Shown: in pieces, positions 1 to 39,365 of the stretch | Layout: every line of letters begins with the position of its first letter | How positions within the stretch are numbered: position 1 is the stretch's first letter | Assembly: GCA_013314815.1 (NCBI GenBank) | Contig: JABUEY010000022.1 | Coordinates: 1-39,365 of the forward strand | From: Syntrophobacteraceae bacterium | Lineage (GTDB): Bacteria > Desulfobacterota > Syntrophobacteria > Syntrophobacterales > Syntrophobacteraceae | DNA: 39,365 nucleotides | Reading direction: 5' to 3' | The notes under the pieces: model-generated | Told to the model about the DNA's origin: nothing | Seen by the model: the letters and a program-made list of their open reading frames with translations, nothing else | Databases searched by the model: none | Position numbers and translations under genes: made by a program

Positions 1-326
1 TTGCCGTAAAAACCCTTCTCACCCCACCGGGTGGGGCCCATGACCACGTTCAGGCCCGTGGCTTCAGCCAGGTATTCGACCTGGCATCGCTCCTGCACCC
101 TGTGATACCCGGAATCGATTTCCTGGAGACCTATGATGTCGGCGTCGAGCTCCCTGATCACCCCGGCAGTTCGCCGAGGATCCAGGCGGCGATCCAAGCC
201 CACGCATCGATGAATATTGTAGCTGGCAACACAAAGCGAAAATCCGCTGCCGCCGTTCGAAGACATCCGGACGTCGGATTCCGACACCCGAGCATACTGC
301 TCAAACGGGTCAACCACCTTGCTCAT
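1..326 (-). CDS. Endonuclease/exonuclease/phosphatase (EEP) family hydrolase, N-terminal part
   Basis: This gene runs off the left edge, so only the first 108 codons are present. The minus strand reads from ATG at 326 behind a good ribosome site (GAGGAAAGG). Around residues 30-40 it has the EEP opening strand with the metal-site Asn in SYNIHRC, then about 25 residues on the second hallmark IIGLQEID, whose Glu is the metal ligand. The segment PTRWGEKG follows. These are the first two motifs of the fold shared by exonuclease III, DNase I, sphingomyelinases and inositol phosphatases. The stretch before the first motif carries no evident signal peptide, so it is probably cytoplasmic. The substrate cannot be told from this part, and the downstream catalytic His and Asp motifs lie outside the window. 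Family assignment is firm; specific function is open. Confidence 0.8.
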   Translation of the reverse strand, partial: MSKVVDPFEQYARVSESDVRMSSNGGSGFSLCVASYNIHRCVGLDRRLDPRRTAGVIRELDADIIGLQEIDSGYHRVQERCQVEYLAEATGLNVVMGPTRWGEKGFYG

Positions 327-475
327 GACCTTTCCTCACATCGAAAACTTCAACACTGCAAAAGGGTTTGTCCATCATGAAGATGGTTTTCTTACTGATC
401 ACAAAATGAACTTTCCCTCAAAACCGGCTGAATGCACGGCGAATCTGTCCTTCGGCTTCCCTCACACTGCACTGT

Positions 476-709
476 TCATCCGGCTACCGCTGCCATAAGA
501 TACCACCGCATGCAGCGTCGATGCATCTGGAAAACCGTATCGATCCGGCACGACCGAAGAGAACCAGGCCAGCAGACACAGCCCCCACTCGATGAACCCG
601 AGCAGATTTCATCCCGTGTCCGCTTCAGATGATTCTCCTTCATAACCGGTGAACGCCCAAGATCAAGACCCTTCATGTAATTATCGAGTTCGTCACGAAA
701 TTTTTCCAT
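476..709 (-). pseudogene. Possible frameshifted remnant of a small membrane protein gene
   Basis: From ATG at 709 the first 38 codons read like a genuine N-terminus: charged, amphipathic, beginning MEKFRDELDNYMKGLDLG. After about codon 38 the frame turns into an atypical Ser/Gly/Cys-rich tail. Shifting frame near position 600 instead gives a hydrophobic run (FIEWGLCLLAWFSSVVPD) of membrane-helix type, followed by a stop near 475. This pattern suggests one frameshift in an old small gene with a charged N-terminus and one membrane segment. The ribosome site is weak (GGTAAG). I do not recognise a family. It could equally be a chance open frame. Confidence 0.25.
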
Positions 710-746
710 TCGTTCTTACCGCAATTATGCCCAGACAAGAAGGGTT

Positions 747-850
747 CATCCGGCAACCGAGTACCTCCGGTGCTTTTCACACAACGGGTCGTAAACACAA
801 AGGATCGATGGCATCACAACGTCATTCGGCTTCACAGGGCCATTCCTACC
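747..850. repeat. Diverged copy of dispersed intergenic repeat (copy 1)
   Basis: The stretch starting CATCCGGCAACCGAGT closely matches the left end of the repeat near 9781 (CATCCGGCAAACGAGT). It is followed at similar spacing by CACAACGGG versus CACAAAGG, and then by CATCACAACGTCATTC versus CGCTACAACGTCATTT. The match is broken by small insertions, so this is an eroded copy. It belongs with the copies at 9781 and 33308. Confidence 0.4.
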
Positions 851-1044
851 CCTATAGTCCAGGTGCAGATCGCGCCATAGATCTCTTCACCCGGAATTGC
901 CCTGCTCCATCCATCCATCCTGTATTCCAGGCTCTTTCCCGTTGCTTGAAGCTGTTTAGCCATGCCCAGTCACTTTTTTTCTGACGTTTACGCCCCTCTC
1001 ACCGACGTGAGCCAATCAGCCTTTCTGCATGGTTTCCGAATTTC

Positions 1045-1073
1045 TTGACTCCGCCCGCCCTATACTATTTAAT
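1045..1073 (+). promoter_or_regulatory. Predicted sigma70 promoter for the duplicated-domain gene
   Basis: A TTGACT -35 box (1045-1050) is followed after 17 bases by TTTAAT (1068-1073), each one mismatch from consensus. Transcription would begin near 1080, leaving an 85-base leader before the ATG at 1165. TATACT at 1061 lies too close to the -35 box to serve with it. Confidence 0.45.
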
Positions 1074-1164
1074 GAAATTTAACGAAATCATACGAGTTTC
1101 ACTTGTTTCATCGAGCTGTTTGTCCAGTTGGTCCGGAGTAGACACAAAAGCATGGGAGGGTGAA

Positions 1165-1650
1165 ATGAGCAAAGGTGAAGCCGAGAAAGGCTCCGGCGAT
1201 CCTGCCACCGAAGAAGAAAAGAAACGGGAAGAACAGGCAGACGAGGCGATTTGTTCGGCCTGTGAACACAGCGGCATCAAGGTCTCTTCGTGGGACGATT
1301 TTGAAGCATGGGGCCAGTACGTTGAAGGCCAGCTCGACGAACCTCAGCTCGCGGAAACCGCCGAGAAGGAAATAACTGAATTTGCAAGGGTTTTCGGAAA
1401 GTACCTGGTAATAGACAAGGAAGAACCTGCACACGTCAGGAAGGAGCGGCAAAAACACGAACGTGCCGGGCAGGCCAACAGGATTTACAGAAGGGTGTGC
1501 AGAGAGGCCGGGCTTACTCTTTGTTTCTTCAAGGATTTCGATTCGTGGAGTGAATATGTGAAAGGGGGACTGACCGATTCGGAATTTCACGAAAAGGTGG
1601 AGAAGGAACTCCGGAGGATGATGGCGGAGGGGCATTCAACCAACGGATAA
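1165..1650 (+). CDS. Unknown protein with a tandem 42-residue repeat
   Basis: A 161-residue acidic and charged protein with no recognised family. The start was placed at 1165 because GGGAGGG lies just ahead; the frame is open further upstream but without a ribosome site. After a Glu/Lys-rich N-terminus (residues 1-25), residues 29-70 and 108-149 align without gaps, sharing Cys33/112, Gly37/116, DF 45-46/124-125, Trp49/128, YV 52-53/131-132, Gly55/134, Leu57/136 and EKE 67-69/146-148. A charged linker of about 37 residues separates the units. There is no signal peptide or membrane segment, so it is probably cytoplasmic. The repeat suggests a small helical domain duplicated within the gene, possibly for dimer-like pairing or binding. 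It stands alone behind its own predicted promoter. The gene is probably real; its function is unknown. Confidence 0.75.
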   Translation: MSKGEAEKGSGDPATEEEKKREEQADEAICSACEHSGIKVSSWDDFEAWGQYVEGQLDEPQLAETAEKEITEFARVFGKYLVIDKEEPAHVRKERQKHERAGQANRIYRRVCREAGLTLCFFKDFDSWSEYVKGGLTDSEFHEKVEKELRRMMAEGHSTNG

Positions 1651-1850
1651 CGGATCGAAGTTTCGGCCCTGGAGCATTGCCTCCCCCGGCTGGATGAGTC
1701 TCCGACAGGGAAGCCTTTTCGGCCTGCAGGACCCGGTCGAGGGTGCCGGGCCCCGCGAAGCGGCCTCTCAAAACCGAAATCGACACCATCGCTTCCCCGA
1801 TTGCCGGCAAGATTGCGCTGTAATCCCATAAAACGCCGCAAAGGAGCCGC

Positions 1851-3707
1851 ATGGACGATCATATGAATCTCGGGGCGGTCTGGACGGGCAGTGGACTGTG
1901 CCGGTTCCGCGTTTGGGCTCCCCGCGCAGGAAGCGTCCAGGTCCACACGGTGTCTCCCGAAAAACATTTTTTCGATATGCAGCGGGATGATCTGGGCTTT
2001 TTCAGCACGTCCGTCGAGGGGATCCATCCCGGAACGGAATACTTCTTCAGGCTCGACGGGAAACTCGACAGACCCGATCCCGCTTCGTACTTTCAGCCTC
2101 ACGGCGTCCACGGGGCATCGAGAATCATCGACCTATCCTTTCCATGGGAGGATGAAGGCTGGACAGGGGTCCCCCTGCACGCCACCCTGTTCTACGAACT
2201 CCACGTGGGCACGTTCACTCCCGAAGGCACCTTCGACGCCATCATCCCCCGCATTCCGATACTTCGGGACCTGGGAATCAACAACATCGAAATCATGCCG
2301 GTTGCCCAGTTTCCAGGGGAAAGAAACTGGGGATATGACGGAGTCTATCTCTACTCGGTGCAGAATTCCTATGGGGGGCCCGAAGCATTCATGCGATTCG
2401 TGAATGCGTGCCACAAGCATGGGATCGCCGTAACACTGGACGTCGTCTACAACCACCTCGGCCCTGAAGGCAATTACCTCAGAGACTTCGGGCCGTATTT
2501 CACATCCCGGTACAGGACCCCGTGGGGAGATGCCGTCAACTTCGATGGTCCATGGAGCGACGGGGTCAGGGATTTCTTCATCGGCAACGCCCTCCACTGG
2601 TTCAAGAACTTTCACGTCGACGCCCTCCGCCTCGACGCGGTTCACGCCATGACCGACATGAGTGCCACACCTTTTCTCCGGGAGCTGTCGGAAAAAGTGG
2701 AAGTCCTGGGCTGCACGGACGGCAGGAAGCGTTATCTTATTGCAGAAAGTGATCTGAACGACAGCCGCCTGATTCGCCCGAGAGCGGTATGGGGATTTGG
2801 TTTGGACGCTCAATGGTGCGACGATTTTCATCATTCGCTGCACGCGGTTCTTACGGGAGAGACCGAGGGATACTACGCCGATTTCGGTAGCCTGGAGCAC
2901 CTCGAGAAGGCATTCAGGGACGGCTTTGTCTATTCCGGCGGGTATTCCGTTTTTCGGCAGAGGAGACACGGCAATTTTTCGGCTGACCTGCCTTCGGAAC
3001 AGTTTGTGGTCGCTTCCCAGAATCACGACCAGGTGGGCAACAGGATGCTGGGGGAGCGCCTTTCGGCTCTCGTTTCCTTCGAAGCCCGGAAACTCGCCGC
3101 CGGAGTGGTCCTCCTTTCCCCGTTCATTCCTTTGCTCTTCATGGGAGAGGAATACAACGAGGATGCTCCTTTTCTCTATTTTATCAGCCACGGCGACCCG
3201 GACCTCGTGGATGCCGTAAGAAAGGGCCGAAGGGAGGAGTTTCAGCGCTTCGAATGGACGGAGGATCCGCCCGATCCCCAGGCGGAGGAAACCTTTCTGA
3301 AATCCAGGATTGGATGGCACAGGAGAAACCAGGGGTTGCACAAGGTCATGCTTGACTTCTACCGCAGACTCATTTGTCTGAGGCAGAAGATCCTGGCCGT
3401 CTTCTCACCGAATAGAAAGGACCTGCAGGCCAAAGGAATCGAAGACCAAGAACTGCTGATTCTCAGCAGGGAGAACGGGACCGATTCGGTCCTCTGCCTG
3501 TTCCATTTCGGCAAAGCAGACACTGCGGTTCAATTGCCCTGGCCGGTGCCCTCGACAGGAAAGCACAGTAAGGTTCTGGATTCAGCCGATGTGGCGTGGA
3601 GCGGGCCGGGCAGCAGGGCACCGGTCGAACTCGGTCGTGACGACACCCTGTTCCTGAGGGCGGAAAGTTTCCTTGTCTATACGAACATCGATTTCTGTTC
3701 GGAATGA
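1851..3707 (+). CDS. treZ: Malto-oligosyltrehalose trehalohydrolase TreZ
   Basis: A 618-residue GH13 enzyme that cleaves trehalose from the trehalose-capped end of malto-oligosaccharides made by TreY. The N-terminal 95 residues form the usual beta-sandwich (CBM48-type), followed by the (beta/alpha)8 barrel with ELHVGTFTPEGTF, NWGYDGVY and DVVYNHLGPEGNYL. The catalytic nucleophile is Asp262 (ALRLDAVH), the acid/base Glu299 (IAESDLND) and the stabilising Asp393 (SQNHDQVGNR). Length is normal for the family. The ATG at 1851 sits 4 bases behind AAGGAG; a second ATG four codons on is less well placed. It is followed after 19 bases by treY, so the two are almost certainly co-transcribed. No treX debranching gene is visible in the window. 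The product acts in the cytoplasm on glycogen-derived chains. Confidence 0.95.
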   Translation: MDDHMNLGAVWTGSGLCRFRVWAPRAGSVQVHTVSPEKHFFDMQRDDLGFFSTSVEGIHPGTEYFFRLDGKLDRPDPASYFQPHGVHGASRIIDLSFPWEDEGWTGVPLHATLFYELHVGTFTPEGTFDAIIPRIPILRDLGINNIEIMPVAQFPGERNWGYDGVYLYSVQNSYGGPEAFMRFVNACHKHGIAVTLDVVYNHLGPEGNYLRDFGPYFTSRYRTPWGDAVNFDGPWSDGVRDFFIGNALHWFKNFHVDALRLDAVHAMTDMSATPFLRELSEKVEVLGCTDGRKRYLIAESDLNDSRLIRPRAVWGFGLDAQWCDDFHHSLHAVLTGETEGYYADFGSLEHLEKAFRDGFVYSGGYSVFRQRRHGNFSADLPSEQFVVASQNHDQVGNRMLGERLSALVSFEARKLAAGVVLLSPFIPLLFMGEEYNEDAPFLYFISHGDPDLVDAVRKGRREEFQRFEWTEDPPDPQAEETFLKSRIGWHRRNQGLHKVMLDFYRRLICLRQKILAVFSPNRKDLQAKGIEDQELLILSRENGTDSVLCLFHFGKADTAVQLPWPVPSTGKHSKVLDSADVAWSGPGSRAPVELGRDDTLFLRAESFLVYTNIDFCSE

Positions 3708-3726
3708 ATGGAAGGGATTCAGGCCG

Positions 3727-6507
3727 ATGAGAATACCCTGCTCCACCTACCGTCTGCAGTTCCACTCGGGATTCACTTTTCGACACGCGATGCTCCTGGT
3801 CGAATACCTGCACCAGCTCGGCATTTCAGACATCTATGCATCTCCCGTTTTCAAGGCGCGCAAGGGCAGCCTGCACGGGTACGATGTCGTCGATCCCAAC
3901 GTTTTGAATCCCGAACTGGGGACCGAGGAGGAGCTGCGGGAACTCCGACGGAAGTTCGATGAATACGGCATAGGATGGCTTCAGGACATCGTGCCCAATC
4001 ATATGGCCTTCGACACGGACAACAGGATGCTGATGGATGTCCTCGAAAAGGGCACCGCCTCCCAGTATTTCCATTTCTTCGACTTCGACTGGAACCATGC
4101 CTGTGAAAGCATGAGAAACAGGCTGCTGGCCCCTTTCCTGGGCAAATCCTACGGGCAGAGCCTTGAAGACGGCGAAATCCGGATCATTTATACGCAGGAC
4201 GGATTCATGGTCAACTACTATGCGCTCTCTTTTCCTCTGCGCATCGAATCCTACTCCCGCATCCTCTCGCTCCACCTCGAAGAATTGAAGGAACAGCTCG
4301 GGAACGAAGACCCGTCCGTCATTAAGCTCGTGGGCATGCTTTACGTTATCAGGAGTTTTCCGTGCCAGGGGGTAGAAGGTGAGAGAAGCGAGCAGACCCG
4401 TTTCATCAAGGGAATCCTGTGGGAATTCTACAACAGGAACCCGGCAATAAAGAATCATATAGACCGGAATCTCGAAGACATCAACGGCCTCGGTTCCGAT
4501 ACGAGCCGCAGCATTCTCGACGAACTTCTGTTCGACCAGTTCTATCGCCTGTCCTTCTGGAAGGTTGCCAGCGAAGAAATCAACTACAGGCGCTTCTTCA
4601 GCATCAATGAACTGATTTCCATCCGGATCGAGGACTTCGACGTCTTCCACCAGTGTCACTACCTGATCTCGAGGTTTACACGGGAAGGGATCTTCACAGG
4701 GCTTCGCATAGACCATATCGACGGACTCTTCCATCCGCTCCAGTATCTCCAGAGACTCCAGGAAAGTGTTCAAGACTCCTACACAGTGGTCGAAAAGATA
4801 CTCGCACCCGACGAAGACCTTCCTCCACACTGGCCCGTTCAAGGCACGTCCGGCTACGACTTCATGTACCACCTCAACGGAATATTCTGCCGCACCGGCA
4901 ATGAAAAAGCTCTCGACCGGATCTATACCTCCTTTACCGGCCACAGGGTCCACCAGGAAGAACTCCTTTATGAAAAAAAACGCCTGATCGTCGAGAGATT
5001 CATGACGGGAGACGTCGACAACCTGGCGCACCTGATGAAGCGTATTTCGAGCCGGGACCGTGGAGGCTGCGACATTACGCTGTACGGTCTGCGACGGGCG
5101 ATCCACGAGGTCCTGGCTCACTTCCCGGTCTACAGGACCTATATCAGTCCTGAATCGTTCACGGAACTGGACAAGCACTACATCCGGCAGGCATTGGACC
5201 TCGCCATAAAAAGAAACCCGGACCTCGTCTACGAACTGAATTACCTCGGAAAATTTCTGCTGATCCAGTTTCACGATTATCTGAGCGAAAAGGAGAAGGA
5301 AGAATGGTATCATTTCGTGATGAAATTTCAGCAGTTCACGGGCCCACTCATGGCCAAAGGCTTTGAAGACACCATTCTCTATATCTATAACAGGCTGATC
5401 TCACTTAATGAGGTTGGAGGGGACCCGTTTGCCTTCGGGGTGTCTCGCGGGCGCTTCCATCATTTCATCCACAGACGTGCCGCGAATATGCCTCATTCCA
5501 TGAATGCCACATCGACTCACGATACCAAGAGGGGCGAAGATGTTCGAGCCAGGATCCACGTATTGAGTGAAATCCCGGGGGAGTGGGAAGCCAGGGTAAG
5601 GTTCTGGCGGGAGACAAACAGAAAGTACAGGAAAAGGCCTGATGGATCAGCGGTTCCCAGCAGAAACGACGAGTATTTCTTTTACCAGACCATTGTGGGA
5701 GCATGCCCCTTTGATTCGGCCGAATGGAGCTCGTTTGTGCAGCGGATCAGGGAGTACATGAACAAGTCGATACGGGAGGCAAAAGTTCATACGGGGTGGA
5801 TCAAGAGAGACGAAGGATACGAGACGGCCTTCGACTCCTTTATCGACAGGGTTCTCGATCCTTCCAACAGCATATTCCTCGATGATTTCCTGGCCTTTCA
5901 GCGAAAAGTCGCCTACTACGGTATGCTGAACTCCCTTTCGCAGGTTCTGATCAAAAGCACATGTCCGGGAGTACCCGATTTCTACCAGGGAACCGAACTC
6001 TGGGAATTCAGTCTTGTGGATCCGGACAACCGGCGCCCTGTGGATTTCAGGAAACGAACGAGGTATGTCATGCGGATGCAGCGCGACGGATGCAGTATCC
6101 CCTTCATTCAGAAGCTTCTGAAAACATACCCGGACGGGCGGATCAAGCTTTTTCTCACATATAAGGTCCTGAAAGCTAGAAGAGAGCACCCGCTTCTCTT
6201 TCAGGACGGGGAATACCTGCCCCTTGAGACTCGAGGCCGATATGGCAACCACATCATCGCCTTTGCCCGCAGGAGGAATCACTCCTGGGCGCTGACCATC
6301 GCTCCCCGCTTTTGGACGGACATGGTCAGGGAAGGACAGCCCCCTTTGGGCCAGGATGTCTGGGCGGACACGGAAATACGGCTTCCCCAGGATGCACCGT
6401 CGGCCTGGAGGGATGTGATCACCGGGGAGTCCGCTTTTGGGGGGCCGAATCTCCTGGCAGGAGATGTGCTCCGACATTTTCCGGTATCTTTGCTCCTTCA
6501 TCCCTGA
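3727..6507 (+). CDS. treY: Malto-oligosyltrehalose synthase TreY
   Basis: A 926-residue GH13 transglycosylase that converts the reducing-end alpha-1,4 bond of malto-oligosaccharides into an alpha,alpha-1,1 bond, giving the substrate of TreZ. The start STYRLQFHSGFTF, then YASPVFKARKGSLHGYD and DIVPNHMAFD, are characteristic of TreY. Catalytic residues are Asp329 (GLRIDHIDG), Glu356 (VVEKIL) and Asp599 (STHDTKRGEDVR). The C-terminal part has PDFYQGTELWEFSLVDPDNRRPVD, also typical. Although the frame is open to 3673 within treZ, the ATG at 3727 has GGAAGGGA nine bases upstream and matches the usual family N-terminus. Together with TreZ it gives the two-step trehalose route from glycogen, probably for osmotic or desiccation stress. 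Confidence 0.95.
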   Translation: MRIPCSTYRLQFHSGFTFRHAMLLVEYLHQLGISDIYASPVFKARKGSLHGYDVVDPNVLNPELGTEEELRELRRKFDEYGIGWLQDIVPNHMAFDTDNRMLMDVLEKGTASQYFHFFDFDWNHACESMRNRLLAPFLGKSYGQSLEDGEIRIIYTQDGFMVNYYALSFPLRIESYSRILSLHLEELKEQLGNEDPSVIKLVGMLYVIRSFPCQGVEGERSEQTRFIKGILWEFYNRNPAIKNHIDRNLEDINGLGSDTSRSILDELLFDQFYRLSFWKVASEEINYRRFFSINELISIRIEDFDVFHQCHYLISRFTREGIFTGLRIDHIDGLFHPLQYLQRLQESVQDSYTVVEKILAPDEDLPPHWPVQGTSGYDFMYHLNGIFCRTGNEKALDRIYTSFTGHRVHQEELLYEKKRLIVERFMTGDVDNLAHLMKRISSRDRGGCDITLYGLRRAIHEVLAHFPVYRTYISPESFTELDKHYIRQALDLAIKRNPDLVYELNYLGKFLLIQFHDYLSEKEKEEWYHFVMKFQQFTGPLMAKGFEDTILYIYNRLISLNEVGGDPFAFGVSRGRFHHFIHRRAANMPHSMNATSTHDTKRGEDVRARIHVLSEIPGEWEARVRFWRETNRKYRKRPDGSAVPSRNDEYFFYQTIVGACPFDSAEWSSFVQRIREYMNKSIREAKVHTGWIKRDEGYETAFDSFIDRVLDPSNSIFLDDFLAFQRKVAYYGMLNSLSQVLIKSTCPGVPDFYQGTELWEFSLVDPDNRRPVDFRKRTRYVMRMQRDGCSIPFIQKLLKTYPDGRIKLFLTYKVLKARREHPLLFQDGEYLPLETRGRYGNHIIAFARRRNHSWALTIAPRFWTDMVREGQPPLGQDVWADTEIRLPQDAPSAWRDVITGESAFGGPNLLAGDVLRHFPVSLLLHP

Positions 6508-6618
6508 CGAACCGCAGCCATCCGTCCGCCCGAGCAAACAGGGGATGAAGTAGTTCCCTGGAACGTTCATGGCATGTGACTGTTTTTCTTCCTTTTGAAT
6601 TCGAAACGGGAGGCTTGT

Positions 6619-7098
6619 TTGACTCTACTTCGCGGCAGAACTGCCACGATTCTTATCGCAGACGACGACCAGGATGACCGCGTTCTCATCAGGGACGCGT
6701 TTCTCGAAGGTTCTACCGCCACGGACCTGCGTTTTGTCGAAAACGGAGAAGCTTTGATGAAATATCTTAAGCGGCAGGGTGTCTATTCGGATTCCGTCCG
6801 TTCCCCTCGCCCCCATCTCATTCTTCTGGATCTGAACATGCCCGGCAAGAACGGCCGCGACGCACTGCTCGAAATCAAGAGCGACCCGAAACTGCGAGCC
6901 ATTCCCGTCGTTGTACTCACCACATCCCGCCGACAGGACGATATCCTGTTCAGTTACGATACAGGAGCCAATTCTTACATCACCAAGCCGGTAACCTATG
7001 AGGAACTGGTCGAGGTGGTGAAGACTTTGACCCAATACTGGCTGGAGACCGTCGAACTGCCGGTGGATTCGAGGAGAGCGCCCTTTGGAGATTCCTGA
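6619..7098 (+). CDS. Single-domain response regulator, Rcp1-like
   Basis: A 159-residue receiver domain with no output domain. The acidic pocket ADDDQDD lies near residue 16, the phosphoacceptor is Asp71 (LLDLNMPG), the conserved Thr lies in VVLTTSR and the Lys in YITKPV. The extended loop before the phosphoacceptor (YLKRQGVYSDSVRSPRPHL) is typical of Rcp1/CheY-like regulators paired with phytochrome-type or hybrid kinases. I placed the start at TTG 6619 because GGGAGG lies five bases ahead; an earlier TTG at 6595 lacks a ribosome site. The next gene, a receiver-kinase, overlaps its end by 14 bases, so they are translationally coupled. A phosphorelay role is likely, with the output elsewhere. 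Confidence 0.88.
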   Translation: MTLLRGRTATILIADDDQDDRVLIRDAFLEGSTATDLRFVENGEALMKYLKRQGVYSDSVRSPRPHLILLDLNMPGKNGRDALLEIKSDPKLRAIPVVVLTTSRRQDDILFSYDTGANSYITKPVTYEELVEVVKTLTQYWLETVELPVDSRRAPFGDS

Positions 7099-8152
7099 GG
7101 TGAGAGTCCTCCTCATAGAAGACGATGAAGACGACTATGTCCTGATCCGCGACCTCCTGGAGGAGGTTTCATCCACAAGGTACGATCTTGACTGGGTTTC
7201 CGATGCGGGACGGGGCCTGGACAAGCTGAGGGGCGGCCGCCACGATGTGTGTCTCCTGGATCACATGCTGGGGGAACTGACGGGGCTCGAGCTGCTCGAT
7301 CAGGCAGGCGGGAACCATTGCAGCACGCCGGTGATCTTTCTCACGGGCCAGGATAATTACAGCCTGGACATGCAGGCCATGAAGAGGGGAGCATCCGATT
7401 ACCTGGTCAAAGGACACATCTCCGCACCCCTCTTGGAGCGATCCATCCGGTATTCCATCGAGCATCGCAAGACTGCGGAGGCTCTCAGAAAATCTGAAAA
7501 GGAACTGAAATATCTTTCTTCCAGGCTTCTTTCCTACCAGGAAAACGAGCGAAAAATGATCGCCGCCAGGCTTCACGACGAACTGGGGCAGATCCTGACC
7601 GCCGTAAAACTGGGAGTCGAGGACGCGATCGGCCTGATGCCGGAGGGCGAATCATGCACGCGCCTGAAATCGCTGCTTCCGTCCATACAGGATGGAATCG
7701 ACGAGGTGCGCAACCTCTACACACGACTCAGACCATCCCTCCTGGACGATTTGGGGATAGGCGCCACCATCCACTGGTACTGCAGACAATTCAAGGAATT
7801 GCACCCCAAAATTCACATCGAAACACAGATCGACATACTCGAAGATCGCATCCCGTCGTCGGTCAAGGACGCCATCTTCCGAATTGTCCAGGAAGCACTG
7901 GGAAATGTATCGAGACACAGCAGCGCCGGGCGCGTTCATCTCAGCCTGCTCGAGATCGATGGAAACATCGTGCTGACCGTTCAGGACAACGGCCTGGGAT
8001 TTGACATCGACGCCGCTCTGCCGGAAGACCATCGAGCCAGGGGACTGGGATTTCTCAGTATGAAGGAACGAACGGAACTGTTCGGAGGTACGTTGAAGAT
8101 CGACTCAACGAGGGGGTCGGGGACGACGATCACGGCATCGTGGACAAACTGA
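7085..8152 (+). CDS. Receiver-histidine kinase hybrid (REC-HisKA_3-HATPase)
   Basis: A 355-residue cytoplasmic kinase. Residues 5-120 are a receiver domain (LIEDDEDD, phosphoacceptor Asp59 in CLLDHMLG, VIFLTGQ, DYLVKG). A short coiled coil (about 122-150) leads to a HisKA_3 dimerisation domain with phosphorylated His164 in AARLHDELGQ. The ATPase domain has the N box in EALGNVSRHS, the G1 box DNGLGFD and the G2 box GLGFLSMKERTELFGG, of the NarL/DegS kinase class. There is no sensory or membrane domain, so its input is phosphotransfer through the receiver. The start is TTG 7085 behind GAGGAG; GTG 7100 is also possible. It overlaps the preceding response regulator. No LuxR-type output regulator is adjacent, which is unusual for this kinase class. 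Confidence 0.9.
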   Translation: MEIPEVRVLLIEDDEDDYVLIRDLLEEVSSTRYDLDWVSDAGRGLDKLRGGRHDVCLLDHMLGELTGLELLDQAGGNHCSTPVIFLTGQDNYSLDMQAMKRGASDYLVKGHISAPLLERSIRYSIEHRKTAEALRKSEKELKYLSSRLLSYQENERKMIAARLHDELGQILTAVKLGVEDAIGLMPEGESCTRLKSLLPSIQDGIDEVRNLYTRLRPSLLDDLGIGATIHWYCRQFKELHPKIHIETQIDILEDRIPSSVKDAIFRIVQEALGNVSRHSSAGRVHLSLLEIDGNIVLTVQDNGLGFDIDAALPEDHRARGLGFLSMKERTELFGGTLKIDSTRGSGTTITASWTN

Positions 8153-8185
8153 AACCCTTGCCTGTCCTCCATGATTTATCCCGGA

Positions 8186-9157
8186 TCAGGCCACCCACCG
8201 ATCGAGGAACGACAGTGCCCGGGCCTCCGACCAGTATTCGCCGTTTCGATCCAGGGAAACAAACCCCACGTGGCCTCCGTATCTGGGCGTTTCGAGGTGG
8301 AGAAAGCCGCAGTCCTGCGCCTCCTCGACAGGATAACAGGAAGGGGCAAGGAACGGATCATCCAGGGCATTCACGAGAAGAACAGGAAGACGGATGCCGG
8401 CCAGGACCTTCCTGGAACTCGATCTTTTCCAGTAGTCTTCCGCATCGGTGAAACCGAATGCGGGAGCCGTGTAAAGATCGTCGAATTCCTGGAAGTTCTT
8501 GATCCGGTCGAATCCCGAATCATCCAGGACCCCGGGCATGACCTCCATCTTCCTCCGGATCTTCGCTCGCAGCAAGCGCAGGAACCTTTTCATGTAGATG
8601 CGGTTGGCCGGTTCGGCCAGTCTGAGGGCGGAGGATGCCAGGTCACAGGGCACAGAGAAGGTTACGGCCGCCTTCAAGACACCGGGGAGCATGTCTCCCC
8701 TTTCGCCGAGATACCTCAGCACGATGTTTCCGCCGGCACTGAAACCCACGAGTGCAAGAGCCGTATAGTGAGAAGCCGCCAGGGCGTGTTTGATCACGGT
8801 GTCGAGATCGCCGGTTTCTCCACTGTTATAGAACCTGGCCTGCCGGTTGGGTTCTCCGCTGCAGCCCCGGTAATTCCAGGCCAGGGCATCCCATCCCCTT
8901 GAGTTGAGGGCTCTGACCATGCCCAGCATATAAGGCCTGCATGAATCCCCTTCCAGCCCATGGCAGACAATCGCCAGCTTTTCGCGATTCGCGGCGGACC
9001 AGTCGAGATCCAGAAAGTCGTTGTCCGGCGTTCCTATTCTTTCCCTGTGATAACGGACCCCCGCCACTTTGCGAAAAAGAGCAGGGTATATCGTTTGAAC
9101 ATGGCTGTTCGTGAAAAAAACGGGAGGACGGTAGCTGGATTCGCGAATCAGGGGCAT
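8186..9157 (-). CDS. YheT-family alpha/beta hydrolase
   Basis: A 323-residue alpha/beta hydrolase of the YheT/ABHD1-3 group. The N-terminal RPPVFFTNSHVQTIYPAL is the family signature, followed by the first strand with HGLEGDS and the WNYRGCSGEPNR motif. The catalytic triad is Ser in VGFSAGGN, Asp in VNALDDPFL and His in YGGHVGFV, in the normal order. Length is usual. No signal peptide is seen. Members act as esterases or lipases with poorly known natural substrates. The start ATG at 9157 has no clear ribosome site but begins exactly where homologues do. It follows the small membrane protein gene after 38 bases on the same strand and is probably co-transcribed with it. Confidence 0.88.
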   Translation of the reverse strand: MPLIRESSYRPPVFFTNSHVQTIYPALFRKVAGVRYHRERIGTPDNDFLDLDWSAANREKLAIVCHGLEGDSCRPYMLGMVRALNSRGWDALAWNYRGCSGEPNRQARFYNSGETGDLDTVIKHALAASHYTALALVGFSAGGNIVLRYLGERGDMLPGVLKAAVTFSVPCDLASSALRLAEPANRIYMKRFLRLLRAKIRRKMEVMPGVLDDSGFDRIKNFQEFDDLYTAPAFGFTDAEDYWKRSSSRKVLAGIRLPVLLVNALDDPFLAPSCYPVEEAQDCGFLHLETPRYGGHVGFVSLDRNGEYWSEARALSFLDRWVA

Positions 9158-9195
9158 GGATCAGTCGTTCACTTTCAACAACTCAGGGTCAATGA

Positions 9196-9591
9196 TTATT
9201 CCCACCGGTCCCCGTCCTTCTTTTCGAGGTCGATGTATCCGGCTGTGCCTCGGTCCTGCATGACAGTAGAGAGAATCCAGTTCACCACGCTGATGATGAA
9301 CGCTCCGAAAACCGCGGACCAGAAGCCGTACACGTGAAAGCCCGGTATTACACCCGAGGCCATCTTCAGCATCATCGCATTGATCACGAAGGTGAAGAGC
9401 CCGAACGTCAGGATGTTGATAGGCAGGGTGAGGATCAGGATGACAGGACGGAAGAACACATTGAGGATACCCAGTATGGCGGCGGCAAGAAGCGCCGAGA
9501 AAAAACTCTCGACCTCTATTCCGCTCACAATGTATGAAGCAAATACAATCGCTATGGTCAGAATAAGCCATCGTATAAAAATTCCCCCCAC
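9196..9591 (-). CDS. Four-helix membrane protein of the phage holin family (PF04020 type)
   Basis: A 131-residue membrane protein. I chose GTG at 9591 because AGGAGGTG lies directly ahead; the open frame reaches 9657, but the extra 22 residues are not protein-like. Four hydrophobic helices can be seen at about residues 6-24, 30-50, 56-78 and 90-112, and the sequence FFRPVILILTLPINILTFGLFTFVINA is the family hallmark (DUF360, named for similarity to holins, but a common chromosomal protein). The charged C-terminal tail ends DLEKKDGDRWE. It sits upstream of the YheT-like hydrolase. No phage genes are nearby, so lysis is unlikely. Function is unknown. Confidence 0.85.
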   Translation of the reverse strand: MGGIFIRWLILTIAIVFASYIVSGIEVESFFSALLAAAILGILNVFFRPVILILTLPINILTFGLFTFVINAMMLKMASGVIPGFHVYGFWSAVFGAFIISVVNWILSTVMQDRGTAGYIDLEKKDGDRWE

Positions 9592-9788
9592 GGAACACCT
9601 CCTTACACCCAGCCGACTGTCTCCCACACTGGATCCCACTCCCTCGAACGACTCCAAGCCATGGGCACCTCGCCGGTTTCGATTTGAGCGGACTCGTCAA
9701 CCCGGGGGAATCCTGATGTCTCCCACAGTATCCGCTATATTTTCAAAAAGTCGTCTCTTTTTCAACCGTTCTTTCCGGTCCATCCGGC

Positions 9789-9865
9789 AAACGAGTGCCC
9801 GGACAGTTGTCGCACAAAGGTGGAAGAAATTCCCAACAGCATCGTTCCCGCTACAACGTCATTTA
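9789..9865. repeat. Dispersed intergenic repeat (copy 2)
   Basis: This segment aligns with 33308-33382 over about 75 bases at roughly 70-75 percent identity by eye. Shared words are CCCGGACA, TTG.CGCACAAAG, ACAGC.TC.TTCCCGC and ACAAC.TCA. The 747-850 region is a weaker relative. Copies lie between genes and do not code for protein, suggesting a mobile or folded intergenic element. Confidence 0.6.
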
Positions 9866-9976
9866 CTCAACATCGTCAGTCTCACAGCACAGCAGTTTCA
9901 GTCTCACAACAGTGTCATTGCCTCCACAACGTACTTGCCTCCACATCGTCATTCACGCGAAGACGGGAATCCAGGA
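9853..9976. repeat. Degenerate 17-base tandem repeat ending in a REP-like palindrome
   Basis: Six imperfect units of 16 to 22 bases (mostly 17) follow one another, with an approximate consensus ACAACGTCATTGCCTCC; the last leads into ATTCACGCGAAGACGGGAAT (9951-9970), an imperfect palindrome followed by CCAGG. That ending resembles the widespread proteobacterial repetitive palindrome whose core is CGTCATTCCCGCG...CGGGAATCCAGG. The array abuts the dispersed repeat copy to its left, so both may be parts of one element. Confidence 0.5.
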
Positions 9977-10437
9977 AAAGTAACCATACTGAAAGAACCT
10001 GGAAGAGACGATGAATAGAGCAGGGCGATCCGGGTACGCGTATAGAAGAGAATGCCGGAACTGTTTGGTCCTATTTTTAGGAGATCGGCTGATAAAAGTC
10101 TTATGTGCGTGGCCTGGCCGACAGCCTGGTGTGCCCCCTGGCCTCGGTCATGATTGCCTCAAAATCTATGGCATCTTTTTCGGGCCATGGTTGTCCTCCT
10201 GGTTCGGGTTTGTCCATTCAACCGGAGTTCAATCCCGGCAATTCGGCGTTTTTTATATTACGGAATCGAGGGGGGATCCTCCCCCGACGTTGTATTGAAT
10301 TACCATTTTGATGGACACGGGTTGTCACCTGAGGTAAAGGTTTCAGACATATTGCTCCGAGAAACGGACAAACATACCGCTCGATCAACTGAGCCGGCTT
10401 TACTGAACCAGTACAGAACACATGAGGAGGTTCATTC

Positions 10438-10860
10438 GTGGAACGCACATTGTCGATCGTCAAACCGGACGGAGTGGAAAGGGGCCTTGCGGGGGAGGTC
10501 ATCAAGAGGTTCGAACAGGCAAAAATCAGGATCGTAGCCATGAAGATGGTGCGGTTGAGCCTGGACCAGGCGCGTAAGTTCTATGCCGTTCACAGGGAAC
10601 GTCCCTTTTTCGACAGCCTCACCCGGTTCATGTCCTCGGGACCCGTTGTGGTCATGGTTCTGGAGGGAGAAAACGTCATTCATAAGAACAGGGAACTCAT
10701 GGGTGCCACCAACTACAAGGACGCCCTGCCCGGCACCATTCGGCACGATTTTGCAAGGGATATCGAGAAGAATATCGTTCACGGTTCCGACGGCCCCGAC
10801 ACGGCCGCAGCCGAAATAGCCTTCTTCTTCAACGTGCTCGAGATTTGCAGCGAGGCATAG
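10438..10860 (+). CDS. ndk: Nucleoside diphosphate kinase
   Basis: A 140-residue enzyme that transfers the gamma phosphate between nucleoside di- and triphosphates. The N-terminus [16 protein letters not shown], the segment [16 protein letters not shown] and the active-site region NIVHGSDG with the phosphorylated His are all canonical. Length is normal for the bacterial tetrameric form. The start is GTG at 10438, placed by GAGGAGG just ahead. The lytic transglycosylase gene begins 27 bases downstream on the same strand, so the two probably share a transcript. Confidence 0.96.
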
Positions 10861-10887
10861 AAAGCGCTTTTTTTGAGGTTGACCGAG

Positions 10888-12150
10888 ATGAAAAAGAGTA
10901 GCCCTTCCATCCTGTTCGGAAGTCTTATCCTTGGTTTAGCCTGTGTTCTGGGTTGTTCGGGGTGTTCATCCACCCAAACGCCCTCCCCCCAGGCATCCAC
11001 TCCACCGACCACCATGGTCAGGCCCGCAGAAGCGGTACAGCCGGCGCCTCCTCCCACCGGGTCCTATCCTGTGATGGCTCCCTACTTCCCACCGCCGGAC
11101 AAGATGGATCTGTGCGGCGAGCCAGTTCCTCTTGAACACCAGCAGGTAATGGAGCGCTTCGACAGGGAGTTCACCCTGGTGCTGTACAACCATGCCCAGG
11201 TGTACCTGTGGCTGAAGAGAATGGACCGCTACTTTCCTTGGATCGAGGAGCGCCTCCGTCATCACAATCTGCCCGATGACCTCAAGTATGTGGCCATCGT
11301 GGAAAGCGATCTGCAGCCCAATGTGGCGTCTCCCAAAGGAGCCGCCGGCCCATGGCAGTTCATGCCCCGCACCGGATCCTCCTACGGGTTGCACCAGGAC
11401 GGTTCCGTGGACAAGAGATACGACTTCGAAAAAAGCACGGAAAGCGCCTTCCTCCTGCTGGCGGATCTCTACAGGCGATACGGCAACTGGGCGCTGGCCA
11501 TTGCAGCCTATAACTGCGGAGACAAGAGAATCCTTGACGAATCTCGGGCTCAGGGAGTCAAAGACTACTACCACCTGAAACTGCCCCTCGAAACGGAACG
11601 ATATGTTTTCCGTATTCTGGCGGTCAAGGCCGTTCTGAGCAATCCTGTTCAGTATGGTTATAATTTTCAGAGAGGCCAGGGCTACGGGGAACTGAAGATA
11701 GACCGCGTGCGCGTGAATTTCACCAGTTCCGTGTCCATCCAGAGCATCGCCTCCGCGGCGGGGACGACATACCGCGAATTCCGAAGGCTCAATCCAGTCT
11801 TCCGCGCCGACGAGATTCCGGCCGGGTCTTACGAGATCAAGCTGCCGGCGGGAACGGGCAGAGTATTCGAACAGAACTTCCAGCAGCAGGCGGCGGTCCA
11901 GGCTCCTGCACCGGCTTCCACCGAAGCGTCCGCCAGGCCCGCAGATGAACCGAAGATCAAGGCTTCTCCCAAGCCTCAGCCTCTCAAGGCCAGGTCAAGA
12001 GTACCCGCCGAAACCTATCACACCGTCCGGTCGGGGGACACTCTTTCGAGTATAGCCAAGTACTATCAGGTCAGCGTACAGGATATCCGAAAGACGAACA
12101 ACCTGAAGGATGATAAGGTCGTACCGGGGCAAAAGCTGAGGATTCCATAG
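10888..12150 (+). CDS. MltD-like membrane-bound lytic transglycosylase with LysM
   Basis: A 420-residue lipoprotein that cuts glycan strands of peptidoglycan. The N-terminus has Lys-Lys, a hydrophobic run and two candidate lipobox cysteines (VLGC and CSGC), then a Pro/Thr-rich linker to about residue 60. The SLT domain spans about 100-240, with catalytic Glu in AIVESDLQPNVASPKGAAG, the PWQFMP segment and AIAAYNCG. A LysM-like, weak unit lies near 275-325, followed by an Ala/Pro linker, and a clear LysM occupies the last 45 residues (YHTVRSGDTLSSIAKYY...VVPGQKL). The ATG at 10888 is preferred over an upstream TTG because GAGG sits nine bases ahead. It follows ndk closely. Anchored to a membrane, it acts in the periplasm. 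Confidence 0.92.
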   Translation: MKKSSPSILFGSLILGLACVLGCSGCSSTQTPSPQASTPPTTMVRPAEAVQPAPPPTGSYPVMAPYFPPPDKMDLCGEPVPLEHQQVMERFDREFTLVLYNHAQVYLWLKRMDRYFPWIEERLRHHNLPDDLKYVAIVESDLQPNVASPKGAAGPWQFMPRTGSSYGLHQDGSVDKRYDFEKSTESAFLLLADLYRRYGNWALAIAAYNCGDKRILDESRAQGVKDYYHLKLPLETERYVFRILAVKAVLSNPVQYGYNFQRGQGYGELKIDRVRVNFTSSVSIQSIASAAGTTYREFRRLNPVFRADEIPAGSYEIKLPAGTGRVFEQNFQQQAAVQAPAPASTEASARPADEPKIKASPKPQPLKARSRVPAETYHTVRSGDTLSSIAKYYQVSVQDIRKTNNLKDDKVVPGQKLRIP

Positions 12151-12193
12151 GCCAGCACGGCTGTTCCGCGGATCGTCTTCCTCCCGATCCTGT

Positions 12194-12209
12194 AGGCCGG
12201 GGCCTTTTT
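12194..12209 (+). terminator. Likely rho-independent terminator after the lytic transglycosylase gene
   Basis: A short AGGC...GCCT stem with a GC-rich loop is followed at once by a run of five T. It lies 44 bases after the stop at 12150. The stem is short, so efficiency is uncertain. Confidence 0.5.
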
Positions 12210-12229
12210 GTCGTTCCCGCAAACCAACC

Positions 12230-12270
12230 GTGCCGCCCCCCCTCGAGCCATCACACAGGGGAAGCGGCAC
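12230..12270. terminator. Long hairpin between convergent genes
   Basis: GTGCCGC (12230-12236) pairs with GCGGCAC (12264-12270), extended inward by C-run/GGGG pairing. There is no T tract on either side. It lies between the rightward transglycosylase gene and the leftward crotonase-like gene, a usual place for a two-way transcription stop. Confidence 0.4.
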
Positions 12271-12301
12271 GGCAGCATGATTCACTGCGCGGAGAGCGAA
12301 A

Positions 12302-13084
12302 TCACCTGCTCCGCCATACAGGTTTTCTCCTCTCGATGAACGCCGTCATTCCCTCGACGGCGTCGTCTTCCATGCAGTTCATGGAGATCACTTCCTTCGC
12401 ATAATCATAGGCTGGTTTTTCGGCCAGATCCACCTGTTCATAAAAGGCGCGCTTCCCCAGAGCAAGGGTGAACGGACTCGCCTGGGACAGATCCAAGGCC
12501 CACTGCCTTGTCTCTTCGACCAGCCTGTCGGCGGGAACCACTCGATTCAGCAGCCCGGAATGTTCCGCTTCTTCAGCCGACACGAATCTTCCCGTCAGCA
12601 GCATATCCATGGCACGCCGCCTGCCGATCACCCGCACCAGGGGTACCATCGGCGTAGTGCAGAACAGGCCGATTTTCACTCCCGGAGTGGCAAAACGTGC
12701 GCCGGTTTCGGCTATGGCAAGATCACAGGCGGCCACGAGCTGGCAACCCGCCGCCGTCGCGATCCCGTGCACCATGGCAATGACGGGCTGCGACAATTCA
12801 TGCAGTTGAAGCATCATCCGGTTGCAGGTGGTGAAGATCTTCCTCACCGCATGAAGATCTCTGCTGCTTGAAGACATCTCCCGGATATCATGCCCCGCAC
12901 TGAATACGGGTCCGTTGCCCCGGATAACCACCACGCGTATTGCGCCGTCGTTTTGAATAACGGCGAGCTTGTCGAGCAACCCCTCAATCATTTCAAGGGA
13001 CAAGGCATTCCTCTTTTCGGGATGGTTGAGAATCAGCCACCCGATGGGACCCTCTTTCTCGAGTAAAACACGATCCATTTTCAT
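12302..13084 (-). CDS. Enoyl-CoA hydratase/isomerase-family protein lacking both catalytic glutamates
   Basis: A 260-residue crotonase-fold protein. The first oxyanion-hole strand is FSAGHDIREM (residues 61-70), the second HGIATAAGC (107-115), and the C-terminal helical trimerisation part is present (AFIERRKPVW). In enoyl-CoA hydratase, two glutamates hold the water; here the first position is Gln115 (AAGCQLVAACD) and the second Gly135 (TPGVKIGL). It therefore resembles the ECHDC3-like branch rather than a true hydratase, and its reaction is unknown. The ATG at 13084 follows AAGGAGA. The upstream neighbour on the same strand is the GlnD homologue, 18 bases away, so the pair is probably co-transcribed. 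Fold assignment is firm; hydratase activity is doubtful. Confidence 0.88.
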   Translation of the reverse strand: MKMDRVLLEKEGPIGWLILNHPEKRNALSLEMIEGLLDKLAVIQNDGAIRVVVIRGNGPVFSAGHDIREMSSSSRDLHAVRKIFTTCNRMMLQLHELSQPVIAMVHGIATAAGCQLVAACDLAIAETGARFATPGVKIGLFCTTPMVPLVRVIGRRRAMDMLLTGRFVSAEEAEHSGLLNRVVPADRLVEETRQWALDLSQASPFTLALGKRAFYEQVDLAEKPAYDYAKEVISMNCMEDDAVEGMTAFIERRKPVWRSR

Positions 13085-13102
13085 TCTCCTTCGAGTGCAA
13101 CT

Positions 13103-15706
13103 CTATGCCGGCCAGGTTTCCGGGCCGTCCAGCCAGAAGCACAGCGCCCTTTTCAGTTCCTCCATCTGCTCCCGGTCCATAACCTTTTCGCCACGGGATG
13201 TACGGATGTAGAAGACGTCCGCCACCTGGTCTACTTTAGTTGTAATTTTAGCTACATAAATACGAATCTGCAGTTCGAAAAGAGTCCGGCTTATGGTGTA
13301 GAGCAATCCCACGCGGTCGACGGTGTACACTTCTAGAATAGTGTACTCGGCAGACGATTCATTATCGATGAGAATGCGGCTGGGAGTGGGCCGGACGGGT
13401 GTGGCCATGGTTCCGCATCTGGCCGCATGCTGAGCGATACGGTAGTCAAGAGCCATTTTACCTTCGAGGAGGCGTTCCATGTCATCCCGGACCCTGTCGA
13501 AATCGACTCCTCCGTGATCCTTGCCGGGCAGGCGGCACTGGAAGTTGAGCAGGACGATGCCGTTGTTCATGGTAAACACATGTGCGCCCATGATGTTCAG
13601 ATCATGAAGGGTCAATATCCCGGCGGCACGGGACAGCAGTTCGGACCTGTCCCAGCTCATGAGGGTGATCTCGGCCATTGCGTCGGCCCTCGATACTTCC
13701 CACACAAAGAGGTCCCTCGAGGTCTGCAGATGCCGCCCCATCCTCAGGTGCCGGGCAATGGCCCTGGGCGGCATGGAAAGCAGGTAACGCGGGACCAGTT
13801 GAGAGAAATACGCATCGAGTTCCTGCTCGTTCATGAGATCGGCCACCTCGTGCCGGACCCGGGCTCTCACCTGCTCGATCTTCTCCGCGATGGCCCGCGG
13901 GCTCGGTTCCCCTTTTTCCAGCAGATGCCGCACGCTCTTGTAGAGAAGGAGAACAGGAGTATCTTTCCATTTGCCGTAAGCCTTCGGTCCGGTGGCTGCC
14001 ATATCGGCAAAGGTGAGCAGAACGAGGAGGTCGAGCAGTTCTGGATTTCCGACGATCAGGGCACACTGAGCCAGCATTTCCTCGTCCGCCAGGTCTCGAA
14101 GGGATGCGCTGTCCATCAGGAGCAGGTGCTGGGCAACAAGAAACTGTACCCTGTCCGACTCCTCCGGATGAAGCCCAAGCCGCCGCGCAATGGTCGGTAT
14201 CATCTCTCCGCCGTTCAGGGCATGGCCCTTTCCCGAGCTTTTCCCAATGTCGTGAAGCAGGCACGCCAGGAATACCCATACGGGATCGTCGATAGTTTGA
14301 GCCAGGTGAGTCAATTCCGGTTCCTCGTGGGCATAGTCCCCGCGGATCAATTTCTTCAGCTCCGAAAGCGACCTAAGATGGTGCTCATGAACCGGATAAA
14401 GGTGGAATGCATCGTGTTGAACAAGTCCGTGCACGGGGCTGAGTTCAGGGATGAGCGAAGTAAGGAGCCCCCGGTTGTAGAACCTTCTGATAACGGGGAT
14501 CTCCGCAACATCCGCTCGAAGCAGCCCCAGCAGTTCCTCCTTCACCACCGCATCCCCGGACGCTGTATCGAGTACATTGCGATGATGGTCAATCCATTGT
14601 CTGGTCACGTTGGCGAAGCCGAACCCGTGTTCGGCGGCGATCCTGAAGAGACGGACCACGTGGCCGGCGGTAGGCGAGTATCGATCGGTGTGCAGGAATA
14701 TCTTTCCCGTATGGGCATACAATCCATCTCCCAACACCACCGCTTCGGGGTCTCTCTCATCGATGTCCCTTTCTCCGGTGCGGATTTCATGCAGCCTCTC
14801 CCAGAATTCCTGCGAAATGCAGCTTACTCCATGAAAAAGCTGGAACACCACCTGCATGAACGATTCGACGGCAAGAAACCCGGCCCTCTGGGCATAGCCC
14901 AGTTTATCCGCCAGGATCTCCTGTTCATCGAACCGGATGATGCCACTGGAGTCCCCCGTGATATTCCTGGCCAGGCTGAGAAGCCGCGCATAGGTTTTCT
15001 CGGCATGAAGAAGTAAGTCCACTTCCTGCCGCACAAGGTATCCACCGAATATGGCGTCTTCAAGGTTTCTGATATTCGCTGCGACCCTGCAGCCGGCTCG
15101 AATGGCGGTGATATCCGAGAGCCCTCCGGGGTTGCGGTCGAGGTCCGGTTCAAGCCATGCGTCGGGAAGGTCGAGTCTCTCCTCCCGGGTTTTCACTGAA
15201 CGATAGATGCAATCGAGATATTCCGTCTGACGGTCTTCGATGAGTGCATCCACAGCCTTATCCAGCTGGTCCACCAGGTGGCGGTTCCCCGAGATGTACC
15301 GCGCCTCGAGCAATGCCGGGAAAAATCCGAAGTCGTCCCGAACCCTTTCCACCACCTCGTCGATGGTCCCCTGCCATGCGTCGACAACCCATCCTGCTTC
15401 CTCGATCGGCAGGGTGATCTCGTCGAGCCAATTTTCCTGCCAGGGATGATTATCCGCTTTGAGGAAGAGTATCGGCACTGTCTCGTTGGGGCTGTTCAGC
15501 CCCCGCCCGAAAGCTCCCAGTGCAACCACGGCCCCACTGGCCCTGAACTGCTCCGTGTCCTGGCCCAGCCGGTTTACCAGGCGGTTGTAAAGAGAGATGA
15601 CGGCGATCTCGAGCAGGCTGTTGTGCCGACTGAGCACCTCGTCGCTGCCGTCGGCCATGACCTGTTCGCGCTGTTTTCTCAGGGACTCGGAAATGTTCTG
15701 CATCAT
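13103..15706 (-). CDS. glnD: GlnD-like protein with decayed uridylyltransferase site, HD and two ACT domains
   Basis: An 867-residue protein with the architecture of the PII uridylyltransferase/uridylyl-removing enzyme. The nucleotidyltransferase region (residues 50-205) keeps ALGAFGRGL at 62-70 and the GGLSDI motif at 194-199, but where GlnD has S-D-I-D-L it reads NETVPIL (74-80), so both metal-binding aspartates are missing. The HD hydrolase domain looks whole: EHH around 441-443, LLHDIGKSSGKGH 483-495 and QH 526-527. Two ACT domains occupy about 690-770 and 795-860 (TVDRVGLLYTISRTLFE). By homology it could still remove UMP from PII or sense glutamine, but uridylylation is improbable. The start is ATG 15706, with GAGGG close upstream. 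It is followed by the crotonase-like gene. Confidence 0.85.
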   Translation of the reverse strand: MMQNISESLRKQREQVMADGSDEVLSRHNSLLEIAVISLYNRLVNRLGQDTEQFRASGAVVALGAFGRGLNSPNETVPILFLKADNHPWQENWLDEITLPIEEAGWVVDAWQGTIDEVVERVRDDFGFFPALLEARYISGNRHLVDQLDKAVDALIEDRQTEYLDCIYRSVKTREERLDLPDAWLEPDLDRNPGGLSDITAIRAGCRVAANIRNLEDAIFGGYLVRQEVDLLLHAEKTYARLLSLARNITGDSSGIIRFDEQEILADKLGYAQRAGFLAVESFMQVVFQLFHGVSCISQEFWERLHEIRTGERDIDERDPEAVVLGDGLYAHTGKIFLHTDRYSPTAGHVVRLFRIAAEHGFGFANVTRQWIDHHRNVLDTASGDAVVKEELLGLLRADVAEIPVIRRFYNRGLLTSLIPELSPVHGLVQHDAFHLYPVHEHHLRSLSELKKLIRGDYAHEEPELTHLAQTIDDPVWVFLACLLHDIGKSSGKGHALNGGEMIPTIARRLGLHPEESDRVQFLVAQHLLLMDSASLRDLADEEMLAQCALIVGNPELLDLLVLLTFADMAATGPKAYGKWKDTPVLLLYKSVRHLLEKGEPSPRAIAEKIEQVRARVRHEVADLMNEQELDAYFSQLVPRYLLSMPPRAIARHLRMGRHLQTSRDLFVWEVSRADAMAEITLMSWDRSELLSRAAGILTLHDLNIMGAHVFTMNNGIVLLNFQCRLPGKDHGGVDFDRVRDDMERLLEGKMALDYRIAQHAARCGTMATPVRPTPSRILIDNESSAEYTILEVYTVDRVGLLYTISRTLFELQIRIYVAKITTKVDQVADVFYIRTSRGEKVMDREQMEELKRALCFWLDGPETWPA

Positions 15707-16005
15707 CTGCCCTCATCTTCTAAGGATGCTCATTGCCTTCCAGATGTTATTCTCAAAATCTTAGCCACATTCGCACAAAAAGCATATCAAAATCAGAAGG
15801 CGTCCAATCCGCTCCACCCATTCGAGGAGCGTGCCCGGCGGTTTGTTCGAGAAAACGCCCTTCAGACGTCTCTTCCTTTCTTCCTCAGAAAGCCACCCGG
15901 GACAGACGGGCTTTCGCGTCCCTTGACCGGCAGCGTAATAACGGGTATTTAGACTTGTCGTTCAGCATCATATTCGTATCTTCAATCACGTAAAAGGAGC
16001 ATGAT
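15707..16005. other. Divergent intergenic region between glnD-like gene and hisH
   Basis: About 300 bases hold the start regions of both genes. A weak possible promoter for hisH, TTGTCG (from 15956) with TATCTT 16 bases on, is the only candidate found. An AT-rich patch lies near 15745-15790. I see no gene, no attenuator-type leader peptide with His codons and no clear terminator. Confidence 0.4.
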
Positions 16006-16641
16006 GTGATCGCCATCCTGGACTACAGGGCCGGGAACCTCACGAGTGTCGAGAGAGCATTGCGTTTTCTGGGATTTTCCTGCCGGATCACCGATTCCCA
16101 CGATGAAATCAGGGCGGCGGATCGAATCATATTCCCGGGAGTCGGCGCGGCGGGCAAGTCCATGGCCGACCTGGTCGATCTCGGCCTCGACACGCTTATC
16201 AAGGAAAGATTCAGCGCCGGCATTCCCATCATGGGCATTTGTGTGGGCCTGCAGGTTCTCTTCGACTACAGCGAAGAAAACGACACAAAGTGCCTGGGCA
16301 TACTTCCGGGCAGAGTTCGACTCTTCCCCAGGAATATGCCATCGGAAAGCGGCGTCCCGTACAAGATCCCGCACATGGGCTGGAACGAAGTGAGGTTCGA
16401 TCGCAGGCATCCCGTTTTCGAACACATTCCTGCCGGGAGCGAGTTCTATTTCGTTCACAGCTATTACCCGGACCCCGAGGATCCGGCTCACCCCTGCGGC
16501 GCGACGGAATACGGAATCACCTTCTGTTCGGCCGTCGCCTGGCGAAACCTGGCAGCGGTGCAGTTTCACCCCGAGAAGAGCGGGCCTGCGGGGCTGAAGA
16601 TACTAGAGAACTTCTGCCGCTGGGATGGCCGCTCTTCCTGA
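16006..16641 (+). CDS. hisH: Imidazole glycerol phosphate synthase, glutaminase subunit HisH
   Basis: A 211-residue class I glutamine amidotransferase that supplies ammonia to HisF in histidine biosynthesis. The N-terminus [11 protein letters not shown] and PGVGAAG match the family. The nucleophile is Cys in [12 protein letters not shown], and the His and Glu are in VQFHPEKSG. The substrate-gating PHMGWNEV is present. GTG at 16006 lies after AAAGGAG; an ATG five bases earlier is out of frame. hisF follows after 17 bases. The other his genes are absent from the window, so the pathway is dispersed. Confidence 0.95.
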
Positions 16642-16658
16642 TCCGTGGAGTACACCTT

Positions 16659-17438
16659 ATGTTGAGCAAGCGCATCATCCCCTGCCTGGATGTGATGGAC
16701 GGACGCACCACCAAGGGGATCAAGTTCAAGGGCAATATCGATATCGGCGATCCAGTCGAAATGGGACGATTTTACTATGAAGAGGGCGCCGACGAGATCG
16801 TCTTCTACGATATCACCGCATCCAGCGACCGCCGCCCGATCATGCTCGATGTCGTGCGCCGCGTGGCCGAAACCATATTCATTCCGTTTTCGGTGGGAGG
16901 AGGAATCCGCAACCTGGAAGACATGCGTGACGTACTGCTGGCCGGGGCGGAGAAAGTGAGTGTGAATTCGGCGGCGGTACTCGATCCCGATATCATTCGC
17001 CATGGATCCGAGGCTTTTGGGAGCCAGTGCATCGTTCTGGGGATGGATGTGAAGCAGGTCGGTCCATCGGACAGCATTCCGTCGGGTTACGAGGTGGTCA
17101 TCAACGGCGGCCGCACACATATGGGAATCGACGCCATCTGGTGGGCACAGGAAGCGGAACGGCTGGGAGCAGGAGAAATATGCCTGAATTCCATTGATGC
17201 CGACGGCACCCGGGAAGGATATGCTCTGCACCTGACCAGTCTAGTCTCGACACAGGTAGGCATCCCGGTCATTGCATCAGGTGGAGCCGGCAGGCCGGAG
17301 CATCTGCTCGATGTTCTCCGGCAGGGGAACGCCGACGCGGCCCTGATCGCTTCCATGGTCCATTACGGGACGTACACCATTCGCGAAATCAAACAATACC
17401 TTCACGATCACGGAGTGAAGGTCCGAAACGTCTGGTGA
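16659..17438 (+). CDS. hisF: Imidazole glycerol phosphate synthase, cyclase subunit HisF
   Basis: A 259-residue (beta/alpha)8 protein that uses ammonia from HisH to make imidazole glycerol phosphate and AICAR. The catalytic aspartates are in PCLDVMDG near the N-terminus and VLGMDVKQ in mid-protein. The phosphate-binding loops FSVGGGI and IASGGAG, and NSIDADGT, are all present. The ATG at 16659 has GTGGAG eight bases ahead; the longer open frame overlapping hisH is not real. The insert [23 protein letters not shown] is of usual type. It forms an operon with hisH. Confidence 0.95.
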
Positions 17439-17494
17439 CATTTCTCCGACCTTTGATCGGGTGCAATGACGATACTTTTCGACCCGCAGTCTCA

Positions 17495-17528
17495 TCCCCG
17501 GCCCCATCGAGTCTGCGGCAGCCGGGGA
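17495..17528. terminator. Hairpin between convergent hisF and ferritin-like genes
   Basis: TCCCCGGC (17495-17502) is a perfect 8-base complement of GCCGGGGA (17521-17528) with an 18-base loop. An alternative CCGCAG/CTGCGG pairing overlaps it. No T run follows on either strand. Its position between two converging genes suggests transcription ending or mRNA 3'-end protection. Confidence 0.45.
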
Positions 17529-17548
17529 AGCACTATGGACATGAAAGG

Positions 17549-17854
17549 CTATTTCTTGAGCTTCTCGATCAGTTCTTCGACTTCCTCGGCGCCCTTTCGA
17601 TAAAACTCCTCTTCCCCGGGTTCAAGTTCCTTGAGAAGCCGCAGGAATTCGCCAGCGTGGACGATCTCCTCTTCAGCAATTTCCGTCAGCACTTCCCGGG
17701 CCAGTTCATTGTCGGTGGACTCCGCAAGCTGCATGTACAGCTGCACCGCCTCGTATTCGGCGGCAACCATGAAACGTATACAGCGGACCAGTTCGCTGTG
17801 AGTCACCTTGCGGTCCAAAGCCAGGCCCGTCAAACCCGTACCGAATTCAGGCAT
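17549..17854 (-). CDS. Short ferritin-like protein of the encapsulated-ferritin (EncFtn) type
   Basis: A 101-residue protein made of one helical pair rather than the four helices of normal ferritin. The diiron ligands expected from the EncFtn family are Glu33 (AAEYEA) and the pair Glu63/His66 (EEEIVHAGEF), with Tyr40 nearby. From memory, its core matches the ferritin half of the Pyrococcus encapsulin fusion (AxxAExDAxxLYxQMA...REExAHxGEF). EncFtn proteins form rings that oxidise ferrous iron and normally work inside encapsulin shells. No encapsulin gene is adjacent, and the C-terminus (EELIEKLKK) shows no obvious cargo-loading tail. A rubrerythrin-like label is the alternative, but there is no rubredoxin domain and only one ExxH motif. 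AAGGAGGG precedes the ATG at 17854. Confidence 0.78.
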   Translation of the reverse strand: MPEFGTGLTGLALDRKVTHSELVRCIRFMVAAEYEAVQLYMQLAESTDNELAREVLTEIAEEEIVHAGEFLRLLKELEPGEEEFYRKGAEEVEELIEKLKK

Positions 17855-18064
17855 GATATCCCTCCTTCTTGAAAATGAGATCGGTTGAAAAACATGATAG
17901 GCTGCTTCCAGGCTGTCCCTTCTGCAAATCAGAAGCCATGTCGCCAGATCAAACTAATGACCCCTGCCCCTGGAGGCAACCCCGAGGCACAACCGTGAAC
18001 ATGGAAGCATGCCTCTTCGATGGAATCCCGCCCAGATGTTTGTTGACGGACAGAGAAGACATCC

Positions 18065-19042
18065 TTATTCATGTTCCGCTTTTTTTGCCCACAAAAGCGT
18101 CTGCCGCAGGCCGGAGGAAAGGGGCACCTGTGCCCTCCATCCCGCCGCTGTCTCGAACGCATGAACATCGGCCAGCGAGTGGCGGATATCTCCAGGCCTT
18201 TCGGGAAGGAAGCGAACAGGTTCCGAATACTGCGCAAGATTCATGATGGTGTCGGCCAATTGTCGAATGGTCACGGCCTGCCCCGTGCCGACATTGTAGA
18301 TGCCCGCAGGAGGGATCGGGTTCGACATAGAAAGCCCGGCTGCAGCGAGATAGGCTTCCACCACGTCGGACACGTATATAAAATCACGGGTCTGAAGGCC
18401 GTCTCCAAAGATGGTGAGAGGCTTCCTTTCGAGCGCCATGTCCACGAATCTCGATATCACTCCACTGTACGGGCTCCCCGGATCCTGCCTGGGCCCGTAG
18501 ATATTGAAAAACCGAAGAGCGACTCCCAGGGGACTCGCAGCCGTTTCCGTCGATGCCAGGTACTTGGCTCTGCCGTAGGGGCTCAGATGAACGGTCTGCC
18601 CGTCCGCATAAGCCTCCCGGAGCGGCAAGCGCCTGTCATTCCCGTATTCCGCTGCCGAACCCGCAAAAATGAATCTTTTGAACCCCAGCCGATGTGCGTC
18701 CCGGATCAGAGCCCCCGTCGCCCGAAAGTTGATGTCCATGGTCTCATCGGGATGACTCATCGAATACGGCACACTCACAATTGCGGCAAGGTGAAAGCAG
18801 AACTGCAGATTCCCGTGAAGGTCGCAGAGCCTTTCGATCAGGCCGTTCTCCCGGATAGACAAGTTATGAAGTGCAAAACGGTCACTGTCTTTGAGGGACC
18901 GGATATTTTCCTCGCGGCCCGAAGAGAAATCGTCCACACCCACCACCCGGCATCCGATGTTGACCAGCCTTTCCGCAAGATGGCTTCCAACAAAGCCCGC
19001 CACGCCGGTAACCACGCAACCGGCTCCATGCAGGTTTGTCAT
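18065..19042 (-). CDS. NDP-sugar 4-epimerase, WbpP/TviC-like SDR
   Basis: A 325-residue extended short-chain dehydrogenase/reductase. The NAD site is GVAGFVGSHL (residues 13-22), followed by DDFSSG, HLAAIVSVPYSM, the catalytic Ser in GSAAEYG and the YxxxK motif in SPYGRAKY. The later YGPRQDP and RDFIYVSDVV are typical of UDP-hexose 4-epimerases of the GalE/WbpP group. It is divergent from a nucleotide-sugar dehydrogenase gene, which suggests it interconverts UDP-GlcNAc/GalNAc or their uronic acids, as with TviB/TviC. The exact sugar cannot be told. ATG 19042 has AGGAGA nine bases ahead. The product is cytoplasmic. Confidence 0.88.
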   Translation of the reverse strand: MTNLHGAGCVVTGVAGFVGSHLAERLVNIGCRVVGVDDFSSGREENIRSLKDSDRFALHNLSIRENGLIERLCDLHGNLQFCFHLAAIVSVPYSMSHPDETMDINFRATGALIRDAHRLGFKRFIFAGSAAEYGNDRRLPLREAYADGQTVHLSPYGRAKYLASTETAASPLGVALRFFNIYGPRQDPGSPYSGVISRFVDMALERKPLTIFGDGLQTRDFIYVSDVVEAYLAAAGLSMSNPIPPAGIYNVGTGQAVTIRQLADTIMNLAQYSEPVRFLPERPGDIRHSLADVHAFETAAGWRAQVPLSSGLRQTLLWAKKAEHE

Positions 19043-19075
19043 TGTGCAGGGTCTCCTTTCCTGTCAAAATAAAGG

Positions 19076-19102
19076 CGGTATGAGAGGAATCTCCTCATAC
19101 CG
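19076..19102. promoter_or_regulatory. Inverted repeat in the divergent epimerase/dehydrogenase promoter region
   Basis: CGGTATGAG (19076-19084) is mirrored exactly by CTCATACCG (19094-19102), with a 9-base spacer. The 107-base region separates two divergent sugar-nucleotide genes, so the palindrome could be a shared operator for a dimeric regulator. A transcript hairpin is the alternative. Confidence 0.5.
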
Positions 19103-19149
19103 GCTTGTTCTGCGGTACCTGTTCCATCTGTGAAGAACGAAGGAAAGAC

Positions 19150-20463
19150 ATGAGCGAGCTCCTGGAGAAAATCCGCGACAAACAGGCCATCATCGGAATT
19201 ATCGGTCTTGGATACGTGGGCCTGCCTCTTCTGATCCGTTTCGGAGAAGCCGGCTTCCCGCTTCTCGGCTTTGACATCGACCGGGGAAAAATCGACGCCC
19301 TTCGTCAGGGCCGAAGTTATATCAGACATATTTCCATCGAACCAGTCAGTCGTTTCCTCTCCCAGGGGCGACTCGAGGTGACCCTCGATTTCCGGCAGCT
19401 TTCGGAAGCCGACTGCATACTCATTTGTGTCCCCACCCCCCTCACCGAAAAGATGGAGCCCGATCTTCGCTTTGTGTCCGGCACGACGGACACCGTGGCT
19501 CAACACCTGCGTCGAGGCCAGCTGATTGTGCTCGAAAGCACCACCTATCCGGGAACAACGGAGGAAATGATGCTTCCGAGACTGCAGCAGACCGGCTTGA
19601 AAGTGGGAAGGGATTTCCACCTCGCCTTTTCCCCTGAAAGAGAAGACCCAGGCAACAAGCAGTTCCACACCAGCAGCATACCGAAGGTGGTGGGGGGAGT
19701 GACACCCGAGTGCCTGGCCTGTGCAACGAAACTCTACGAAGAAGCCGTTTCCAAAGTGATTCCCGTATCGTCAACGAGGGTGGCCGAACTGACCAAGCTT
19801 CTTGAAAATATCTATCGCAGTGTCAATATCGCGCTGGTAAATGAACTGAAGGTTCTCACTCACCGCATGGGAATCGACATCTGGGAAGTGATCGCCGCCG
19901 CTTCGACCAAGCCCTTCGGTTTTACCCCCTTTTACCCCGGCCCGGGACTCGGCGGGCACTGCATTCCGATAGATCCCTTTTACCTGTCGTGGAAGGCCAG
20001 GGAGTACGACTTCACCACTCGATTCATTCAACTGGCAGGCGAGGTGAATGTCTCCATGCCCTATTACGTGATCCAACGCACCGTCGAGGCACTCAATGAA
20101 AGGAAGAAGTGTCTGAACGGTTCAAGGATTCTGATCCTGGGAGTGGCGTACAAGAAGGACATCGACGACGACCGGGAATCGCCGTCGTATGCAATCATGG
20201 ATTTGCTGAAACGGAGCGGAGCGCAAATCCGGTACAACGATCCGCATATCCCGAGGCTGAAACCCGGCCGCAAGCACCAGTATCGAATGGAATCGACGGA
20301 ACTGACCGCCGAGGTGTTGGCCGAAATGGATGCCGCCCTGATCCTCACGGACCATTCCGCCTATGACTACGAATTCATCGTCCGCCACTCCGGCCTCGTT
20401 ATCGACACGCGCAACGCCACCAAGGACGTGAGGGAGGGCAGAGACCGCATCGTCAAGGCGTAG
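19150..20463 (+). CDS. Nucleotide-sugar 6-dehydrogenase, WbpA/TviB-like
   Basis: A 437-residue four-electron dehydrogenase that turns a UDP-hexose(amine) into the uronic acid. The NAD site is IIGLGYVGLPL (about 16-26). CVPTPL, ESTTYPGTTEE, AFSPERE DPGN and the active-site PGLGGHCIPIDP with catalytic Cys are all in order, and the C-terminal half has VAYKKDIDDDRESP. The wording SPEREDPGN and PIDPFYL fits the UDP-GlcNAc (WbpA) branch more than UDP-glucose dehydrogenase. It starts at ATG 19150 after AAGGAAAG. With the divergent epimerase and the nearby phosphohexomutase it suggests precursors for a surface polysaccharide; no glycosyltransferase is in the window. Confidence 0.9.
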   Translation: MSELLEKIRDKQAIIGIIGLGYVGLPLLIRFGEAGFPLLGFDIDRGKIDALRQGRSYIRHISIEPVSRFLSQGRLEVTLDFRQLSEADCILICVPTPLTEKMEPDLRFVSGTTDTVAQHLRRGQLIVLESTTYPGTTEEMMLPRLQQTGLKVGRDFHLAFSPEREDPGNKQFHTSSIPKVVGGVTPECLACATKLYEEAVSKVIPVSSTRVAELTKLLENIYRSVNIALVNELKVLTHRMGIDIWEVIAAASTKPFGFTPFYPGPGLGGHCIPIDPFYLSWKAREYDFTTRFIQLAGEVNVSMPYYVIQRTVEALNERKKCLNGSRILILGVAYKKDIDDDRESPSYAIMDLLKRSGAQIRYNDPHIPRLKPGRKHQYRMESTELTAEVLAEMDAALILTDHSAYDYEFIVRHSGLVIDTRNATKDVREGRDRIVKA

Positions 20464-20500
20464 GAAGACTTGCCTCCACAAGGCCGCCGGGCCGCCGAGT

Positions 20501-21856
20501 TCAGGTTCGGCGCAGGATTCCTTCCAGGGTTCCCTCGATCAGCCTGCGTATATCACCCATCTGTTCCGGGGAGTCGGCTTCATATCGCAGGACAAGGGCC
20601 GGCTGGGTATTCGAGGCCCGGACCAGTCCCCAGCCATGCGGGAAGATGAGGCGCACTCCATCGACGTCCACCATGCGATAACCGTTCTCCCTGAAGATCT
20701 TTCTCGCCTCCTCCACCACACCGAACTTCACTTCGTCCGGGCAGTCCACCCTGATTTCGGGTGTGGTGAATGTCGTGGGTATTCCCTCGAGGAGCTCCGG
20801 CATGGTTTTGCCTGAGTTCGAGATGATCTCGAGAAGCCGGCATGAAGCGTAAATCCCGTCATCGAACCCGAAATAGCGATCCTTGAAAAAGATGTGTCCG
20901 CTCATCTCTCCACCCAGCACAGCGTCGACTTCCCTCATTTTGCGCTTGATCAGCGAATGGCCCGCCTTCCACATGATGGCCCTGCCGCCGTTTCGTTCGA
21001 TATCATCGTACAGAGTCTTCGAGCACTTGACTTCCGATATGAAGGTCGTGCCGGGACGCCGGGACAGGATCTCTCTTGCGAAAACGATCATGAGCCTGTC
21101 TCCGAAAATCACCTCCCCGCGGTGATCCACGACGCCCAGCCTGTCGCAGTCGCCGTCATAGGCAAGCCCCACATCCAGCTTTTCCTTTCGCACAAGGTCA
21201 ATGAGATCTCTGAGGTTCTCAAGAACCGTCGGGTCCGGTTCATGGTTCGGAAATGTACCGTTCATCTCGCAATAGATCGGGTATACCTCGCAGCCCAGCT
21301 TTTCGAGGATGGGCAGGGCGACGGGCCCTCCCGTGGCGTTTCCTGCATCCACTCCGACCTTGAGCCTTCTTTTAAGATCGATGTTTCCCACCACATGTTC
21401 GATGTATGGGCTCTGGATATCGTAGTGCCGCAACCGTCCTGCGCCCGAGACAAAATTCCCCGCCTCGATGATCCTTCGGAGTTCCTGGATCTCCTCGCCG
21501 AAAATCGTGTCGAAGCCGTTGCATATCTTGAATCCATTGTATTCCGGAGGGTTATGACTCGCCGTTATCATTATGCCGCCGTCCGATTCGAGATGCCGGA
21601 TGGCAAAATAGAGGAGAGGGGTCGGGCAGATACCCAGGTCCGTCACATCCAGTCCGGCCTCGATCATCCCCTGGGCCAGCTTTTCTCTGAAGCGGTCGGA
21701 ACTCAACCTGCAGTCACGCCCCAGCACAACGCGCCGCTTGTCCTGGTTGACCATGCAGGTGCCGAAAGCCCGACCGAGGACAGCAACGTCCTGGTCGGTT
21801 ATGTCCCTGTCCACCACACCTCGTATATCGTATTCGCGAAAGATACTGGGATGCAC
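20501..21856 (-). CDS. Phosphomannomutase/phosphoglucomutase (AlgC type)
   Basis: A 451-residue alpha-D-phosphohexomutase that moves phosphate between C1 and C6 of mannose or glucose. It carries the four signature loops in order: the phosphoserine loop TASHNPPEYNGFK, the Mg site DGDCDRLG, the sugar-specificity loop GEMSGH and the phosphate-binding RASNTQPALVLRYE. Length is usual for AlgC/ManB. The GTG at 21856 has AAGGAGA seven bases ahead. The gene converges with the dehydrogenase gene, 37 bases away. It feeds GDP-mannose or UDP-glucose production; which substrate dominates is not visible. Confidence 0.94.
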   Translation of the reverse strand: MHPSIFREYDIRGVVDRDITDQDVAVLGRAFGTCMVNQDKRRVVLGRDCRLSSDRFREKLAQGMIEAGLDVTDLGICPTPLLYFAIRHLESDGGIMITASHNPPEYNGFKICNGFDTIFGEEIQELRRIIEAGNFVSGAGRLRHYDIQSPYIEHVVGNIDLKRRLKVGVDAGNATGGPVALPILEKLGCEVYPIYCEMNGTFPNHEPDPTVLENLRDLIDLVRKEKLDVGLAYDGDCDRLGVVDHRGEVIFGDRLMIVFAREILSRRPGTTFISEVKCSKTLYDDIERNGGRAIMWKAGHSLIKRKMREVDAVLGGEMSGHIFFKDRYFGFDDGIYASCRLLEIISNSGKTMPELLEGIPTTFTTPEIRVDCPDEVKFGVVEEARKIFRENGYRMVDVDGVRLIFPHGWGLVRASNTQPALVLRYEADSPEQMGDIRRLIEGTLEGILRRT

Positions 21857-22073
21857 GCAGAATCTCCTTGGGCGGGTACGACCCGGGCAGCCCGCAGGTG
21901 AAAACCGCCATCAGGCCAGGCAGCGATCGATTCGGTTAAATATCCGGTCTGGCACGGGACCGCAGGCAATCAGACATGGATACCCCCCCTCCGGCTGCCT
22001 TCAGGAATGTGCAGCCGGACAGCGGGATCTCGAGAGGAATGAAAGAGGACTTGTGAATACCGGACAGCAGGAG

Positions 22074-22280
22074 CTAGTGATGCGCTTCTTCTCCTTTTTT
22101 TAGCTGCCTGAACGTCAGGAAGACGGCGGCCAGGACCCCCAGCCCGATGACGGTCAGCGCCCCGTACAGAGCGATGAAGAACACCACATGGCTGGGATCA
22201 TACCAGGGGATGTCCCACGGCAGCATACTGGCCACGCTGCGCTTGAGGTCTGCGCAAAGAAGCTCACCTATTCCCAACAT
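22074..22280 (-). CDS. Small single-helix membrane protein, unknown
   Basis: A 68-residue protein with a Trp/Pro-rich stretch (LPWDIPWYDPSH), a hydrophobic helix at about residues 28-52 and a charged tail ending HH. The ATG at 22280 follows GGAGG at good spacing; the longer open frame to 22331 lacks a ribosome site. The N-terminal 25 residues are amphipathic. I do not know the family. The motif WxxPWYDPSH followed directly by the helix looks conserved rather than random. It has its own predicted promoter (22356-22384) and is not tightly linked to the Nudix gene 212 bases upstream. It could be an accessory subunit of a membrane complex; this is a guess. Confidence 0.72.
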   Translation of the reverse strand: MLGIGELLCADLKRSVASMLPWDIPWYDPSHVVFFIALYGALTVIGLGVLAAVFLTFRQLKKGEEAHH

Positions 22281-22355
22281 AAGATATCCTCCCCCCTGCT
22301 CAAAAGCACATACGGTCCGATCAATAGTCAAGAGAACCCATGGAACTTGGTGAAA

Positions 22356-22384
22356 CTTTTAGCAACCTTTTCATCACTGGTCAA
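22356..22384 (-). promoter_or_regulatory. Predicted sigma70 promoter for the small membrane protein
   Basis: On the minus strand TTGACC (22384-22379) is followed after 17 bases by TAAAAG (22361-22356). The -35 box is one mismatch and the -10 box two mismatches from consensus. It lies about 75 bases ahead of the ATG at 22280. Confidence 0.4.
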
Positions 22385-22492
22385 TCGGAAAAACGATATA
22401 TAGAAAACGAGTGAAACCGGGCGCCCCAAGAGGTACTTCTTCATGAAGCTTCACCTCGAACGCCCCACGGCATATTGCCGCCGGTTTCCGCT

Positions 22493-22999
22493 TCAGATCC
22501 CATGGATCAGGCTGTTGCATACAATCTGGTCCGTCGGGAATGCCATGGGTTCGGGCAGGGCCGTCAAGGGAAAGAATTCGGCGGCGGTCGCATCGGAACC
22601 CGCCCGCAGGATGCCTCCCTTCCGGCTTCCCCAGAACCAGACTCCCACCGTGTGCTGATCGGGATTGTGGAAATTCGAGTGCACGGCAACCACATCCCCC
22701 ACGTGGACCAGCAGCCCGGTCTCCTCGAGAAACTCCCGGCCGGCGGCTTCCCTCACATCTTCGTCCCATTCCACGTGCCCGCAGGGAATGCACCATGCTC
22801 CATTGTATGATCCCGCACGCCGCACCAGGAGGATGCGCTGATTTTCAACGAGCACCACTGCCACTCCCACCGTCGGATTCCTGTAATGGATCCGGCTGCA
22901 GCGACGGCAATACGGCCGCACTTCTCCCTTGTGAACCAGGGTTTGCAGCCGTTCTCCGCAAAAAGGGCAAAATCTGAACTGCCCGTTATCCGCGTGCAT
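22493..22999 (-). CDS. Nudix hydrolase with N-terminal zinc ribbon
   Basis: A 168-residue Nudix protein. The N-terminus is a zinc ribbon with CPFCG (11-15) and CRRC (31-34), as in NADH pyrophosphatases. The Nudix box, [23 protein letters not shown], fits the pattern GX5EX7REXXEEXG exactly and binds the metal. The protein is shorter than NudC and lacks its extra N-terminal domain, so ADP-ribose or NADH-like substrates are both possible. ATG 22999 follows AGGAAGGA. It lies 55 bases after the ketopantoate reductase gene on the same strand. Confidence 0.9.
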
Positions 23000-23054
23000 T
23001 GTATTCCTTCCTCCCCTCCCCTTCGGTATGCCCGTGGAAAGGTTCTACCGGATG

Positions 23055-23987
23055 TCATGTCCAGAACGGGTTGAGAATCTTTTGGTTTTCCAGTGACAGG
23101 CAGGCATAAATGGACTGGTTCAGGGGAGTTTCGACGTGCAGTTCGCGTCCGAGCCCAACCACCATGCCGTTCAACGCTTCGACCTCCATCGGCCTCTTCC
23201 ATTCCAGGTCTCTCAGCATCGAACATCTGAATTGAGGATTGTAGGAATCCGCGAGTTCAACGCAGCGTTCGACCGCGTCTTCGCCAAGGGATATTCCCAG
23301 CCGGCGGGCAACAGTATCGACCTCCCGCATCAGGCCGATCATGAGTTCGCGCGTTTCGGGGCAGGTTCTCACCTGGCCCAGGGGGGAGCGAGTCACCGTG
23401 CTCGGCCCATGCACACCACATATGAAGAGGAACTTGGACCAGAGAACCTTCGTGATATCCTCGCTCAGTTCCGCTTCGATTCCCGCCCGGCAGAAGGCAT
23501 GAAGGATATCCAGAGACCTCCCGCTGCTCCCCCGGCACACTTCCCCGAAAACGATCCGCCCGGGCCTGCCCTTGTGCAGAATCACGCCCGGCGAAGCAAT
23601 GGACGCCTCGATAAAGGCGGTGCCGGCCAATACTCTTTCCTCCCCGTGGATATCCATGAGTTTTTCGACGTTATCGACTCCGTTCTGGAGGGACACAATC
23701 ACCGTATCCTCCGCAACCATCGGAGAGATCTGCACGGCGGCGGTAGAGGTATCGTAGGATTTAACACAGAACAGGAGCAGGTCCACCGGACCGATTTCTT
23801 CGGGCTCGGGCGTGGCATGTACAAGAACACGAAAGCTCCCCTGGCCGGAATGGATCTGCAGCCCTTCCTCGGCCATAACGTGCCGGTGGCGCCCCCTTGC
23901 CAGGAAGTGGGTGTCAAAACCCGCCGCCGTGAGAAAGCTTCCGAAATATCCTCCAACTCCCCCAGCGCCTACAATTCCGATTTTCAT
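23055..23987 (-). CDS. panE: 2-dehydropantoate 2-reductase
   Basis: A 310-residue NADPH-dependent ketopantoate reductase, the step before pantothenate. The start MKIGIVGAGGVGGYFG with the Rossmann loop is at ATG 23987, with GAGGAG six bases ahead; the longer frame to 24038 is rejected. The conserved Asn is in SLQNGVDN, the catalytic Lys in KVLWSKFLFICG, and the C-terminal part has SMLRDLEWKRPMEVEALNG with the expected Ser, Asp and Glu/Asn residues. Length is usual. coaBC, a later step to coenzyme A, is also in this window but far away. Paralogues of this family reduce other 2-oxo acids, so the symbol is by homology. Confidence 0.85.
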   Translation of the reverse strand: MKIGIVGAGGVGGYFGSFLTAAGFDTHFLARGRHRHVMAEEGLQIHSGQGSFRVLVHATPEPEEIGPVDLLLFCVKSYDTSTAAVQISPMVAEDTVIVSLQNGVDNVEKLMDIHGEERVLAGTAFIEASIASPGVILHKGRPGRIVFGEVCRGSSGRSLDILHAFCRAGIEAELSEDITKVLWSKFLFICGVHGPSTVTRSPLGQVRTCPETRELMIGLMREVDTVARRLGISLGEDAVERCVELADSYNPQFRCSMLRDLEWKRPMEVEALNGMVVGLGRELHVETPLNQSIYACLSLENQKILNPFWT

Positions 23988-24070
23988 CAGCTGCTCCTCT
24001 CCTCTACGTCTCCACCGAAAGGATTTCCGGCAGAGCATGGTCTTAAGACACGGCCGATTGATCCAGAACT

Positions 24071-26773
24071 CTAATGTTCATCACGCCCGAGCGGGAATCG
24101 AGGAGTCGGTCGGTCGATGAAGTCGCAGAGGCATTCGAAAGGACATGTGCGTTCGCAGGAACCGTTGATCCAGCATGGCGACATGTTCCCGCTGCGAACC
24201 TGTTCAAGAACAGCCCCCACCTGGCGTTGCCACTCTTCGAGAAAGGCCGCGGTCGCATCGCAGGCCTTCAGTACGATCCAATGCCTCAACTGCCGGACGG
24301 AGCGCAGGTCCACGTAGCCGGCCGCACTTGTTCCACGGCGGACGGGAATTTCGGGCATCAGCCCCTTTTCCAAGGCGAGCAGGTAGGCGGGCAACTGAGG
24401 TGAAACCATATGTTCCAGGACATCAGCGAGTCGTGGAAGATTGCCCGTCTTATAATCCCAGCACCTTATCCCGAGTGAGGGGTGAAAATCAAGCCTGTCC
24501 AGGCGGCCTCGAAGCATTACGGAACATCCGTCGATCCTGAGCCCTTCGAATCCGCTCTCGAACGCCGACCATTCCCAGCCCTTATCCGCAAGATCCTGCT
24601 CCCTGTCGAACCATTCATCGAGCAGCCCCGGCGTATCGGGTGCAGATCCCAGCAGCCTTTTCTTCTCCACAGACCAATGAGCGAAAGCCGAATCCGGCCC
24701 GAATTCCTCTTCCACGACCTCCCTCAACAGGCGAGCGGCCTCCTCCCTGCCCGGTTTACGCAAACGGGAATTCGCCTTGATCCGCCGGCCGAAGGAAGCC
24801 AGAATGCGGTGAATCTTGAGGCCGCGCAGCGCAGGATCCACACCGCCTTCGATCCTGGGCAGTTCCTCCAGACCCAGCACGTCCCTGAAAAAATAGATGC
24901 TCGGGCACTGCATCAGCGTTTCCAGTGTGCTCACCGTGATCTCACCCGGCAGGCCGGGTTCCCGAACCTGGAACGACTCGAAACGGTACGCCGGCTGTCT
25001 TTCGTCTCCTGCTTCAACTCCATCTCCAATTCGACGAGAATGAATGCCCGACATGCCTTCCGTAACCCAACGGACCCGGTGCAGGGCGCCGGACTTGACG
25101 CGCCAAGGAACAATTGGAGACACGTGCGTTTCCGACCTGGTGTCCCAGAAGGGTGACAGGAGACATGGTTCGCCTTTCCTGTCCATCATCGGTCTGCTCA
25201 GCACCAGGTTCGGCCCCGCGGCGTGAAACTGACCGACCAGGAGTCTCGCGAAGTCATACTGGATTTCTGCACTTCCCCCCAACACCCGCTTCTTTTCGGC
25301 CGCATCGAGAAACGGGAGGGTCTTGGGCGGCTGAGGTAAAACGCCTCGAATGAATCCGGGAATGTACAGACGTTCGAAAGTCATACCCCTGATATCCAGC
25401 CGGCCCATCACCTGGATACCCGCATCGTCTTCTCCCGCCCTCTGAAAGACTCTCCCCTCAGCCGCTTTCCTCATCCATGCGCAAAACCGGCCGGTCGTCA
25501 TCGGAATGCTGCCCAGTTCTCCGCGAAGTTGTTCGAACAATTCCGAAAGCCATTGCCATGCAAGCTGGTCCAATTCGCCGGCAATCACCGGAAAACCCAT
25601 GCGGTGCCAGAAATCCGTGAGCGAATCGATCCACCGGGATACCGGCCTGGATTCTTCCGCCAGAAGAACCTCGATTCCACGGACGAAGTCCTCCTTTTCG
25701 GGGAGACATCCGGCCATGGAGTCCGGGATGCCTTCGACGAGCGCCTTGAAACCTCGGTCTATTCCCTTTTCCCTCCATGCCCGGTCCCACTGCGCCGTCC
25801 TGCGGCTCCATCGCGAAAGCGTTTCATAATAGGGCGAGCGCAGCAGGGAAAACAGGTGTATTCGTGCCTCCCCTTCGTCTGCGAAAGACAGGGGAAGCAT
25901 CCCGGAAATAAAAAGAGGATGATCCGCAAGGGACCTGTCTGGAAGCAGGTTGTACGCGGCAAGATCACCCGAAAGAGGCGGACCGAAAGCGTCTTCGAGG
26001 GATTTCGACAGGAGCGGGGAGTACGAAGTGGGATCCAGGAGCACCACGGCCATTTCGTGAAGCGGCACGGACCTCGATGCCGAAGCCAGGTCCTCGACAA
26101 GCCCGTAGATCTCCTGCTCGGGATCCGAATAAACCACTGCCGCCGCCTCGTTCTCACCCACGGGCAGAGCATGGATCGACCCGCCGGAAAGGTTCACGAT
26201 CATTTCCAGGAGCATCCTTTCCCAGTGCCCCGCAAATTCGAAACCGACCACCGAGGTTCTGCGCGCGATCAGTCCGGGAAATTCTCTGACCTTCTGCGCT
26301 ATGTTCCGGGCAAGGCAGGCCGGATGAAACAAGTTCAATTCCGATAGAGCCTGCTCGAAAACGTTCCACAGGGATCTTCTCCACTCGACAAGCCGGTTTG
26401 CCGGCCCCCCCCGCCCGGGATCCAGACCGTAGCGCAGGCAGCTTTCGAAACTCCCGTCCAGGTCGGTGACGAGGTGAATATCGCATACAAGAGGTTCGGG
26501 TGGAGGCACATATCGGATGGACTCGTGAAGCAGGTGCCACCTGATGAAAGCGGGGGCAGGACGAGTCTCCGGCCACAACTCTTCCCACATCCGCGCCGCC
26601 CAATCGTTGAAAGTCCAGACGGCAGCCATCTCCCAGCCCATGTCGCCGGCATCGATGCGGCGCTTCCTGTACCGGCTGCGAAGCTGTTGAGCAAACCTCT
26701 CGCTTTCGACAAGGACCGTGCAGCCTTTTTCCACCTGGTCGAGGACGATATTTTGAAGATCGTGGTTGTTCAT
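24071..26773 (-). CDS. AddB/RexB-like PD-(D/E)XK nuclease with Fe-S cluster motif
   Basis: A 900-residue protein resembling the AddB half of a helicase-nuclease that processes broken DNA ends. The long N-terminal part has no intact Walker A motif and looks like the inactive helicase fold of AddB. The C-terminal 270 residues form a RecB-type nuclease: RGRLDRLDF, then the catalytic Asp and Lys in WDYKTG. Cysteines in LMQCPS and near the end in CERTCPFECLC form the expected 4Fe-4S staple of AddB. An AddA partner is not adjacent. The ATG at 26773 has only a weak ribosome site. panE follows 83 bases on. It is shorter than typical AddB (about 1100), so it may belong to the broader PDDEXK_1 family. 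Confidence 0.8.
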   Translation of the reverse strand: MNNHDLQNIVLDQVEKGCTVLVESERFAQQLRSRYRKRRIDAGDMGWEMAAVWTFNDWAARMWEELWPETRPAPAFIRWHLLHESIRYVPPPEPLVCDIHLVTDLDGSFESCLRYGLDPGRGGPANRLVEWRRSLWNVFEQALSELNLFHPACLARNIAQKVREFPGLIARRTSVVGFEFAGHWERMLLEMIVNLSGGSIHALPVGENEAAAVVYSDPEQEIYGLVEDLASASRSVPLHEMAVVLLDPTSYSPLLSKSLEDAFGPPLSGDLAAYNLLPDRSLADHPLFISGMLPLSFADEGEARIHLFSLLRSPYYETLSRWSRRTAQWDRAWREKGIDRGFKALVEGIPDSMAGCLPEKEDFVRGIEVLLAEESRPVSRWIDSLTDFWHRMGFPVIAGELDQLAWQWLSELFEQLRGELGSIPMTTGRFCAWMRKAAEGRVFQRAGEDDAGIQVMGRLDIRGMTFERLYIPGFIRGVLPQPPKTLPFLDAAEKKRVLGGSAEIQYDFARLLVGQFHAAGPNLVLSRPMMDRKGEPCLLSPFWDTRSETHVSPIVPWRVKSGALHRVRWVTEGMSGIHSRRIGDGVEAGDERQPAYRFESFQVREPGLPGEITVSTLETLMQCPSIYFFRDVLGLEELPRIEGGVDPALRGLKIHRILASFGRRIKANSRLRKPGREEAARLLREVVEEEFGPDSAFAHWSVEKKRLLGSAPDTPGLLDEWFDREQDLADKGWEWSAFESGFEGLRIDGCSVMLRGRLDRLDFHPSLGIRCWDYKTGNLPRLADVLEHMVSPQLPAYLLALEKGLMPEIPVRRGTSAAGYVDLRSVRQLRHWIVLKACDATAAFLEEWQRQVGAVLEQVRSGNMSPCWINGSCERTCPFECLCDFIDRPTPRFPLGRDEH

Positions 26774-27082
26774 GATTTCGCAGGGTTTCTCTCAAAGTTA
26801 CGGGCCTGGCAAACCCCTGGCTTGCTCCAATTCCAATACGTTGTTCCAAGCGGATTCGGTCTTGCCGGACATCATTCGGACATCATTCGGTTGGCCGAAA
26901 TCTTTTGTTATCCTATAATAAATGTTCAACTGAGGAAAGCCTTTGACAAGAACCTGCCCCACTGCCTATAAAACGACAGCGTCGTCGGGCACTCCGTCGA
27001 TTGAAGTGCGACGCTTGTGTGTCGAGGGGATCGGGAAGTTGTGGCAGACTGCTACTCTTCGATTACAGAAAGCATATCGAAC
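26774..27082. other. Divergent intergenic region before the cysteine synthase fusion
   Basis: About 310 bases separate the leftward nuclease gene from the rightward fusion gene. It contains a strong promoter (26943-26972). Nearer the nuclease is a short direct repeat of CATCATTCGG (26870-26890). No gene, T-box leader or S-box-like structure was recognised, although this would be the place for cysteine-responsive control. Confidence 0.45.
26943..26972 (+). promoter_or_regulatory. Strong sigma70 promoter for the cysteine synthase fusion gene
   Basis: TTGACA (26943-26948), a perfect -35 box, is followed after 18 bases by TATAAA (26967-26972), one mismatch from consensus. Transcription would begin about 26979, giving a leader of about 100 bases before the ATG at 27083. 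Confidence 0.6.
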
Positions 27083-29422
27083 ATGAAGAATGTCTTCTCT
27101 AACGTCCTGGAAAGCATCGGCAAGACACCCCTTATCCGCATCAACCGGATGAATCCGAATCCCGGGGTCACCCTTTATGTCAAGATTGAGTCCAGGAATC
27201 CGGGCGGTTCCATCAAGGACAGACCCGCACTCTACATGATCGAAGCCGCCGAACGCGAAGGACAGCTCACTCCCGGCAAGATTATCATCGAGGCTACGAG
27301 TGGAAACACCGGGATCGGACTTGCCATTGTCGCCGCGGTCAAAGGCTACCGGCTGCTCCTGGCCATGCCTGAAACAGCAAGCCTCGAGCGCCAGAAGATC
27401 CTCAAGGCCCTCGGCGCCGAACTGCTGCTTACTCCAGGCGCCCTCGGCACGGACGGCGCCATCGAAGAAGTTTACAACCTCGTCAGGGAAAACCCGGACC
27501 GCTATTTCATGCCCGATCAGTTCAACAACCCCGCCAATCCCGAGGCACACTATCACGGCACAGGGCCCGAGATATTCGAACAGACCGACGGGAAAGTGGA
27601 CGCAGTGGTTCTCACCCTCGGCACCACGGGAACGGCCATGGGCATCCTGCGGGCATTGAAGGAGCGCAGCAGGTCCATCCAGGTGATCGGCGTGGAACCA
27701 TACCCCGGCCACAGGGTACAGGGACTGAAGAACATGAAGGAGTCCTATGTACCCGGAATATTCGACCGGCACGCACTGGATCGCATCATCCACATCAAGG
27801 ATGAGGATGCTTTCGATGCGGCACGGCGCCTGGCGCGGGAAGAAGGGATCTTCGCCGGTATGAGTTCGGGAGCGGCCATGGCCGTTGCCATGCAGGTCGC
27901 TTCCGAAATGAAAGAAGGTGTGATCGTCGCCGTTCTGCCCGACGGAGGCGACCGGTACCTGAGCACCAACCTGTTTACGACCCTTCTCGAGCCGGACTTC
28001 CGGTTCTACAATCTGATGGAAAGAGAGAAAGTGGAATTCAAGCCGGTGAGAGAGGGAAAGGTGCGGATATGCGTCACGGGCCCTCCCCTCGAGGCGCCGC
28101 TTACACTGCAGGAGTCCCGCCGGTTTGTGCTGGCGGATCTTTTGAGTCGTTTCCTTGTTTCGAGGCAGTTTTCCGTGGACCAGGTGGTTCTTATTCCCGA
28201 TATGGACAGCCGGACCATCAGCGGCTCCCTGGCATGCTCGATGGATCTGCAGTCCTACACGCAGCAGAGGGTGGACAGCTTCCTGCACGACCTGGATCTG
28301 CTTTCGGTGCAGCGAGCCTACCGGTACCCTCGCACTTCCGAACACCTCGACACCATCGCGGAATTCACCCGGACCCTCGTCAACAAGGGCATGGCCTACG
28401 AAAAACTGAGGTCGGTCTACTTCGATGTCTCGAAGGCCAAAGACTACGGGGCACTTTCGAGGATCAACATGAAAAAGATCCGCCTCGGGACCACCGTCGA
28501 CCTCGATGCCTACGAAAAACTCAACCCGAGGGACTTCGCGCTGCTCAAGCGGGCCACCCTGGCGGAACTCAAGCGCGGTGTATGCGTAAAGACCGACTGG
28601 GGCAACGTCATACCGTCATGGCATATCGCCGCCGCTTCCGTGGCCATCCACGACCTCGGGTCTCCCATCGACATCCAGGTGAGCAGCATGGATTTCCTCT
28701 TCCCTCACCTCGAAAATGTCAGGGAAATCGGAGCAGCACTGACCGGAAAACCCTTCGCCAACATCTGGATGCTCTGCGAAAGAATCTGGTCTGGAAAGGA
28801 AGACAGGGAACGCGGACATGTCGATGAAAACACTCCCGTTCGCGAAATCATAGACGCAGGATTCTCGCCACAGGAGATACGGTACTGGCTGTTGAGTACC
28901 CATTACCGGAAACCGCTCCACGTGACGATCGAGAGCATCCGCAATGCCTGCCGCGGCTACGAGCGGCTGCGGGAACTCATCAGCCGCGTTCAGCACACTC
29001 CGGCCGCCAGGGTCGATCACAAGGCAATTCCCGAGATGATCTACACCCTCGAGCATCATTTCTTTGACGCCCTGTCCGACGATCTCAACCTGCCCAGGGC
29101 CTTGGTCGCCCTGTTCAGGTTTGCACGCCGGCTTAACCCTGTACTCGACAAGTCGCAGGTCAGTGAAACTCAACGCCTCCAAATCCTGGAATCCATGCAG
29201 AAGCTGAATGCGATTCTCGGAGTCTTCGACCTCGACCTTCAGTCGATTACGGCGGAGGAGCAGGCATTGATCGAAGAGCGGCAACGGGCCAGGAAGTCGG
29301 GACTGTGGGAGGAAGCCGACCGCCTGAGGGAAGAACTGCTGCGGCGTGGCATTCGAGTAATGGATACTGCGACCGGGCCCCGGTGGGAACGTATATCGAG
29401 CTCCGTCGGCAGCCAGGCGTGA
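27083..29422 (+). CDS. Cysteine synthase fused to a degenerate cysteinyl-tRNA synthetase-like domain
   Basis: A 779-residue fusion. Residues 1-310 are a PLP-dependent cysteine synthase (CysK/CBS fold): catalytic Lys45 in GGSIKDRP, TSGNTGIG 72-79, the phosphate loop GTTGTAMG and LPDGGDRYLST. From about 316 it follows cysteinyl-tRNA synthetase from end to end, including FKPVREGKVRICVTGP, DFALLKR, WHIAAAS, FLFPHLENV, RYWLLSTHYRKPL and a C-terminal helical part. Yet the zinc Cys of VCGP is Thr332, the HIGH motif region (about 339-347) reads PLTLQESRR, WHIECS is WHIAAA, DIHGGG is DIQVSS and KMSKS is replaced by a stretch around GKEDRERG. So the second half cannot activate cysteine in the normal way. 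The frame is intact. ATG 27083 is preferred; a GTG at 27056 is possible. A strong promoter lies upstream. Confidence 0.9.
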   Translation: MKNVFSNVLESIGKTPLIRINRMNPNPGVTLYVKIESRNPGGSIKDRPALYMIEAAEREGQLTPGKIIIEATSGNTGIGLAIVAAVKGYRLLLAMPETASLERQKILKALGAELLLTPGALGTDGAIEEVYNLVRENPDRYFMPDQFNNPANPEAHYHGTGPEIFEQTDGKVDAVVLTLGTTGTAMGILRALKERSRSIQVIGVEPYPGHRVQGLKNMKESYVPGIFDRHALDRIIHIKDEDAFDAARRLAREEGIFAGMSSGAAMAVAMQVASEMKEGVIVAVLPDGGDRYLSTNLFTTLLEPDFRFYNLMEREKVEFKPVREGKVRICVTGPPLEAPLTLQESRRFVLADLLSRFLVSRQFSVDQVVLIPDMDSRTISGSLACSMDLQSYTQQRVDSFLHDLDLLSVQRAYRYPRTSEHLDTIAEFTRTLVNKGMAYEKLRSVYFDVSKAKDYGALSRINMKKIRLGTTVDLDAYEKLNPRDFALLKRATLAELKRGVCVKTDWGNVIPSWHIAAASVAIHDLGSPIDIQVSSMDFLFPHLENVREIGAALTGKPFANIWMLCERIWSGKEDRERGHVDENTPVREIIDAGFSPQEIRYWLLSTHYRKPLHVTIESIRNACRGYERLRELISRVQHTPAARVDHKAIPEMIYTLEHHFFDALSDDLNLPRALVALFRFARRLNPVLDKSQVSETQRLQILESMQKLNAILGVFDLDLQSITAEEQALIEERQRARKSGLWEEADRLREELLRRGIRVMDTATGPRWERISSSVGSQA

Positions 29423-29556
29423 ACCGGCCCCTTCGACCGGCTATACCGATCCCGGATCGAAGCCCGGCCGGACCAGGCCTGGAGGGGAAAAGACCAGGTC
29501 GAGAGGCGCACGGAAGGCGCCCCTCGTCTTCCACGAAGTTCCGGTGGGTGCGCAAA

Positions 29557-30690
29557 TCAAACGAATTCCCACACTCCATCCGCCAGCCCGATGGAATGAG
29601 TCGCCTCGAAAAGCCGTAAGGCCTCTTCGTAAGCGTGATCCGTGATCCGCTTCTTGTATTGCAGCGGCACTGCGTTCATCAAGGCCGCGAAGGGCTTGTT
29701 CGCATTCTTGATGTTCCCGGCGGTGTTCTTTGTCTCAACGGCCCACGAAGCCATTTCCTGCCACAGTTCGTCGGGGATCCCCCTGTAGGAGCGCTTGATG
29801 TACTCACGGTTTTCCGTCGTAACGGCGTTGCCGTGCTGATTCATGGCAAGCCCGAAGGCGATGTTCTGCCAGAGAGTCCCCACGTTGCCCTTGCGTATGC
29901 CGTATTCGATGAAAGACGAGATCTTGTCCAGAGAAGTACCCGTAATCCCGTGCTGGGCGATATCCACGGCCCATGGCTGAATCGCCTTCCAGATGTCGCG
30001 TGTGAGATCGAGCTGGATTCCTTCGTGAGCCGTCCCGAAATAGGTCCCGTGGATGGAACCGTTGTTGATGGCCAGAAGATTGGGCCTGACCCCCTTTTTG
30101 TCCAGTTCGCCGATGAACCATTCGGCTTCGGCGGGTTGAGTGAACCCTTCGGCGCTTCCACTTTTTGCACCGATCTCCCCCAGTTCCACTTCGAGGTTAA
30201 GGCCTGCCTGAACAATGGGAGCGGCCAGTTCCGCCGTGGCCTGAAGGTTCTTGTCGTTCTCCATGTGAGAAGCATCGATGGCAAAAGAAGTAAACCCGGC
30301 AGCCATTTCATCGGCAATGAGCGCCCTTACTCCTTCGACATCCTGAAGGCTCTTGACCGTAATGTGATCTCCATGGATTGCAAAAGGGATTTCCGTGTTC
30401 CCGAGCCTTTCGTTCTCCGTCACGATGAAATCGACAAAGCCCGCCGGAGTGAATTCCGTGTAGCCCAGTTCGGACTTGGCGATTTCATACATCACTGGAG
30501 CCCGGGTTGCCATCGACGCGAGAACGATCCCCTCGACAGGCAGTCGGCAGCGGATGTTGCAGGCCATGATCATGGCGTTCTGTTTCCTGGCTGCCTTGAT
30601 GAGGGCCTGTCCGTTGACGAGGGGAATGATACCGTTGGGGTATCGCTTCTTGACATTTTCAGGACGTCTTTCGGTGTTCCATTTGATCAT
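29557..30690 (-). CDS. Class II fructose-bisphosphate aldolase family protein
   Basis: A 377-residue zinc aldolase of the class II fold, splitting or forming fructose 1,6-bisphosphate. The zinc and catalytic residues appear in AIHGDHITVKSL (His-x-Asp-His), VELGEIG, NNGSIHGTYFG and AQHGITG, in the same order as in FbaA and KbaY. The insertions and longer C-terminus mark a separate subfamily found in deltaproteobacteria and clostridia, so the sugar substrate is inferred. ATG 30690 has GGAGGTGG ahead; the longer frame to 30759 is not used. The region ahead (30755-30780 on the minus strand) has a possible TATAGA -10 box. It converges with the cysteine synthase fusion gene. Confidence 0.85.
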   Translation of the reverse strand: MIKWNTERRPENVKKRYPNGIIPLVNGQALIKAARKQNAMIMACNIRCRLPVEGIVLASMATRAPVMYEIAKSELGYTEFTPAGFVDFIVTENERLGNTEIPFAIHGDHITVKSLQDVEGVRALIADEMAAGFTSFAIDASHMENDKNLQATAELAAPIVQAGLNLEVELGEIGAKSGSAEGFTQPAEAEWFIGELDKKGVRPNLLAINNGSIHGTYFGTAHEGIQLDLTRDIWKAIQPWAVDIAQHGITGTSLDKISSFIEYGIRKGNVGTLWQNIAFGLAMNQHGNAVTTENREYIKRSYRGIPDELWQEMASWAVETKNTAGNIKNANKPFAALMNAVPLQYKKRITDHAYEEALRLFEATHSIGLADGVWEFV

Positions 30691-30880
30691 CTTTTCCACC
30701 TCCGATCCTATGCTCTTCGGCATCCAATTCTTTCCAATGGCTCTTGTTCTATAGGCCATTCATGTTTAAACTGCAAGAAGCAAAGGATTATCATCGATAC
30801 ACGTGTTTTGCCTGACCAGTTTTTATGCCTCCATTCTGAAATGCGGGATGAGACCCACTCATCCACGGGATATTCAGGGT

Positions 30881-31645
30881 ATGCCGACGCACGACGACAG
30901 CCGCCACCGTTATGAACCTGTTCCCGAGGGTATTGTCGCGGAGGAAGCCCAGGTGCGCGCCGCCCCCTTTGCGGCGCAGTTCAGTGCCGGCAAGGCGGCC
31001 GAGCAACTGAGGCGGGTTCCCGCCTACAGGAAGGCTCGCACCGTTATGGTGTCTCCATCCCCGCTGCTGAGGCAGGTGAGTCTGAACACCATCACGGATC
31101 GGAAAAGACTCATCCTTCCCACTCCAGGATTGAAGGACGGCTTTCTGCGCACGATTCCCCTTTTCATCTCCCCTCGAAACAGGAATGTAGCCATTCAACC
31201 GCGTCCAGGAAACCCCTGGGCCCTCAGGATCCCGTACGATCAGCCCATGGAAACTCCCATCGATCTGATTGTCACGGAATGCACGGCCGCAGGGCTCGAC
31301 GGAAGCCGCCGAGGGGACGGTGCAGGGCACTTCGATCTGCAGTGTGCCATTCTTGCAAGCCTGGGCTGGCTCAGCCCCTCGCTCGAAGTGGCCGGAATCG
31401 TGCAAGAAGACCGGATTTGCTCCGCTCTGCCCATGAAGCCCACGGACATGAATATTCACTGGATTGTCACGCCCGCGGGGGCACTGAGAACCGGCTTTCA
31501 ACTCCACCGCGTACCCGGCCTGGATTGGGGCAGCCTGGTCGACAGAGATATAAGACGCAACCAGGCACTCTTTTATCTTTTCAGAAAGTTATGCCCGGGC
31601 GGCTTCCTTCTTGCAGGCTGGAAAGCCGAAGAAAAAAAGCCTTGA
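30881..31645 (+). CDS. 5-formyltetrahydrofolate cyclo-ligase-like protein (MTHFSD-type)
   Basis: A 254-residue protein with the MTHFS fold in an unusual form. RKARTVMVSPSPLLRQ and RLILPTPGLKDGF resemble the N-terminal segment of MTHFSD proteins, DLIVTECTAAGLDGSRRGDGAGHFD corresponds to the GRGGGYYD loop of the cyclo-ligase, and NIHWIVTPAG matches the terminal VDLIVTPEG strand. Classic MTHFS is about 190 residues and has a basic ATP-binding N-terminus that is not evident here, so the enzyme activity is uncertain. The start is ambiguous: ATG 30881 (CAGGG ahead) or ATG 30848. It is divergent from the aldolase gene. It may act in one-carbon metabolism, abundant in such anaerobes. Confidence 0.75.
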   Translation: MPTHDDSRHRYEPVPEGIVAEEAQVRAAPFAAQFSAGKAAEQLRRVPAYRKARTVMVSPSPLLRQVSLNTITDRKRLILPTPGLKDGFLRTIPLFISPRNRNVAIQPRPGNPWALRIPYDQPMETPIDLIVTECTAAGLDGSRRGDGAGHFDLQCAILASLGWLSPSLEVAGIVQEDRICSALPMKPTDMNIHWIVTPAGALRTGFQLHRVPGLDWGSLVDRDIRRNQALFYLFRKLCPGGFLLAGWKAEEKKP

Positions 31646-31732
31646 TCTGCAGGCGGAGAATATCTATTTTACGGCAGTCGAAGGGGAACAATAAGGATTC
31701 ATTAGTACTGTCCGCTGAGGGAAACCCGGTAT

Positions 31733-32689
31733 ATGAGACACACCCGTTGCATAAGACTGTTCATCCTGTTCGCGATCCTCGGTTTCCTGCTCCCTGCGCC
31801 GGCTCGCTCCGAAGAAGGGTACAATGCCGTCGTGAAGAGGTTTCCCTACCAGATTCCCGAACTTACCGTCATCGGGTCTCCCACTTGGTACAAGGTGCGC
31901 GAGAAGGACACCATCCTCGACGTCGCAAGGAGGTTCGGCCTCGGATACAACGAGATGGATCTGCTTTTCCCGCGGATGGACGCGTGGGTTCCACCGGTGG
32001 GAAGGCGTATAGCCATACCCACCTTCTGGGTCCTTCCTCCTACCCAGCATCAGCAGCTGCTCATCAACATTCCTGAACTGCGATTGTACTTTTTCGATAA
32101 GAACACCTCCACCGTTCAGACCTACCCCATCGGTATCGGAGACGAGGGATGGGAAAGCCCGCTGGGAACGTTCAGCATCGTCGAAAAACGACCCAATCCG
32201 TCCTGGTATATCCCTCAATCCCTTCAGGCAAAGTACGGCATGGCGGTGATGCCTCCCGGGCCCGAAAATCCCCTTGGTGAGTTCATGATGAAATTCTCCG
32301 CCGGCGCTTACGGCATTCATGGCACGGCCATGCCCTGGGGAGTCGGAAGACTCGTCAGCCATGGCTGCATCAGGTGCTACCCCGAACACATACGCCTGCT
32401 CTATCCACAGGTCCCCATGGGTGCCAAGCTCGAAATCATCTATGAGCCCCTCAAGTTCGGACAGGAGAACGGCCAGATCTTCATCGAGGCCCACCCCGAT
32501 GTCTATCGCAAAATCCCTGATTACCTCCAATATGCCGAAGAAAAACTGGCTCGATTTCCCCTCGCAAACCGGGTCGACCGGAGGAAATTCACCATGGCCG
32601 TGCGACTGCAGAACGGAGTACCCACCAACGTCACCCTTCTGCCGTCGGAGGATAATTATCTGAAGCTCGTCGAATCTATTCCTGATTAG
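31733..32689 (+). CDS. L,D-transpeptidase (YkuD) with N-terminal LysM-like domain
   Basis: A 318-residue exported enzyme. Residues 1-26 are a signal peptide ending PARSEE. Residues 50-95 form a LysM-like unit (YKVREKDTILDVARRFGLGYNEM). The catalytic domain runs from about 104 to 240 (QHQQLLINIPELRLYFF, SPLGTFSIVEK, YGIHGT) and ends with the active-site motif VSHGCIRC, the Cys being the nucleophile. It belongs to the group of ErfK/YbiS/YcfS, which join Braun lipoprotein to peptidoglycan or make 3-3 cross-links. The next gene encodes a lipoprotein with a C-terminal Lys. The architecture and length fit ErfK/YbiS. The ribosome site is weak (GAGGGA, distant). Confidence 0.92.
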   Translation: MRHTRCIRLFILFAILGFLLPAPARSEEGYNAVVKRFPYQIPELTVIGSPTWYKVREKDTILDVARRFGLGYNEMDLLFPRMDAWVPPVGRRIAIPTFWVLPPTQHQQLLINIPELRLYFFDKNTSTVQTYPIGIGDEGWESPLGTFSIVEKRPNPSWYIPQSLQAKYGMAVMPPGPENPLGEFMMKFSAGAYGIHGTAMPWGVGRLVSHGCIRCYPEHIRLLYPQVPMGAKLEIIYEPLKFGQENGQIFIEAHPDVYRKIPDYLQYAEEKLARFPLANRVDRRKFTMAVRLQNGVPTNVTLLPSEDNYLKLVESIPD

Positions 32690-32732
32690 GACGTGCGAGA
32701 CGGGGATAATGAGTATGCATTTCAACATGGGC

Positions 32733-32762
32733 ATTTCAAAAATCTTCTTGATTTTGGGAAAT
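32733..32762 (+). other. AT-rich hairpin after the transpeptidase gene
   Basis: ATTTC-AAAAATC (32733-32744) pairs with GATTTT-GGGAAAT (32750-32762) around a 5-base loop, with one or two unpaired positions. A second small repeat, CTGAC...GTCAG (32765-32783), follows, then TTATTTT. These may form a weak terminator for the transpeptidase gene or a structured leader of the lipoprotein transcript. Confidence 0.4.
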
Positions 32763-32953
32763 ATCTGACGTAGCATTTGTCAGTTATTTTGCATATCAGC
32801 GAGGAAGTCAGCTGTGGGACAGACTCAGTAGAGTTCTTTAGGCAAGAATTCGGCTTGAAGAGAGGAGGTGAGAAGACGCAGTACCTGGGGAGGTTTTACG
32901 AGGACGAGTCGTATTGACAATCGTTTTTGGGTTATCTCAAGGAGGAGAGAGTT

Positions 32954-33214
32954 ATGAAAAGGATAATGGCAGTTCTGTTCGTAGTGGCTTTGGCATTCAC
33001 CATGGTTTCGGGTTGCGCCTGCACCGACGATGCAAAGAAGTGCCAGGAACTCTGCCAGGCCGCCCTGGATAAGGCTCAGGCAATCGAACAACAGTGTGCA
33101 GCCAGCGCAAGGGCAGCCGAAGCAGCCGCTCAGAAAGCCGAAGCAGCCGCACGCAGGGCCGAAGCTGCTGCTGACAAGTGCGAATCCATTTTCATGAAGC
33201 ACATGAAGAAGTAG
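32954..33214 (+). CDS. Braun-lipoprotein-like alanine-zipper lipoprotein
   Basis: An 86-residue precursor. Residues 1-20 are a lipoprotein signal with lipobox VSGC, so Cys21 would be lipidated and the mature part is 66 residues, close to E. coli Lpp (58). The mature chain is helical, with three consecutive heptads AEAAAxK/AEAAARR/AEAAADK, a classic alanine zipper, and ends in Lys-Lys. In Lpp the C-terminal Lys is joined to peptidoglycan by an L,D-transpeptidase, and such an enzyme is encoded just upstream. Unlike Lpp it has five further cysteines (23, 30, 34, 48, 76). The start is ATG 32954 after GGAGGAG; the longer frame is rejected. A strong terminator follows. It resembles Lpp/OprI by architecture rather than by evident sequence identity. 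Confidence 0.85.
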   Translation: MKRIMAVLFVVALAFTMVSGCACTDDAKKCQELCQAALDKAQAIEQQCAASARAAEAAAQKAEAAARRAEAAADKCESIFMKHMKK

Positions 33215-33243
33215 TTTCTGCAGTCCTATATTCTGCTTTGCTG

Positions 33244-33278
33244 AAACGGCCGGCACACGACAAGGGTGCCGGCCGTTT
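33244..33278 (+). terminator. Strong terminator hairpin after the lipoprotein gene
   Basis: AAACGGCCGGCAC (33244-33256) and GTGCCGGCCGTTT (33266-33278) are exact complements, a 13-base stem with a 9-base loop. The stem ends in T residues and is followed by CTGCTTTCG. It begins 29 bases after the stop codon. Confidence 0.85.
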
Positions 33279-33307
33279 CTGCTTTCGTCTTGTTTTGGTT
33301 CTCCAGT

Positions 33308-33382
33308 AAACGCCTACCCGGACATTTGCCGCACAAAGCCGGAATACACCCGTGACAGCGTCATTCCCGCGACAACTTCACT
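33308..33382. repeat. Dispersed intergenic repeat (copy 3)
   Basis: This 75-base stretch between the terminator and the end of mlaD aligns with 9789-9865 (shared CCCGGACA, CGCACAAAG, ACAGC and TTCCCGC at matching spacing). It lies immediately downstream of a strong terminator and converging genes. It contains GTCATTCCCGCG, the left half of the common proteobacterial palindromic repeat, but not the right half. Confidence 0.6.
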
Positions 33383-33390
33383 CCTTTCTT

Positions 33391-33852
33391 TCACGGCTCT
33401 TTCGAACCCTGATTCATGCTCCCGAAAATGAATCTACCCAACAGGCTTTCGATATCCAGGGGCGGCTGAGTGTCCCTGATCACTCCACCCGGCTCGATAT
33501 AATGGTCGGATGCTCCCGGAGAGATGGACACGTACTTGTCCCCTATCACTCCCATGGTCTTGATGCTCGCGATCACGTCCTCTTCCAGCCTTACGTCCCT
33601 GTTGATCCTGAGTGTCACTTCGGCCTGTCCGTCCTTCAATTGTACGCGCTTCACATCGCCGATATTGACTCCGGCCATGGTTACCAGTGACTTGGGCTTG
33701 AGCCCCGCAACGCTGGCAAACCGGGCATGCACCTCGTAGTCCCTGCTTCCGAAAAAGCGCACGTGTCCGAGGTGGAACGACAGGTACGCGAGGCATGCGA
33801 GACCCACCAGCAGAAACAGCCCGACTCCCAATTCCAGCCCTCTTTTGTCCAT
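33391..33852 (-). CDS. mlaD: MlaD-family substrate-binding protein
   Basis: A 153-residue protein with one N-terminal membrane anchor (LELGVGLFLLVGLACLAYLSF) and the MCE domain (YEVHARFASVAGLKPKSLVTMAGVNIGDVKRVQL). The domain forms a hexameric ring on MlaE that passes phospholipid through the periplasm. The TMGVIGDKYVSI and PGG segments are typical. The ATG at 33852 is preferred since GGGAGA sits ahead; an ATG at 33867 abuts the stop of mlaE. It is the last gene of the STAS-mlaF-mlaE-mlaD unit; mlaC and mlaA are absent here. Length matches the short form (E. coli about 183). Confidence 0.93.
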   Translation of the reverse strand: MDKRGLELGVGLFLLVGLACLAYLSFHLGHVRFFGSRDYEVHARFASVAGLKPKSLVTMAGVNIGDVKRVQLKDGQAEVTLRINRDVRLEEDVIASIKTMGVIGDKYVSISPGASDHYIEPGGVIRDTQPPLDIESLLGRFIFGSMNQGSKEP

Positions 33853-33867
33853 GACGGCATCTCCCAT

Positions 33868-34653
33868 CTACAGCATAATCGAAGTGACGACATAATCGCT
33901 CACGAGTATGGAAATGGACGCCAGCACCACCGCACTCGTCGTGGCCCGGCTCACCTCTTCGGCGCCGAAACTCCCCCGGTCCACACCCGTATAATAGCCC
34001 TTGTAGGTACAGATCCAGATCATCAACAGGGCAAAAACGAAAGACTTTACTATGCCCATCCGCACATCTTCCCAAACGACGCTGGTTTCCATGCCGTCAA
34101 AAAACGAACCGGCGCTTACTCCCAGCAACTCCACACCGACCAGGTACCCCCCGAAGATGCCGACCACGTTGCAGTAGGCGGTGAGCAGCGGCAGTGCGAT
34201 GAGGCCGGCAAGAAGCCGCGGTGTAACAAGATAGGCCTTCGGGTCTATGGCCATGCATTCGATGGCGTCAATCTGCTCCTCGATTCTCATGATGCCGATT
34301 TCCGCACACATGGCCGAACCCGCTCGGCCGGTCACCATCAGCGCGGAAAGCACGGGGCCCAGTTCCCGGATGAGGCTGAGCGCGACGGCCGATCCGACAA
34401 GCCCTTCCGAACCGAACTTCGAAAGGGTATAGTAGCCCTGGAGAGCAAGAACCATCCCGCTGAAGGCGGCGGTAAAACCGATAATGACAAAAGACCTGGT
34501 GCCGATGAACTGAATCTGCTTCACGACCGGGCCGAATTTGCCGGGAGGCCGGGCTATTCCCCTGACGGAATGGATCAGGAAAAGGCCCATTCTGCCGAGA
34601 TAGGCAAGCTGTTCAAGGGCAAACGCCCCCAGTTGAGTGATCTGTCTGGTCAT
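33868..34653 (-). CDS. mlaE: MlaE-family permease of the phospholipid transporter
   Basis: A 261-residue integral membrane protein with about five to six helices. The hallmark segments are FTAAFSGMVLALQGYYTLSKFGSEGLVG, SLIRELGPVLSALMVTGRAGSAMCAEIG, and EQIDAIECMAIDPKAYLVTPR, which is the EQ-loop-like coupling helix that contacts the ATPase. It works with MlaF and MlaD in the inner membrane to move phospholipids between membranes. ATG 34653 has GGGAGG nine bases ahead. The 115-base gap before it from mlaF is longer than usual and contains an imperfect CCGGAT/ATCCGG inverted pair. Confidence 0.95.
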   Translation of the reverse strand: MTRQITQLGAFALEQLAYLGRMGLFLIHSVRGIARPPGKFGPVVKQIQFIGTRSFVIIGFTAAFSGMVLALQGYYTLSKFGSEGLVGSAVALSLIRELGPVLSALMVTGRAGSAMCAEIGIMRIEEQIDAIECMAIDPKAYLVTPRLLAGLIALPLLTAYCNVVGIFGGYLVGVELLGVSAGSFFDGMETSVVWEDVRMGIVKSFVFALLMIWICTYKGYYTGVDRGSFGAEEVSRATTSAVVLASISILVSDYVVTSIML

Positions 34654-34768
34654 GCAAGAATCCTCCCGGGCCTTGACACCCTTCCTGCCGGATCATCCAA
34701 TGAAAAATGCCGCTTTCGGAGCATCCGGGAAACGCGCCAACACTTCAAACGGCCTGCTTTTTGAGTCA

Positions 34769-35566
34769 TCACCGGTTCCTGGCCAGGATAATGGACAGGT
34801 AATCGTCCAGGTCAGGTGGCCGCAGGTCAGTCTCACGGCTCAAGAACTGCCTCACTCTCGGATCATCGGCCGCCCTGATCTCCTCGGGGGCACCTGCGGC
34901 AATCACCCTTCCCTCGTCCATGACGACGATCTGATCGGCAATGTGAAAGGCGCTCTCCAGTTCATGAGTGACCACAACGATCGTCATGCCCAGAGTCTCC
35001 CGCAGTTCGACGATCAATCGATCAAGGCCGGCGGCGGTGATGGGATCGAGCCCGGAGGAAGGCTCATCGACAAAGAGTATTTCGGGATCCATGGCAAGCG
35101 CACGGGCAAGGCCCGCTCTCTTGCGCATTCCTCCGCTCAGCTGCGACGGCATGAAGTCGCCGAATTTCGCCAGGCCCACCATATTGAGCTTGATCAGGGC
35201 CATAATGCGAATCGTCTCTTCGGGCAGCCTCGTGTGCACCTTGAGAGGGACTCCGATGTTTTCGGCCACGGTCAGCGAATTGAACAGAGCGCCGCTCTGA
35301 AACAGAACGCCGATTCTGCTCCTGTAGGCCTGCAGCTTCTGTTCGCCGAATCCGCCCAGATCCTCTCCGTCGACAAAAACCCGCCCGCGTTCCGTAGGCT
35401 TTAATCCCACAAGGTGACGCAGCAGCGTCGTCTTCCCGCAACCGCTCACCCCCATGATAACGGTTACCTGGTTGCCGGGAATCTCGAAGCGGATTCCGTC
35501 CAGGACCCGGCGGCCCCTGTAGTAGCTGTCAAGCCCGCGTATTTCAATGATACTTGGAGTCAACAT
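34769..35566 (-). CDS. mlaF: MlaF-family ABC transporter ATPase
   Basis: A 265-residue ATPase. Walker A is GVSGCGKTT, the signature LSGGMRKRAG, and Walker B LFVDEPSSGLD with the H-switch in VTHE. The residues MRKR after the signature are characteristic of the MlaF/Ttg2A type. The ATG at 35566 is preferred; the longer frame to 35656 overlaps the STAS gene. It powers phospholipid movement through MlaE. It follows the STAS gene after 16 bases. Confidence 0.95.
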   Translation of the reverse strand: MLTPSIIEIRGLDSYYRGRRVLDGIRFEIPGNQVTVIMGVSGCGKTTLLRHLVGLKPTERGRVFVDGEDLGGFGEQKLQAYRSRIGVLFQSGALFNSLTVAENIGVPLKVHTRLPEETIRIMALIKLNMVGLAKFGDFMPSQLSGGMRKRAGLARALAMDPEILFVDEPSSGLDPITAAGLDRLIVELRETLGMTIVVVTHELESAFHIADQIVVMDEGRVIAAGAPEEIRAADDPRVRQFLSRETDLRPPDLDDYLSIILARNR

Positions 35567-35582
35567 GCAGCATTCCTGTAGG

Positions 35583-35897
35583 TCACCCAAATGTCTTGCC
35601 GAACACTTCATCCAGGCACGCCAGCCTGATGATGCGCCTGATATTCTCGTCCGCATGGGTCAGGCGCAGGATGCCATCCCTGTGCTCAATGAGCCTGTAA
35701 ACCTCCACGAGCACTGCAACCCCGGCCGTATCCATGGCCCGCACATTCGTGAGATCGATCTCCAGTTCCTTCAATCCTTTTCGCCCGGCCAGTCTCAGCA
35801 GCGCCCTCCTCACTTCCGGGACCGTGTCGCGGTTGAGGATTCCGTCCAGTTCGACAACAGGCCTGGCAGGCGTCGTTTTATGAACTCTGAGTTTCAC
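35583..35897 (-). CDS. STAS-domain protein, probably MlaB-like
   Basis: A 104-residue STAS domain. The conserved loop reads AMDTAGVAVLVE, with Thr in the place where anti-sigma antagonists are phosphorylated (DSSG). It has no other domain. As the first gene before mlaF, it corresponds to MlaB, the small regulatory STAS subunit bound to MlaF in Gram-negative Mla systems; here it leads rather than ends the operon. GTG at 35897 follows GGAGGG. An anti-sigma antagonist role is the less likely alternative because no anti-sigma kinase is near. Confidence 0.82.
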   Translation of the reverse strand: MKLRVHKTTPARPVVELDGILNRDTVPEVRRALLRLAGRKGLKELEIDLTNVRAMDTAGVAVLVEVYRLIEHRDGILRLTHADENIRRIIRLACLDEVFGKTFG

Positions 35898-36017
35898 CAG
35901 CTACCCTCCGTTTACCCCTCTTTTTACCCGCCCGGAGAGCTCAAAGGCAAGTACATGCGAAGCCTCCCCGCCGTTCTGCCACTCCGCTTCTCTCGTCCCC
36001 TTCTCAATGCGAGGGCA

Positions 36018-36030
36018 GGATATAATATCC
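36018..36030. promoter_or_regulatory. Perfect palindrome upstream of the Mla operon
   Basis: GGATATAATATCC is a perfect 13-base palindrome (one-base centre) in the divergent region between the STAS-mla operon and the rightward small gene. It contains TATAAT on the plus strand, without a -35 partner at suitable spacing. It may be an operator or chance. Confidence 0.3.
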
Positions 36031-36153
36031 GACGGCAAAAAAACGGCTAGATATTAAAGGTAAATTCTTATTTGAACAAAGGAATTTTTCTGTACCACCG
36101 GAAAGAATCTGATATAAGGGAGTAACATCACAAGGGATATTTGACGTCCTTCC

Positions 36154-36183
36154 TTGACCTTGCCCCAAGAAGGTCACTATACT
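36154..36183 (+). promoter_or_regulatory. Predicted sigma70 promoter before the nitroreductase
   Basis: TTGACC (36154-36159) and TATACT (36178-36183) lie 18 bases apart, with one and two mismatches. Transcription would begin near 36190, leaving about 160 bases before the nitroreductase start at 36352, room for the small frame at 36230. Confidence 0.5.
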
Positions 36184-36229
36184 GGTGCAGAGATGATTTC
36201 GCAATGCACACATCCTTTTAAGGTTTCAG

Positions 36230-36412
36230 ATGCCCTGTTTGAGGGCACGCAAGAGGAAAGCGGCACGCCGGGATACGGCGCAATGGTGGAAGACGGTTTG
36301 CACCTCGGTTGTTCAGCTCGAACGCCTGCAGGTGAAGTTGGAGGACAGAAAGTGGCTTCTGAAGGAACACAGTCCCGGGTTATCCAGGCCATTGTCGAGA
36401 GACGAAGCATAA
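36230..36412 (+). CDS. Possible 60-residue basic protein overlapping the nitroreductase start
   Basis: Starting at ATG 36230 with AAGG six bases ahead, this frame has high G+C at third positions, like the real genes here, whereas the overlapping nitroreductase frame upstream of 36352 does not. The product is Arg/Lys-rich at the start (RARKRKAARR) and continues with an amphipathic helix-like run (WWKTVCTSVVQLERLQVKL). No family is recognised. It overlaps the nitroreductase start by 61 bases, large for co-translation, so the frame may also be a leader or a fortuitous open frame. It follows the predicted promoter directly. Confidence 0.35.
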   Translation: MPCLRARKRKAARRDTAQWWKTVCTSVVQLERLQVKLEDRKWLLKEHSPGLSRPLSRDEA

Positions 36413-36876
36413 GGCATTTTTTGGAGGCATCCGTCGATCGAAGCATTTTGATACAGGCACTCACGGCGGCATCCTGGGCGCCGTCGGGTTTGAACAACCA
36501 GCCCTGGCGCTTCGCTCTTGTCTGGGAGCAGGATCTCAAGGACCAGCTTGCCGGGCTCACCCGTTATTCCGCCGTCCTCAAGAATGCTGCTGTCCTGGTC
36601 CCTGTATTCCTGGACAGGGAGAGTTCCTATGACCATTTGAAGGACTGCCAGGCCGTCGGCGCGGCCACCCAGAATCTGCTTCTCGCTCTGCATGACCTCG
36701 GACTGGGAGCGGTCTGGATTGGAGAGATTCTCAAGAATGCCGACAAGGTTCTTAAGCTTCTTCAACTGCCGGACCGGCTTCAACTGATGTCCGTCGTTGC
36801 CGCCGGTATACCGGCTCATCGAAACCAGACCTCCCACCGCCGCCCGGTGGAAGAACTGATCGTTTTCGAAAAATAG
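36352..36876 (+). CDS. Nitroreductase family protein
   Basis: A 174-residue FMN-dependent enzyme. IVERRSIRHFLEASVD and ASWAPSGLNNQPWRF contain the FMN-binding Arg-Ser/Arg and the SxxNxQPW motif, and GLGAVWIGEI is the second FMN loop. GTG 36352 has GGAGG seven bases ahead and begins where the family usually does; the longer frame to 36154 is poorly coding. Short members reduce nitro-compounds, flavins or quinones with NAD(P)H; the substrate is unknown. The metallo-hydrolase gene follows after 27 bases. Confidence 0.88.
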   Translation: MASEGTQSRVIQAIVERRSIRHFLEASVDRSILIQALTAASWAPSGLNNQPWRFALVWEQDLKDQLAGLTRYSAVLKNAAVLVPVFLDRESSYDHLKDCQAVGAATQNLLLALHDLGLGAVWIGEILKNADKVLKLLQLPDRLQLMSVVAAGIPAHRNQTSHRRPVEELIVFEK

Positions 36877-36903
36877 AGGGACAGCAAGCCGGAGAGGAGC
36901 GAT

Positions 36904-37557
36904 ATGGTCTTCGAACACCTTGTGGTGGGGATGCTGCAGACGAACTGCTACATCCTTGGGGATGAACAGACACGGCAGGCGGTGGTTATAGACCCCGGTG
37001 GGGATTTCAAACGCATAGCGGACCGTATTGTCCGCTTCGAACTCGACCTCGTCGCCATACTCAATACCCACGCCCACTTCGATCATGTAGCGGACGCCTG
37101 GTCATTGAAGAGCAAACTGGGAGGCAGGATCTTTCTCCACGAAAAAGACCGGCCGATCCTGCAGCACAGCATGGTCGCCTCCGGCAACGTATATGCGGTC
37201 GATCCCCATTCGCCCTCGGTCCGGATCGACGCATCCTTCAGGGACGGCGACCTTCTTCCCTTCGGCGCGATTCGGCTCCAGGTGCTGGAGACTCCGGGGC
37301 ATACGCCCGGGCACGTTTCCTTTTACTTCGCCGACGCAGGTATCGTGTTCGTGGGCGACACCATTTTTGCCGGTTCCATAGGCAGGACGGATCTCCCGGG
37401 CGGTTCCTTCGAGCAGCTCAAGAAATCGGTATTGGAGAAAATTTTTCTGCTGCCTCCGGATACGTTGATTCTACCGGGGCACGGACCCAAGACCACCGTA
37501 CAGCACGAAAAACGAACGAATCCTTTTTTCGGGGGTGGAAGGTTTTTCAGGACATAA
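36904..37557 (+). CDS. Metallo-beta-lactamase-fold hydrolase, glyoxalase II-like
   Basis: A 217-residue enzyme with the HxHxDH metal motif (THAHFDHV), then the later ligands in ETPGHTPGHVSF, FVGDTIFAGSIGRTDLPG and LPGHGPKTT. This pattern (FAGSIGRTDLPGG) marks the YcbL/glyoxalase II-like hydrolases acting on thioesters; true glyoxalase II also has a C-terminal helical domain, missing here. ATG 36904 follows GGAGAGGAG. No signal peptide is seen. It probably shares the nitroreductase transcript. Confidence 0.9.
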   Translation: MVFEHLVVGMLQTNCYILGDEQTRQAVVIDPGGDFKRIADRIVRFELDLVAILNTHAHFDHVADAWSLKSKLGGRIFLHEKDRPILQHSMVASGNVYAVDPHSPSVRIDASFRDGDLLPFGAIRLQVLETPGHTPGHVSFYFADAGIVFVGDTIFAGSIGRTDLPGGSFEQLKKSVLEKIFLLPPDTLILPGHGPKTTVQHEKRTNPFFGGGRFFRT

Positions 37558-37661
37558 GAGAGCCTGGACCAGCTTTTCAAGCCCTCGACCGCATTGTAGG
37601 TTCCCCACTCAGTTGCAGCGGGTTGCTTTTTCTGTTTACGGGAAAATTCGAGGAGTAGGAC

Positions 37662-38147
37662 ATGAGAGCTAGAAATCTTCGTTGCCCGGTTTGGACGATC
37701 TTGATCCTGTCGCTCGCCTTGTTCGTGGAAGGATGCAGCCACCAGTCCGGCGCACCTCCCCCCAACCCCGTCATGCAGCAGTCACAGACGGGGGCTCCCC
37801 CCCCCTCGTCATCACCTGTCACTCCGCGCCCCCAGTTCTATGACTTCCCCGACATTCCCATTCCCACGGAATTGAACCTGGTGCAGGGGGATTCCTACGT
37901 GTTCCAGTCAGGTGCGTTCAAGACGGGACTCCTCACGTTCCGCGGAAGAGTGGATATCAATTCATTGATCAATTTCTTCCAGATGGCCATGAACCGTGAA
38001 AACTGGAAGCCCAAGGGAGGGTTCCGCTACCGCAGATCCATCCTGATCTTTGAAAAACCTGACAGGACATGTATTATCAAGCTCTATGAGAAGATGTTTT
38101 ACACTTATGTCGAAGTTTACGTGGCACCTGCCAGCGGCCAGGTCTAG
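37662..38147 (+). CDS. Lipoprotein of unknown function upstream of coaBC
   Basis: A 161-residue protein with a signal peptide and lipobox VEGC (Cys near residue 25), a Pro/Ser/Gln-rich linker to about residue 60, and a compact beta-rich domain after it (DFPDIPIPTELNL, FKTGLLTFRGRVDINSLINFFQMAMN, GGFRYRRSILIFEKPDRTCIIKL). The segments PIPTELNL and GLLTFRGRV look conserved, typical of deltaproteobacterial DUF lipoproteins found near coaBC, but I do not know its function. GGAGTAGG precedes the ATG. coaBC begins 80 bases downstream. Confidence 0.85.
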   Translation: MRARNLRCPVWTILILSLALFVEGCSHQSGAPPPNPVMQQSQTGAPPPSSSPVTPRPQFYDFPDIPIPTELNLVQGDSYVFQSGAFKTGLLTFRGRVDINSLINFFQMAMNRENWKPKGGFRYRRSILIFEKPDRTCIIKLYEKMFYTYVEVYVAPASGQV

Positions 38148-38226
38148 CCGCCCGATTTCCAGCCCGGCCGTCCGGCGTTGCACGTGACTGGCCCGCGGTG
38201 CTTCTTGTGGGATGCGAAAGGATTTC

Positions 38227-39365
38227 ATGCTGATTGGACGATCCGTTCTTCTTGGAGTAAGCGGTGGAATTGCTGCATACAAGGCTGCAGAAATCATCCG
38301 CTGTCTGGTAAAGCTCGAGGCAGCCGTCCAGGTTGTCATGACTGAAAACGCAACGCGTTTCATCACTCCGTTGACCCTTCAGGCCCTGTCCGGCCAACCT
38401 GTGTGCACGAATCTGTTCGACCTCGACATCGAATCCAAAATCGGGCATATCCAGGCGGCTCGTGCAGCTCACCTGGTGGTGCTTGCCCCCGCAACCGCCA
38501 ATCTCATCGCCAAGATGGCCGCCGGCATCGCCGACGACTACCTCACCACGGTGCTCCTGGCCACCACCGCTCCCGTGCTGATCTGCCCCGCCATGAACAC
38601 CAGGATGTACGAGAATCCCGTGACCCGGCGGAACCTCGATTCCCTCCGTGCCCTCGGGCATCACGTTCTCGAACCCGCCAAAGGTTCCCTGGCCTGCGGC
38701 GAAGAGGGGCAAGGCCGACTCGCGGACACCGAGGATATTGTCGAAACGGCGCACAGGCTGCTCACCCCCCCCACCCTGAAAGGCAAGCGCGTGCTCGTGA
38801 GCGCGGGCCCGACCTGGGAACCGTTCGATCCCGTGCGCTTCATCGGCAATCCGTCCACGGGGAAGATGGGTTACGCTCTCGCCACCGTGGCCGCCAGGCG
38901 ATCCGCCGAGGTCTGCCTGGTGTCGGGGCCGAGTTCTCTGCCTGAACCTCTGGGCGTTGACGTGAGGCGAGTCGTAACGGCTCTACAGATGCGGGATGTC
39001 ATTTGCGAGATGGCTCCCCGGATGGATGCCGTTATCATGGCTGCGGCCGTCAGCGATTACCGCCCCGCCGATGTCGCTCCACAGAAGCTCAAGAAGTTTA
39101 CCGACGACCTCACGGCCCCCCTTGCCCGCAATCCGGATATCCTCGCGGACCTCGGCCGGTCCAGGGGCGACTCCCCCTATCCCGTTCTCGCCGGCTTTGC
39201 CGCCGAAACGGAGAACCTTGTGGACAACGCAAAAGAAAAACTCGAGTACAAGAACCTCGATTTCATCGTCGCCAATAACCTGACTCAAGCCGGTTCAGGA
39301 TTCGGCTGCGACACCAACCAGGTCAAAATCATAGACCGAAAGGGCCGTATCACGGAACTGCCCTG
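38227..39365 (+). CDS. coaBC: Phosphopantothenoylcysteine decarboxylase/synthetase (3' end beyond window)
   Basis: The first 379 codons of a bifunctional flavoprotein of coenzyme A synthesis. The decarboxylase half has LGVSGGIAAYK, the catalytic His in IGHIQAA, the FMN-site LAPATANLIAKMAAGIADDYL, PAMNTRMYENP, and the Cys in LACGEEGQGRL. The synthetase half begins near residue 185 (GKRVLVSAGPTWEPFDPVRFIGNPSTGKMG) and has AAAVSDYRP and the Lys pair LKKF. Both activities look intact as far as it goes, and it runs off the right edge. ATG 38227 lies behind AAAGG. The lipoprotein gene lies 79 bases upstream. Confidence 0.95.
   Translation, partial: MLIGRSVLLGVSGGIAAYKAAEIIRCLVKLEAAVQVVMTENATRFITPLTLQALSGQPVCTNLFDLDIESKIGHIQAARAAHLVVLAPATANLIAKMAAGIADDYLTTVLLATTAPVLICPAMNTRMYENPVTRRNLDSLRALGHHVLEPAKGSLACGEEGQGRLADTEDIVETAHRLLTPPTLKGKRVLVSAGPTWEPFDPVRFIGNPSTGKMGYALATVAARRSAEVCLVSGPSSLPEPLGVDVRRVVTALQMRDVICEMAPRMDAVIMAAAVSDYRPADVAPQKLKKFTDDLTAPLARNPDILADLGRSRGDSPYPVLAGFAAETENLVDNAKEKLEYKNLDFIVANNLTQAGSGFGCDTNQVKIIDRKGRITELP

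Follow-up and report, generated by a model that had tools for sequence, protein, structure and literature searches.

GlnD′, a GlnD homologue encoded in the window (the whole 39-kb contig, 39,365 nt, of a 4.06-Mb draft genome that is 97.7% complete and comprises 245 contigs), is not a broken gene but a specialised, old second paralogue, present throughout the class Syntrophobacteria. Its nucleotidyltransferase (NT) site is predicted to be dead, such that it would not uridylylate PII, and the parts that remove UMP and sense amino acids appear mostly to remain. The open reading frame is complete, starting at an ATG and specifying 867 residues at exactly 13103–15706 of the (−) strand. Homology to GlnD spans the whole length (PF08335, HD and ACT superfamily), as judged from profile matches and the tree; the TIGR01693 match, covering residues 38–855, reached 442 bits, which is below the equivalog cut-off of 519.4. 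The features of the gene and its surroundings are collected in Table 1. A sequence search of the PDB with GlnD′ gave matches solely to the HD domain of poly(A) polymerase, and the AlphaFold model, built from a 3-sequence alignment, was poor (pLDDT 50).

Table 1. Features of GlnD′ and of the neighbouring genes (window coordinates)
Feature	Position	Strand	Remarks
GlnD paralogue (GlnD′), 867 aa	13103..15706	(−)	PF08335 4e-20, HD and ACT matches; TIGR01693 442 bits
GAFGRG, remnant of NT motif G-G-x-G-R-G	15500..15517	(−)	Second Gly gone
NETVPIL	15467..15487	(−)	Stands where catalytic S-D-x-D-L is expected
GlnD_UR_UTase region, PF08335	14804..15193	(−)	Canonical R of GGLRDI gone
HD domain	14054..14305	(−)	Pfam match 468–551; H485-D486 and flanking metal positions kept
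ACT1 (approximate limits)	13457..13684	(−)	Eroded: DRSE for DRPG
ACT2	13154..13342	(−)	11/11 canonical-invariant sites kept across clade
Enoyl-CoA hydratase family gene	12302..13084	(−)	PRK08139; 18 nt downstream of GlnD′
hisH-like glutamine amidotransferase gene	16006..16641	(+)	Divergent from GlnD′
hisF	16659..17438	(+)	Divergent from GlnD′, with hisH

In nucleotidyltransferases, loss of the metal-binding aspartates abolishes transfer. The relevant stretch of GlnD′ reads GAFGRGLNSP-NETVPIL (residues 64–80; nt 15517–15467), and when GAFGRGLNSPNETVPIL is aligned to GGYGRGELHPLSDVDLL of E. coli GlnD both catalytic aspartates are seen to be gone. The motif G-G-x-G-R-G...S-D-x-D is thus absent from GlnD′, and none of its readable orthologues has Asp at E. 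coli position 105 or 107 in the alignment (0/49, versus 59/59 canonical GlnDs). Position 137, which is usually acidic and, by analogy with the pol-beta-type motif, probably provides the third carboxylate of the site, is acidic in 15/49 orthologues against 56/59 canonical proteins, and reads as Val in the window. The initial annotation had noted the replacement of S-D-I-D-L by NETVPIL, which was borne out across the orthologues, and had concluded that the protein should be unable to transfer UMP; since the metal-binding aspartates of the fold are lost, transferase activity is indeed expected to be lost as well. Its statement that a following GGLSDI motif remains did not hold, however: canonical proteins have GGLRDIH, whose R227 is gone in the orthologues.

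The remaining domains differ in how well they were kept. Among the sites invariant in canonical GlnDs, GlnD′ retains 4/10 in NT, 8/17 in PF08335, 26/34 in HD, 3/7 in ACT1 and 11/11 in ACT2; the ACT1 region is present but eroded, with no Pfam match of its own. Positions 471, 514, 515, 524 and 556 of the HD domain (E. coli numbering) are conserved in 50/50 readable orthologues, and the metal-binding D597 was found in 45 readable rows. The H...HD...D signature is complete in the window protein and in most orthologues; its last Asp is replaced by Val in all three sequences of family f6 (L041, L042 and L043). The claim that the HD and ACT domains look intact thus stands for the HD metal positions and for ACT2, but not for ACT1, where D-R-S-E replaces D-R-P-G. 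Some HD positions have diverged in a manner fixed in the clade (Y463F and L613P), and position 469, where canonical GlnD has a conserved Asp, is His in 37/48 orthologues. Pairwise dN/dS values were ∼0.04–0.16 over the full protein and did not exceed 0.23 in individual domains, NT usually being among the fastest. Purifying selection acts on all the domains; GlnD′ is maintained as a whole, and constraint persists even on the inert NT domain.

To define the distribution of the gene, 56 genomes of the class Syntrophobacteria and 395 genomes sampled from the phylum were surveyed. GlnD′ was present in 52/56 of the former (47 full-length copies, ≥1140 bits, plus five fragments); no copy was detected in G011, G039, G044 and G054 (three of these are <90% complete). 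In the phylum sample no match outside the class exceeded 709 bits, and those inspected, including the highest-scoring, have an intact SDxD. The named relatives, Desulfoferrobacter suflitae and a Syntrophobacteraceae MAG, assign the clade to the class Syntrophobacteria. In the tree, all GlnD′ sequences form one fully supported clade, separate from the canonical GlnDs that their genomes also encode, with branches that track the species families; the loss of the aspartates is common to 49 orthologues over five families. This single clade following the species families, together with the class-wide presence, places the origin of GlnD′ no later than the root of the class, and on this phylogenetic evidence the gene is taken to have been inherited from the common ancestor of the Syntrophobacteria. 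Its branching from the canonical lineages is blurred by long branches.

The initial annotation had supposed that half of a bifunctional switch was lost, altering nitrogen control, and had proposed searching the genome for a second intact glnD and for PII with the uridylylated Tyr. Both are there. Two further GlnD-like pieces, at the ends of contigs C21 and C57, overlap and jointly form one canonical GlnD that carries GGFGRGELSFASDLDLLFL; C21 has nadE, glnB and then canonical glnD, and C57 has glnD followed by glnA, as in complete relatives. That GlnD′ is the sole GlnD of the genome was therefore ruled out, the intact copy simply being divided between the ends of two contigs. GlnB and a second PII, GlnK, both have YRGAEY with the Tyr that is uridylylated; the genome also contains two NifI-type PII genes (contig C12) and GlnE (C42). 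With canonical GlnD, Tyr-bearing GlnB and GlnK, and GlnE all present, PII switching in this cell is of the normal kind, contrary to the supposition of a lost half, and GlnD′ comes on top of it as an extra paralogue. In two relatives (G016, L059; G009, L064) the canonical nadE-glnB-glnD-glnA genes lie ∼9–12 kb from GlnD′ on one contig, and in a third (G046, C1:1959200–1962859) canonical glnD is flanked by two PII genes, one on each side.

The enoyl-CoA hydratase gene next to GlnD′ is probably co-transcribed with it. An equivalent gene lies 19–154 nt downstream of GlnD′ on the same strand in most f1 genomes, in 5/5 of f3 and in 3/3 of f6; in f2 its place is taken by a DnaJ-domain gene. Divergent hisHF genes were found upstream of GlnD′ in many f1 genomes and in one f5 genome. 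In at least six genomes of f5, GlnD′ comes directly after genes for glutamate synthase (Glu_synthase, GXGXG and Fe-S/NAD(P) proteins), and in two it precedes glutamine synthetase. This arrangement links GlnD′ to glutamine/glutamate metabolism, although gene order alone is no proof of function. The window also contains, at 17552–17854 (−), a ferritin-like gene from the EncB family of encapsulin cargo proteins, scoring 82.7 bits where the cut-off is 90, and such a gene occurs near GlnD′ in several relatives.

The three possibilities offered initially for GlnD′, namely UMP removal only, glutamine sensing or another partner, proved to be the right set. We tentatively favour the first, with a confidence a little short of even: GlnD′ would be a neofunctionalised second GlnD performing glutamine-responsive de-uridylylation of PII without uridylylation. 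With its NT domain dead, it would add no UMP to PII; glutamine bound to the ACT domain(s) would cause the HD domain to strip UMP from PII-UMP, and the protein would form an arm devoted to signalling 'nitrogen is sufficient', biasing the switch set by canonical GlnD. The inert NT domain might be retained for folding or for docking PII. In Rhodospirillum rubrum GlnD the two sites are separate, NT uridylylating and HD de-uridylylating PII (PMC3480911), which makes UMP removal alone the simplest function for GlnD′. The missing aspartates (0/49 versus 59/59), the HD (50/50) and ACT2 (11/11) counts and the low dN/dS are consistent with this idea, as are the presence of the substrate (GlnB and GlnK with YRGAEY), of canonical GlnD and of GlnE in the same genome, the f5 neighbours, glutamate synthase and glutamine synthetase, and the altered nitrogen regulation seen with S. 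meliloti GlnD that has lost its N-terminal domain and is unable to modify PII (PMC3596328). Against it stand the replacement of D597 by Val in the three f6 sequences, the His at position 469 in 37/48 orthologues, and one genome, G002, which retains GlnD′ without canonical GlnD or detectable PII.

This last genome makes a PII-independent role a serious rival, possible if somewhat less probable than the reading above: GlnD′ would sense glutamine or another amino acid via its ACT domains and have a different target, which could be some other phosphoester or nucleotide handled by the HD domain or a binding partner among the products of nearby genes (glutamate synthase, glutamine synthetase, HisH or enoyl-CoA hydratase). 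In G002, a MAG 93% complete, neither canonical GlnD nor PII (by PF00543) was found, and the single glutamine synthetase present has the domain length of the other type. Within one contig (C25:1–8747, L223), phosphomannomutase, epimerase and hisFH come after nadE without glnB-glnD-glnA, the very genes that sit between nadE and phosphomannomutase in G009 and G016; this order suggests that the operon has truly been deleted and does not merely fall in an assembly gap. The same absence was seen in G042 and G049, whose assemblies are poorer. The glutamine-metabolism neighbours in f5, the HD changes fixed in the clade and the mostly His position 469 also fit a PII-independent role, for which Sinorhizobium meliloti GlnD provides a precedent, having PII-independent effects of unexplained mechanism (PMC3596328). 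However, G002 is a single MAG and the absent 7% might hold a PII gene, nearly all other genomes have PII and canonical GlnD alongside GlnD′, and any partner is putative. In its broadest form the proposal, which seems less likely than not, is of a class-wide glutamine sensor that lost uridylyltransfer, functions without PII and, in one lineage or more, persisted after PII and canonical GlnD had gone; such a protein may, for example, have glutamate synthase or glutamine synthetase under its direct control, or have a new HD substrate.

An improbable alternative is that GlnD′ is a non-enzymatic pseudoenzyme that serves as decoy, scaffold or inhibitor by binding PII or canonical GlnD, with glutamine tuning the binding. 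The NT site missing its aspartates in all sequences and the loss of the last HD metal Asp in all three f6 proteins would agree with this, but the other HD metal positions are conserved (50/50) more strongly than a scaffold needs. A decaying pseudogene, sequencing frameshift or assembly artefact has next to no probability: beyond the missing motif nothing speaks for it, recent decay is ruled out by the clade-wide loss and dN/dS, and the local frameshift named initially as a possible refutation, like an assembly error, is excluded by orthologues at 35–67% identity that are colinear, gapless here, have intact frames and share the loss in five families under purifying selection in every domain.

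GlnD is portrayed as a single enzyme that combines two opposing activities; a natural copy that appears transferase-dead separates these genetically, making it possible to study what UMP removal by itself, or a GlnD signal independent of PII, does. In the open-access literature found, no such natural, conserved paralogue had previously been described. It would be a stable second player in nitrogen control in a class of sulfate-reducing and syntrophic bacteria, and automated, homology-based annotation could label its genes, misleadingly, as PII uridylyltransferase.

Compared with GlnD as defined by TIGR01693 (E. coli b0167), a bifunctional enzyme that adds UMP to Tyr51 of PII and takes it off again depending on glutamine, GlnD′ has the same length and domain order (NT, PF08335, HD, ACT, ACT), and HD and ACT2 residues are conserved in both. 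It differs in that the NT catalytic aspartates have gone, GGLRDIH and ACT1 are eroded, the score falls below the family cut-off, and it cohabits with a canonical GlnD in the same genome. Another close parallel is GlnD-sm2 of S. meliloti, an engineered N-terminal truncation that leaves PII unmodified and changes nitrogen regulation (PMC3596328); it has no working UTase domain, as is predicted for GlnD′. GlnD-sm2 differs in being a laboratory deletion in the sole GlnD of its host, while GlnD′ arose naturally as a paralogue whose NT domain shows point losses and is otherwise kept.
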